This document shows positions 1 through 64,000 of a stretch of DNA of 64,000 bases, piece after piece (positions within the stretch are counted from its first letter, which is position 1; every line of letters begins with the position of its first letter). Both the position numbers and the translations under genes were made by a program. This DNA comes from Membranipora membranacea (Eukaryota; Bryozoa; Gymnolaemata; Cheilostomatida; Membraniporidae), in NCBI GenBank assembly GCA_914767715.1, contig OU612071.1, positions 27,465,681 through 27,529,680 of the forward strand, read 5' to 3'. The notes under the pieces are model-generated. The model was not told the DNA's origin. It worked only from the letters and a program-made list of their open reading frames with translations, and ran no database searches.

Positions 1-10
1 GCTGGAGGAA

Positions 11-140
11 ATGGTGAATACAATGCGGCTGTCCAGGGCCATCCATCTTCTTGACAAGTTGAGGAGGTGTGTGTGTCGGTTTGAACAGATATACTATCTA
101 CTTAGAACGGACAAACAGAAGTGCGAGGAGTTGAGTAAAG
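11..140 (+). CDS. Partial exon, helical, unknown gene
   Basis: The reading frame is open from the window edge through about residue 43 and is rich in Leu, Arg and Lys. It includes the stretch HLLDKLRRCVCRFEQIYYLL, which looks amphipathic and helical. A possible splice donor (gtgtgtag) follows the KCEELSK codons near 140, and after that the frame loses coding character. The composition resembles helical segments that follow PHD fingers in chromatin proteins, but I could not identify the family. It is truncated at the left edge, so this may be an internal exon of a gene that starts outside the window. Confidence 0.3.
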
Positions 141-414
141 TGTGTAGAAATATGAATAATTCAGCACTGTTGGTGATTTTACATTTATTGGGAGTTATGC
201 TGATTGAATGAAGTTTGCATTTGGTTATTTCACTTACAAGGCAGATAATCGAGGTGATCTTGAGAATGTACTGAATGAAGTAACCTGTAAAAAAGATAAT
301 ATATCAGGAAAATAACGTTGTGTTGTCACAGCACAAGTCATGAACATTTCATCATTCAGGTTGCAAATTGACATGAAAACTCATGTAAAATGTAGATTTC
401 GAATTCGAAAAATG

Positions 415-660
415 TCTGTTCTTCCGTGCACGGCAACCCTTGAGCAAAGTTCTGCTCCAGATGACTCAGCTGTAAATCAGTACTAGCCCATGGGCTGGGA
501 AGGCACTCTGCATCAGACTGACATCCTATCAGGGGGAGTCCGGACTCCCTAAGCCACTTAGCGTCATTTAATCAGGGATAAGCTCCTGCCGTATACCCAG
601 AATTTGGTCCTGACGACTTTACCTTTTCTCCCCCTTTTATCGCGCGCAGACAAAGCAGCT
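415..660 (-). repeat. Dispersed SINE/LINE 3'-tail type repeat
   Basis: Read on the minus strand this has the layout of a repeat family spread through many invertebrate genomes: a segment with GGATGTCAGTCTGATGCAGAG, then CTAGTACTGATTTACAGCTGAG, then GGAGCA and a CTCAAGG box. I recognise the pattern from general knowledge of metazoan interspersed repeats and have not aligned it. The polarity of the motif gives the strand. It may be the 3' tail of a non-LTR element or a SINE that borrows that tail. Confidence 0.5.
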
Positions 661-1308
661 GAACTTGTGGTTGACAGTTTGAAACTCCAACTGAAATTAG
701 GTTAAGTTAAATTCGGTCCTTAACTTTGAAAATTCATGTTCCAAGATAGCTCTTATCTGTTACACAGGTAACCTTGACCTAGTGCTTCTTAATGAGAAGC
801 AACACAACCCCTGCCATGCTGCGGAGATAACTTCATAGCTCGAGAAGTTCCCCTGACAACAGAATCGATATAACATGCCAAGTGCAAAAAAAAATGTAAC
901 TTTTATTCAGGGAAGAGTTTTTGTTTTTGTTAGCTCTGTCGTACGTATCGTTGCAAGGACATGTGGGTGGGTTTTTTGGAGCATCATCAATAAAGTAAGG
1001 AGAAAATAGTTTCCCTGTACCCAAAAGTTAGTGAACGGTTTGATTTCAAGCCATGGCACAGGCCTAAGAGAACCTCTTTGCATCGCCGGAAATGGTAGTT
1101 TACAGAAATTTCAACGTAGGTAGGACTGCCTGCCAACTAAACCTTTACCGAAGGCAGCAAATCCGCTCAAGTGAAGAATCCAAAGCCAGAGGCAAACTGC
1201 TCGGCCTCCACGCACAACAACTCTCTAGTTTACTGTAAGTTTGCAAGGAAAATCACCTTTCCCGTAATTTTCTGCAAGAAAAAAGCCTCGATAGGATCAT
1301 AACCAAAG
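661..1308. other. No gene seen
   Basis: AT-rich sequence with only short antisense frames. I see no splice-consistent coding segment or recognised repeat here. Confidence 0.4.
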
Positions 1309-1506
1309 ATTAACGCGACCTTTAATGATGAATATTCAGCCGTTAATATGAAGCACAAGGTAGCTAAAGGATGTTTGCAGGTGCCTAGGAATCCAGAGTT
1401 CATCCTGGGTGAAATTTGGGTTGACATAGACAATGGGAGAAAGAACAGGTACATTCTCATGGGAACCTCATACCAAATAGGCGTGCTTGATGCAGCTGAG
1501 CTGTAG
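1309..1506 (+). CDS. Possible terminal exon with NTR-like end
   Basis: After an AG (ccaaag) the frame is open for 65 codons to a TAG at 1504-1506, with a stop just upstream in the same frame. It has mixed composition, a single Cys in VAKGCLQVP, and a Y-I-L-M-G motif in KNRYILMGTSYQIG. NTR/C345C domains of netrin, TIMP and sFRP proteins often have a similar Tyr-Leu-hydrophobic-Met-Gly strand near their end, which is why I suggest that family. No other exon was found, and the required cysteine pattern is not present in this piece, so the call is weak. A non-coding chance frame is a real alternative. Confidence 0.22.
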   Translation: MNATFNDEYSAVNMKHKVAKGCLQVPRNPEFILGEIWVDIDNGRKNRYILMGTSYQIGVLDAAEL

Positions 1507-3933
1507 TGAGACTGTGGAGGCATGATGTTAACAGTGTTAGATAAACAATACGTTTGGAGTCGCAACCTATTATATGATACAGTGAGATTCTGATATAAAA
1601 TATTTCATGGCTCAGAAATAAATTGCAAGGATTCAACCTTTTGAGCCGATTGAAGCAAGAAGTACAAAATATATGGGGACTGCTTTAAATAGGAAGGATT
1701 AGCCATATCTTAGCGACGCCATGTTCCTCATCACACTAACACTTATTGCCTAAAAAACTGTTGAATCACTCTATAATCTGTTAATCGTTCAACATTGGTT
1801 CTAAAAAGAACCTAATCCCATTTGCAAGTCATGGATTGAGAGGTGAAGAAAATATTTGGGACAAGAAAATGCGGTCGGTGATGCTGCTTGCAAAAATGAT
1901 GATGTTGCCAAGAGATGGAGGGAGGATGTGCAACCTGACTTACTGAAGACATTTAGAGTTCATAGGACATGATGAAGTCTTATGTGAACAAGTGAATAAT
2001 TTCTTTACCAAATAGTTATACCCATGTTTCAATATAATGTCCAATGATATGATATATTTGAATCTTATCTAGTAACTATAAGGATGATGGGTGAAATTAG
2101 TTGCGCTTTGTCTGCTGCTCAAAAAACAATTCACTGCATTCATATGAAATTATTGATCACAGAATTGTTCGCACATTGACATAAAGGAGACAACTATCAG
2201 GTTGACAAAGACATTTTTTTTTTCCGATTAAGGCTCATTATCTGTCCTGTCGGGGGAAAAAAACCTGATGTTGTGAGACCAGCATTTCTTGATATTGGGC
2301 TGTGGATACAGAGAAGCAGGCACCAACTCCACCCACATTGAATGCAATATTCCCGCTAGAAATAATCAGCCTTTCTGATGATGAAGATCAGCAAAAATTA
2401 GAATTCACATAAACCTTAGTTCCAACTCCTTTCATGCAAGTTTATTTCTTAATATTTTATTTTTGTTGGTGATGAAATACAACATGTTCATATTCTATCC
2501 TCACAACAAAAGTCCTTTTCACAGATTTTTGGATATAGATGAAAATGAATTTTGCAACTTGAGTACCAGCAATATGGATACAAGTGGTTTTGAAAACCAA
2601 CCAATCACAGCCTCCTATATGAAACCATCTCGACTACAACCACAACACGTCTTGCTTCATGTTGTTCACTGAACTAATGACCGGCGCTTCAAAACGTAAA
2701 GTTTTAAGAATATGTCACACTAAGTTCCATTTTGTCTGTATATATTAATAGCATAATAAAGCTCAGAAGGGCCCAATTCATCTGCTATACTCAATTAACA
2801 AAGGTCTCTGTGAAGAACTGCTTCAGGCTGTCAGCTGGGTTGAAGTGGTGAAAATGAATTTGATCACCAATGTATCTTTGATGAAATTAAATACAACAAA
2901 AAAATTTGAGAGCAGAATCATATGATTGCGCTCGGTCGAGTCAAGCTAACCTATTTATTGTTATTTTTTTTGGTATATATCAATAGATTTAAGTTTTAAT
3001 CGATGATGTGGAAGGCAGACGTCGACATTGTACTTGCAGAAAGTGACCTGAAGATTGATACTATGACAAAATCGAAACTATCCCAAACATACAAGGCAGT
3101 AAAAACTGTATTTGGATTTCTCTTTCCTAAATTGTCTCCACGTGAAAACTTGAGCCAATTAACCTCACTTGGCATTTGTAAGCCAGTGTGGCGACTGGTG
3201 ATTGTATGATAACTTAACACAGATATTTTATAGACTCTGATAATGTTTCTCATCGTACTTTAACTACTACTACTAGACGTTTCTCACCGTTCAATGAATA
3301 CTTTAACCTATCAACTATATCAACTATACAAAAGACATGAGTTATTTGTTAGTAGAACGCTATTTTTTGTATCACGCAACAACTTGTAAAACTTAAATGT
3401 AATCAAGCTGTGGAAATTCGTCCTTATTTCATATAATCTTTTATTGAACTGCATGTTTGCAGAATTTAGTAATGGCAACTGAATTATTAGAGGGAACAGT
3501 TAGTCAGCTGGTTTATTCATTTATAATAAACTATACTATACCGGTCCCAATTTAGAAAATTGATTAATCTAATATTTGTAAGTAATTTTTTGGCGATAAT
3601 TTTGTGTAATAATGTTTCATTTATGTATCGAATCATGATGCATTATTTTCACAGTTGCGCTATAGTTGTCCATGAGATAATGATATTGCTAACTGTGACA
3701 AATTACTATAACTACATTGTCTGTTTTCATAACGCACAAATACGAACAATAGAAGTTATCGAACTCAAACAGAATTTTCTGTTGCAAGTAGCTATATCCA
3801 GATAATTGGTGAGAGTGCAGAAATCTCTCAGCAACATATGGCTTCATTCTACCAAGCAGTGAGGAGGATTTAGTCTGTTGAGGAGAAATTGAAGGAACTG
3901 TCTTGAAACAAGAGAGGCGAGATTGGACTGTTC
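1507..3933. other. No gene seen
   Basis: AT-rich DNA. The short frames here (for example 2463-2672 and both strands of 2996-3253) overlap each other and show no family motif or convincing exon boundary. A pyrimidine run near 2215-2225 is simple sequence. Confidence 0.4.
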
Positions 3934-4180
3934 AGTAAACTCATTCAGCTAGCAAAGTTAGTGCTGTGCGTTCCAAATTCCAACGCTGCTGAGGAGCGTT
4001 TGTTTCCAATCCTAGAAATAATCTCATCCCCGAAGCGAACCTGCTGGATTTCAGCTCAGCATTAAACAATATGGTGATTCCCAAAAACAACCCAGGCCTA
4101 GAACCAGTTTGAGCCCACCAAGCAGCAACTTGAAATGGACAAATGTGCAATTAAAGAGTACAAGAGGCATTACTGATCCT
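3934..4180 (+). pseudogene. hAT transposase C-terminal remnant
   Basis: The plus strand encodes KLIQLAKLVLCVPNSNAAEE followed by RLFPIL. This matches the C-terminal dimerisation segment of hAT-superfamily transposases, where a hydrophobic strand leads into a P-x-S-N-A/S-x-x-E-R-x-F-S motif. The frame stays open to a TAA near 4064. Further hAT-like residues may continue in another frame, so the copy is broken. No N-terminal BED finger, catalytic domain or terminal inverted repeats were found nearby. It is a 5'-truncated fossil, not an active element. Confidence 0.6.
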
Positions 4181-4199
4181 CTCTTGCATTATGTTGTCC

Positions 4200-4900
4200 G
4201 CTTATCTTGTTTACATCCGTTTCATCCTAAATTTGTTTTCAAATAAATATGTTAGATTAATAAGTACATTGATATAGTGTGTTACAATGCACAGAGTACA
4301 GTTGTACCAAGAAAAAAGTGGCAGTGAATATTAATTCCAAAGTATTGTTGGGATCAGTTGGACCAGGGAGGATGATTGGACGAAGAAAACATTCACTGCA
4401 GTTTCAAAATAAAATAATGTTATTATTAGAAATTGTGTCTCATACTAGTACTCAGATATGGTCACTAAAGTAACCTGAATGACAATAGGAAGGTACATGA
4501 CTTGGGAGTATAGTATACGAATGAATCCCCATTGGCGACAAGCCTGTATTAGCGGCGAGTGCCATGCACTACAGATCGGGGGATAATTCTTGAGGATTTA
4601 TTACACCCGCACCTATTTGTTTTTGTTTTGCATAAGTTATCTGTAATTTATTGATAGCAGTGATGAGAAATTTTGCGCAGAGCGCGAAAAAGTTCTGTTG
4701 AGACAAAGTCTAGACATGTAAGACACCCTGGAGATTTGTTAACATTATAAGCATGTTGTAAATTTGGCATGCATTATGGAAAATCAAGGTTGGCAAGTCT
4801 GCCAATATATTACTCAATTTTTATGTATGCCTCTGCATAAGCAAAAGCACGCTATGATCCTCTAATGAGATTAGATTTGTTTGCAGTGTAAAAATGGATG
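4200..4900. other. No gene seen
   Basis: AT-rich sequence with scattered short frames and no recognisable domain or repeat. Confidence 0.4.
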
Positions 4901-4939
4901 ACTAAGGGAACCGAACTAACATGCCAATAGTTAAAGAGT

Positions 4940-5050
4940 TTTTTCGAAAATTTCTTGAAATTACTGAGAACTTGTAGCATCTTGAGAACCTACGAGGTTG
5001 TGTCACTTTTTAGAAAGATATTTATGATGACCCTGCACTTTTCATAGCTA
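4940..5050 (+). repeat. Repeat copy shared with 54770-54850
   Basis: The segment with catcttgagaacctacgagg followed by ttgtgt recurs at about 54807, where only one base differs across that core. Flanking bases (gaaa..tt..ctcaa..) are weakly alike. This ties the left end of the window to an intron of the peptide gene near 55 kb. Confidence 0.5.
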
Positions 5051-5312
5051 GATAAGTTTTTTGCTTTAGTGACGGTCATAATTTCAATTCCGCAAATGTT
5101 ATAAAAGTCCATTGAGGATATATAATATTGACAGAACAGAAAATCCACCTGAGAGTATACTGGTGCATCTCAAGACCCTCGAGTTATCGGACGGAAATCA
5201 CCTAAGCCAAAGCCGAAGAAATACCTTTATTCTAGGATTCAGGACAGCTGCAACATCATAACTTAACTAGAGCAGGAGCAGGAGATACAGAGAAATATGA
5301 AAAGCCAATCAA

Positions 5313-5530
5313 AATTTAGTGAGTGATGAACAAAAAACCTGGATTGTCAACAGTAAATCACTGATAGCATCATTGCATACTAGACCTTCCAATTGTGTTA
5401 CATCGTCAACAATTAAGTGCCTCACTTCAGCTCTATATACTGTCCTGTCTAGGATTGTTATTAGGTCTATATGCAAATCACAACCTCATTCGGATCTCAT
5501 GATAAACTGGTTAGATCCAAAAAAGTATAT
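5313..5530 (+). repeat. Repeat with coding-like content, copy 1
   Basis: This segment and 60568-60790 are diverged direct copies about 55 kb apart. Both are open for 65-77 codons in the same register and share residues such as EQKTWI, SKS-IASL, T-I-CLTSA-Y and a final hydrophobic IIR-like run. Many third positions differ while the shared residues persist, which suggests that an ancestor was translated. No known domain was recognised. The alternative is a non-coding dispersed repeat whose open frame is accidental. Confidence 0.5.
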
Positions 5531-5830
5531 ACTATTATTATTATTAGTATAGATTTGGTTCCGATGCATGATACAGGTACTTATAATCACTGGTTATTGG
5601 AATATTTCATTGTGTTACTCAATTTCTTTTAGGGCGACAGACAGACACCCATGTGCCTCGCTTGTAGGACAGAAAAGCTACGCAATACTTTTTTTAAATA
5701 CTCTATTTTTTAATATAATATTAAGTGACCATTCTTATCATATTATATAAAATATATCACTCCTGTGGATTTTACTGCTAACTCTTTTTCCTAGTGGAGT
5801 TCACTCCAGTTAACCACACTGCTGATTTTA

Positions 5831-5947
5831 GGAGGAACAAAGATACAGAAAAACAGGTGTCAGCACTGTGGCAAAAAGTATGCTAATAAGAAGAATTTGC
5901 CCAAGCATCATCAACAGACTCACCATGATTTACCTCTCACAACATGA
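5831..5947 (+). CDS. C2H2 zinc-finger exon
   Basis: After an AG at 5829-5830 the frame encodes one classical zinc finger, CQHCGKKYANKKNLPKHHQQ, followed by TH. The ligands are Cys at 5858-5860 and 5867-5869 and His at 5906-5908 or 5909-5911 and 5921-5923, giving C-x2-C-x12-H-x4-H or C-x2-C-x13-H-x3-H. Tyr and Leu occupy the usual hydrophobic core positions. The frame ends at TGA 5945-5947. A single finger near the C-terminus fits a terminal exon of a longer zinc-finger protein or transposon-derived protein. No second finger was found within 1 kb, so the rest may lie in distant exons or be lost. Confidence 0.55.
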   Translation, partial: GGTKIQKNRCQHCGKKYANKKNLPKHHQQTHHDLPLTT

Positions 5948-6509
5948 GAACAGCCTCGCTTGTGCTGTGAAAACTCGTGGAATATTCAGAGTTATTCAAA
6001 ATACATCCATATGTGTTGGCGAACAGATAATGCTTCTTTATAAAAAAATATATGTTATAACATTCAATAGACACATTTTCCTGCAATTTTCCATGAAATC
6101 TTCAACTTGTCGATAAGAAGGTCTCAAAGAAGGCTTTCATTTGTATTTCAATGCATGAAGTGGTAGACAAATAAACATACAAAATAGATCACCCTTGTAA
6201 ATTATGTAAGTATACCAGTTCTGTCGATAAGTATTTGACAAGCTTCAAAGCTAGGTTCAGTTTGCACTAATGGCAATGTGGAGGAACCTCCAACAGGACA
6301 GCAAGTTTTAGATTAACAGTCAGCCAGTTCTCTTATGCTGATGGCGATGAATATGTGACCTTATATTTTGAAATAAGGAAGAATCATTTTTTTTATAAAG
6401 TAATGGGATTATTTATATCTGACATGCACCAGCAAATGAAATTCAAAGGAATTAAATTCGAGACAATGTGAATAACTTGACCATTGAGACACACTCCCGA
6501 AGTGAACCC

Positions 6510-6930
6510 AAACCATATCATGAACTAATTCGAGCTCACATCAGTTGATTTGATCAAATATCTAGGCGCACTTATTAACGATAAATTACCCTTCGACGCC
6601 ATATCATAGACATCTGAAGAAAAGCAACAAACACCCTACATATGCTTATAAGATCCCTTAAGAAAAACAGTCTGCCACAAGAAAAGTATCAATAAAATTC
6701 TCTTTGGACCCATCCTCGAGTACTTAACCATAATCTAGTCTCTGTATAAGGAAAAATTGTTACATTACATGAAGCCATAAATAGGAAATAATCCCGAAAT
6801 ATGATAGCGTTTCAGAACTTATGATTGACTAAGATTGGCAATCACTAAAAATTCGCAGGGAGTCTGTAGATCAAATTTATCTGTATCCAACTACCTCTCA
6901 TTGTTGATTTCTAAATGTTTGTTTTTCTTC
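6510..6930 (+). pseudogene. Non-LTR retrotransposon RT tail, decayed
   Basis: The plus strand encodes, with stops and frame changes, the C-terminal landmarks of a LINE reverse transcriptase: VKYLGALINDKLPFDA, then a helical stretch ending near kkslpqeky, then ILFGPILEYLTIIWSLYKE. In LINE clades such as CR1, Jockey and RTEX the thumb/connection region reads YLG-x-x-(I/L), then RPILEYA-x-x-VW-x-P. A further stretch (frnmiafqnl, then a frame change) matches the usual region after it. It is 5'-truncated with several stops, so it is a fossil. Confidence 0.6.
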
Positions 6931-7915
6931 CTTCTTCTACCGGATGGCCATTGCATACTACACGCTGTATCTGCCGTCACTTCAGACAAAAAAGCAGAGG
7001 TGATGAAGTAAATGAGAAAGGAGGTGCACGACAACTATGCAACCAATGAAACCCTTCTATGAATGCCAGTCAATGATGTTCTCGCCGAATGGACATTTAT
7101 TTTTACACCAAGAACTATAACTTTTAAATAATTGATAGTTATTAATAATTATATATAATACCCCTGTACATGATCATGACCCCATACATTCGGGTGATAT
7201 TTATATACGTCTTCCAGACAGTAGTTCACTAAATAATGGTTTGCATTTCTTGATTACGCACTTGCCAGCACTATGATACATTATTTATTGAGAAGGGTCT
7301 TAAATATGATACTGGGACCTGTATTTTAGACAACCTATACCCTTCGATTGGTGGTGAAGTCATCTGCCTGAGCAAATCATACTGTGAGATTGTTGGGAGT
7401 CAAACTTCCAGTAACTATGACTTTGAAATCGTTGTTATATCTCCTTCATTTACCATACAGTACTTCTACAAACCGCCTCCCTAGTCAAACCCCAGTCAGC
7501 GGTTGAAAAGCCGAATTTTAACCGATGGATGGATTTACTTAAGGTACTACAAGAATTTAGTAGAAATTACTTAATAAGCAATAGGAATGTGACTCATTGA
7601 GATGAGCAAGTTGCCTAACGAAACATATTATCTTAATAAAAGTGGGCAAGACCGATTTATGAACCAAAGCGGCCCTACCAAATTTATATGGCGAATTACA
7701 GGTAGGGTGACTACAAAAATTATGATTATTCAATTATGACCACATATCATCGGCATAAGTTTATAGGAAAGCAGCCACTTTCCATGAATGACAGGAAAGG
7801 CTCCTAATCCAGGCTCTATTGTTATATAACCTCAAGTTGTGGGCATGTCACATGGCAACTCCATAAACAACTGGCCAAAGCAGGACAAACCCTCAATGAT
7901 TTATATTTTTATATT

Positions 7916-9370
7916 CCAGATCAAGGCATGTGATGCTGCCTCCATATACAGTGCAACCACCAAGTTTCTGTCAGAAAAACTCAAGGTAGATATGAGCTCT
8001 AAAGTTGGTGGTTTGGGGTCAGATGGTGCAGCTGTGATGATTGGACACCATAATAGAGTTGCCGCCAAATTCAGAGCTGAGGTAAAGAAATGCTGCTATA
8101 ATTATTTTGACTTAGTATTTTCAAGACTCTTAGTTTGTATTATCTAGATTACTGAACTGTTTTCAATGCATGGCTGCAAGTTTGATAGCAAATTATTCTT
8201 TGTTATCCAGAATCTGAAGGTCCTAAATGTTCACTGTGTTGCACATCGACATACCCTGACAATACTATTTACTGCTGCAGTAGTTGTCCAATATAACAAG
8301 ATGCATCCAAGTATTCTTTCAGGTTTATCTGCCCTACTTAGACAAAGTGGCCGGTCATCTGCGCCACAGGTTTCCAGAGAAAGACGTAAAAGTTTTAGAG
8401 GCAGCTAAGATTTTCGGTGGGAGTGGATACCAGGATAGTGGTAGCTATTGAAAGGTATGAATAACTATAAGCTTCTTATTTACGTTCTCCGCATTTCAAT
8501 AATGAATATCATAGAGTAAAACAAGCGTGATGAGTATCGCTGTGCAAACACAAAGGCAATAGTACTTAATTGTAAACATCGTCCCATTTAGTTAATTAGG
8601 TGTATTTTGGATGAACAAAATCTTCTTTGACTAACTATGACTTATTTTTCTCCTCAGGTGTTGGTTGACCAATTTGATAAGGACAAGACAGTACTGTATG
8701 CTAAGTGGGAGGGGTGCTTAGGCTGTATCATATCGGTCATGACAGCCAGTATCAAAACATAATTGAAATAATTTCAATCTTCATGGTTGTTGACGTAACC
8801 ACCGCAGATTGTGAGAGAGGGTTTTCGGTGCTTAAACTCACAAAAACAGCATTCAGAAACTGTTTAATCAAAGAAAATCTAAACGATAGCCTGTCAATCT
8901 TTGCTCCTGATGAATTCCCAGCCAATGTAGGGAGTACCCGTGGCTCACCACAAGCAAGGAAGGCAAGCTACATTGTAGCATATGTAAGGAGGTGAGCGCC
9001 CTAAATATTGTTCAAGCAAAGGGGGTTTACATACGTAGAAAATTGATGACGGGTGTTATATCTGGTAGTGGTGATGATATATCAAAGCAGAAGGCATCTT
9101 TTCATAAATTTTACAACCCCAAGAAGGATGCAACGCATATCAAGGCTAAAGAGATTCTGAATGAGGTTTAGAAAGAACAGTTGAAAGAGGGTCTAAAGGA
9201 GCAGAAATTTGAGACCACTGAGAGACATAATTGGTGTGCATATGTTGTGGCTGCTTCATTGTCTTACTGCTTTGTCTTCATGATGATTAAGTTGCCAAAT
9301 CCAAAGAAACGACCCACGATGAAAAGAGATCACCCAAGGACTCGTTACAACCAAAGCTCCAGATCCTAAT
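7916..9370 (+). pseudogene. ZNF862-like hAT transposase relic with introns
   Basis: The catalytic start is clear: VGGLGSDGAAVMIGHHNRVA is the hAT D-G-A-x-V-M motif. An intron with GAG|gtaaag at about 8081 and tatccag| at about 8210 joins in frame to NLKVLNVHCVAHRHTL, the HCVAHR motif. A second apparent exon after ctttcag near 8323 gives YLPYLDKVAGHLRHRF and LEAAKIF. The C-terminal dimerisation segment at 8780-8930 reads TADCERGFSVLKLTKTAFRN, then NLNDSL. Lysine-rich sequence continues to 9370. Stops (TGA near 8450) and a missing middle part show decay or internal deletion. A domesticated, partly assembled gene is possible but less likely. Confidence 0.65.
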
Positions 9371-10540
9371 TATGAATTGAGTGTTATCTTATAAGCTAGA
9401 ATAACTACTGGTGCAATGGATCGTGTAAATATCATGAACTCTTCATTACTTAACCCTTTCCCTTACTATGTTATAGGACAAAAATGAGCCTGATCAACAT
9501 CACTCTTACACCAGCAGCAGTTGCATAAGAAAACAGATTGACACAAGACAAAGCGAGGAGCTGGTCCAAAATCTGTTAAGTACCTTGGACAGTGTAAGCA
9601 TTTTATACGTTTTTCCTAACTAACCTTTCTGTTAAGATTAATCAATGCCAATATAATGTATAATATAATAATAATATTATGTCTTATTTGCCGATGATAC
9701 AAATATTTGTGGTACAGATAGATGCCGCATGAAGCAGGCGAAAAAAGTGGAAGAAATAAAGAATTTATCAGAGGAGTAAGATTTGTAAGGAGCATTCTCA
9801 AGTGAGTGGATTTGCTTTGGATATCATGCAGGAAAATATAACTCATATGCAGGACATGTTTGGTGATTAAGATAGATTGTCATGTGTCAAGCTTGTCAAG
9901 AATTGCCAATGCTATCATGACCTTAATTGCATTTGCAAAAAATGTCCCCTTTGCAGAAATGCGCTACAGCACCCTTCCGCACATACCCTGCCCTTTTCCA
10001 TACATATCAAACACAGGGAAACAGACAAATCCCAGAAATCATGAGGAAAGATGATGGAAAAAGCTTCACAAGATAGGAAAAATTGGCTTCAACAGTTTGT
10101 GATCATTAATGATGATCAAGCTGACATTTTGTAAAGGATTCCTGACACCTTGGAGGTTCAGAACTTTGCAAGGGTAAAGAAATATGAAAAAAGTGATGAA
10201 AAATAGCATTTTTTGGATGTAACACCAGTTTCTGAGTTGGCCATAAACTGAAAATCTGCTGAATACAGCACATTTTAAAATTAAATTGGAAGTTGCCCTC
10301 TCAGTCAAGAGCCAGCTCAGTCATGATTCAAGTCTGAGGGCCAACTTGATAACCATAAATGAGGTTGCCAGCTAATATGATGCTAATAAATATCAATGTT
10401 TGTGAAACAAACATTAGGTTGTGGTTAGGTAACTATTCCAATTAATCCTACATCAAAGGACCCTATTCAATAGCATGATCAACATTGTATAGACTGTAGT
10501 TGCAAACTGGTGTTATTGTTGGTTAGCTAGAATGAACATG
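9371..10540. other. No gene seen
   Basis: AT-rich DNA with overlapping short frames on both strands. I recognised no domain, exon chain or repeat family. Confidence 0.4.
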
Positions 10541-10594
10541 CTCGCTAAATAACTCGCTGAATAACTCGCTGAATAACTCGCTGAATAACTCGAG
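10541..10594 (+). repeat. 12-bp minisatellite, 4.5 copies
   Basis: Four head-to-tail copies of ctcgctgaataa (the first has one change) begin at 10541, 10553, 10565 and 10577, and a partial fifth begins at 10589. The near identity implies recent slippage. Confidence 0.9.
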
Positions 10595-12960
10595 GCAAAA
10601 CCAGCTGAAGGAAACAATAGTGGGATGATCCAAAAGTTTTGATGTTTACATTATTATGAGCCTTGGTATTGGCCACTATCATTAGCACTGCAGAATGATC
10701 TGACGACCATCGCTTTACATTCTCATTTGCCTTGTAAATTTTGGACTGAACACACATAAAATTAGTAATGGGACCATCTAGAAATTTCATGCTCTGTCGA
10801 GGATTCCCGGCATATCCTCGGCCACAAGTTCCAGAATAAGATCAGAAATGGACTGCATTTGTTTACACAAATTTTCCTACTAAGACAATACAGGAATAAA
10901 TATATATATATATATATACATTTTTGTGTCATCAACAAAGGCTCGTTTCAAAACTCTCCTCTGCTGACAATTAATCCTCTTCACTGTCTGATGGCATGAT
11001 ATAGTTAGCAGACATTAGTTGAGAGTTCTAGTGCAAGAAGTTTTGTGTGCGTTTTGGTGAAATTTTGGTTAGCGCACTAAATTTTGAAATGGAAATGGAT
11101 TGCCATCAGTCCGGTCCGCTGTTTATTTTGTCATGTTTAGGAAATCTGCCCTCAGTAGCGGTCACTGGGAAAGCAGTGATCAAAGGCCCAGGCTTAAAAG
11201 GTGAACCTTTGAACAATCACCCTTTACAGTTGCTGTTTGCTACCTACAGTCAAATATTATAAATACATGTCATTGCTACATTTATGTTGTAACAATGAAT
11301 GATGTTATACTATCATCAAGTTATATTCTTTGCTATCATTGACTTTAGAATGATTATCTATTCTGTCTGTATGCCCATTGAATGAATCACGCTTGTGATG
11401 GTATGCCCATAATAACAACAGTAAAATACATCAGCTGCGGTTAGGTTAAGCGTGCCTTTGTTTACATAGTCATAGTCATCAATTTGAATTATAAACATTT
11501 AGATGGGGGGTGTGTATTTGAGAATTTAGGAAATGAGGCTACTGCTCATAAGGGATTTACTAGATGAGTTGTGTTCTCTAAGATATGTGAGGGGAGACAA
11601 TATGAGTATATGAGAGTATATGAGAAGAATTTTGCTCCCTCAATGGCTCATTCCTTGAAATGAGGCCACAGTCTAATTTAGACCTTGCCAGTGTTCTCTT
11701 AGTTAGACTAAGAGCTTCAACATGATACCAAAACCTTCAAGGTGACAAGAGTCCTTTAACGCAGTAAAGAAACATATTATTTATTTAGTTTTATCTCTGG
11801 TGGTAACCTTTAGCGATGCCTTGGTAAGGGAAGAGCTGGGATAAGAGGTGATATTATTTATTAACAGCACAGTAGAACTAATTAATACCATCCTGTTCCT
11901 GTTTGGTGATATTTTCTCCCATAATTATAAGTTGAGCGAGCACGGCATTAAATCTCTCGAAGGAAGGGTATAGACAGACAATAGAGCTTTAGTTTCAGTG
12001 CCAGAGATTCAAGGAGTTCCTCGGATCAAGGAGTTAGAGACACTCCTAACTCATTGCTCAGATCAGATGGGAAATCAAAGTTGACAGTGACAGTGCACAA
12101 GAATTTTCACAAGTGCAGGTTTGATGAGATTAAAAAAAACACCTCATTCCTCATACAAATCTGCCCACTGTGATCTAGATCAGCCATGCTCAACCGACTC
12201 CATTTCTAAGATATCCATTATCCGAGCGTTATTATGGATCACTTACACCCCTTCAGGTAATTAAACATTTCCAGCAAATAATGTGTAGCTACTTATCATT
12301 CGACATTTTTTGGCAGGTCTTTTGAATTATATATTGATTTAATAAGAACCCTGACAAGATGGATACTTGTCACATTCTGGTCTCAACAGCAAAACAACAA
12401 CTTGGACAGCCAGAGAACACTGATCAATCCCAGCAACAAGATGGAAAGCGACGACGAAAATCACCATTAAAACGTGGTTTGACCACCTCATGAGAATCCG
12501 AATATCAAAAATAAGTTTCAGACATAAAAGATAATAATGATCTTCATCGACTAAGGGGATAAATCAAACATAGTATTGTTCTTAATTAAGTATGACACAA
12601 GTACACTTTTGAATCTATCTACGATATCATATCTTACTGCCATCAGAATTTCTCAAAGTGATAGATGCTGTACTCATAGCAGGGGCTCTTACACTTTTCT
12701 GACTTCTATAAACATTCATAAAGGTTGTATTCCTTTTAACCGATATGAAGTTGGTGCCCATCATAAAGCCAAAGAACAGGGCCCGAGTTCAGTTCGGCTG
12801 ATGTCAATAGACTTGCTACTGTAATATTTATTAACGAAAATGATATGGAGGCTGCATAGAATCAATGGCTTGAGTATTTTGCAGAGTATGAGTTCACTGG
12901 TCCAGCGATTGGGTGTTGGAGCCAATAGGCTATGCTTACAGCTATTCAATCTACCTTCCT
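10595..12960. other. No gene seen
   Basis: A short TA run lies near 10898-10918. The other frames, such as 11047-11262, have no recognised domain. Confidence 0.4.
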
Positions 12961-12972
12961 TACAGACCAACA

Positions 12973-13047
12973 CAGCTGATAAAGGACACTGTGGTTTTCC
13001 CACACTGGCTACCAGAGTTCTTCAGAGGTATTAGACATCCGTAGAAG
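12973..13047 (+). pseudogene. Katanin-p60-type AAA exon, decayed copy 1
   Basis: The frame reads QLIKDTVVFPHWLPEFFRGI, then RHP, a TAG at 13042-13044 and Lys, followed by the donor gtaggtaac. Katanin p60 and KATNAL ATPases have, just before the Walker A loop, a conserved segment of the form L-x-E-A-V-V-x-P-x-x-x-P-x-F-F-K-G-I-R-R-P-W-K, and this exon fits it residue by residue. The Trp codon of the P-W-K position is TAG here. The donor falls just where Gly-Val-Leu-Met would begin. The next exon with GPPGTGKT was not found, so this is an isolated exon copy. Confidence 0.6.
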
Positions 13048-13206
13048 GTAGGTAACTGGGATAACCGTACAACCTGACAACGCCACAAATGGAATTATGT
13101 TCAGCAGATTTTCGAAGCAGATAAAGGAGTTTCTAGTCAAGGACCATGACTAAATCAGACAGATGATGGGAGATATGATGACGGATCTGACAGAGATTTT
13201 TAAATC

Positions 13207-13311
13207 CTTACTGACAAAGATTTACACAGACTGAGACAACTGATAAAGGAAAATGTGGTTTTTCCACACTACCTACTGGAGTGTTTCAGGGGTATCAGAC
13301 AACGGTGGAAG
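13207..13311 (+). pseudogene. Katanin-p60-type AAA exon, decayed copy 2
   Basis: This is a tandem second copy 266 bases downstream of the first. It reads DLHRLRQLIKENVVFPHYLL, then ECFRGIRQRWK, followed by the same donor gtaggtaac at 13312. It keeps the W-K end that copy 1 lost but has changed the P-E-F-F core to L-E-C-F and R-P-W to R-Q-W-like residues. A TAA at 13201-13203 limits the frame upstream. The two copies carry different damage, so neither is a simple intact katanin exon. They may derive from a transposed or duplicated gene fragment. Confidence 0.6.
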
Positions 13312-13741
13312 GTAGGTAACTGCTATAACCGTTAGAATGTAGATGAATCACACAGTTCATATCTTCACACTTCAGATTTGATTGGGAGGCTTGAATTTTT
13401 CTGTATCCATCCGTTGCGGGTACCCAGTGAAAGAGTACTTATTTGTATTACAATAAGGGAGTATTCAGGTATTCAGAATGTCAGCAATCTTCACAAAATC
13501 AACCTTAAAGGGTCTGGAAGGACCACAGCAGCATCTTGTCACCTTCTCCCTTCCCCCCCCATCCCGGCGTGTGTGGCATTATGCAAGGCTACTATGCGTC
13601 TATCGTGCTAGTGTGTAATTTAATGGTAACATGACGCTGCTTTGTTGTGCTTTACCATATACATTTGTTTATGGGCTGTCAGGCAACATAAGAAATGTAT
13701 TGCATGACCCTATGTAATGTAACATCTAATTATATTTATAG

Positions 13742-13923
13742 TACCAAACTGTCATTCAACCGATGCTGAAGAACTTCAACTATATGAGTTGCTTCAAGTC
13801 TGTCGGTCCCGTTCTCAGAAAAGTTGTCAAGAAAAATCAAGAAGGGGAGCATTCCTTGAGGTGATTTCAAGCTGCATCAGTTGTGGACATCAGTTCACTT
13901 GGCAGTCATCAAAAAAAAGGAAA
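13742..13923 (+). CDS. Exon with Cys-Gly-His / Trp-Gln-Ser motif
   Basis: A frame with possible acceptor ag before 13742 and a good donor (aaa|gtgagt) at 13923/13924 encodes about 60 residues. It has an acidic helical start and then ISSCISCGHQFTWQSSKKRK. A C-x2-C-G-H followed by W-Q-S is typical of the zinc-ribbon-like N-terminal part of uncharacterised transposases in invertebrate genomes, the same type whose catalytic part appears at 44.9-45.5 kb. No catalytic part was found here. The assignment is by pattern only. Confidence 0.35.
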
Positions 13924-16028
13924 GTGAGTGAATCTATTATTTTCTGTTTTTGTATGCTGGGAGGTGATTTGCCCTAGTACAAGATGGGACAACTTTTGGT
14001 AACCTCTTCTTTTTTCTTCAATGAGATCTTTCACAATTTGCCATGTTGCCAAGGTGCTTGTGATATGACAACTCCCATTAGCTTGCATCCTTACCCATGG
14101 CCGTGTTTAACTTCACAATAATACAGGGATCCATGGCAATACCCTCGTGAGTCTATTAGTAAACGTGTCTTTTAGCTTTATCTACCTTAGAATGAGTGTT
14201 AACTACAATGCAGCAGAATTAAGTCCAAAAGCAATTGCAATTGTTTGTAGATTGGCACAGCAAACTGAACAGAAATGCAGGAACGTCAAACCTTTTGTTC
14301 TGGGAGTCTTTGGAAGTACTGAGGAGACCCAAAAAATTGGTTCAACCATTGGTGGATGACAATGTGAAAATCCATAAGCAGTTGAAGAGGTATGTGATTA
14401 GTGATGCTGCACTAAAGGAGGCATGGGAAACCTATAGGAGGAATCAGGACTGGCAGAGACTGATGACAATATCACCATCACATAGACGAACCTCATCAGA
14501 ATAATACCAATAACCATGCTGAAGAATCATAATGAGTGCAATATTTCATTGTGAAGTTGGGTATCATTACTGTCGATTTTCCGCATATGTAATGATTAAA
14601 TTGCATGCACGTTACAAAAGTCATGGTAACTATGATGCTATGGTCCATGAGGAAGATGCAGCTGGGCATGAAATATATATAAAATTAATATTACAGTTAT
14701 GAAATTGGGAGAACATTAACACAGCATGTTGATTTGTATTTTGGAATCCATAGACCACACATTGCATTTTGTACACACAACAGATGATCTGAGAGAAAAT
14801 GATTTTATTTTGGGTATGACAATATCCAAAAAATGTCACAGGGCATGTCAGCTGACTATGTTGAAGTACACATAGAAGTACCATGTCTTGGCAATCTTTG
14901 TTCTGTTGGGAGGGGGACAAAGCTTGATAACTCTTACAGACTGGCTAGTGCATTAGATATGTTTGACCCGGCATTATTGGCTATAGCCATCAGCAGAGTT
15001 ATGAGTCCTTCTGGCATTTATGTGATGCATGAAGTCAGTTCTGAAGCCAGCAGATACGCTTCTCAATGCCATCATTATTCTTAGGTAACCTGTTTCCAGT
15101 TCGTAATATTTCCGATGTCTACAGTTTCACAGACAGTGAAAATGAAGAGTATATGTTTTCTAATGAACGTAAACAAGTTGCTGAAAACCCTCAGCCATCA
15201 ACTTCAAAAGTGTCAACCTCATCCAATAACACCATTATTATTAAGGATCTTCTTCTAAAACAGACCACTCTTGCTCCTGCATGACAAGAGCAAGAACTTA
15301 TCAATCATTGAATAATGCTTTATTGCAGTAAATGGGAATTCCCACTTATCTGTTAACTTTACTCAATAGAATGTACGCTAGAGCAGTCATGCTCAACCCA
15401 GTCCAAATCGGCCATTTACAGTGAGCGGGGCTTACCCTGTTTACAGCAAGTGATAAGAGACTACTATAGAGCATAATGTTGCTACAGTAACAGACAGCAT
15501 ACACGATTTAATCTGTTTTGCAGGATCATGGCTGTTCAGAGTATCCCTAGCATACAATCTCAAATCACTTACATCAAAACCTCACTCTACAACTATTTAT
15601 ATAATCATGGTTTCTGAAATTACAGCAGACAGTATTGCTGGTAGCAAGCAGATTACTACACTACACCAGGTTCAGTGCTTTCCTTGCCAGAATAGCAATG
15701 GGGTCGATAGATGTAAACAACGCAAATAATTCATTCTTTACTTGAGTCAATAGATTATTCTGCTTTTCCAAGAGACGAGATCATTGACCTGGTAAACTTA
15801 CATCTCAGTAAACCATATCCAATCTTATATCCAATCTCAAGATTTCTGCAAGTGCCAGGAGTGTGCTGTGTTACAAAGACCTGGAGATTTCTGATTGGCA
15901 TGATTTTATTGCTGATTTACTGACAAGACTATTGACATTACTAAATGACAAAGCAGTAATTAGGAGTCATCGCGTGTGAGAGTGAATGGCGCTCTAACGA
16001 TCATAGACGAATGAAAACACCAAGGAGA
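13924..16028. other. Unassigned open frames
   Basis: Two frames stand out without a recognisable family. The first, 14235-14504 (+), is basic and helical and ends in RRNQDWQRL. The second, 14833-15084, is followed by 15066-15284 (+), which is acidic and Ser-rich. Their relation to the exon just upstream is unclear. The rest is AT-rich without features. Confidence 0.25.
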
Positions 16029-16320
16029 AAAAGTGGCTGATTGACACCAGTCATATGACACACAATGGTGACATATACGGATGACACTAAACTCTAGAAA
16101 CCACAGAATGTCTGCCTAGTTGAAGGACATATAGTAGAACCTGTTGGTGTCGTCACAGCGGTAATTAGTAGCGAGTCCAATAGTACCATCATGCATGGCG
16201 TACTGCACATACAGGCCATGAAGGTAAATCTCCTCTCAATCAGCTCAGCAGATTCGAGAGGTATTGTTGTACAGTTCGGACATTATTATTCTTATTGTTC
16301 TAGATACATGTGAAGATAAC
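16029..16320 (+). pseudogene. Ty1/copia protease and GAG-pre-integrase relic
   Basis: The plus strand reads WLIDTSHMTHNGDIY, the copia aspartic-protease motif W-x-x-D-S-G-A-x-S-H-M-T but lacking the Ser-Gly-Ala, so the active-site loop is damaged. About 40 codons later MHGVLHIQAMKVNLLSISSA, then DSRGIVVQFG, matches the copia pattern L-x-x-V-L-(Y/H)-(V/I)-P-x-(L/M)-x-x-N-L-L-S-(V/I). A TAG lies between them. No integrase, reverse transcriptase or LTR pair was seen, so only a short internal fragment survives. Confidence 0.65.
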
Positions 16321-16329
16321 GGCTACAAG

Positions 16330-19300
16330 GTTTGTGAATGGAAGAACCTTTAAATATCCAAAGGCACACCACTGTATATGGCTCCTGAGATTTCAGGAAT
16401 AAAGCTAAGCCAACTAAACTGAGTGACATGGAACCTCGGTGTCACTTTTGTGGAGGTTTTCACAGGTAACTTGTAAAACGATCACTCAACTTTCATTTAT
16501 CTGAGTTCTGATCTGAGCCCATTGGCGGATATACCCTTTATTTTTAATTCGGCACCATCAAAACCAATAGTAACATAGTTTAAGAAATAATTCTGACATT
16601 TGGATTCTCATTTATAACAATATCTGCTTGTGCTGTTGACAAATTTACTTGGATTCATTGTGGAGCAAAAATGAGCCTGTCCTACACAATCATTTATTGA
16701 TAAACAATGACCGTAGTTATCTGCCTCCTGGTGTGGTAGAGATGATAAATGGCAGTGGTGAAGGTGTTCAGAATGGCATCTGGCGCATAATTATCTATGT
16801 GGATGTCATGATGGAGCTCTTATAAAGCTGACCTTAATAAAAGATGGCAGCCATGATGTAAAATATTGATGATATGATAATAAAGTGTGAACCATTCAGT
16901 AAATACCTCCCCACAGGTGGGTAATTTTAGTCTCTGACCATCATATACATATTATATACTGTGATTACTATTCATGCATTCAATTCCCAATCTCTGATCT
17001 GTTATAATAATCATTTGTAATAACATTTAAATGACTGCTCCACCACAGCAACATCAGCTGTCACTCCCGAACCAGAAAAAGAGTAGATAGCCTGATGAGA
17101 AATCAGATAGATTATGGATGCAAAATTTGCACACTGGTGTCCCTAACAAGAACAGGACAGAGATACCACATCAGCTTGCACTTTATAACCAATGTCTGTG
17201 GATTTGGGTTTTCACATTATGATACTTGGATGCTGGCGGACCAGAAAGAAAAGAACTGCACACCCTTCATGTATGCAGTATGTATGTTAGAGCAATGAAG
17301 CTGACGGAGAATCCCAACCTGGTAGTCTATGTCTACCACTCGCTCCACCTATAACATCAAACTCACTAGCTACTACTAACACTGATGACGCGATTCACCG
17401 AGCCATAGCCACTCTCCACTCAACTGCTGACGAGCTGAGAGCTATTCTATGTTTAAAATGACTTTTACAATGGCCCTCTTAAGTTTGAGATAAACAATTA
17501 ATTCATTTTGTTTCAACTGTATACATCATTAATTTGTATCTAGTTGGAGCGTGTGGGGAATTTTAGTCTCTGACTGTCTCTGATCTGTTATAATAATCAT
17601 TTATCATAACATTTTAATGCTCTGGATGTACTGGTATACAGTGCTTAGGCAAAAATGCTTGCTTAGGCAAAAATAAGGCAATTAAAACTTATGGACACGA
17701 CATCATGTAACTACAGCTATTATTTTTCGAAGATCATTATAGAAGCTCAGCCTCAAAAGTTTCGGCATACTTTCAATATAGAAAACATTTTTAATTTACA
17801 GATATTCTTTGTTCGTACTAAAACCTGTGAGCGTTCTAAAATATATCAAGCATAATATTGCCTCCCTCGTGAGCCTGTTTGTTATAACATAGTTGGCTAC
17901 ATTTGCTTACGTCAGCCATCCCGGGAATTCCTATTTGCTAAGGATCTGTAGATTCAAAGGGCCAGACATTCTTGCTATCAACAGTCTTTGACCCCGTAAG
18001 CAACAGTAATAAATTTTTTTTTGACACGGGATTACCTCATCTATGGAAACTCGAATATATGAAATCAGCATCTTTCAGTCTGACATTGACACACTATGTT
18101 CTGAGGAGCTTATCATGATCAGCCACCAATGCAGAAGCATTTTCATGAAGGCATGGTTAAAGAGATTTGGACTCCGTTTCCAAGAAAGCCATTACGGAAA
18201 CTGCAACGGGTGATAGAAACTCATAGGCCTCTTCAGGTATTTTATACGATTTTCAGATTGGTCTTTTTAGACTACTAATAACAATTTCTCGTATAGCCAG
18301 TCTACGGTTTTGATGAAAATAATTTTTTTCTATTGTAAGGAGAATTCAAAAAACTCTGGCACAAATTCCTGATGTGAATTATTTTTGAAGTTGAACCATA
18401 TAGACTAAAGCGCAAAATAGCCGGCAAGCAGCGACAACATTGCCATTTCTGTAATTTGTTACCTTCTCAATCCAATTTTCAATAAACAACCTACTCGCTT
18501 CAAGCTTACTGTAAATGTGGTGGTATTGGTAATGATACGTCATGGATTTGATTCAATAAAACAAATCTTCTACATTCTCACTTCTATGTGTAGCTACATG
18601 TTATTCTCCATCCTCTTAGCAGGTTGACATGCAGTTAGGATGATTTTTTATATTTGATATTTTGTGATTATTTTGAGTGATGACAAGATTTGGAATGTTG
18701 CCACCTCCCCCCCCCCCCCCCATCTCTTCCACATCAATTTTTCTCCAATAATACTATTAAGTAATTGAAATTCAGCTGAAGCAGATTTCACAACTATTGC
18801 AACTATTGCTATTGCAATGTTTTTTTATTATTATTTGCTGTTGGGTTTATTATATAAATATAATTTACACAAGTTTGTTGTTGTTGCTTTTGATCCACTA
18901 CAGTGTTAATCCAAGGAAAAAGGACCTAGATAAACTTCAACACAGTGCTGTGCTAGGATATGTAGGCTATGAGTTATGTGGGTTTTAAAAATGAGTTATA
19001 TCATATAGATTTACCAACAAATTTTTGTCACAATGTTTCCATGTTAAAAACCAAAACTTAGATGCTTGATAGGCCGAGAGAGCAGCTATAGCCTTTGGAA
19101 GCCGTGTTCCAGTTGAACCAGACCTAGCTCCCGTGTAGAAAAAAAAGCTGCAGTCGGTCAAAATGATGTTGAAAGTGCACATACTGCTGCCATGACACAT
19201 AAGGTTTCCATGAGAACTATGCAAAATATCAGGAGAGAAGTTGCACTTGTCAAGTGTGAAAACACAAGGCCGATCTATGCACTAAAATTTGAGACTTATT

Positions 19301-22300
19301 TGTGTTTGATAGGGAACTATCAAAAGATCACATAGAGGTAATAATAGAAGCGGATGTCAGACCGAACTTTTCTGAGTTAGCTAGGAGTTTCCATGTATTC
19401 TTGAGAAATGGCAAAATAGCGTCAGATGGCAATCAGATACTGAAACAGTTTCGCCATTGATGAGGGGATATTTGAGCAACCGGAAAAGGAGAACAGAAGG
19501 CAAAAAAAGCGTTGGAAAAGGACGCTCAACTTGGATGGGGCACTTTATCCCAACGGAGACCAGCTGCGAAAGCAAGAGACAAGGGACAAGATATCGAAAG
19601 GGGAGCTTCATATTGGTGTCCCCATAGTCCTGATCACCATTGGGTGTTTGAAGATAAAGGAGGAGAGCTAAAAACACAAAGTGTCACTACTGAAGGGCAT
19701 GCATACAGTATGCAGAAAAGTCCCGATAAGCCTCTTCACCAGCATCTCAGCCTAGGGCTGCATCGCAATCATTTTAACAGAAGTTAATTAGAAATATGCA
19801 TATTGATTACTGTATTTACGAACAAGTCAATTACCAAGTAAGAGCAGCTGCATTATTTAGAAATAACATAGATAAACCAAAAGTCTAATTGCAGTGAAAT
19901 TTGATGGTGTCCCCAATGAGTTCATCAGCATCGTAAAACCTTCAGTTAGAAAAAAACTTGTGAAAAGCTGCACAAAAGTGTGCAGGATATAGCTGGGTGT
20001 GCATTTAGAGGTATCAATAATCTGGCAGCAAACTGAAAATAATGACTAAAAAATAATTGAAATAACTGAAATAATAAACAGACCAGAAGCCAGTTCAATA
20101 CAATGCTGTGATTGGTCAAATTCAAATAAGAATAACCAGACTCCTCTTATCGACATCATGATATCCGCTGGGCTGCTGTTTGCTGGCTGCATACCAACAA
20201 AAACGATATGGATAATGGGTTCTCTGAATATTCCAAAAAGCACACAACCACGTGCTAGCAGACTCCATGGCGGAAGTAATAGTTCTTATTACTGACACAA
20301 AGTAAGTTCTTACAGAACTATGATCTAAACTTATATATATTAGTAGGAACGAATACAAAACTTGGTCATGAATTGGAATGAAATCACCATTCAAGAGCCC
20401 AGGAGAAGTTCAATATTCCATATTTCAATTTTATTTGTAGGAACTCTCGCCAACCCATACTACGGAGCACGGACAAGTTCTTTTTGATAAAACTGTTTGC
20501 TTTATGTAAATGACATGCCTGCATTATCCTGACCATATCTATTACAGTGGGGTGGCTTCCTCGGTGTGCCCTGTTATGTTAGCCTTGTTTTGGGTCTCAT
20601 TGTCTGGTGATTCAACTCAAAAATATTGTGACACTATCAAGGCCTATTCTGTATCTTTTTTTCTATTATACCTTTTGTAATACATATAAAAGCAGTGATT
20701 TTCTCGTTCTGAACTTCAGGAAATATACAGTGCTCACTTGACACAGTTAGCTGTCATTTTACAGACTTATATCTAGTTTTTGTCATATCAAACCAAGCAC
20801 CCAAAGATTACTAATACTGCCAATGTATACCAGAGACTACAGAGGTTTATCTTCATCTCTGCCAACAGATTTTAACATTGATCATTTATTTGCTGTTCAC
20901 ACCTTTTATACTGATTATATTGATCATTTGATGTACCTCACATTTAACTGCATGTCACATATTATCCAGTAATATCAACTATTGTTGTGGAGAACTTTTC
21001 AACTCTCAAATTTTAACTTGATGATCCAAAACAATTGCATAATTTTAATAGTCATAACCACAAGCTTGTGCAAATAGTAAACCTTAGTTGTCATTAGCTA
21101 TTTAATAGTGGTGGGTGAATCAAAGATTTTTCGATGGCTGTAGTATAGTTCATCCCATATTTTGATTTTGTTGAGTCTTTGGTTTAGATCTAATAATATA
21201 GAGGACGTATGGCAGATGTTCCATGATAAGTTTGAGCAATACAAGCTAAGAAATTACTGGAAAACGGGTTAGAGGATGACGAAATACCACAGGAATCATC
21301 AGAGAACTGGCCAGAAAGCTGTAATATTCGGGTCGATGACGACAGATATTGTGAAGATGAGCTTCATAGTTATGGTGAGATCCCAAATTTGCACACTTAA
21401 AACAATGTTACCAATGATTGCGTTACACAAAATAGTGTGTATAACCAAGAAGAGAAACAGCAATAGCTGGCTAATGTAGCTCAATAATGATATAAAAGAT
21501 ATTAAGTTTGGCTGCTGCAGTCAGTATTGATGTGGATGCCTCGGTGAGTGATGGAATGCGGGAACTCGATGCAAACACCACATCGACAACTGGATGCTCA
21601 GAGGATATATTGGAGGGTATTACAGAACAAGGTGTGTGTTTATAAGGATATTTTGAATTGTGTTCTTTCCATGAAAAATGGCAAATCAGATCAGTACAGG
21701 GAGGACAGTAATATCCTAACAGACCAAGCCCTCTGAAATATTTTCGCTTAAATTAGCATATATATAATTCCATATAACCATAATTGGTAGAAAGATGAGT
21801 CATTTGCATTTTGGAGATTCAGCTCAAACTGAGAATGGTCTTTGTAGAAAGTATGAAGAGCTTAGGGGAGTTGACAACCAGTAGCAGTTTCTGCGAGGCA
21901 ACACCACACAAGGAAGCCTCAACATCTTAAGATAAAACTCCCATGACAGTCAATTCAGCTTTGAGATTACAGAGATGTCAGCAAAAAATATATCCTACCA
22001 ACAAATATCATATTACATCAATTATTATCATGTATGGTGTGTTGAGTGTCTGCAAAACTAAAATGTGCCTGGTAGAAAATTATATCCAGGTTGTTTTATT
22101 CAAGCACATCCCTTCAAGACTCCAAAGAGACCGTGTTTAGGATCAGGAAAGAAGATACTACATGCCAGCACTCCTAGATCAACCTCTGGTTCAAGCAAAA
22201 TAGCTTCACATCTTAAAAGCACCCCAATAAAGGTAACATACTTCGAGCTGTCATTGATTCCAAACCTCCATTTAATGATTGTTATATCATTTCTTGCCAC

Positions 22301-22850
22301 TATTAAGGTTTCAGATAAGTTTATGCAATGATTTAAATTAGAATCATAGCACCCATACCTGCTTATTTCTACAAAAAAACATCCTCAGAAATTATGTACA
22401 GAGCGGATTGGATGAAAAGCCTTTTAGATTTGGATTTTGAGCCTCATCAGCAGCTGTTAATAATATAATTGAGTGATTGACTTCAATCTTGAAAGGATTT
22501 TACAACTAACCTCCAGTGATAAAATGTTCTTTCTACTAAAATTTTTTTCGGTCTATCCAAGGAATGAGTTGTCTTTAACTCCTGGTCTTTCACGTAACTC
22601 GTTATTATACAAGTTTTTTTGATGTTTCTATTATATATTTGATGTTTCTATTATATATATAAACATTATATTATATTTTATTTCCTGCTGACTAATTAAC
22701 TCAGTTATCATAGGTCTCAAAGAAGGGAGCAGGTCTATATTGTGGATTTCCTAACAAGCCCGATCTGTCAGAAAGTAACAGCATCAGTTATTAAAAAGAC
22801 TGAAGGATCCTGGTCTGTATTAGTCTATTTAGCCATATAGTCTATATTTC
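16330..22850. other. No convincing gene in 6.5 kb
   Basis: Frames at 17095-17298, 18985-19224 (-), 19512-19787, 21548-21736 and 22065-22331 are short, overlap frames on the other strand and show no family motif. A 15-base poly-C run lies at 18707-18721. Two copies of atttgatgtttctattatat lie near 22618 and 22638. Old unrecognised repeats are likely. Confidence 0.35.
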
Positions 22851-22959
22851 ATTATGAAACAACGGCAATATATTATATTATATCATATTATTTTGCATCC
22901 TGCTCATGAGAATACGGAAACTATCTGTCAAACAGCTAAATACGACTTTGTAACCAAAC

Positions 22960-23047
22960 CACCAAATTATTTAGGGGGAATTCATTCTTCCTCTCACAAT
23001 GCCCAATCAAAAATACAATATATTTCAGGCTATTTGTGCCATGGATA
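22960..23047 (+). repeat. Dispersed repeat, copy 1 of pair with 31560-31640
   Basis: The string cctctcacaatgcccaatca, then an AT run, then caggctatttgtgcc recurs at 31580-31630 with about one change in five. Both copies lie upstream of DUF4806-like exons on the same strand, which hints at a shared duplication. Confidence 0.5.
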
Positions 23048-23315
23048 AGTATATTGAAGTCACAGATGGAGCTATAAAAGCCACATTTTGTTTCAGGTCA
23101 ATTTCAAAACGCAAAGCATTGACCAGAGACTGCAGGCGATGGAAAACGGCGCATCGGAAACGAAGCCGGAGTTAAACGACTATTTTCTCAACCCACTGGA
23201 ATGTGCGGTTGAATTCCATGGTTTCGAGGGTGAACTGGTTGGAGACAAAGCAAAGCGAAACTGATTTGTAAGTACTTGAGGAATTTAAAAAAGAGATGCC
23301 AAATCATGCCATGAA

Positions 23316-23393
23316 TGTTGTGAAAAGTACGGAAATAATCCAAGAGAAATTTTCTATAATCAATTTGATCACCTACCAATAATTTGAGATGTT
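23316..23393 (+). repeat. 78-bp direct repeat, left copy
   Basis: It begins tgttgtgaaaagtacggaaa and ends near gatgtt. A nearly identical copy is at 23968-24045, so the pair brackets the Ulp1-type exon array. At 78 bp it is too long for a normal transposon target-site duplication and more likely marks a local segmental duplication. Confidence 0.85.
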
Positions 23394-23465
23394 CTATATC
23401 ATAATTTGAGATACCAATACACGGCCCATATCTTTTAATTCTTTCAATCTACTTGATTGTTCTAG

Positions 23466-23891
23466 GAAATACCTAGGGATGGAACGAGGTGAAAAGGCTA
23501 GGTATAATGTCGTTGATGTTCCCCAGCAGAAAGATTCAGATGATTGTGGTGTTCACACTATTCATCATGCATGGCATATCAGCCCATATCTTTTAATTCT
23601 TTCAATCTACTTGAATGTTCTAGGAAATACCTAGGGATGGAACGAGGTGAAAAGGCAAGGTATAATGTCGTTGATGTTCCCCAGCAGAAAGATTCAGATG
23701 ATTGTGGTGTTCACACTATTCATCATGCATGGCGTATCAGCCCATATCTTTTAATTCTTTCAATCTACTTGATTGTTCTAGGAAATACCTAGGGATGGAA
23801 CGTGGTGAAAAGGCTAGGTATAATGTCGTTGATGTTCCCCAGCAGAAAGATTCAGATGATTGTGGTGTTCACACTATTCATCACGCATGGC
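23466..23891 (+). CDS. Triplicated Ulp1/SENP-type protease exon array
   Basis: Three near-identical 110-nt exons lie at 23466-23575, 23624-23733 and 23782-23891, separated by 48-nt introns. The unit is 158 bp. Each follows an acceptor gttctag and encodes KYLGMERGEKARYNVVDVPQ, then QKDSDDCGVHTIHHAW. The Q-x5-D-C-G box carries the oxyanion Gln and catalytic Cys of the C48 family of SUMO/NEDD8 proteases (Ulp1, SENP), whose usual form is PQQ-x-N-x-x-DCGVF. The exons enter in phase 2 and leave in phase 1. Copy 2 has donor gtatca and copy 3 gtaaat, but copy 1 has atatca and so has lost its donor. The catalytic His/Asp exons were not found. Confidence 0.65.
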
Positions 23892-23967
23892 GTAAATGGG
23901 AATAAATATGGCAAAAACTGATGGTAGTCAGTGGTGGATACTGTCTCTATTCATAAATTTGCCGAGG

Positions 23968-24045
23968 TGTTGTGAAAAGTACGGAAATAATCCAAGAGAA
24001 ATTTTCTATAATCAATTTGATCACCTACCAATAATTTTAGATGTT
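23968..24045 (+). repeat. 78-bp direct repeat, right copy
   Basis: This is the right-hand partner of 23316-23393, offset by 652 bp. It differs at one or two bases near its end (attttag versus atttgag). Confidence 0.85.
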
Positions 24046-24171
24046 AACTGGTTTTGGCAATGAGAAGCAAATTCTTACGATTTCATTTGTTCCATCAGAT
24101 ATAGAAATGTCGGTATGTCCCTAGCAGGCACTTAGTTAAGTTTAAATAATTATTTTGTCTGCATTATTCAG

Positions 24172-24331
24172 ATAAGGTATATCAAAACCATTGGCGGGAA
24201 ATCAGCAGACGAATGTGTTGTCAGGGTCATTAAGAGGGTCGGATCAAACATGGTTTGGTTCGACTTTTCTCTTCATGGAACTGAGACAAAAAGAGCCTTT
24301 GGTGTAACACGAATTTATCACGGAATAGGCA
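24172..24331 (+). CDS. DUF4806 domain exon
   Basis: A 160-nt exon has acceptor ttattcag and donor gtaagt at 24332. It encodes IRYIKTIGGKSADECVVRVI, then KRVGSNMVW, then SLHGTETKRAFGVTRIYHGI. DUF4806 domains of animal proteins, many transposon-associated, have the same order: an I/L-x-x-(I/V)-G-G core, a helix with a conserved R-x-(I/L)-(L/I) run, a basic S-N or T-N, then (W/L)-x-G and K-x-A-F. No stop interrupts the exon. Neighbouring exons are uncertain, though a candidate acceptor (gttgtag) lies at about 24868. Function of the domain is unknown. Confidence 0.55.
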
Positions 24332-24339
24332 GTAAGTAA

Positions 24340-25925
24340 TTATTCAAACACTTCAAGCCTCCGATTGTATACCTTGAAACATTGGAATACCACGCAACAT
24401 CACATGCTTGTCAGTTGTAAACATTGATATATGCATTTATTGATGGTGGTAAAATACAAAGTATTGGTACCTTTGTGTCGGTAACTGGATATAGCTAAAA
24501 ATCCGGTAGCTTTCACCTTGTGCATTGATTGACATGCTAGTAATAGCCTTCATAGCTACTTGACTTCAGTTTACAATGGTTGGCTGTATGTTATTTCTGA
24601 ATAAAAATCTGAAACCCGTTCCATCAACCATGCATAAATAGCGATATATGCTTGTTCAGGGTCAGGTCCCCTAATCCATATTATAATATATGTCAGTTGT
24701 TGTTTATGATGTTAGGGCTTGGTTTTCATTGCGCAAAACATTCAAGTAATGAGCTACTAGATGATGTCCCATCCAGGAGAAGCTTTCTGTCATGTGAATG
24801 AGAGTTGAGGGAAGTAAGACTTTGATTTAATTTATTATTTTTATCAAATTGATATTCTATTGTGTTGTAGGAACACTGATACAGCAGGGTTATACCCAGA
24901 AGGAAAAATAGCTGACGTACCGAGAGCTGCCCCTCACCAAAAAGGTGGCAAAAAATATTAGGTAACTTTTTTGAAAGACTTGATATTTATGATAAGAATT
25001 CCCTCAATTGAATTTTAATAATCCTAAACATGTTTTGCGTGCAAATATTTTGGCAAGCATTAGTTATTTCAAAGGACTGACTTTCGGATTTTCAGTTGTT
25101 TTTTTGATATTTTGCATTTGAGAATTAAATTCAACATGGAGACCATAGGCAGACAACTCAGTATTGACATAATATACCTTTTCTCACATTATCCCTTACC
25201 ACTTAAAAATAGTTGCTGAAAACATTTTGTAATTCTTTGCGGTATTCATAGAAACCATCGATTTGATTCATCAAACATGATATATTTACCAATCAGAATG
25301 GAATTTATTGTGAATATATATATAGATAATATGCCCGTTTTCTACATTCTGTTAAAGCCTCCATCTAACAGGGCACGAAAGGAATTCACAAGATGTTTGG
25401 ATGATTCTTATGGATAGTTTCCAAATTTCCTTCCAGTCCCCGATACTAAACTTTCTTATCTTATTCCCTTATTTTTCAAAAGTGTTTGCATCATTTTAAT
25501 GGTAACTGAATGCCCCATGCATCATCAGATGTTTCAACTTATTTTGACTTATTTTTTAGTGGTTATTAATTGATAAAAAGCGGAAGAATTACATGATGTT
25601 TTTCAAATTGATCTTTTAAGATGTTATGATCTTATTATGTGTAGCATACTACTTCTCGTTGATACAGAGTTAAAGAAGTTATCATTTCGATTTAATTCTT
25701 GACAATTAAAAAATATGCATAGACAGCTCAAATTCTTATTATAGACTATCATGCACAGTATGAGTTGATGGGAATCCCGCATGAGGTCGCTGTTGTAGCC
25801 GGCTCCATAAGATTAGCATTGACCTTTTATGCAAAGGTCACTATAAGTGCATTGAAATATGTTTTGCTGTAATACAATGGCCATTTTGCCAAAACGTTAC
25901 TATGCCATATAAATAAGCTTCATTG
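24340..25925. other. No gene seen
   Basis: AT-rich sequence, except a possible small exon after gttgtag near 24870 that I could not assign. No repeat family was recognised. Confidence 0.35.
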
Positions 25926-25929
25926 TTCA

Positions 25930-27090
25930 ACTGCACCATCATGAGTATTACTCAAAACTGGATCAAACAGGGAGAAGAAGAGGTGCTAATAAAGAGGAGT
26001 ACATGAGATTGGTATTGATGTAAATCCAAATGTAAGCCTCTCAATTTTATTATAATCACAAACAAATATTGTGATTGAAACTAAATTCTACCGACTATAT
26101 CTGCGTAAAGAAAGCTGGAAGCTGCAGACTCAAGTTATCAACAAGAACAACTTCACTCTTGCACTAGGAATTGTCAGCAGTGTAAGCTGATGGGGAATCA
26201 GGAACTGAAAATAATGACCAAATTTAGCCTTAGACATTAATGTGATCAAAAAAAGGGGAAAGACTGATAAACGGCACTACTCAAGTCAAGTGGTTTAAGA
26301 TTCCAAATCCTTAGCAACATATTTATCCAAATTCATCCAGCCAGATATAAATGATTGACTCTCAGAGCAGACACATCTAGGTATGAAAGAAAAATTGAAC
26401 CTGGACAAAGACAAAACAAAGGACTAGGATTGAGGGTGGCTCACTCTAAAGGTTCAAGCTTGAAGGTCACACCCTTGTGGCTCATCAGTGCAAGTCTGGC
26501 ATGAAAAAAACAGTTTGCGTTTCCAAATCAGTAGAAGCATATTTATACAATCTCATCCAGCCAGATAGAATGGCTCAACTCTTAGAGCAGACACATTCAG
26601 GTGTGAAAAAAAAGCGAAGCTGAAAAAATCCAGGGTTAGTTTGATGAAGAGAAAAAAACACAAAAAAACAAGGACCAGGGTGGAGGCAAGCAAGCTCAAG
26701 AGGTTGAAGTTTGAAAGTCACACCCTCATCTGTGTAGGCGTGTCAAAAGAGAGAAACACCAGATTATTGTCTTACGTCGATGAAAATCAACAATATAGTG
26801 TTCTCATCCACTATTTAATGAGGGGATAACCCTTAGTAAACCTGAATTTTAGTTTGAACAAAGAAAACATCCCGCCGCCACTTGGGGTGATGTGTGCAAC
26901 TACTAGACAACGAAATGAGGCTTGAATCTTGGCACTGTCACCTGATATTGGGGGGTGGGGGGAGGGCGGGGGAGTATTTGCATAACTCACTGTCAAAATC
27001 TGGGTGTGAAATAAATAGCTATATCATGATGTCATTATCTTTAACCACAAGCCAGGTAAATACATTGCTGCTTCTTCCTTACCAGTTAGT
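25930..27090 (+). repeat. Long dispersed repeat, copy 1
   Basis: It is colinear with 33665-34440 in the same orientation. Shared blocks include gatcaaacagggagaagaag, actcaagttatcaacaagaa, aatgaggggataacccttag, a G-run, and tgtcaaaatctgggtgtgaa, then gatgtcattatctttaacca. Copy 1 is longer because the block with catccagccagatata and cagagcagacacat occurs twice, near 26333 and 26553. No protein-coding content was recognised, so this looks like a non-autonomous element or old segmental duplicate. Confidence 0.8.
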
Positions 27091-27093
27091 GCT

Positions 27094-27379
27094 AGGTGTG
27101 GAGTAGTCTGACTAGCTAAGTACACAACACCAGCACTGGAGCACTACACTGAGTACAACCTAAAGTTTACCTGCCTCCAGATGTTACTCGGACTATTGAG
27201 TACTACCAAGTGCTGAGCTCACTTCCTGGGTACTACGTCATCACTATCTGGGAAGAATCACTCTTGGTTGTAACCTTCATGGTAAGTTATACTACAAAAT
27301 ACTACTCAGAGTTTATGGCAACTTTTGACTGATCATCGCTGCCCATCCTGGCCCAGTAGGAACCCCTGGCTTCTTTACA
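27094..27379 (+). mobile_element. Putative 5' LTR
   Basis: Homology to the second long repeat stops near 27090. From there the sequence starts TGTGGAG and runs to CTTTACA at 27379, giving the TG...CA ends of an LTR, immediately followed by a primer-binding-site-like sequence. No second LTR copy was found in the window, so the boundaries rest on the ends and the neighbour only. Confidence 0.35.
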
Positions 27380-27397
27380 TGGTGTCGGAAGTGGTTG
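27380..27397 (+). other. Putative retrotransposon primer-binding site
   Basis: tggtgtcggaagtggttg begins with TGG, the complement of a tRNA CCA end, and has the form seen just after the 5' LTR in many Metaviridae-type elements. It lies 0.7 kb before the gag frame. Which tRNA it matches cannot be settled by eye. Confidence 0.45.
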
Positions 27398-27404
27398 TGA
27401 TCAA

Positions 27405-27610
27405 TTAGGAGAGGCGAGGAGAAATAGGAGAGGAGAAAAGAGGTGTCAAAGGTGTAGGTGTTAGGCGAGGAGAAATAAGGTGAGGTGTTGAAGCGAGGCG
27501 TTTGAGGTGAGGTGTTGAGAAGGAGTCTAGGTGAGTTTTGCACTGGTAACACACAGTTGTTAGGTGTATAATAGGTGGACTAGGTGTTGAGGTGAATTGG
27601 GAAGTGCTTA
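27405..27610 (+). repeat. Purine-rich leader with gaggtgttgag motifs
   Basis: An almost pure GA/T plus strand with irregular copies of gaggagaaata and aggtgttgag lies between the putative primer site and gag. It probably belongs to the untranslated leader of the LTR element. Confidence 0.6.
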
Positions 27611-28088
27611 GTACCAATCAAACCAACGTAACTAAAATCACAATCCGGTTCTGCTTGAAAACTCATTTTCTAAAAAACACCCTTGAGAATAGTTTTGCAG
27701 TTTGTACTGAGTTTGCATTGCTTGCATTGCATTTGTGTATTGCTTTAAGGTACCGGGGTGTGCCCAGTGTCTCTACAATGAAGAGAGAGTTCATTGGTCT
27801 CTAGGCAACTTGTTCTTGTGTGATATTCTGTTAGCTGGGGGGGGGGGGTGGATAATCCAAATCCAACTCAGAGGAATTGAATATCAATTTGTGTTATAAG
27901 GGTAAGGAGAACTAGGGATTCGTTTCTGTTCTCTACCTTGTATCCTTACGTTGTTGATATCGGTATTGTTGTCAACATTTGCTTCCTTGCATCTCTAACT
28001 TGTGTCCATTGCAATACTCTGTTTACCGCGGGTAGACATTAAATCATATTTTTGATTTATTATTGCATTGTTAGTCAGTGATCATAGC

Positions 28089-29338
28089 ATGGCAGCTGGT
28101 AGTATTTGTACTGGCTTTCCCATGTTAGACATTGAGGAAAATGACATTTACAGGTCTTGGAAGAAGTGGAGTGCTGAGTTTAAGCTCGCGCTGAGTCCCA
28201 AGAAGCTTGAGATGGGGTTTGATAACATCACTATCACTAGTGATGATGAACCCCCTGTAGTTACAACTTACTAGGAAAGAGGCTAGATTCTGTGCGCAAT
28301 CTAGGCTCTGGACGTTTTTAAGATGTATAGGTCAAGAGAGTAGGGAAGCAGTGTCCACTCTAGGCCTTGATCTTAGTAGTGATAAATTGATGTATGAAGA
28401 AGTGTGGGCTATATTAAAAGACCACTATGAGCGTGACAAATCTGAATACGTCAAAGTAGACAAATTTGTGTCCTGTCGTCAAGTATCTGCGGAGTCAGAT
28501 AGAGATTATCTATTGAGATGTGAGAGACTTGGTAGGCAGTGTGATTTTTCAGCTGGAGATGTCCGGCAAATATTCACATTGTCGATCGCAGTTAGAGGTT
28601 TACGCGATAATGTGTTAACGCGTGAGTTGATGGCCAATGAAAGGCTTGATTGGGCTCCTTTGAATAAAACATTGAGAGCCCGTACTGGTGCTCAGGAGTC
28701 TTTAAGTGCCTTAGGTGATGGTGTATACCCTGTTACGGTTTCTAATAGTGCTAGTAAGAGTGATACTAGTACTAGTCGTGCAGCAGGAGTCCAGTCTGCC
28801 TCTGCTTCTACTCAACCTGAGTCTAGTTCTGCCAAAGCTCCTGTGTCTCCAAAGGGGGAGGCCGTGAGTGAGGTTAGATATGGATCTCAAAGTGAGTATA
28901 GTAGAGATAGACAGCGTGAGTCTAGTAGAGATCGTTGACACGATAGTAGAGATCGTAGATACGATAGCCGTGATCGACAAGATTCCAGAGGTCGGCGCGA
29001 CCGCAGGGATTCAAGTCTTTATCGTCGTGATCGTCGTGGTGACAGAGACAGAGGTCGAAGTGACGATAGTCAAGATCGTGGATCTCGCAGTGATCATAAG
29101 TCTGACAGGGACAGACGTGATAGTTATGATTGAAGTAGTCGGTTCAGTTGTGACAGAGGTCATGATAGGTCAGACAAGAGGGACAGTCGTCACAGACGTC
29201 TGTCATGACAGTCGTGACAGCTGTCATGACAGTCGTGGTGATAGTCGTGATCGTTCTGATCGTGGTAAAAGTCGCAGCGGTCGGGATGACAGCCGCGACA
29301 GGAAAGAATCAGGCCGCTCCTCGGAACACCCTGCTTGA
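28089..29338 (+). pseudogene. LTR-retrotransposon gag with Arg/Ser/Asp-rich tail
   Basis: The frame starts MAAGSICTGFPMLDIEENDI and shifts near 28250-28262. It then continues through a capsid-like block: MYEEVWAILKDHYERDKSEY, FVSCRQVSAESDRDYLLRCE, IFTLSIAVRGLRDN. Metaviral gag proteins share the F-x-x-R-x-Q...Y-x-x-x-L-x-x-(L/Q)-x-x-x-C-x-F...(I/V)-R-G order. From about 28880 the protein becomes an SRDR/RD repeat domain, likely nucleic-acid-binding. TGA codons at 28936-28938 and 29131-29133 interrupt it, each one C-to-T step from CGA Arg. A further frame change near 29200 follows. Base composition is clearly GC-richer than the flanks, fitting an inserted element. Confidence 0.65.
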
Positions 29339-29555
29339 TTTAGCTGCTGTAACTCCCGCTTCTAGTAATGCTAGCACTGATCCGGTGAATGTGGTGTCTG
29401 GAAGACAGTCTAGGTCGTTGCTACGGCCTGGATTCGAAGCACGGCGTAGGTTACACGCTTCAGCCAGACCTGAGAGGCCGGCTGCACCAATAATACGGTC
29501 GCCTCATGCACGTAGTGTCAAACCCACTACCAAACCTGACTTTGAGTATCAGTAA
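29205..29555 (+). pseudogene. Gag C-terminal segment in a shifted frame
   Basis: The useful part runs from about 29300 and reads NTLLDLAAVTPASSNASTDP, then Arg/Pro-rich sequence to a TAA near 29555. It follows the end of the SRDR domain in an overlapping frame and shares the GC-rich composition. I regard it as the continuation of the same polyprotein after a frame change. No domain was recognised. Confidence 0.4.
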
Positions 29556-29623
29556 CACTTGGTTTTCTTTATTTTCAGATCACAACCTTCGCATCTGAAT
29601 CTAGAGAATAAACCTGTGAATAG

Positions 29624-30589
29624 ATGACGCAGAAGCGTAAGAAGAAGCACGGTGATGGAGGTGAGCAACCCCGTAGGTGGCGGTGCGAGGTATGTTGGTC
29701 AACGGATCACCTGACTATTCGGTGTGAGAAGCTGATATGCTACGAGTGCAATGAGCAGGGCCGCCAGGCTGCTCTATGTCCTAATTCTGTGACGAGCGTG
29801 GTCACATACGGACCTAGTGCCCACAGAGGGTTAGCCGCATGTCGATCAGAGATTGTGCTGGAACCTCTGGTTCTGGCGGTGGAGTGCCTACCAGCCCCAG
29901 CAGGGAGCTTGCTGGCTCAGAGTCATCTGGGTCGGTTGAGCCACCTGCGTCTCTACGACGCTCAGTTGCTTGCGGTTGACGAGAGACTTTCATCTCTCTG
30001 TCAGGAGTTTGAGAGAGCCCAGGCTAGTCTTGTGGCTGAAAAAAGTGTCACTTACGACAGTCTCCAAGGCCTAGTCTCTGGTCTGAGTCAGTGGTATGCC
30101 AATACTACATCTGCGGCGGTTACCGTTGGTACCTCCACTGCTACTGAGGTCCAGGCGTACGCTGTGAGTCCGGCTAATAACACCTTAGCTGTGGCCACAA
30201 CATTTACGGCGAGATCTGGAGTGAGTGCTAGGCCTGTCAGCACTGCCTCAGTGTCGGACTCCGTGCCGGCGGCTCAGATGGCTGCATCACCAGCTGGTGG
30301 TGCTGCTGAAGTGAGTGTGGAGGCAGAGCCGATGCGTGTCAGCAAGGCAGAAGAGGTCGACGAGTCTGCTGTTCATTGTGAACATCAGCAGTCGCCTCTT
30401 GCTGCTGAGGAAGGGGATCAGACGCTCGCTTTAGATCGTGAGTCTGTATCTCTGGAGTTAAGTGAGGTCGACGAGGACAAAGTGCTTGACTTTAAGTCGC
30501 TGATATTCGATGAGGCGTCGGAGGAGCAGTCCCGAGACATAGTCATAAATGGTTCAAAAATCTTATGGCATAACAAACCCTATTTTTGA
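29624..30589 (+). CDS. Retroelement zinc-knuckle protein, 321 aa
   Basis: This is the longest frame in the window. After a Lys-rich start, residues 21-34 form a canonical CCHC zinc knuckle (C21, C24, H29, C34 in CEVCWSTDHLTIRC). Residues 39-52 form a second one with C39, C42 and C52, but Arg47 stands where His is expected (CGC instead of CAC). The middle (about 90-160) is Leu-rich and helical. The rest is Ala/Ser/Val/Glu-rich with an acidic end. The last dozen residues fall in AT-rich sequence and probably lie beyond the element. It sits 70 bases after the gag frames and shares their composition, so it is probably the nucleocapsid-type part of the same element. No protease, RT or integrase follows. 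Confidence 0.6.
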   Translation: MTQKRKKKHGDGGEQPRRWRCEVCWSTDHLTIRCEKLICYECNEQGRQAALCPNSVTSVVTYGPSAHRGLAACRSEIVLEPLVLAVECLPAPAGSLLAQSHLGRLSHLRLYDAQLLAVDERLSSLCQEFERAQASLVAEKSVTYDSLQGLVSGLSQWYANTTSAAVTVGTSTATEVQAYAVSPANNTLAVATTFTARSGVSARPVSTASVSDSVPAAQMAASPAGGAAEVSVEAEPMRVSKAEEVDESAVHCEHQQSPLAAEEGDQTLALDRESVSLELSEVDEDKVLDFKSLIFDEASEEQSRDIVINGSKILWHNKPYF

Positions 30590-30894
30590 CTGTTTTGATG
30601 GATTTTAGTTCAAATAAATTTTGAGAATGGAACGTTCACCTGTTCACCATAGTTAATTACGCCCCTGGCCCATGATGTTATATACGTACACATACCAAAT
30701 GATAGCCTCCCTACAAGTTGTGCTTGCCATACAGAGGATGAGGTTTGATTAAGGAACTAGATGTGTAGGACTGTTTATATGAGAGAATACAGTAATTATT
30801 CAACACTGCTCCCTATATCGCTGCATAGGCTATACATGTACATGTAGATGATAATTATTATTGCATTTCCCTGATTGTCTTTAATTTAAGTTTT

Positions 30895-31090
30895 ATGGAT
30901 ATAGTGCGTAGTCATGGCCTAGCGGACAACCTTAGGTACAAGGCCAGAGCAAAGCTACCCACTGCCTCAGATGTCCTCAAAGCATTCAAAGTTGAATACA
31001 GCCACAACAAAGGTCGCCTGGCCCAAGAGAAAGTCGTGATGACAAACTTGGAGTCTTTCATTGACATGCTCAAAGGTGTTGCTTTAAATT
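30895..31090 (+). CDS. Hypothetical exon, helical
   Basis: The frame encodes PTASDVLKAFKVEYSHNKGR, then LAQEKVVMTNLESFIDML, ending near a candidate donor ggtgttgc. It is mixed, charged and helical, unlike its antisense frame, and appears protein-like. It precedes 31774-32097 and the DUF4806-like segment at 32980 on the same strand, so all three may belong to one gene. No family was recognised. Confidence 0.35.
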
Positions 31091-31559
31091 TTGTTCTGAA
31101 GATGTCCTGTCCATCAGAGTAACCATAATAACAATAAACCGGATTTCGCTCATACATATTACTGGTGAATGTGATTCTATCTGGTGTAGCGAAGTCAATG
31201 CTTGTATCTATGATCTCAGAAAATTGCTTTGTGAAGATTCTGAGGGTTGTTTCATAATTGGAGGAGGCAGAGTAGGTAAAAATATCTGTAAAGCTGGGCA
31301 ATATTGAAAGATTGACACTCGTTATTACTGCAATCAAGAATTTTGCATGTTGTCGCACTGTTTCGTAGCTCAGAAACTGACCAAGAATTGAAGCCGATAT
31401 CTAACATAACTAATTGATTGTGTCAAACATTGTATTGTATCGGATATATGGATATATTGCTGGACTACAGCTGATGAATAGATAAATATCCTCGGCCAGC
31501 AGCAACATAGGCTGAGTTCGAACCAGGCCGTGTTATAATATTTGGAGAACCTAATTATG

Positions 31560-31640
31560 GATTTTGAGGAAATTTTTTCTTCGCCTCACAATGCACAAAT
31601 AAAAATTTACTCAAGGCTATTTGTGCCTATAATTTGTAAT
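31560..31640 (+). repeat. Dispersed repeat, copy 2 of pair with 22960-23047
   Basis: Shares gcctcacaatgcacaaataa and aggctatttgtgcc with the first copy. Confidence 0.5.
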
Positions 31641-31773
31641 TTTAGTGCCAAATACAGCAGCTATACATGATTACAGAATAAAACAAGACCTTGTCAGTCA
31701 ATGAGATGAAGGTATTTAAATCTCCTTTTCATAGTAATACCCTATTTGTGGACTAAATATTTTCACGCATGCA

Positions 31774-32097
31774 ATGCAATGCAGGTACAAGGCAAGTGGA
31801 AACGCTTTGCTCAAAAGCCGACCCGGAAAATGGACATGTCAGCCTCCAAGAAATATGCTGACATTATTAGAGTTTTTAAGAAAAGAGTTTAACATGGCCC
31901 AGACTCACTGCTGCTTAATAAACATGGATGATAAGATGATACCTATAGACAACAGCTTCACCATTCTAAAATACATACAGCAGCACAAAATATCTGGTTT
32001 TTCCTGCATTGAAAGCCGCCAGGGAGAAATTCAAAGCAAAACAAAGGAATCACAAAAGGATATCGTGGGGCAGGTTGTGTTGACTCCAGAGTTGTGA
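31774..32097 (+). CDS. Hypothetical exon, LEFLRKEF / ILKYIQQ
   Basis: It begins after an AG (gcaatgcag, about 31784) and is open to TGA at 32095-32097. It contains PGKWTCQPPRNMLTLLEFLR, KEFNMAQTHCCLINMDDKMI and SFTILKYIQQHKISGFSCIE. The alternation of charged and hydrophobic residues and the clean acceptor make translation likely. I could not name the domain. It lies between the 30895 exon and the DUF4806-like exon on the same strand. Confidence 0.4.
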   Translation: MQCRYKASGNALLKSRPGKWTCQPPRNMLTLLEFLRKEFNMAQTHCCLINMDDKMIPIDNSFTILKYIQQHKISGFSCIESRQGEIQSKTKESQKDIVGQVVLTPEL

Positions 32098-32283
32098 GCT
32101 AGGGTAAACAGAGCATCATAACCATAAAAACACACAGCCTACAGTCACTAACAAGTGAAATTATTGGAACACAACTCCACCTCTGACCACCAAAAAATGT
32201 AAAAAGGATGCTTGACAAGATATTTACAAGCTGCCAATATAGATATAGATATAAATGCGATAATTGCAGCCTTTTTAATTCTT

Positions 32284-32504
32284 CTATGTCCAATACACGT
32301 AATAACAACCGTGATATCCTATAAGAGTAATCATACTATCTAATCCTAATGTTAATAGAAGAATTGTTAATTCATATTGAGTGTAACCAGCCCAAGCTGT
32401 CACTGCAACTCTGCTCTCAACTCCAGCAGAGGAAATAGAGGAGCTCGTTACCCAATGCATCAGTCCTAGAACAACTGCTGACAAAGACAAGAGTGCAGCG
32501 CCTG
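32284..32504 (-). CDS. Terminal exon of a membrane protein
   Basis: On the minus strand an acceptor (agttttgcag) near 32504 opens a frame of about 73 codons to TAG at 32284. It reads LLSLSAVVLGLMHWV, then polar SSS and charged residues, then LTILLLTLGLDSMITLIGYH. Two hydrophobic stretches of membrane-spanning length separated by a short loop suggest a multi-pass protein. The family was not recognised. The intron just upstream is duplicated (32499-32660 and 33358-33500), which shows local rearrangement. Confidence 0.35.
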
Positions 32505-32660
32505 CAAAACTCTCAGGACAGAGAGCTTTTGTAGGAATTAATTGAGTACAGGACTTTTTCTGTATAGTGTATGGTACTCTGTATAGTGTATGGTCCTCGT
32601 TTAATTTGCTAGTTATTCCCTAATTATCACATTAGAGTTATCTAATGTTATCTCATGTTT
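32499..32660 (+). repeat. Direct repeat with 33358-33500, copy 1
   Basis: ctgcaaaactctcaggacag, then agagcttttgtagga, and atggtcctcgtttaatttgc, then tagttattccct are shared with the copy 860 bp downstream. Short atctaatgtt repeats follow in both. Confidence 0.85.
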
Positions 32661-32979
32661 ATATGATGAGAGCATAATGACACCCATTCCTTGTTATAAT
32701 CTCATGCTACTTAATTTAAGAACAACTTATTATTCTGAGATATTGTTTGTATTTTTAGTGTTATACACAGTAGTTATAAATATTTTGACAGATACAGTTA
32801 CTGACAGATACAGTACATATTATCTTTACAGTCGATGTAGTGCAGGCATGTATTTTATATTCGTTATTTGTCGTGCAACTTGTTGTAGAACAACTGCTAT
32901 GTAATTAATCTCCTGGTGTTATCACATTTATGTGCTCCAAATTTTATTTACAAAGTTTACTTGGGTTGTTTTCTTACAG

Positions 32980-33152
32980 TGGACAAGCTGCTGGAAACAG
33001 TTAAACAGCGACATCAGCAGGTGTCTCTGGAGGATGAGACGGAGGATGTGCATGAAGAGATGGATACACTAGAAGAGTTCCTCAAACTAGAGGAGAAGCT
33101 TTCAGAGAAAAGGAAGTTGATGAGTTTGTTACAGAAAGGCATTTTTCCCTGA
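32980..33152 (+). CDS. DUF4806-like upstream exon, coiled-coil
   Basis: Acceptor ttttcttacag precedes 32980. The frame encodes DKLLETVKQRHQQVSLEDET, then LEEFLKLEEKLSEKRKLMSL, then LQK, with a possible exon end at about 33142 and TGA at 33150-33152. In DUF4806 proteins an (E/T)-x-E-E-F-x-x-L-E-x-x-L segment followed by a hydrophobic helix precedes the G-G core, so this looks like the first half of such a domain. The second half, as at 24172, was not found here. The order with exons at 30895 and 31774 suggests one plus-strand gene, possibly truncated. Confidence 0.4.
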
Positions 33153-33357
33153 TGTTTTAGAGGAATAGAATGGTTATAGTGAGATTTCAGTAGGGAGCGC
33201 ATAGTAGATAAGAAACTAAATTCATTCTAAGCAAACTGAAGAGTAGATTGAGGGGAGGGGGGGGGCGTTCATTAGCTTCATTAATTTCTTATATGTCAAT
33301 GGTACCAGCTCCTATTTATTATTTATCAATAATTATTAATTGAATGTTTGAGTAGCG

Positions 33358-33500
33358 ACTGCAAAACTCTAAGGACAGAGAGCTTTTGTAGGAGTCAATT
33401 GAGTACAAGATTTTTTCTGAGTAGTATATGGTCCTCGTTTAATTTGCTAGTTATTCCCTGTGTAATCTAATGTTATCTAATGTTATCTAATGTTATCTAT
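33358..33500 (+). repeat. Direct repeat with 32499-32660, copy 2
   Basis: The second copy of the intronic repeat ends in three or four atctaatgtt units. Confidence 0.85.
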
Positions 33501-33664
33501 ATGTTATTTATTATTTATTGAATGTTTGAATCGGGTAAACGTTGTGAATAATCTGTATTGGGTTGCTATAACCGCTCCACTGACCCAGTGTAATTGACAA
33601 GATTTGGTTATCAGCCAGTGGCAGTCGCTGAGTAACCACATTACCAATGTACACAAGCATGCTT

Positions 33665-34440
33665 ATGAGCATTAATCAATCCTTGATCAAACAAGGAGAA
33701 GAAGGGGTGCTAAGAAAGGAAAGTACACAGGAGTGGTATCGATGTAAATCCAAATTTGAGCCTCTATACTGTATTACGCTTGTTTGTAAAGAATTCCTAT
33801 GACTACATCCGCAAAAAAAGCTGGAAGCGGACTCAAGTTATCAACAAGAACAGCTACACTCTTGCAGTAGAAAAGTTCAGCAGTGTAGGCCATTGCAAAG
33901 GAAAACAGGAACTGAAAAAAACACCATGACCAGTTTCCAAATCACACCAAGCACAATTATGCAAACTCATCCAGCCAGATATAATGGCTTCACTCTCAGA
34001 GCAGACACATTCAGATGTGAAAAAAAATGTGGACCTGAAGAAACCCAGGAGTAGTTTGAAGAGAAAAAACTGAGAAAAAAAATAGGACTAGGATTATTGT
34101 TTTACGTCATAAAATAACATTTGGATATCAACAAAGTGGAGTTGTCCTACACTATTAAATGAGGGGATAACCCTTAGTTAGCAAACCTGATTTTTACTTT
34201 CGACACTGAAAACCTACTGCTGCCACTCGGGGCTATGTGCATATTGATTTCTACAAGATATAGAAGTGAGGCGTAAATCTTGGCATTGCCACCTAATGTG
34301 GAGGGGGGGGGGGGGAAGGATTAGCAAGACTCAGTGTCAAAATCTGGGCGTGAAATAAAATGGCTAAATTTTGATGTCATTATCTTTAACCAGAAGCCCG
34401 GTAAACACTTCGGCTCTGCTTTACTAGCTTGTGCAAGTTA
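33665..34440 (+). repeat. Long dispersed repeat, copy 2
   Basis: Colinear with 25930-27090 but shorter, with a single catccagccagatata block. It ends around tagcttgtgcaag, where the first copy runs into the putative LTR, and so gives an approximate empty site for that insertion. Confidence 0.8.
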
Positions 34441-34449
34441 TTTGCCCAC

Positions 34450-36239
34450 TGTGACGGTGCTGAGTTTGAAGCCCCATTTTTTATACAAAATAAAACAGGC
34501 ACACATTCCCCGACTGGCAGTAGTAGCCTAAAGCTACAATATGTCAAACTTTTTTTAAGTTAAGAATTAAGATTTAAGCTTCAAGATCATGGCTGAGTTG
34601 ATGTCAGTGATAAGAAGACATCTACACCCAGTATCAAAAATACCAATCCAGTTTGCTTGCATTCAATTTGCTCCCCCATTCACTGATAAGTGACTACGGC
34701 CTATCAGTGGAGGGGAAGTAACTTCAAAGGCAGGCAAACTTGATCAAACATAGTCTGGGATCCAGAACAAACACCGATAGCCTTGTCAGTAACTTACTAT
34801 TTCACTAATTATCCTTGCTTGTATGGTGTTATCTCCACCGAGCAGCTGGTACGTAGAGTATATAAAACCATAAAATAACAAGGATAAATAGCCACTATTA
34901 CCATGGAGTTAGGGTTGTTATTACCAACATAGTGAAATAGTCTGTTACAAGTGTATACTGAAGTAAGGCCCCCAATGTTTGTTCTGCATTCCAGACCGGA
35001 TCTAACTTGATCTAAGTCATATCAGTTTAACCAGAGAACATAGATTATCTATGGTCTCTGGCCTGACTGCTTATAACTCACCAGGACCCGAGGTTACTGA
35101 GCAGTGACGAGTAACGCTGTACAGTAACACAGTAAGTCAACACAGCCGCTGTGGGCATCTCATATCATCACACATTGATATGTCAGCTCACTCACTGGAT
35201 TACTTCCTGAAAGATGACCATGCTCAATCTGTTACTGTGAAAAATAAAATATCCTTGACATGACATAAAATTGTAGACATCCATAACGACTGAATATTCT
35301 TTGATCCTAAACCAGTAATTCTAGATTCCTGTGCAAATATAATGTCTGGTGCAGATAAGATTGATCTCAAAATATATGAGAGAGATCTAAACATCCACAC
35401 TATCTTTGTAGTTTCTACAATACTGCACAACAGGATATCAGTGCCAAAGATGCATTGCATGCATCAAATATCCAGGTCTATCATTCTATTATTCCCACCT
35501 AAAACAATAGTCTAAACCTGAGGACAATAAAGGATAGTCAGATAGTCATACAGTAGTATAGAGAGGGATTCTTATTCAATATGAGTGTTACAGGTCAAAG
35601 GGCAATGCATAAATCTGTAAGATTAGACACAAAAACCTTTGAGTCAGGGTGTTGGCCTAGGAGTTAGAGACTCAGAGCAACTTGCTGCTTACTTACCTTG
35701 GGCAATGCCCAGTTTATATCTCATCATCATGATCAGTCTCCTGAGGAGGATGTAGGATTATCGACAGGTATGAGAATCTAACTACGTGATTTAACAGCAC
35801 CATCATGAGTGTTAAACCTACAACACAGCTGAAGATTTAGCATTTTATTATGATATTGATTTATAGGCTGAGTTGACCAAACATGATGAAAGTGTAACTG
35901 ATCTTTGGAAGTTGTCTTCTACTTTTTCATGTGGGAATAACTACAGGGGATATTGCAAGTGAAATCTAATAATTTGAATAATTTGGTCTTGCTGCTGTTT
36001 AGTCTTGGCACCATGGTTGCTTGCACCATAACAGGCACCCTGAAACGCCCTATAAGTGCACAGTAACAGTATAGGACAAACGGAGGACGGCCATGTATCC
36101 TTTGAGTAAAGACCAAAATCAGTACGTAAGGAAGAGACTAGGATTGCTTCATTCGGGATTTGAAAACTACGTCAAAGCAGTTTTTGTCTTCTGAGCTCAG
36201 ATTTGTGGCTATGCTCTAGTGATAGGATTATACACTTAC
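34450..36239. other. No convincing gene
   Basis: A stretch near 35650-35665 resembles an RNA polymerase III A box (ggcctaggagttagaga) but lacks a B box at the right distance. The minus frame 35224-35460 has no recognised motif. Confidence 0.35.
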
Positions 36240-36334
36240 CTAAGGACATCCAGGTACTCCTCAGATCATCTCCTACTGGACTCGTTAAATACGGAGTTAG
36301 GACATCCCTCACTTCACAGCTGTACCTGCTGTGT
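36240..36334 (-). CDS. Possible exon, Ig-like F strand
   Basis: The minus strand has acceptor gttattgacag and a strong donor (TTAG|GTAAGTG). It encodes HSRYSCEVRDVLTPYLTS, then DDLRSTWMSL. Y-S-C-E-V could be the F strand of an immunoglobulin fold. The plus strand is also open here, and a different Ig-like segment lies on the plus strand 500 bases away, so strand and family are uncertain. Confidence 0.25.
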
Positions 36335-36852
36335 CTGTCAATAACACAAGCAACTGTTAAAATTACCATGTCAAGTCAGTTTATGTGGTATCTGTTGGAA
36401 TTTTGACCTTCGACTTTGATGGCGCAATATAACCTGCTAGGACCAGACTATGTGATATAGTGTAGTTTGGTATGCATAGCGTTTTCTGGTCAAATATGGC
36501 ATGCAGTTTACTGTTTTATTGGGAAGAAAGCTGATACAATGATTACTTTAGACTTGAGTCTATAATGGAATATTTTATCCTTTCATACATCCACAACTAA
36601 GAGCCCTCCTTGAAGACCAAAAATTATTTAACCCTTATTATATATGTACTGCTTACCTATCTTGTGAATATTTAAGGGGAGTTTATTAAGAGATTACTCA
36701 ACTTCATCAGCATTATATGAGCTCAAATCAGGCTCACAACTCACCAAAGAAGTCAATGGATGATACACCAGCAGGAATTGTTACAATAAAACCTGCAGTC
36801 AGTCGAATCATAGAAGTTCTCAGCTGAGAATATCAGATCTAAATCTACAGTG

Positions 36853-37003
36853 TACCTTCATGCAGTCCTACTAGGATCTACAAAACATCAAACAATCTGT
36901 CTATATTATACAGTTGTCAAAACTGTGAGGAATGTAGTAGACTCACCTGACGCAGATATTTACACATGTAGCAACTTCAACACTGTGAAGACATGGATCA
37001 ATG
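36853..37003 (+). CDS. Ig-like domain exon, C-terminal half
   Basis: After acceptor taaatctacag the frame encodes YLHAVLLGSTKHQTICLYYT, then VVKTVRNVVDSPDADIYTC, then SNFNTVKTWIN, with donor gtaaag. The run from a hydrophobic E strand through D-x-x-D-A-x-x-Y-x-C to a polar F-G turn and a W-I-x-V G strand is the signature of an Ig or Ig-like domain (D-A-G-x-Y-x-C). The conserved tryptophan and first cysteine of a full domain would lie in an upstream exon that I could not find. The tandem duplication that follows may carry other parts of the gene. Confidence 0.4.
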
Positions 37004-37309
37004 TAAAGTAAAAATAAGCGCAGGTCTATATCTATCTGTGGTATTGGCAGCGCACAACCAAGTAGGCCCTACTACAGTTAAGTACACAACCAGAAACTAA
37101 GGCTGATGTCAGTAACCACCACTGTATGACAGCAAGCAGTAAGCAACAGGTATGACAGTAAGTGCTCAGCCAGACACTGTTTTATTTAGCTGGATGATGT
37201 TAGTAACAGTTAGTAACCACCACTGTATGACAGATGTGGTTATTACTAAGTGATAGCCCACCTGTTATTCACATCTCAGTGATCTCAGCTGAGCATCTAA
37301 CTACCTATT

Positions 37310-38950
37310 GTGATACAGTTTAATTAAAAAACAAGTGTTGTTACTTCCCTACAATAGTACAGGCAATATTTATAATCTTTGATACAGGTAGTGAGTGAAT
37401 AGCCTGATGATATTCAGTGCTTTGCATTTCTCCCTCAACAAAAGGAAGTGGGCGTTGAGAAGATTTGTTTGCCTGAGAACGACCTTATTCCATGTAAGAG
37501 AATAATAACACTAGATCTGCCTACCTGGCGCCCTACAGTGACTTGTTTCTTTGTATTACATCTGTTAAACAAGCAGTACAGGTAGCACAGACAGCACCAG
37601 AAGCACAGGCAACACCGGTAGCCGTAGGATGAGAAGATCCACTGCTCTGCCTGGTCACCTGTCATGTTCTTCTCTATGCGCTTTCATACTGTGTGTAGAA
37701 GAAAATAGACATTGTCAGTTTATTATCATGCTGTTTGAATAACACTATTCATTCCTATACTATCACATCATGAATGAAATACAGGGGTTATGAAACATTT
37801 TGACACAGACAAAGTCCATTCTGAAACTCATCCATCAAAGTCCAAATAAGCTATTCAATTGGATACACAGCTATATTGTACTACATAAGTTTAGAAAATC
37901 ACACAGTTTTCCCATCCCTGGTAACAAGCAGATTGCAAACCTTACTAGAGACAACACCATGTTTTCATACTGAATTCAAGGTCTGCCTATTCTACCCTAT
38001 CTACTGAATGCCTATACCCTTACCACATAACCCCCCATAGCTTACTACATATTTATGATGATATCTATTATGATTCAGTTGTTACACAGGTGTTTCTTCC
38101 CTACAATAGCACAGGCAATGATGTATTTATAATCTTTTGTACATATAGTGGATAGCTGGTGATACATTCAACCTCAGGCATTTTTCCCTCAACAAAAACA
38201 AGTACCTGGCCTTGAGAAGGTTTGTTAAGCTGAGAATGTCAGTTCTAAGTTAGAGAAGATTAACACTAGCTCTGCCTACCTGCCGTCCCACAGAGAGATG
38301 TTTCTTTGTACTACCTCTGTTAAAGACCTGTTACTCCTTGGTAAAACGAGCAGCACTGTAAACTGTGGGCTGAGAGAACCCACTGCTGTGCCTGGCTCTC
38401 TGGTCCTGGTCTTCTCCGTGTGCTTTCATACTATGTGTGTAGAAGAAAAGAAGACTGTCAGTTTATTATCACTATTCACCATGACTGAAGAAGGCCTATT
38501 TATAATCTTTGCTATTCATTCCTATAATCTTTGCCTATACTATCACATCATGAATGAAAGACATGTTTATGTATCATTTTGACAAAGACAAAGCCCATTT
38601 GGGATGTTAGGTCACAACTCATTGAAATCCAAATAAGCTATTCAATTTCATAACCCTTAAGTCTCATGAATGAGAGACAAGGGTTATATAACACTCTGAC
38701 ACAGACAAAGGCCAGCCTATTATTCATCAAAAGCCAGACAAGCAATTCAATCCCAGAGAGAGACAAGCAAGTTCACAGTTTCACAAAGACTCCTGTAAGT
38801 TGTTGGAAAACCACCCTGGTGGTTTGTGTGGGCACCAAAATATCCATAGTATGATAGAAATATCCAGTAATGTTTCTGAAGCCCATTCTACTATAGATAA
38901 TGTATACCCTCAACCCATTACCCCAAACATAGCTTACTCAGCCTACATAC
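37310..38950 (+). repeat. Nested tandem duplication, about 2.3 copies
   Basis: Unit A (about 37310-38069) and unit B (38070-38650) share, in order, cttccctacaatag, ctccctcaacaaaa, actagctctgcctacct, ctctgttaa, ccactgct, ctttcatact and tcacatcatgaatgaaa, then aataagctattcaatt. A third partial unit (38650-38950) repeats the end of B and also a piece near 38000 (catagcttact). On the minus strand of unit A a frame with a cysteine-rich hydrophobic stretch (CCLCFWCCLCYLYCLF) and a donor after VTVGRQ looks like a transmembrane exon, but its counterpart in unit B is broken. Confidence 0.75.
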
Positions 38951-39509
38951 TCATTAGGACGCAAGGGAGAGAAAAATGTGTACACCCTCTGCTCTTAGTT
39001 CCAAGCCACCTCTTCATAATTAGACAGCAGTAGTGTGTTGAAATCATATATTTACTTATGATTTGAGACAAGTTGGGTTTTGCATTATATGAGAGCTTCT
39101 CACGGCTATCAATAAAGATATCACATCTGACTCATGTAGACTTAGCAGTTCCAATGACGATGATAAATGACAAGTCGCCACTAAAAGTAGCTAATAGGAG
39201 GCAAAGTGGACTAAACAGACCTCATGGCCAAATTGAGTTACCTTTTAACAAAGTTGCTACACTATTGGCCAACCCCCGACCTATGGAAACTTACCATATG
39301 TGTTTCGTGTACAATATTGTATCTGTTCCACCAAAGGGACGGGAGTGAATGAAGTAGTTCTTTGTAGATCAAGTTCAATCTAATTGCCTGCTTTCCAGTT
39401 GCTCCCTTCTACTGGTCACGCCACACAGAGCGACTAGTGGATCAAGAGCAACATCGAATGCAGGGCCCAAACTTGGTAAAAGTTCATCGTTACACCTATC
39501 AGTATTAGA

Positions 39510-40100
39510 TTCATAAAGTTAGCATACAAGACTTGGCCCAGTTTCCATATTAGACTGAATCTGCCTGAAGTCTGTTTATCTCTTGTCCATTGTGGTTAAA
39601 TTAAACCTGCATACCAAGAGACTCAGCAGAAAATTCAAAACAGATCAAACAATGAGATGCTAACCAGTTAGCAGTCGGAAGGCATAGGATGTGCTTTGTA
39701 AGCTCTGTCTAATCCTTCTTTTGTTGGTTTTAATTAGCTAATTCTGTCTAACAAATATGGCGCAGCTATTGCGGGGTAACTGTAGGAACAACCCATCATG
39801 ACCAACCACAACAATCACTCGTTGAAACGCTGCAACCGCCTCTGACCCTCCTGACTCCGCCCCCAGACAGGCAAAACCGTGAGCCAACACTACCACTTCC
39901 TAAACAGTAGCACGCAATGAACAAATTAGTTCAACAAACATGTGATGCTGATGATTTGGCGTAAGTACCTTATATATCTAATTTGCCTAAGTTCTGTCTA
40001 TTTCCTGTAAATTGTGGCCAAATTAATCGAGCATCAAAATCAAGCAACATTTAAGTGCTCATACAGATCAAACAATGTGATGCTAACCTGCCACACATGG
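39510..40100 (+). repeat. Diverged tandem pair
   Basis: Segments 39540-39665 and 39975-40090 share ctgtttatctcttgtccatt-type, attgtgg-taaatta and cagatcaaacaatg-gatgct blocks. Between them, at 39830-39890, is a GC-richer patch with a GC-box-like ctccgcccc, perhaps part of a promoter, although no gene start was found. Confidence 0.5.
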
Positions 40101-40109
40101 CTTTTAGGT

Positions 40110-41890
40110 ACAGTAAGTAAAGTACATACCAAAATTAATCTTAAAAAACACTGCAGCTTCCCCTTACCCATCTCACTCTCTACCCCCAGGCCCGTCCTTT
40201 ACCCACACCACCAGTACCACTTTGTAATACTCTATTGCATTGTAATAATTAACTTATCAGCCCTGTGCCACGGCGCAAACAGGCGAAAAAAAGGTGCAAA
40301 AAAGAGAGAGAAAATTATTAAAATTACCACAACAAACACATAAAAATTTGTTACCCATACTGAAATAATATATGATGTATGTTAAATTGTGCATCTGTGT
40401 AGTTTTGATAATACTCACATGTACTAGACATTCATCATCGACATAGTAGAAATACATTGCTAAGTCCTTTCTTCCAGTCACCTGTCACCTGCGCTAATTC
40501 GTCATATCTACTAAAATCACTAAGTAACTGCTCCATGTGCGAGGTTAAAGTTCAGATACTATGATGCATCTGATTGGTCAGAATTCACACGTAGTTCGAG
40601 TATAGAGTGCAGACAATTCTATGAATCATCACATTTGTACCATTTCTCTACAAAGCAGGGAGTTTGTCCCAAACTATTGCATTATTTAAGGTAAAGATAG
40701 ATATAAATAGATATGAGAAAACAAATAAATGATCAACATCATATAATTCAGTTAGGAGACTCTGATATTGAGTTATAAGACTACATAATTAATTATCGTC
40801 ACCTCTAACGATACTCGAAGTATCACCATTTACCTTACCATAACATTACATCTAGCCGACATTTATAAGCACACTTTGTACAAACTAATGCTTCCACCTG
40901 TTAGGATAACGATTCTAAAGTTATATCTATTCATCCAAATGCATAGGAATTGACAGATAACACACAAGACAGAAAGACATACATGCATGATGTTCACCCC
41001 CCCCCCCTCCGGTATCTTTTATGTCAACCCTTTCAAATTTTTATCCTACTTTGAACTTTTACCCCATGATTATTATATGTCACTAATTATTCACAATATT
41101 GGGAAATTTTTGAAAGCATATTCAGCCCTATGTGGATGCATGTTCTGTCATATCCATGGTAACATTCTTTTCACCTACCGGCTGTGTTTGGCATCTAATA
41201 GAATAAATTATAACTAAGTCAATTTTCATTTTTTCACTAAAATGATAGTTGTAGAATCAAACTTTTTTTCAGCAATCAGATTTTAAATATATCTTATTTT
41301 ACCCTATACCCAGGCTTAAAATATTTGAAAGATATTCATAACGCCCAACATGGTGCTCGGAAAACATCTCTTGTCATTTTATGACTTTACGCCATCACTC
41401 CTTGGTTGAACAAATATAAACATTATTTCTTCGTTATTGATGAGCCTTGGTTAGTGTCCTGGAGTTTTCCATAAATTATGAACTCATGATATATATATTG
41501 GCAACCAAAGTCATCTCATTCGAAATTTTTTGCACTCAGTGCAAGGAAACAAAAATCGAAAGAAAAAAAATGATGCTAAATGCTTTGTTATTTCTTTTCG
41601 AAAATGTAAATGTAATATTTTTTTGAATTTTATAAACATACCATATGTATCGTATGAGGGGTCATGGGTTCCATGGCATCCAGATCTACATCTCTTTCAC
41701 ATCCCATTGACTCATCGGGGCTATAACATGATAACAGCGGGTGTCAACTGTAACTATTATTATCTATAATCCCAGGTACCGAAATGACACGACCAACAAA
41801 AAATTTGATTAGGGTCAATCTTAAGATGTCATATAAATTTCTGTTTGAGTTTCTCATCATGGTTAATTTCATTGTTTGAAAAATTTAATT
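40110..41890. other. No gene seen
   Basis: A poly-C run is at 40997-41008. Frames such as 40987-41217 and 41530-41769 show no family signal. Confidence 0.4.
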
Positions 41891-41897
41891 AGCCCCT

Positions 41898-41992
41898 GTT
41901 TAAGCTGGGGAAAGTGGGGGTAAAGTAGGGGGAAGGTGGAGGGAAAGTTGGGGGGAAGTAGGCAGAAAGTAGGGGGGAAAGTGGGGGGAAAA
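41898..41992 (+). repeat. G-rich purine minisatellite
   Basis: Runs of three to six G separated by aaagt or gaa (aaagtgggggt, aaagtaggggg, aaagttgggggg) form an irregular 10-14 bp repeat and could fold as G-quadruplexes. It directly follows the broken end of the ZIP7-type exon on the minus-strand sense. Confidence 0.85.
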
Positions 41993-42074
41993 TCTCCGCC
42001 TCGAATTATGCCAAATCGTTTACAGGATTTATCAGCACCGTGTGTTTTTGAGTTGATTCTATACACAGAAACCC

Positions 42075-43158
42075 TGTGTGTCCGGCAAGGAACGAGGCTC
42101 CGATAGCCAAACAGTCTGTGAAGTTATGGGCAAAGTCTGCAGCTAGATTCAGATATCCGGCGATCTTCAGAGATTCTGTAAATATGTACACAAGGTTAAG
42201 TCATGGCATAGCAGAAGGTCTCTGTTATCATCTCATATCCATGAGCTTCGCCGTTATACATCATGGAAAAAATGGTGTTGAAGTGCTTTGTAATAGGATG
42301 CGACTTGGACAAATGTTAGGCTAGAAACTTGGTTGCAATTATATCAAATAGGAGAAGACAACTTCTGATTTTGCAAAAACTGGCTGACTTTGTTTTTTCC
42401 TAGAGGAGTAAACAACTCATAGAAAAAAATTGCCTCTCAGTACAGACTTGTACTAGAGAAATATTTGACTAGCTTACTTTTAAACGTCATCAAATACTCT
42501 CCTCCTGATCAAGCAAAAACTGTGCAGGCTCCCATTTACAACTTGCGCCAAACTGGCTAAACGGAATGCCAGATAATTCATTCCCCTTGAGAATAGGATA
42601 TACGACATTGCACATTGCGCTGGTACAGCACTAGGTTTGGAAACCTCATAGGTACCCACGATGAAAATAGGGGCCAATTTCTAGCACTACATATAAAAAG
42701 TGCTATGAATTTGTTCAGTATCAGAATATTGCCTATCTACTGCAGAACTAGCTGCCAGGCCATATGTTGCGTTGGTCTTTCACTAGTCTTTAAAATCAAC
42801 CATCTACCAGTATGGAGCAGGAAACTCAGCTCAGACAGTACTCGAGCATCCACATATGGATATTTAGGGATTCCGTTGACCTCACATCACTTACTTACTT
42901 GTTGACCTCACATCACTTAGTTACTCGTTGACCTTACAGCACTTAGTTACAAAGATTACCACTAAAGGCTTTCTTATCTTATCTCACCTTTACCATCGGA
43001 TACAGCTGCTGCAGCTGGTGTCTGCTCTTTAGTTTCAGAGGTAGATTTATCTTCCTCCTCCTCCTCCTCCTCCTCATTATCAGAGTTTTTCTCTTTCTTC
43101 TTCTCTTCTGATTTAGCTTCTGCTGGAGCTCCGTGACTGTGGCTGTGTGCGTGGTCTC
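42075..43158 (-). CDS. SLC39A7: ZIP7-type zinc transporter, two exons
   Basis: On the minus strand exon 42988-43158 (acceptor attacag, donor gtgagat) encodes [20 protein letters not shown], a Glu run and DGK. It joins in phase 1 to exon 42175-42075 (acceptor atatttacag), which encodes [20 protein letters not shown], then [14 protein letters not shown]. This is the His-rich cytosolic loop followed by the metal-binding TM4 of LIV-1 family ZIP7/KE4 transporters, which move zinc from the ER/Golgi to the cytosol. The HNxxD ligands are intact. The Gly after D is Cys here. Homology stops after GHT, where the H-E-x-x-H-E helix should follow. Upstream and later exons were not found, so it is partial and may be a pseudogene. 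Confidence 0.65.
42190..42870. other. Intron-like, no other gene
   Basis: This lies within the intron between the two ZIP7-type exons. Short frames on both strands have no recognised motif. Confidence 0.4.
42875..42950 (+). repeat. 26-bp tandem repeat, 3 copies
   Basis: gttgacctcacatcacttac and a variable ttactt/ttactc end are repeated at 42875, 42901 and 42927 with few changes. Confidence 0.9.
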
Positions 43159-43612
43159 CTGTAATATAATAAATCATCAAAATATCAAATCTGTTACAAT
43201 GTGATAATTTTGTATTCTTTTAGCCTGTATTGATAAATTTGTCAACACAGAATAGTAGTTCTTGTACTGCACAGCTAATTTCAATATTCGACTGAGTATT
43301 ATCATATCTGTGACCTATCTGTGACCTACTACTAATAGTTAAAACTCCTTTTTCTTTTTACAACAACTTTTAACACGCAGCCAGTTGGCTTTTCATTTCA
43401 TTTCAGTTTTTTTTTAGCAATAATCTTGTTTTCTGATACCTTGTATAATGTAAAATAAACTGAGTTGAAATGGTTGCATTGGCAGGCCCTTAATCTTTGG
43501 GATTGCTTGACATCCTCCCTATAATCGGTACATTTTTCAACTTGTGTTAACAATTGTTATGGTGAAAGTGCTGTAACTATATTAAACAAATTTGTGGATT
43601 GATTAAGATCTG

Positions 43613-44480
43613 ATTGGCAAATCACAGATTTAGTCTAAGGTCTATCTATGAAGAAGAAGGCCTGAGATCGGTGGAGTTTATATTTCTTTCCCGTCACCGT
43701 AACTCTGTATTGCCGCCAATGGATAAGGGTACAATAAGGCTATTCAGGCTCCACTATAGAAAGCTAAGTCTAAAAATGATAGTGGACCATATGGGCACTT
43801 ATAATAAACCACCTGAAGGCGCTCCTAACATCCTACAGGCTATGAAATTCACAAATAACTGCATGGAATCAATTCAGTGCTGAGGCTATCAACAATTCCT
43901 GCTGTAAATATGGTTTCATCGGTTCTTCCTCCTCAGCCAATCTTCTCACCAGAGGACTCTCAGTGCTACTAGACTCCCTATCTCATGATGATCCATCCTC
44001 CAAGCTTTTCAAAGCGTCTTGTTGAGTCGTGTCAACACCAAGGTTGTAAATGCTCCTCTGACAGAGGAAGAATGTAACTCCCTGTTCAGATGATTGTTAT
44101 TGATAAAGGAGTGACCATGATCTAGCATACAAAGAAAACAGAAACCACACTGATGTATAATGATCTATATTTTCCTCTGATTTCAGAGGAGCTGGTTGAT
44201 GTTGATGAGAGTGTGCTAGTATCAGATATGCTCACTGACGAGAAAATAATAGAGCAGAATACCACAACTGGAGTTTCAGAGACTGTCGAGAATTGAAATT
44301 GTCGATGATGTTCTCATGGAGCCATCCCCTCCCACATAGCAATAGCAGCCCTAGCTAATGTGCAATGATTTGTCGATAGTAAACCAAATACTGAGAAAAA
44401 ACTAGCATCGGTTGACAATCTTAGCACAGTTTTGGCTCTCTTGATGAAAAAAATCTCAGACAGAGATTTCTCCTGAGTCA
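43613..44480 (+). pseudogene. pogo/Tigger DDE transposase C-terminal relic
   Basis: VLPPMDKGTIRLFRLHYRKL matches the Tigger/CENPB-like DDE box region, whose usual form is L-P-P-N-x-T-x-x-x-Q-P-M-D-Q-G-(V/I)-I-x-x-(F/L)-K-x-x-Y-R. It is followed by ILQAMKFTNNC, which fits the helix near W-x-x-(I/V)-x-x-x-T-I-x-N-C. After an intron-like gap, EELVDVDESVLVSDMLTDEK continues the usual acidic tail, and a Leu-rich end runs to about 44475. The N-L-T-S part between L-P-P and P-M-D is missing and stops occur, so the copy is dead. No N-terminal HTH part was found. Confidence 0.65.
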
Positions 44481-44898
44481 ACTGTTGTATTTTTGATTCT
44501 ACTGAACAATAAAGAATATAACGTCTCTTTAGATTGCAAAGTAAGTCTGTTTGTACACCCCTTATACGCCTTAAATCCATTGAAAAGACTGTCAGTTAAC
44601 TTTTCCTCATAAGAGCTTTTCATCATTAAAACTTTAGAACAAGTTTCTTGAGTCCCAAGGTGTCTGAATTATAAATCACTTGAACGTAGTTTATATGATT
44701 ATAATTTTCATCATCTTGATAGAATTTTATTTATTTCCTTTTTTGAATGGTGATTATGTCAAACACTCTCGTTGGATGAAATTAACTAACAACTAATAAA
44801 TTGGTTTTTGGAAGCTTGTGTCACTGACTAATTCTTGTTCTATGCATAGATGTCATGTGCCTTGTCTTTGAAAATATTGTAACCTAAATTATCTTTAG

Positions 44899-46110
44899 AC
44901 TGTTCAAGAATTATTTGAGACAGAAATCAACGGAACAGCCCAGCAGTGTGCTAGTGATGGGCCTCTTGAGGTAGCAGCTGGCGGGAGATGTGATTCGCCA
45001 GGTCACTGCGACATGTATGGCAACGTCACATTATGGATAGCAGGACCACTAAGATAGTCGCAACATCTTTGTGTAAGGTTAGAGGATGTTGTCATAATAA
45101 CACATTTTCTACCATTATAGTTATGATGTTAAAGGAATTATGGGTAAATGAACTCCAATCTATAATGCCGACCAACAAAAAAAGACCATATTTTGCAATA
45201 ATCGTGGCACATTGCTATTGCACTTTATCGGCATCATAATACGTAACATAACATATATATATATATATATATATATACTTACATATGTTTAAAATCTACA
45301 TGTATGCCGTTATTTCCATTGCCCATTAGAGTACAGAAGTGGAGAATGTTTCAAATAGAATGGAAACAGAAGAAGTAAAATGGTGCAAGCAGCAGATGGA
45401 TGCCATGAAAATAGCAGTAAAGTCAATAACAACTGACTGAAATAGAAGTGTGGCTAAGTGTGTAAGAGAAGAGTGGCAGGACGCGGAACTTTACTCTGAT
45501 GTTTGGCACATAGCCAAAGGTGAATATATGTTAGTGAATAATGAAAATATATCATGAATTGCGTGCTTGAGGAGTCCTTACTGTTGTAGAATACAATGAG
45601 ATAACTCCTATACTAATATTTAGGAGTTGCTATCTTAAGTGCCATGACCTCACAACTCCAGACATTTATGTTATAACCATACACCAGGATTAGATTGAAG
45701 CAGCTTTTTACATGACTGTATGCCATGGTGGATATATCTCCTACAACTGCAGATCACCACAACATCAGCGAAACCTACACCCACTTGTTACTTGGTCCAC
45801 GAGCAATATCGGAGCAAATTAATCTTCTTTCAGGTATTAAAATGAACATTTCATAGCAGGCCAATATAAGAGTACTCAGATCGAGATCGAGAGTATCACA
45901 AACCATTTATGCTGGTTCGTGACTTTGCGTGTGGAAAGGGGTCTATCAGTTGGCTGCTTTCATCAGCATTTTTAACCACACAACTGATATTCATGTTCCT
46001 GACAGTGTATTGTTCACAGAATGTGGCCGACAACGGTTCCAGCACCATGGCTGGGTATGAGCCCAGGGGGGGACTCACCAGACAAAACCCCACCATGCTA
46101 GGCCCACCCA
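44899..46110 (+). pseudogene. Uncharacterised DGRxDSPGH-type transposase relic
   Basis: Exon 1 (44899-45077, acceptor atctttag, donor near gttaga) encodes EVAAGGRCDSPGHCDMYGNV. After a one-base shift it encodes TLMDSRTTKIVATSLCK. Exon 2 (45330-45519) encodes SNRMETEEVKWCKQQMDAMK, then SITTD, TGA, NRSVAKCVREEWQDAEL and DVWHIAK. Many invertebrate genomes carry predicted proteins with D-G-R-x-D-S-P-G-H-x-x-x-Y, then (T/S)-L-M-(D/E)...S-N-x-M-E-x-E-G...S-(L/I)-T-T-D-R...D-x-W-H-x-(A/S)-K, which I take for a DDE-type transposase, perhaps Kolobok-like. A weak H-x-x-D-x-H...F-x-x-C segment near 45960-46040 may be its continuation. Two stops or shifts mark it as dead. Confidence 0.6.
45250..45281 (+). 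repeat. (AT)n microsatellite
   Basis: About 14 AT dinucleotides lie between the two exons of the transposase relic. Confidence 0.9.
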
Positions 46111-46119
46111 CAAAGCCAC

Positions 46120-48900
46120 TAACACCTAACACTGCTTTGCTTGATTTGACTACATTACCCTTTCCACTGTGTCCGTTGGACTCATATTCACCCCTATTTT
46201 TGCTAATCCAGGCCCCTTACTTCAGCACCCCTTAACACCACCACATGCTAGATGTTTCATTTCTTCAGAGCTAAAGAGCATGCTTGTGAAGATATGGATG
46301 CATCGCAGTATAATTGTTTGAACCAGTACAAAACCATGCATAGATTTTTGAGATTTTTATCCTCAAGTTATGGCTATATGTACAAGTACCATTTAAATAT
46401 TCTTCAAAAAGCAGCATGATAATGTTAATACTTTTTGAGTTATATTTACCTGTAGATGTTTATGGTCCTATATCCGGTTTCATCCAACTATGCTTGTTTA
46501 ATACCTTTAGTTGTTACTTTTAAAAAAAATACAAACCCCTGCTATCATTGCTGTAGCGTCCTAAAATGAGTAGGGGTGTAGAGTCTGTTGTGTACATTTT
46601 AAGACAAAGGTTTTTAAAAACTCGATTAAAAATCGCTGACAGTGATTGGACTTGACAGTCAGCTAAAAAACTAGCAGTTGATATGACGTCAGCAATTGAA
46701 CTGCAGCATGATTTTGGTATGTGTCCATACAATGTACATAGGTGTTAGATAAAAACACATCTTTATATTCTTGTCACAGACATAACGGATGTATTAACTG
46801 TACCACATTGGTGATACAAGTTAGCTATTTTGATAAATGACGACTGGTGGACAGCGTGCAGGGAAAACAATGTGCGCTCACAATTAGCAAGTTACAAAAA
46901 ATAAATGTTCACAGATTAAATTGAATCAAGGTGTAAACTACTACGATTCATTAGTTGCACCTGATTTCTTTAATGCTCGACCTTCATCTTGCTGATGAAA
47001 TATAAAAAGGGTCACTGTTTCTCTTTCAGTAATTCATTACCATTTCAGTTTTTGCACTAAATTCCTGCTTGATTCCATCTAGCCATCAGAAATTAGTAAC
47101 CATCATCATTAATTTACACAATTATTTTGGGGAGTTGCTCTTGCGTTGATTCTATATAATAATTTAGTCAACGTTCAATCTAGCACTTTCTAGATTCATT
47201 CCAAGATTTTCGACATTCATGCCAGTCTACGTTCAGTCCAGCTTATTTCAGTCCTGCCGGCGTTCATTCAAGCGGACGTTCATTCCAATCCCCTGAGCAC
47301 ACCAGCATATGATATGATCAAATTCTAGGGTGCATGACCTGCTATGCCGATTTGTAATTTAACAAGAATGGCCAAGAATTTGATCTCACATAATAATTGT
47401 ATTTTTGTTTCGCCAATTCTTGTTGGGAATTGTATCTTTAGTCTTCTGAAGAGAAGACTATATACTATTCTGCATTTAATCAATATCAAGTCACCAACAA
47501 GGAGTGAGTGCGAGCGGAGAGCAGCAAGACTCATAGCTAAATCCTCCAGTAAACCTGGCGAAGTGCACATTTGGGACAAATTTAATAGAAATAGATCACA
47601 GCATTGTTTTTTCTTGTACGAAAAGAAGACAACATGGATTAATTATCCCTCTAAAATGTTTCATCTTAAGGATGTTATGGCAAGTTATTTTGATATCGGT
47701 CTAAGTTCACTATTTTAACAAATAATATAACTCACTGGTGTAAATATGATTTTCAGTTACCTAATTTTTAAGCTTTGTAATTCTCAAGTTTGTCAACCTA
47801 AAAAAAATAAAACAGAAAATACCTTAAGTTGAACAAAACTAGCCTTGTCACGCGGTGACGGTTTTGGTTTTCAGACAGTTTCGATATGCAATACTAGAAC
47901 CCCTCCAAGTACTGGAGTGAGGGTTAACATGAAAGGCTAATCATTGTTCAATAGATAATTTCACTGAGTAAAAACCTTCAACATGAAACAAATAAATAGT
48001 ATGCGTTACAGCATGTTGTGATGCCATAATCTTAACAATATTTTAATTGACCAGCTAATGTAGACAGCGCAACGACCAAATTGTGTTAGATATGCTTACA
48101 AAAGCTTAGTCTTTGGTTTACATGTATAATTTACCAAGTATCATCTGAGCCGTGTCTGCTTTAAATGGCCACCCTTATTTAACAGCATAGGTTCTTCAAT
48201 GCAATCATATATATGTTCAATTGTTCACACGCTTATTGGTGATCACCACTTGCAGTTAGTATTGCAGGTAGTTGTCCCTTCTTTTTGCAAGTGGAACCAA
48301 TTCTAATGTTTCAAACTGTTGATATGGTAAAAGCAGGAAGGGTCCCTGATCAAAGCAAATAATTGTTGTGACTTGAATAATAAACATTGTCATCTCGGAA
48401 ATGATTGTGTGCGTGAATATACATAGAGTGAGAATTTTCAATACATTGTTTGGTGGTTGATTGATAAAAGCTTGTAGACCAGTAAAACAATATTTACTGA
48501 AAGCCATGTGGCGGATAACATAATTATGATGTAAGCTTGATGTTGTAGAGTGATAGGGCCAATGACCATTAATATGATAATCTCTTCAGCCAAGGCGGTG
48601 ATTAAATGGTTCAAAACTTTTGAGAATTGGCATAGGCACTATTAATTTGTTTTGTCGGAGAAGTAGTTTATAACAAGAAGGCAATTTAGTTGAAATCAAC
48701 CACTTGGACTAACTTGTGCAACAAAAAACACAAATCAAAATCAACCTGCTACTAATAAAGTCACATATCCAATTCCAAAGCTACTTTCTCCAGTGTTGGC
48801 TGGATGTGAACATTGTTAAGGTATTTGTGCAATGTGAACGGCTTAGCCTGAAAAAATATGGCTACTAGGCTACAAAAGGAAAACTATGTGGTGAGCACTT
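46120..48900. other. No convincing gene
   Basis: Frames at 45909-46235 and 47344-47718 (124 aa, + strand, with an antisense frame also open) have no recognised domain. Around 47165-47300 an irregular repeat of gttcattc/gttcaatc motifs occurs. Confidence 0.35.
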
Positions 48901-48904
48901 TTGT

Positions 48905-49238
48905 GGTGGGAAAACAGCACTGTGGTTAATTGTCCTGGTGGGAAAATTGTTCGGTGGGAAATTGTTCTCTTGGGAATACTTTTTGGTGGGAAAACGGTCT
49001 GGTGGAAAATGGCTTGTTGAGAACATGTCTAGGTGGAAAAATGGATTGGTGGGAAAATGTCCAGGTGGGAAACTAGATTGGTGGGAAAACATTCAGGTGG
49101 GAAAATGGCACAGTGGGAAATCAACCAGGTGGGATAATGGCTCGGTGGAAAAATGTCCAGGTGGGATAACAGCAGAATGGGATTAACTGAAGGTGGGGAA
49201 ATGGTTTGGTGGGAAAATGACATTGGGAAAATGGGGCG
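48905..49238 (+). repeat. 16-bp minisatellite, about 20 copies
   Basis: Each unit starts ggtgggaaaa and is followed by six variable bases. The period is 16, with rare 14- to 18-base units. Copies are degenerate, implying an old array. It creates long spurious open frames on both strands (SFPPGHFPTN-like on the minus strand). Confidence 0.9.
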
Positions 49239-49239
49239 G

Positions 49240-50530
49240 ATTCGTTGGATTCAAGTATGATAAGGCTATGTACCTTACGGAGAGAGAGTAAAATATGTAA
49301 GTCAAAAATTTACAATACAATAAAATTCATGGTAGAAATCGACAACAAATATTCTTGGTTGCTCCCAATGATTGCTCATATAAAACGAAAGACATAAAAT
49401 GATGGTAATGCAATAAGAGGATGATAACAATATCTCTGCATAGCTAACACTCTCATAACAGGGAAAATATTCAAGCGGATAAAACATAATATTTTCAGCT
49501 GATGGAGATAGACATTGTAGGGAAGGCCTTCAACTTTAAAACAGGGTAGGAGAGGCTTCACATCTCAGTTCATGCATTTCTTGGGATGTTTAAGTTTACA
49601 TACTCGGAGCCAAACTCTAACAACAAACAACAAAATCATAACTTTGTACCAGAGTTTTCGAAATTACTGTCGTGCAGTATTTTGTAAGTTCACATAGTTG
49701 TGAAACATTGACCAAATTCTAAGTTAGGCAGATCATCTGCTTTGACACGCAGCCTTACACTGCAGAGAGGATCAATCAGATAGTGACAACATTGAATGAT
49801 GTTCTACTGGACTGGATGACTTACTGGAGTGACAGTCCAATATGTAAGTTAACACTTCAGCAATGTACATAACAAATAATGAGGTAATAAAAGTTGACGG
49901 AATCGATATGTATCCAAGCCGATCAATTAAATGATTCAAGAGAGGCTCCAGCAGTGCCATTGAGGAAAAGCGACAAGAGGTGTCATCCTATTGGAAAATC
50001 TCCAAACAGACGGAAAACTGTGATGGAGAATGAGGGCAGCACATGTATAGAATTGAGTGACATGTAGGTTTACTGACTCATATAAACTTGTATATATGGC
50101 GCATACCAATTGTTGCAAAAAATTCCAATCTCTGTTAGCTAACCAAGCTACACCCTTATCCGATGTTAGTACTGTCACTTTGATTGATAATCTGGCTGAG
50201 CCCTGTATTGATTTGAAAATCTGAAGCTAACTGTGAGGCAACTAATGCCGAACTTGAATTGTTAATCGATATAGAAAACCCTGCTATGACTCCCTACAAT
50301 GAAAGGCTTTGCAGAGCAAGACAAGTGCCTTGAAGTTGTAATGAGAGTTTGGTTATTTGAAGTGATGAGCCTTAACGGAACTTAAATTGAAACCAAAGAA
50401 GAAAACCCTTGCTGCCCTAGCACAATGCCCAGATTTAGTTTCAATTGCCCTATCTTTTTGGTCCGTCAGCAGCAGTCCTGGTTCAAACTAGCACCCTCCG
50501 GTTGAACTTGGATCAGAGTTATGTGTCAAT
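49240..50530. other. No gene seen
   Basis: Only short overlapping frames are present. I recognised no domain or repeat. Confidence 0.35.
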
Positions 50531-50539
50531 GTCCTATCG

Positions 50540-50870
50540 AAAAAGACCTCCCAAGACCTGATCAAGGTATATGATTCTTTTGAAGCAGATTTGGAATTGC
50601 GACATGACCAACTTGTAGAGCTTGATGCCGAAGAGGGAAGGCTCGACAAATTTTACCAGACCCAGGCTTAATTGAGTGGAACAGTATTCTGCTATAATTG
50701 AGGTTCGGTTGCAAGGGTATGGGATGCGATCAGCTGCGGCCAAGGCTGTTGAAGCAATCTTCCTTTTAAAAAGCTATCTACTGCCCAAACTTGTTGAGTT
50801 GGTCTCTGCTGGCCCTCCGCCAGAACCGAAGTTCAGAAATTAGCCCCTAGGAGCGAGACCATCGTTACCC
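50540..50870 (+). pseudogene. Possible BEL/Pao-type gag relic
   Basis: A helical charged stretch DSFEADLELRHDQLVELDAE is followed, after stops and a frame change, by SYLLPKLVELVSAG. BEL/Pao and related gag proteins have a helical segment before a (V/I)-x-L-P-K-L-x-L-P-x-F-x-G strand. The F-x-G-D end is missing and no further pol motif was found, so the call is weak. Confidence 0.25.
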
Positions 50871-51135
50871 AAACTACAACCGTGAGTCATTTAAAGGAGT
50901 AGTCAGAAGCCGATCACTACAATACATTGGTTTGACTTTCGATATGGTTGATATCTGATTTACCAGCAGTTATTTAAAATAGGATAATTGGTGAGAAAAG
51001 TCTCATCCCCTCTGTTTTTGACTTGGGGAAACAGGCAGCAAATTAGGCAAGATTCTAAACAGTATTGTATGACAGAGCCTTGTCTCCACGGTACTTTGTA
51101 ATTTGTCTTTGACAAAAATTACCAAAATAAAATCT

Positions 51136-51489
51136 CTATCTATAGGAATAGAAGGAGAGCAACGCCGATTGCCTGAAGTTCGAAAGACACCCGAGGAAAA
51201 AACAGAGCAAAATTACAGAACAACATAATTCTGTTCGAAGCTGGGGGTGATTGAGGATGGATCTGTCAGTGTAGCAGATGGGATAATTCTCAGCCAACCA
51301 CATATTAACAAGATAATCAAGGTAGTTTAGCAGGTAGAAAATATGTCGATGCCATCGGACAGACTTTAAGACTGCGGATTGAGTAAGAAGACCAACATGA
51401 TCAATGTAATTGCCCAATAACGGAGTAGTGCCAGCTATAATAGTCAAGTTGAGCTCTTCACCCACATAAATTTGATGTACAGCACACAT
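51136..51489 (-). CDS. Unassigned 117-aa frame
   Basis: The minus-strand frame includes LGNYIDHVGLLTQSAVLKSV, then HIFYLLNYLDYLVNMWLAEN, then a hydrophobic Cys-containing stretch CCSVILLCFFLGCL. It may be a membrane-associated fragment. The D-H/x-x-L-L-x-x...L-K pattern is faintly like the C-terminal part of PEX11 proteins, but key features cannot be confirmed. It may equally be a chance frame in old repeat DNA. Confidence 0.2.
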   Translation of the reverse strand: MCAVHQIYVGEELNLTIIAGTTPLLGNYIDHVGLLTQSAVLKSVRWHRHIFYLLNYLDYLVNMWLAENYPICYTDRSILNHPQLRTELCCSVILLCFFLGCLSNFRQSALLSFYSYR

Positions 51490-51919
51490 TGAATTATACT
51501 AGAAGACCTGAATCAATAGCTGGCCTCATAGACATGCCTGTCCATGTCTAGTCTGCAATGAAACTACCAAGCAGACAATCAGCCAAATTTTCTATGGCCA
51601 TCGTGAAAGGAGTTATATAGCAGCAATGAACTGAGGTTTAGTTCATTGATAGCAGACAGCTTCATCATAAAAAAAAACAGAAATTGCTCAGAATAACCTC
51701 ACCTCTAAAGCACACAGACCCAGGAAAAAATAAAGTGTGAAAAAGAAGTAATGATCACTCAGGTTCACAGATAAAAAAGGGGCAAAATAAAGAGATAGGA
51801 AAAGATGGAAGATTAAAATATCTATTTAGATCTTACATCACACACATCTACACACACACTGGCATCAAACATTTACTCATAGTCCCCTGTAGCTGTCATC
51901 AGTCACAACCAAACCTATT

Positions 51920-52070
51920 GGCAGGCAGGCAGGCAGGCAGGCGGGCGGGCGGGCAGGCAGGCGGGCGGGCGGGCGGGCGGGCGGGCGGGCGGGCGGGCGG
52001 GCGGGCAGGCAGGCAGGCAGGCAGGCAGGCCGGCAGGCAGGCAGGCAGGCTGGCAGGCAGGCAGGCAGGC
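51920..52070 (+). repeat. (GGCA/GGCG)n microsatellite
   Basis: A 151-base pure tetranucleotide tract switches between ggca and ggcg units in blocks, with two single-base variants near the right end (ccgg, ctgg). It generates false open frames on both strands. Confidence 0.95.
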
Positions 52071-52547
52071 ACTCCTCTACTCCATGTTCATAATTACAGG
52101 CAGACAGAGACTTCATTGCTCCTTGTTGCTCAACCTTTCACTGTTCACCGCCTCAGCCCAGTCATCCACAGCTTGAGCATGGAATGGCTACTGCTAGGTT
52201 GAAGTTCATACATGTATTGGCTAATATGATTGGACGAAAATGACACAACAATAAGATATTTTAGTTACAGGTGCAGACAACTCCAGATTTGAAACAAAAA
52301 CCACAAACAAGTCCATCTAGACTAGCATTGATATTGATGGAGGTGTGTGGGCAAATGACTTGACAAGCGAAGATTGTTTTGACAGGCTAGTAACAACTTG
52401 CATATTGCATGGTAGCTAAGGAGTGAATTGTGCAGGCTTGGCTTGTGTTTTATTATATTATAACTTATAAGATTTCATACTCACCTGACAAAAGGCTCAA
52501 AATGCAAAATCAGCAGACATGATCTGTCGGATTGAGGTTTTTAATTG

Positions 52548-52654
<107 letters not shown>

Positions 52655-52659
52655 GACTG

Positions 52660-54150
52660 GCTGCGATTTAATTTTAGCATTTCATATGTCCAGGTTAGAA
52701 CAAATGTTTGAGATTGATATAAGCTGGTCAGATCAAACTAAAAACTTATATCAGGGCCAAACCAAAGCTTTGTATATATTTTTAAAGCTCAAGTGATTCA
52801 GATAAGGTTTTTGTTGTGGATTCTGATATCTTGCGGTACATTTTTCCTAATTCACAACAAGCTATCTTTATAATCATCAAGGGGATCTTACAATGGGGAT
52901 GTGTGTATGATGTCATAAAAACTAATTGTATCAACCACCTTGCCCGAAAATCGCCTGTCATTTGGTCTTTCAATTAGACAGTGTCATTCGAAAATTCCCA
53001 CAGAATAATGGCTATCCGTCTCATCTAATGTTATGAAATCATTAGAACTTAACATGCGCTGACATTATCGGTATCTTAAAATTAATTCAGAATGGTAATC
53101 GAAGCTGGGCTCTCAACCCTGTGTGTTTAGAGAATTTCTGCTATCAATATATTGGCTCTTGTTGTTGCATGTGACAATTTGAAACAGATCTGTGCCAGTC
53201 TTCAATGGATTGAACTTCTCTACCTACAAAGAAGCAGGTCAGATGGATCCAACTTTATGTAACAGTTCTTAATGGATGGTATAGTTTATATTACAGGAGG
53301 GATAACTCTTGTGAGCATTATATTTGTGCAAGTTTTCCCTCCGGCACCTGTTGACCGTGCTGTGCATGTTCAAACTGTTGAGACCGAAGATCGTCGATGC
53401 AGCATGGACCTGAATTAGTTCACAATCAGACAGAGTACCTAAACCTGGAAAACATCGGGAATCTGTAATTTGAAATTACTTAGGCCTCAATATAGTAATG
53501 GTTTCAGTATCCCATTTCCCTGAATTCTGGGAAATGCCTCTCTAGTATTTATATCACTGTAGAGTATTTCACAAGATTATCCTGCAGGCAAAATGCCGGT
53601 TGATATTAGATTTTGACATAGAGTCTGAGGGCTAGAACTCAGGCTCAACAAACATTGTTATAGTATTTCTGTAGATTCATGACTATACAGAGTATAATAA
53701 GTCTGCAAAGTTATCTTCACTTTCAACATGAGGACATGACTATGCTTCTATCAGATTATTTTAGAATACCTCGAGAATGGAATTCAATCTCCAATGCTAG
53801 AATCTCCAATGTTAGTTAGACTACTCAAATAAATGTCATGTTATAATTTGAGGGCCAAATAACATCACTCTAGAATCGTGACGATAACAGATTGACAACA
53901 AGACAATGGTTCCAAGTAAGTAATCATACAATGTAAGATTAGCTGATGTGAAGTTCTTTATTCTGACTGCGAGTTGAAAAGGAAGTAAAAGTTATATTTT
54001 TTAAGTGAATCGAGTCACACAGTACTTTATTAAAAGATAAGTTTCGATTTGGAAAATAAACAAAAGGTGCTACGGTATGTGTTAAAAGAAAAGTCAATTT
54101 TTAAAGTGGCATAAAATTAGATTCAAATTCAAAAATGGTTAATGTTAGGT
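52660..54150. other. No gene seen
   Basis: AT-rich DNA between the microsatellite and the poly(A) signal of the minus-strand peptide gene. No domain was recognised. Confidence 0.4.
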
Positions 54151-54159
54151 ATTCCTTCT

Positions 54160-54165
54160 TTTATT
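54160..54165 (-). terminator. Poly(A) signal of the left peptide gene
   Basis: AATAAA on the minus strand, about 60 bases after the stop codon at 54225-54227, in the expected place. Confidence 0.6.
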
Positions 54166-54224
54166 TGTCCTTGACAATTATACTTTTGACAATTATCATC
54201 AGTGTACATCATGAATGTATAATT

Positions 54225-56572
54225 CTAACGTCTCTTTCCCTTGAAGGTATAACGCAGGTGCACTCCTCCATCACGAATTCCGATGTGCCCGTTATGTTGC
54301 CCGTTGTTAGATTCGAAACCGATACCACGGTTGCCTATGTACCAGTTATCTCCAAGTGTGATTCTCCTGTTAACACAAAATAATGTGATAAACAATATTT
54401 TTACATTCAGGTGTGCGATAAATAAAAAGTCATACACGACATAAAATAAATACATTCAAATGTAGCAGGGTGATTTAAAAAACTTCGAAGGAGATTTAAC
54501 ATCTACACATTTTCTTATACCATTGCTTAGCTATTAATCAGACTAAGGGAACCCAGAGAACCCTGTGTGCACCAAATCCGCCATAAAATAAAGACATGAA
54601 AAATTCTTTTTTTGCTGGAAAACCAAGTGGTATTTCCAGGGTTTATCTCCCTTGCCGAAAGTGGAGACAGAAGAGAAGAGGAAGTATGGGCAACAAATAA
54701 AAAGAGCTATACTACCTTATGATACTTTCTAAGCTTACTACCTCTACTGCATATTTTGAGCTTATGCTTGAGGGGGAACTTTGAAACCAATACTCAATCT
54801 TTCATCTTGAGAACCTGCGAGGTTGTGTATCTTTTTTGGGACCTTTCAAATGATATATGGTGTCACTGAAGTTTTAATTTCTGGTTATAGTGAAGAAAAA
54901 CCGGATTTTATTTATTAAATAGCATAAAAAAATATTGTGTAACCCAAAACATTGATAAATTATTATATAATGTATTACTTACGTTGGATATGGTGCCTGG
55001 GTAACAAGGTCCCTAAAAAAAGAAAGTAAAAGATGTAAACAATATTATTTGAATTCAGCCTGATGTGACATCAAAAGACAAGCATGCCAAAAAGGGGGTA
55101 CTTTCCCTCACAGCAGCAAGTTGATTCAAATAAAGTGCAGACAAACTGGACATGAAGGCTACCCAAGAACCACTGCATGTTACAGTCATGCATTTGCTCA
55201 TGATGAAGATATGTCAGATTCGCATGGTTAAAAATTCACTGCAATTCTTGTTATGAATTATTGTTGGTGGATGAAATGCCTCTCGTAAGGGAAGGTAATC
55301 TCTCATTCTCTGCATTATGATGTCAATGTCGCCGAGAAGTGATTTCTTCTTGTTTTGCACTTTCTGGAGACTGTGACTTCATAATGCACTTTCTTCACCA
55401 TCAATAATTCATGCCAAGTAGAGCATTGATTTTTTACCATGCAAATTTTATACAACTTTATCATAATACGTAACTGCCTGAAAATAACATGCAGCGGTCT
55501 TTGGGTAGGCTTTCACTTGCTATATGTATATATATGTATTATATACTGCGTTGCACAAAAAATGTGATGCATAAAGTCTGTTCTATTAGATTACTTGACT
55601 GGACATCTGAAAAATAAATTGTTATTGGAAAACTTACCGAAAATTAAATTGTTCCATTGTACGTGGAGTCCTATAAAAAGAAATGAAATGTGTGAACAAA
55701 ACACAATGTGAGGAACCTTTCTTAATACAATGTGACGTGACATCAAAAGACAATCATGCCACAAAGGGGAACTTTTCACTGCAGCAGCGAGTTGAATCAA
55801 TTAATTTCAAGGGTAGGCGAACTGGACTCACTTGCTATATATATTTACTGTGTTGCAAAACATGAGATGATTGAATTATTATCTGATTGATCACTTACTC
55901 GGACTCTGAACTCAGACTATCTAGGAATTGGTTCTCCCTATAAAAAGAAGTTAAACTGTTTTAACAAGAAATAATGTGATGAATAATATTTTTGAATTTA
56001 GTTTGACATGAAATCAAAAACATATGCACTCATAAATGGGATCATTCCACTGCAGCAGCGAGTTGATTAAAAAAAAAGATTCACAATGCTGGCAAACTGG
56101 ACTTGACCTGTTATGCAGCTTAATATATACTTTGCCACACCAAAGATCTGATGAATAAATCATTAACTACTATATTATACTTACAAGTAAAAAAAATCCT
56201 GAGGGCTTCTAAAAAAGAAATAAAGTGTGGTTAATATTACCCCGATGATCAGAGCACACACACATATTCATCAAAAATTCTGATAATAATTCAGGCTGAA
56301 TCTATACAAGTTAATTTCCCTAATTACTGACTACCTAACTTTCAATCAACAAGAATGAGTGTATACTGTCAACCATCTCTCATCACATTATCTAAGCAGT
56401 TGAGAATGTAAGTACACATATATCGATCTGTGTATGCAGCAAAATAGGATCATAAATTAATCAATTGCACTTACACGTTGAAGGAATGTCTCTTAGTTCT
56501 CTTCAGAGGGTGAGCAGAGCTCATAACAAGTAGAGCAAAGAAAGTGATACAGAATATTCTAAGCATCTCCAT
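54225..56572 (-). CDS. Secreted prepropeptide gene, six exons, 121 aa
   Basis: Exons on the minus strand: 56572-56475 (ATG), 56208-56185, 55937-55899, 55670-55638, 55012-54983, 54366-54225 (TAG). Lengths are 98, 24, 39, 33, 30 and 142 nt. Every intron has GTAAGT-type or good donors (gtaagt in all five), acceptors like tttctttttatag, and phase 2, so all four microexons can be skipped without a frame change. Total CDS is 366 nt. Residues 1-20 are a signal peptide (MEMLRIFCITFFALLVMSSA), followed by the dibasic LKRTKR. Microexon residues are SPQDFFYL-like and acidic. The last exon is Gly-rich (GDNWYIGNRGIGFE) and ends GKRR, which could be an amidation plus trimming signal. No family was recognised. 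It may be a hormone-like, antimicrobial or structural secreted peptide. Confidence 0.75.
54960..56230 (-). repeat. Tandem exon-intron modules in the peptide gene
   Basis: Each microexon lies in a repeated module: acceptor block ctataaaaagaa, then an intron with aatgtga..aatatttttgaat, gacatcaaaagacaagcatgcc or a variant, gcagcagcgagttgatt and gcaaactgga. The modules around 55.0, 55.7 and 55.95 kb align well, and traces of the same intron start occur near 54.38 kb. The gene therefore grew by duplicating [microexon + intron] units. Confidence 0.75.
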
Positions 56573-56670
56573 AATGATGAGAGTATTGAAACTTTCTAGA
56601 CAAGTCACTCTGTACAATGATGTGTCTCTCTGTAAGACGTTGTGTGGCCCGTTCTGAGGTGAGCTGCTGC

Positions 56671-56681
56671 CTTTTATATAA
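56671..56681 (-). promoter_or_regulatory. TATA box of the left peptide gene
   Basis: TATATAAAAGGCAGCAG on the minus strand, about 100 bases before the ATG. The right paralog has TATAAAAGGCAGCAG in the same place, and the 5' UTRs (ttgtacagagtgac near the middle) are also alike. Confidence 0.75.
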
Positions 56682-56695
56682 AAAGTACAAGGAAA

Positions 56696-56775
56696 TCCAG
56701 ATAAAAATGTGGTCTGTCAAGATAATGATGTCAGCTTCATTTGACCTCAACAACACAAACTGCTGCCAAAATTCT
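56696..56775 (-). promoter_or_regulatory. Upstream module, copy 1
   Basis: It lies 15 bases upstream of the TATA box. It has a core with gtctgtcaagataatgatgt and cagcttcatttgacctcaac, then aacacaaactgctgccaaaatt. The same module occurs at 56925-57005, 57192-57270 and, inverted, 61138-61213. TGACCT is a nuclear-receptor half-site sequence, but binding here is only a guess. Confidence 0.7.
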
Positions 56776-56924
56776 ATACAGTAATGACGATGTGATTAGG
56801 AATTGCTATATTTCATTAGGCTGCTCCATCTGTAAACATCCAGATTTCCTTTTAAATTGTCAAGGTCATTTCCTTGATTCCTGATACCAAGTAAACAACA
56901 ATCATGTGATTAATTGGCAGCAGT

Positions 56925-57005
56925 CTGATAACAATGTATCCGCAAACAAATTAATGACAGCTTCACACGGCCTCAAAAACACAACTTGCTGCCAAAATTG
57001 TAATC
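56925..57005 (-). promoter_or_regulatory. Upstream module, copy 2
   Basis: Contains ctgataacaatg, atgacagcttcacacggcct, then caaaaacacaacttgctgcc and aaaatt. It has no TATA box next to it, so it is either an extra enhancer-like copy or a relic of a lost gene. Confidence 0.65.
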
Positions 57006-57191
57006 AGTGATGCCTATTTTTGCAAGCTTTCACTTTATAGCCTGATTATATGTCATGTTGATTCAGCATTTAACTGCACTGTTATTTGTACATATAATTG
57101 GTGCCTTGTTATCCTCAAATACAGGTTAGAGGAGATAGGTCCCTGAAAATATTTGTTGACAGGCTCTAAAAAATTCATGGAAATATACTAC

Positions 57192-57270
57192 TCTGATAAC
57201 AATGAGGTCTGTCAAGATAATTATGACAGCTTCATATGACCTAAACAACACAAGCTGCTGCCCAAATTAT
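57192..57270 (-). promoter_or_regulatory. Upstream module, copy 3
   Basis: Contains ctgataacaatgaggtctgt, caagataattatgacagctt and atgacctaaacaacacaagc, then tgctgcccaaatt. No TATA box follows at the expected distance. Confidence 0.65.
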
Positions 57271-58049
57271 TTTCTGCCATGTCAGTTTTTTGCAGAAGTT
57301 CACATTCCATAGCCTCCTGTAATATCACTATCGATATATTTATTTAGCCATTACGTATTGGAGATGCAATCTGGTGGAAATATAGCAGCAGTTATCACAA
57401 CTGCTGTACATCACAGGGAGTGCCGAGGAGATGTTACTCTAAGGATACTTCTCAAAATATTATGATTCTGCCACTGTAATGGTAGTGTGAGGGGATGCCA
57501 AACAAGCTTGGTGATGACATATGAGCACGATGTCAACTGGGGATGGCCTCACTAGGAAATTAAGTAATACTTTGCAGTTTGCGTAGATTTTAGTCATAGC
57601 GTTGAATGTTGCTAAATCTCAGATCATGGGACAATTGGCCTTGAAGAGAGCGTGGTTGATCTTTCAACATATTTCATCGCAAAGCAAACTGTAATTCTGG
57701 TAATTTGGTTGAATGTCAGACTGCAATCAATAATTGAAAGAACCCACAGATATGTAAGCATTGCTGCGTTCTCTAATAATAAAAGATCCACAAAATCTAA
57801 TGCTGCTGGCACTTAAACAAAATGTAAAAAAATCACTCTAAAGACTTCCCGATGACCAGCATGTTATAATTTGTCAGTCACTTATGATAAAGTTATGTGA
57901 GACTTGTATGGTAAGAAATTTCAATGCTCTTCTTGGCATGAATTAAGCAAAAAACTTTTTACCATGCTAATCTGACATAACTTCATATCATACGTAGCTG
58001 CCTGACTATAGTATGTACTGGTCTTTGGGTAGTTTTAAGCAGTTTTTTA

Positions 58050-58310
58050 GTTGCCTCCAACATTCCTAAAGGATCAGCCCCTTTCATAGTAATTGTTAGG
58101 AAATATTGATGGAGAATTTCTGATATTGCTTTCCTTGTTGTCTTCTGCGCGAAGATAGTCTGCAGTGCCGTATAATCAAGGTCCATGGATTTAATTGGGC
58201 ATGCATTCATTTTATTTTTCTGCAGTACTTTGGACTTTTCCTTATTCTGTGGTTTTGGGCTAATGTCTGCGGCTTACTAAGTTTTAGAAAAAACAAGGAA
58301 ATGCTGCGAA
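58050..58310 (-). repeat. Inverted duplication, left arm
   Basis: It pairs in reverse complement with 59740-59990. The best blocks are 58221-58255 against 59829-59866 (ttttccttattctgtggttt) and the flanking aatcaaggtccatggattta against its inverted counterpart. A minus-strand frame ending near 57983 (IKSMDLDYTALQTIFAQKTT) starts after a conserved ctgcag here. The right arm carries the matching NKSIDLDSAALLNVF on the plus strand. Confidence 0.65.
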
Positions 58311-58319
58311 AAGTGAATA

Positions 58320-59730
58320 AATTGTTTATGATTTAATAATCAATAATACAACTGGTCATGAAGTTTATCAGCCTGCTTTGCGGTAGGCTGTTTTTGCCAG
58401 CCGTCACACAAAGTGTGAATATATAAACAACAAAACTTAGGCTTCAATTCTCTTTCATTTTCCTTATATTGGTTGCTAGAAGGCACATTAAACATAAATT
58501 AATGAGGAATAATTCTTACTAAATAGTTGATGGGGTGAGCCCGGTCACCATTTCTAAGAATGCAGGTCGAACAAGATATCCAGGAACTTATCTCATATGA
58601 TCTCATCATACAATCAAGGTACCTGTTGGTCAGTTTAAGCAAGAAGAAGTCAAGACAGACAAATGAACCTGATGAAATCTAAGTTTGTTAGAATAAAACA
58701 AACAAACAGAGCATCGCTGACAAGTTTAAAAATATTAAAGAATAGTGTTGAAAGGATCGACTGTAATCTAGTTGGTTACTTTTTCGACCAAACAAACTGG
58801 TGACCAGCGTCAGTCACTGTTAGAAGTAAACAGTGCTGCAAAATATAATTCAATAGATTCCTATGGTGCAAATATTCATTATGTTGGTCCTGTAGGCTGA
58901 AATAACATTTTTCCCTGTTCTGTGGTCAAATCTCTGATAAAAATACGAATTTTCATCCAATACTGCTGCTGAATAAAGCCCAGGGTTGTGATCAGGAAAT
59001 AAGGAAATAACCTTGCCGATATCAGAAGAAACTGGATAATGCTTGATTTGACTGGTTGTTTACAGAGCGGGTAGCCATCCATCACTTAACATTGCAGGAT
59101 ACCATGAAGGTCCAATGCAGAGAGCCCGGCTCAATCTGTATCCATGAGTTGTGAGAGGTGCACAGTGAGCTTGTTCATGTCAAACATTTTACAACCTCAT
59201 CAAAACTTACCCAGCAAGAATTAAATAAATTTTGCTCAGTATCGATAGAGATTCAAGGACCAACGCTGTTCAACTCATTACAATGCCTGTTGCTGGGTCA
59301 GTGAATTTGAATAGCCGGCTATGTCCGCTGAAGCTGAAATAAAAATTCGGCATAATCAAAATTATCATAACACTGATTTTGAGGCAGCTGATTAGGGTTG
59401 CTGTCGTGGGGATAAACAGTGGATAATCTATGCCATGCGTAAACCAATCATCAGGCACCTTGATTGTATGATGAGAGAGATCATATCAAACAACTTTCCT
59501 TGTGGATTTGGTTCTTCCTGCATTCCTCAGTGATATTATGAAAGATTTGTTTTACTGAGTATAAAATAAAAATACCTAATCAAAATAAAAGCACTGGTTG
59601 CAAAGATCATCATTTTTTGCAGACTGCAGAGGTTCACTGTGTGACAGCTGACGATAAACAAACAACCACAATCAGACTCATCAAATGTGTGCCAGTCATG
59701 TATTTATTTAATCATACGCTATTCATTGGC
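58320..59730. other. Spacer of the inverted duplication
   Basis: The centre of symmetry is near 59.0 kb. No gene or repeat was recognised. Minus-strand frames 58879-59085 and 59270-59458 lack motifs. Confidence 0.4.
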
Positions 59731-59739
59731 TTTTGGCAT

Positions 59740-59990
59740 CATTTAATTTTCCTTGTTTCTTGAAAAATTATGTAAACAGCATGCATTTGTCTCAATTACC
59801 AGCAGCCAGGGTGATTTTGTGATTAGCAATAAAACCACAGAATAAGGAAAAGTGCAAACTACTGCAGACAAATGAAGTGAGGACAAAATAAATCCATTGA
59901 CCTCGATTCTGCAGCTCTGCTGAATGTGTTCGGAGGAGGAGGCTACAAGGAAAGGAATATCAGCATTTCCCAACAGGTCCTGTGAATCAC
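59740..59990 (+). repeat. Inverted duplication, right arm
   Basis: Counterpart of 58050-58310. The plus-strand exon-like frame here begins after ctactgcag at about 59865 and runs NKSIDLDSAALLNVFGGGGY to a TGA near 59985. Its first half matches the left arm at the amino-acid level. Confidence 0.65.
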
Positions 59991-60567
59991 AGTGGGATGA
60001 TCCTACGGGGTCAGGTTCTTTGCTTATAGCTTTTTTATCATTTCAAGACTTTTTTGTGATTTTGAGCTGCAGCTTGAAATTGGATTAAGTTACCACAACC
60101 ACAGTGTGCTTCAATATGGAAACTGTGGAATGTTTAGTTAGCTGCTGAGATGCTTCTAGTATCTAAGGTTAAGTCACATTCAAAATTCTGCAAGTGTCAC
60201 TACATCTCCTATTTTAGCCGCTCCAATAGACATAATACTAAACTTAGACAGGACACCATATGGACCATTAGCATTGAGACACTGAGGCATTTAATTTTGG
60301 CGACGTAACGACATCTTAAGGTGTAGAAGCAATGATTCTATTGTTGATTTACTGTCCAAAATCCTGGTTTGTTGTTGATAACTTAATCTATCTTGATTCA
60401 ATTGATTCTGAGTTTGGAGATTAAAATAGATTTAGCAGCTTGTCCTGAACAGTTTGATACTCATTTTAGGCAAAAATTTGTTTTGAAGAAGAAATATCTT
60501 AAAGTTGATAACAAGATGCTGCTGATTGTAAAGCAATTTACAAATTCAAAATCCCATCACAATTGAT

Positions 60568-60791
60568 CCAGTTATGAACAAAAAACCTGGATCATGGACA
60601 GTAAATCAATGATAGCTTCATTGCCTCTAAACCTTCCAATGACATTAAGTTGCCCCACAATTGAGTGCCTCACTTCTGCTGCATATGGTGACCTGTCTAA
60701 GTTTATTATTAGGATTATGGCCGCTCCCATGTTGACATTGTGCTCAGATGATTTACCAAACTTGCTTGGAATCCCCTCACACAGCGATTAG
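60568..60791 (+). repeat. Repeat with coding-like content, copy 2
   Basis: Partner of 5313-5530, with EQKTWIMDSKSMIASL, then CPTIECLTSAAYGDLSKFII. It lies inside the 5' flank of the right peptide gene. It is open for 65 codons and then ends at TAG. Confidence 0.5.
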
Positions 60792-61137
60792 TGTGACTGA
60801 ATCGTGACATTATTTGTAAAAGTGTTCTTAGAGTAAGATTTCCACGATGCTTTCTCGATTGTAGAGCAATTGCAGCAACTGCTGCAGTAATACGACTTTG
60901 ATTGATGGCTTAATAGCACCATCAGACTGCCCCTATGCTCCATAATGCACTCCTATAATAAAAGTTCCTGGAAGTTATTGCCATGATATATCTTTAGGCA
61001 GCTTTGTTATGGCCCTTTTGCTGTTATTTAGAGTTAAACAGCATCACCAAGAAAACTGGACACTGATAATCATCATTATTTATACAAGACAGGCTATATA
61101 CTGTGAAATCTTACAATAACAGACATCACTGATTAAA

Positions 61138-61213
61138 TTTGTGGCAGTAAGTAGTGTTGTTGAGGTCACATGCAGCTGTCATCGTTATTTTGCCAGTCCA
61201 CAGTGTTATCAGA
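61138..61213 (+). promoter_or_regulatory. Upstream module, copy 4 (right gene)
   Basis: Reverse complement of the copies at 56.7-57.3 kb: tttgtggcagtaagtagtgt, tgttgaggtcacatgcagct, gtcatcgttattttgcc. It ends 18 bases before the TATA box, matching the spacing in the left gene. Confidence 0.7.
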
Positions 61214-61231
61214 ACTTCCTTGTATTTTTAG

Positions 61232-61239
61232 TATAAAAG
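61232..61239 (+). promoter_or_regulatory. TATA box of the right peptide gene
   Basis: TATAAAAG followed by gcagcag, 104 bases before the ATG at 61336. The region in between is alike in both genes (cattgtacagagtgac, here duplicated). Confidence 0.75.
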
Positions 61240-61335
61240 GCAGCAGTTCACTCAGTACAGGCCACACAACATTGTACAGAGTGACACAGCATTGTACAGA
61301 GTGACTCCTCTTGAAAGGTTAATAGTCTAATCATC

Positions 61336-61989
61336 ATGGAGATAATTAGAATAATTCTATATCACTTTCTTTGCTTTACTTGTTATTAGCGCTGCCCAAT
61401 CTCTGCAGAGATCTAAGCGGTGAGTAAACCTGAATCTATAAATTAAGCAATATTTGGATCCTCCTCTCATATCCTCATTGAATGATAAATGATTAATCAA
61501 TCATTGATCTGATTAATGCTAATGTGAGTCTTTATTATTGGATTTTCTATTTATCTTTAGAAGCTCTAACATGATTGTGCCATAATCAGTGGAATGAAAT
61601 TGAGCCTAGTTTTGTTGTTGTCTTTTTTAGGACATTGGATTTGAGTCACTTTCCTGTGTAAGTAGCAATACATAACATAATAGCCATTTATTAGATTTCT
61701 ACCAATTGAAATTTGAAGTTAACACTAAAAGTTTGATCCAGTCTACCTGCAAATGATTTTTTTTGTGGCAATGCCCTGAAGCAGCGAAATGTTTCCCCTT
61801 ATATATTGTGATTCAAATAAAACCTACATCATTTTGCTTTGGAAATATGTAGTTCATCACAGTATTTTAAATTTCATGTTTGCAGTTGGTCTGCAGACTG
61901 GAGAAGGACACATATATACGATCGGCTCGGGCGAGATAGGTCTACCCCTTACTTGGGCGGAAAGAAGCGATAGATTCATATTTTCATGA
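61336..61989 (+). pseudogene. Right paralog of the secreted prepropeptide
   Basis: Exon 1 (61336-61419) aligns with exon 1 of the left gene through the signal peptide, but one extra base after AGAATA shifts the frame. In the shifted frame it continues FYITFFALLVISAAQSLQRS, then KR, with donor G|GTGAGT in phase 2. A 27-nt microexon (61631-61657, acceptor cttttttag, donor gtaagt) adds TLDLSHFPV. The terminal exon 61886-61989 (acceptor gtttgcag) adds GLQTGEGHIYTIGSGEIGLP, then LTWAERSDRFIFS and TGA, also phase 2. The 9-codon microexon and G-H-I-x-x-I-G terminal exon show the same architecture as the left gene. It lacks the GKRR end. A decayed extra exon may start at 61562. It is either a pseudogene or a sequencing variant. 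Confidence 0.65.
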
Positions 61990-62177
61990 TGCTCACTGCT
62001 CACTGATGACCCTTATTCAACTGCCTGGTGCAAATCAAAGAAGGAATATTGAAAACTAAGCAATGCTGATTATCAATTTGAAATATTACTTTTTTACGCC
62101 TTATACCATTTGTCAAAACAGAGTTTTTTCTTTTCAATATAAAAGCTTCTTCTACTATCTTTCCAACTCATCCAAAG

Positions 62178-62183
62178 AATAAA
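62178..62183 (+). terminator. Poly(A) signal of the right peptide gene
   Basis: AATAAA about 190 bases after the stop at 61989. Confidence 0.5.
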
Positions 62184-62828
62184 AAACTTAACATCAGTTC
62201 CATGTGTTATTACTTATTAGTTGTAGTACATCTGGTATATGGTAATAATATTTTCTGAGTGACGTCATGATCACAATTAGAATTAGGATTCAGATTGTTT
62301 CATTACACCAGTTTTAAATGGATGACACTCATTGTTTTCAGCATCGGATGGCCTAAATTTCTAGCTTACTAATCAGATTATGCTACGTTGGCTCCCCAAC
62401 CTTATCATTGGTTTCTTCTCGGTAATCTTCTAGCTTGAAATAAAATTGTGTTCCATAAGGTGAAGGTGTTCCATTAAGTAAATGTGAGCATAATTTCTAT
62501 TGGAATCTTGGTTCACAATGTCCTCTATCATAATAATCGTAATAAACAGAAGATAGCACAGTGAGTATCATATTTCTAAAATCAATCCAATTATCTCTTT
62601 GTGTCTGTGGACTAAGGAGAATTAAGTTCATCACTTCAGCTGTATCCACAAAACCAAAAACCACAAAACCACAAAACAGTTTTTGTGTTTATGATAACCA
62701 CATTGAAAATGATTAATACACATGGCCATGGATATCTGACTTAAATATTTAAAAGCATGCCTCAATTTTATGTTGTAGGAATAAGTTACAAATTATCAGC
62801 AAGATACTATGGTTTCTTCTCAGTTTAC

Positions 62829-63273
62829 CAACCTGTGATTTTCTGTTTGACTGGCAGACACTGCATGTAAGCTGGTATTCTTGTATGGGAGATGAAAAAG
62901 TGTGAAATAGGAATGAAGATGAAGTTGAATATTTCTCCATATCTAGATTCATCTGCTCTAGGTAGGGTTCCACATAATAATAATAATAATCCAGCACCAG
63001 TGGAAGGAGTTTTATCTAAAACAAAGAGACTAATATGACATTCGCAACTTTCTTGTACCATATACAGCATAGTCATGCAGCGTTTCAGCTGGATATGATT
63101 ATGACATGTTTTAATGTGAATGCATAGTACCTGCTCATCCACGGAACTGCGTGCATTCTGATGGGATTTGTAATCCGGATCATATGGTAGACAAGCAAGA
63201 TGAGAACCACGACTTCTTACATGACCCCATCTGCTATTACCCGGTCCTTGATCGTCTCTGCTACGCCAAAATC
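62829..63273 (-). CDS. Two exons of an unknown secreted-type protein
   Basis: Minus-strand exon 63273-63131 (acceptor attgttacag, donor gtacta) encodes GFWRSRDDQGPGNSRWGHVR, then SRGSHLACLPYDPDYKSHQN and VDEQ. It joins in phase 0 to exon 63015-62833 (or 62829), whose acceptor is ttgttttag and which encodes IKLLPLVLDYYYYYVEPYLE, then a Ser/Phe-rich part and LTCSVCQSNRKSQ. W-G...S-x-G-x-H-L-x-C-L-P-x-D-P-x-Y resembles a domain in uncharacterised extracellular proteins of sponges and cnidarians (W-G-x...G-x-x-Y-L-C-L-P-x-x-P), by pattern only. The C-x-x-C at the end may be a start of a metal or disulfide unit. Other exons lie outside. Confidence 0.5.
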
Positions 63274-63279
63274 CTGTAA

Positions 63280-64000
63280 CAATCAAAATCATTAAATTCA
63301 ACTATCCCACTGATTTGGAGAGCCCTTTGTCTTGATTATTGTTATGGCATGTTCTGTTTGACATGAACTTGCTGGGAATCTCAAGCAGACACTTGATTGC
63401 AACTATGTGAGCTTCAACCTGTTTATAGTTGTCAGATTAAGAAATAACAGTATCCATTAGCAAAGAGGTATGGCTTCTGAACTGGGCAAAGTGTTCCGGG
63501 CCTGAAAATCTGTAACAAAGGTTCACAAGGCTTCATCTCCTAGTATTTAAAACATCATTGCATATCCTACAAGAACCAGAAATTTGCTCTCCATATTATG
63601 AAGGTCACCCTGGTTCTGTCTAGGGGATCATCTGATCTCGTAATGAGTTGCAGGATACAATCTTGACACAAAACTTTGTGTGGTGGGAATGTGCTGCTGC
63701 TATGAACCAACTTCTAATTTCCTTGTTTTTGCCACATACCATCGATATTTCATTTTATAACAGAACCATTCGAGAACAAGGTCAGAAACAAAATGTGCAC
63801 ATCAGATTGTTAGTTTGTATATTTCTGCTTTTAAAACGACCTAAGAGAAAAATAAAATTTACTTAACAACCTACAAACTACCGCTGTAGACCAGTTGGGC
63901 TTCTGCGGGACATATATATTTACCCCATCTGTGTATGTAGCTCCACCTGAATCTGGCTATTAATGAGGTTGAAGTGTGTTGTTTCTCAGACAAGACTGGA
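63280..64000. other. No gene seen at right edge
   Basis: The frame 63648-63866 (+) ends in a hydrophobic and basic stretch (HIRLLVCIFLLLKRPKRK) but has no recognised family. The 62829-63273 gene may extend upstream through here. Confidence 0.3.

Follow-up and report, generated by a model that had tools for sequence, protein, structure and literature searches.

The coding sequence at 54225–56572 of the window, the window being the whole 64-kb stretch of DNA that was analysed, is divided into six exons, four of them only 24–39 nt long. The question raised by this locus, referred to below as gene A, is whether such microexons serve to make many secreted peptides from one gene or record the way in which the gene was built.

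Structure of Gene A

Gene A lies on the minus strand (56572–54225) and comprises exons of 98, 24, 39, 33, 30 and 142 nt, each located once only in an exon search of the window, on that strand. The donor gtaagt was observed at all five introns and phase 2 at all five splice junctions, and the joined CDS of 366 nt encodes 121 aa ending in GKRR. Exon mapping reproduced the exon number, the four short lengths, the donors, the phase and the CDS length as a sequence-only reading had proposed them, and the signal-peptide-like start, basic processing site and GKRR tail of the proposed prepropeptide are all present; the minus strand, the tandem acceptor of exon 2 and the paralogue in the window had gone unmentioned. 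Sequence reading placed the core promoter, TATATAAAAGGCAGCAG, at 56664–56680 (minus strand), and repeat comparison identified a promoter-proximal repeat, present in three copies that have diverged, at 56700–57315 (minus strand), upstream of the gene; its unit also occurs upstream of paralogue B. According to the exon model and the leader alignment, exon 1 (56475–56572) encodes a hydrophobic signal-peptide-like start, ..SSAHPLKRTKR with its RxKR furin-type site, and HSFNV, and ends at a gtaagt donor in phase 2; the product begins with MEMLRIFCITFFALLVMSSAHPLKRTKR, followed by the predicted cut site and HSFN..GKRR, and TATAAAAGGCAGCA is common to all 15 aligned leaders. The microexons, delimited by the exon model and a microexon scan and all on the minus strand, are exon 2 (56185–56208, 24 nt, SPQDFFYL), where a second, tandem NAGNAG acceptor 3 nt further on gives an alternative of 21 nt; exon 3 (55899–55937, 39 nt, ENQFLDSLSSESE), found acidic when isoform charges were computed; exon 4 (55638–55670, 33 nt, TPRTMEQFNFR); and exon 5 (54983–55012, 30 nt, DLVTQAPYPT), weakly similar in cross-family comparison to the single microexons of the relatives L020 and L024. 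The last exon (54225–54366, minus strand, 142 nt including the stop) carries, by exon model, domain search and alignment, the glycine-rich domain RITLGDNWYIGNRGIGFESNNG..YTFK, then GKRR and the stop, and AATAAA was read in the 3′UTR at 54160–54165 (minus strand). Repeat analysis revealed an imperfect-palindrome (MITE-like) insertion at 55155–55512, which lengthened intron 4 and left the splice sites untouched.

Both strands of the window were scanned for microexons, taken as stretches of 12–81 nt between a polypyrimidine-AG and GTAAGT. Nine candidates were obtained: five symmetric and open in gene A (its four microexons, exon 2 being counted twice), three that are not symmetric, and one at 61631–61657, which belongs to paralogue B and is the only symmetric open microexon outside gene A on either strand. 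In first-order Markov resamples of the window, the expectation for candidates both symmetric and open was 0.375 per strand of 64 kb, and four of them within 1.3 kb occurred in 0 of 200 resamples; the microexon layout of gene A exceeds chance. Microexons account for 126 of the 366 nt of its CDS (34%), and its donors and acceptors look strong, most acceptors having strong polypyrimidine tracts.

Elsewhere in the window, 23424–23894 contains three copies of a 158-nt unit, which are 97% alike, with a Ulp1/Peptidase_C48-like reading frame. Transposon remains were observed at 8705–8995 and 28056–30589, in the form of a hAT dimerisation domain and of long reading frames that, by eye, are gag-like and include a zinc knuckle. 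Open frames on the minus strand at 62749–63301 presumably recall the non-collagen part of short-chain collagen C4-like proteins, a resemblance for which Pfam gave no support.

A Head-to-Head Paralogue in the Window

The stretch 61124–61417 on the plus strand repeats the promoter, 5′UTR and exon 1 of gene A with 82% identity over 296 aligned positions, and introduces a broken paralogue, B (61336–61973), which lies head-to-head with gene A and is collinear with it. Its parts on the plus strand are a core promoter, TATAAAAGGCAGCAG (61232–61246, from sequence reading and comparison with gene A); exon 1 (61336–61419), with RSKR at its end; a microexon of 27 nt with a gtaagt donor (61631–61657); and a last exon ending in GGKKR and the stop (61886–61973). 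Read in phase 2, they give ..SLQRSKR TLDLSHFPV WSADWRRTHIYDRLGRDRSTPYLGGKKR. The reading frame of exon 1 is, however, interrupted a short way past the ATG, and in the assembly B accordingly has the look of a pseudogene or else of a faulty allele. Identity between A and B amounts to 85.5% in the promoter, 81.5% in the 5′UTR and 84.5% in exon 1, and the last intron and 3′UTR scored above 1000 of 1000 mononucleotide shuffles. The coding parts of the two last exons showed no similarity beyond chance in a shuffle test (p 0.40), their best local match being the GK[KR]R end only.

Distribution of the Family across the Genome

The genome (339 Mb in 18 contigs, the window being on contig C7) was searched with the conserved promoter/5′UTR/signal-peptide exon or with the glycine-rich C-terminal domain, and at least 22 related loci were detected, 15 by their leaders and seven by the C-terminal domain. 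The leader DNA of gene A gave 21 matches. Fifteen of these are leaders of genes, A and B among them, the remaining six being promoter fragments that belong to A and to other members, and the other leader loci are 73–83% identical to the leader of gene A. The commonest type of C-terminal domain gave 12 matches, two of them new (L049 and L050), and a second type gave 17 matches at E ≤ 0.1, five of them new and all on contig C3. Ten of the 22 loci are arranged in five head-to-head pairs: A/B, L030/L020, L021/L023 and two on C3 (27.461−/27.468+ and 30.481−/30.486+ Mb). In the latter two (L051–L054), L051 resembles L054 and L052 resembles L053, as if a single pair had been copied and the copy turned round. 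One member is present in six almost indistinguishable copies (L026–L029, L031 and L032), which are spread over 2.6 Mb of C7 (22.3–24.9 Mb), with gtgagt as the donor after exon 1 in five and gtgaga in one, and are probably a young expansion. Within 80 kb either side of the window the leader search detected no further leader, and only a microexon-like piece was observed, about 30 kb to the left (NSVTQRPI.., C7 27435863–27435892, minus strand); it resembles the microexons of L024 and L050, no leader or family C-terminal domain other than those of A and B was found in the 224 kb examined, and it is probably a relic. The leader tree has three of 12 inner branches well supported, with gene A unplaced.

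Intact models were obtained for 18 genes, namely A, L020–L029, L031, L032, L049 and four of the five C3 loci (L052–L055). Left out were L051, whose exon 1 apparently has a gtaatt donor; L050, which has a microexon and a last exon and no leader in about 1.2 kb upstream; and the broken B and L030. All junctions are in phase 2 in 18 of 18 models, partly by construction, as the last-exon acceptors of the relatives were picked to keep the frame. Four microexons are present in A, one in each of 11 models (L020, L021, L023–L029, L031 and L032) and none in six (L022, L049 and the four C3 models). The single microexons measure 18, 27, 30 or 39 nt and were found independently of the models by a slightly relaxed scan, which also picked up microexon-like stretches inside exon 1 of L019, L020, L022 and L024 and a longer, overlapping one in L021, all excluded from these tallies. 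Among the 12 other intact models with the leader type of gene A, the one-microexon design is observed in 11, the exception being L022. The RxKR site is present in 16 of the 18 models (RTKR in A; absent from L022 and L023) and the GKRR/GKKR end in 11 (absent from L020, L023, L049 and the four C3 models), and the precursors range from 54 to 125 aa.

Individual members show departures of their own. In L022 (C7 27172593), exon 1 runs straight into an apparent microexon end, which makes a two-exon gene, and QFRLGNNWW.. follows directly after the signal peptide without a furin site. L020 (2221–2277) and L023 (2183–2233) stop early in the last exon, at ..RW and ..EW, and encode the short proline-/aromatic-rich peptides FTNGPYYPWRTTQNPFRRW and RYTFPPFERTTEEPWEW, with apparent remains of the family C-terminal end downstream (by eye).

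C-Terminal Domain, Constraint and Proposed Role

Alignments of 13 and 11 sequences showed that the glycine-rich domain is common to the last exons of most members, with L, G, N, G, G, N, H, G and KRR invariant in the alignment of 13; it is missing from L020 and L023. Gene A carries the family domain, LGxNW..GIG..SNNG.H..GKRR, with 42% identity to L026 (E 4e-9) in a tblastn search of the 15 leader loci only. The Nei–Gojobori dN/dS of the last exon ranges from 0.04 to 0.40 in the 10 pairs without A or L021, three of which have dS above 1, and on this ground the last exons of the relatives are proteins under constraint; for exon 1 it ranges from 0.11 to 0.62 in 15 pairs. The domain of gene A gave 0.43 against L024, 0.78 against L032 and, with saturated dS, 0.39 against L021. 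It may evolve faster than the others, and gene A could be under relaxed selection or on another job.

The computed mature peptides have net charges of +10 in L024, +14 in L049, +7 in L052 and L054, +4 in L020, +3 in L022, +2 in L021 and L032, and −1 in L023. Glycine makes up 19–30% in L022, L024, L049, L052 and L054, 16% in L032, 9–10% in A and L021, and 0–3% in L020 and L023, and cysteine is absent from all ten mature peptides computed, that of gene A included. To judge from charge and composition, L024, L049, L052 and L054 have the profile of glycine-rich antimicrobial peptides. The mature peptide of gene A with all its microexons departs from it, with a net charge of −3 and 10% glycine; without exons 2–4 its charge is +1, and the 24 possible isoforms range from +3 to −4, most of the difference being carried by microexon 3. 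For the last exon of gene A taken by itself, structure prediction gave, at moderate confidence, a meander of four strands, for which no convincing relative was obtained. Searches of Pfam, NCBIfam and PDB with the family sequences and the model returned no convincing relative, the few weak matches looking like chance.

The reading that we consider likely is that gene A belongs to a family, expanded in its lineage, of glycine-rich peptides that are secreted, released by furin and in many cases amidated, and that most likely act in host defence and work like attacins and diptericins. In the pathway by which such precursors mature, furin cleavage is followed by carboxypeptidase trimming and by amidation at glycine. 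A TATA-driven exon 1 would encode the signal peptide and end in or near the furin-type RxKR site, where a furin-like protease would release the peptide. The phase-2 microexon would supply the short stretch between the cleavage site and the C-terminal domain, mostly one such exon in relatives with the leader of gene A and more in gene A itself, whose acidity would come mainly from microexon 3. The glycine-rich C-terminal exon would form the bulk of the mature peptide, and carboxypeptidase trimming and amidation at glycine would complete the C-terminus, a GKRR/GKKR end being present in most intact members with the leader of gene A.

Two other explanations bear on the same evidence. The first, that gene A is an ageing or pseudogenising off-shoot of the defence family, in which duplicated pieces of intron were exonised under relaxed selection, would agree with the dN/dS of its domain against L024 and L032, with its acidic, glycine-poor product and with the broken state of its neighbour B. 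It is nevertheless unlikely, as the frame of 121 aa is uninterrupted, none of the ten splice sites is lost, RTKR and GKRR are both preserved, and the lengths and frames of the microexons keep the CDS open. The second holds that the family consists of amidated neuropeptides or peptide hormones whose microexons vary the part beside a bioactive C-terminus, and the signal-peptide-like start, basic cleavage site and GKRR/GKKR tail are indeed prohormone-like. We regard it as quite improbable, however, in view of a mature sequence that is strongly divergent between some paralogues under a retained leader (as between the last exons of A and B), the many copies, some of them broken (B and L030), the length of the glycine-rich domain and the failure to see any repeated peptide copies.

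Origin of the Microexons

The sequences upstream of exons 3, 4 and 5 of gene A are alike, and so are the downstream sides of exons 2, 3 and 4, and exons 3 and 4 therefore have homologous flanks on both sides. The sequence comparison shows duplication of an intron unit within gene A. The microexons themselves gave no pair with similarity at p < 0.05 (0 of 6 pairs). Windows of the same lengths from the homologous intron pair (exons 3/4) were recovered in 94, 62 and 82% of cases, a power that may be overstated, this pair being among the most similar. The introns before exons 3, 4, 5 and 6 resemble the last introns of L021, L020 and B, and those before exons 3 and 6 also the last intron of L024; the last intron of L023 fell below the cut for every intron of gene A, and the intron before exon 2 had no match among the relatives' introns compared. 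The best match of the introns before exons 3, 4 and 5 is the one that precedes the L021 microexon (scores 141, 126 and 111), and that of the intron before exon 6 is the last intron of L021 (score 88). In the cross-family comparison, eight of 45 microexon pairs reached p < 0.05, about two being expected. Among them are exon 3 of gene A with the microexons of L020, L023 and L024 (p 0.022, 0.001 and 0.003) and its exon 5 with the microexons of L020 and L024 (p 0.050 and 0.044). The microexons of different genes are thus not wholly unrelated.

The simplest history suggested by these likenesses is serial tandem duplication of the last intron together with adjoining exon sequence, in which every copy would add an acceptor and a donor. 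The process was probably begun in an ancestor common to gene A and L021, since the introns of gene A are most like the intron before the L021 microexon, and would have been taken further in gene A. After duplication the short exons would have diverged past recognition and the introns would have remained alike. Tandem copies must keep the phase of the parent intron to stay in frame, and the all-phase-2 layout alone is hence no proof of selection for shuffling.

This bears on the idea that gene A is a splice-combinatorial effector which, like a schistosome micro-exon gene (MEG) or an aphid bicycle gene, would include its microexons alternatively and so confront a host or symbiont with many variants of a secreted product. 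As the sequence-only reading had anticipated, any combination of cassettes is in frame: all 24 splice combinations (the 16 subsets of the four symmetric microexons, plus the second acceptor of exon 2 where that exon is used) stay open and end in one stop each. The NAGNAG acceptor of exon 2 and the faster divergence of the exons than of their flanking introns point the same way. Against this, gtaagt at all donors and the mostly strong polypyrimidine tracts would favour constitutive inclusion, tandem duplication already accounts for the equal phase, and none of the 17 remaining intact models has more than one microexon; such an effector seems rather improbable. The combinatorial peptide family claimed from the letters is borne out as a family, by the related loci across the genome, and is not supported as a combinatorial output of this locus, given the strong-looking splice sites and the phase shared through duplication. 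It is very doubtful that gene A is a splice-programmable defence peptide in which four cassettes, multiplied as one intron was copied again and again with the exon sequence next to it, yield furin-released peptides of charge +3 to −4, and in which the acidic microexon 3 would be an inbuilt mask by which a cationic glycine-rich peptide is turned off or on.

The locus comes close to catching the birth of microexons in the act: paralogues with none, one and four microexons co-exist in one genome, and the copied intron is still recognisable around exons of gene A that can no longer be aligned to one another. As a set of candidate defence peptides, the family also includes naturally occurring members in which the glycine-rich core stands by itself (L022) or bears N-terminal extensions (L024 and A).

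Comparison with Known Systems

Titles and abstract openings in the one literature collection searched named no microexon-built glycine-rich peptide family, and a paper on Nasonia, the single match there for microexons together with antimicrobial peptides, does not use the word microexons. In the passages of the sources drawn on, attacins and diptericins are described with a signal peptide, an R-X-(R/K)-R site (attacins) and glycine-rich, cysteine-free domains, and collembolan diptericin precursors measure 108–125 aa (PMC11180110, PMC7924397, PMC10051947). The present family, with precursors of 54–125 aa, is alike in its putative pre-pro-peptide layout and, in 16 of the 18 intact models, in its R-X-(R/K)-R site; the ten mature peptides computed are free of cysteine, and some of them are glycine-rich. 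It is unlike them in the microexon segment and the GKRR tail, neither of which those passages name for attacins or diptericins (PMC11180110, PMC10051947, PMC7924397), and gene A itself differs in being acidic. Attacin was absent from the Pfam matches of the family domains in scans whose HMMER filters drop weak matches, and a whole-genome search with PF03769, the C-terminal attacin domain, gave no match, 14 control genomes being equally silent.

The mussel myticalins and CRP-I are described, in the parts of the papers cited, as multigene families that keep a conserved signal peptide, are hypervariable in the mature part, are probably amidated at the C-terminus and include pseudogenes (PMC5577615, PMC10138031). 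They share with the present family the conserved leader, the hypervariable mature part, the probable amidation and the pseudogenes, and differ in having three or four exons, no microexons being named in those parts, and in their mature sequences (PMC5577615, PMC10138031); the anionic part is C-terminal in the myticalins, as described there, and N-terminal in the mature peptide of gene A.

As regards the exon layout, short symmetric exons of 6–36 bp make up about 80% of the coding region of schistosome MEGs according to the cited passages (PMC5825161), and the products are described there as secreted, with a conserved N-terminus and a variable rest (PMC5825161, PMC10526429). Gene A is alike in its short symmetric exons, its putatively secreted product, its conserved N-terminus and its variable rest, and unlike in that microexons make up 34% of its CDS (126 of 366 nt) against the roughly 80% given for MEGs, its relatives having none or one. 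The products of aphid bicycle genes carry paired cysteine (CYC) motifs, which are absent from the cysteine-free mature peptide of gene A. In the passages cited, bicycle genes appear as putative secreted effectors whose internal exons are numerous, small and almost uniform in phase and "start with codon position 2"; their sequence evolves fast and their structure slowly, and they have about 17 exons on average and a minimum of 5 (PMC9168663). On that description, gene A shares the small same-phase internal exons and reaches the five-exon minimum with its six exons, which are few against the average of about 17; its internal exons, after phase-2 introns, start at position 3, a difference that may lie in the phase convention of that paper. 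The sequence-only reading knew no named family of such a layout, and here it was mistaken, as schistosome micro-exon genes (PMC5825161, PMC10526429) and aphid bicycle genes (PMC9168663), as described in those passages, have it. The layout is already known twice, in unrelated animals, and membership of gene A in either group is not supported by the comparison, which was made by description; no sequence kinship to either emerged from the databases searched, in which neither is represented. Gene A provides a testable case in which same-phase microexon genes, such as the MEGs and the bicycle genes, could arise independently, by duplication followed by diversification, without selection for shuffling.
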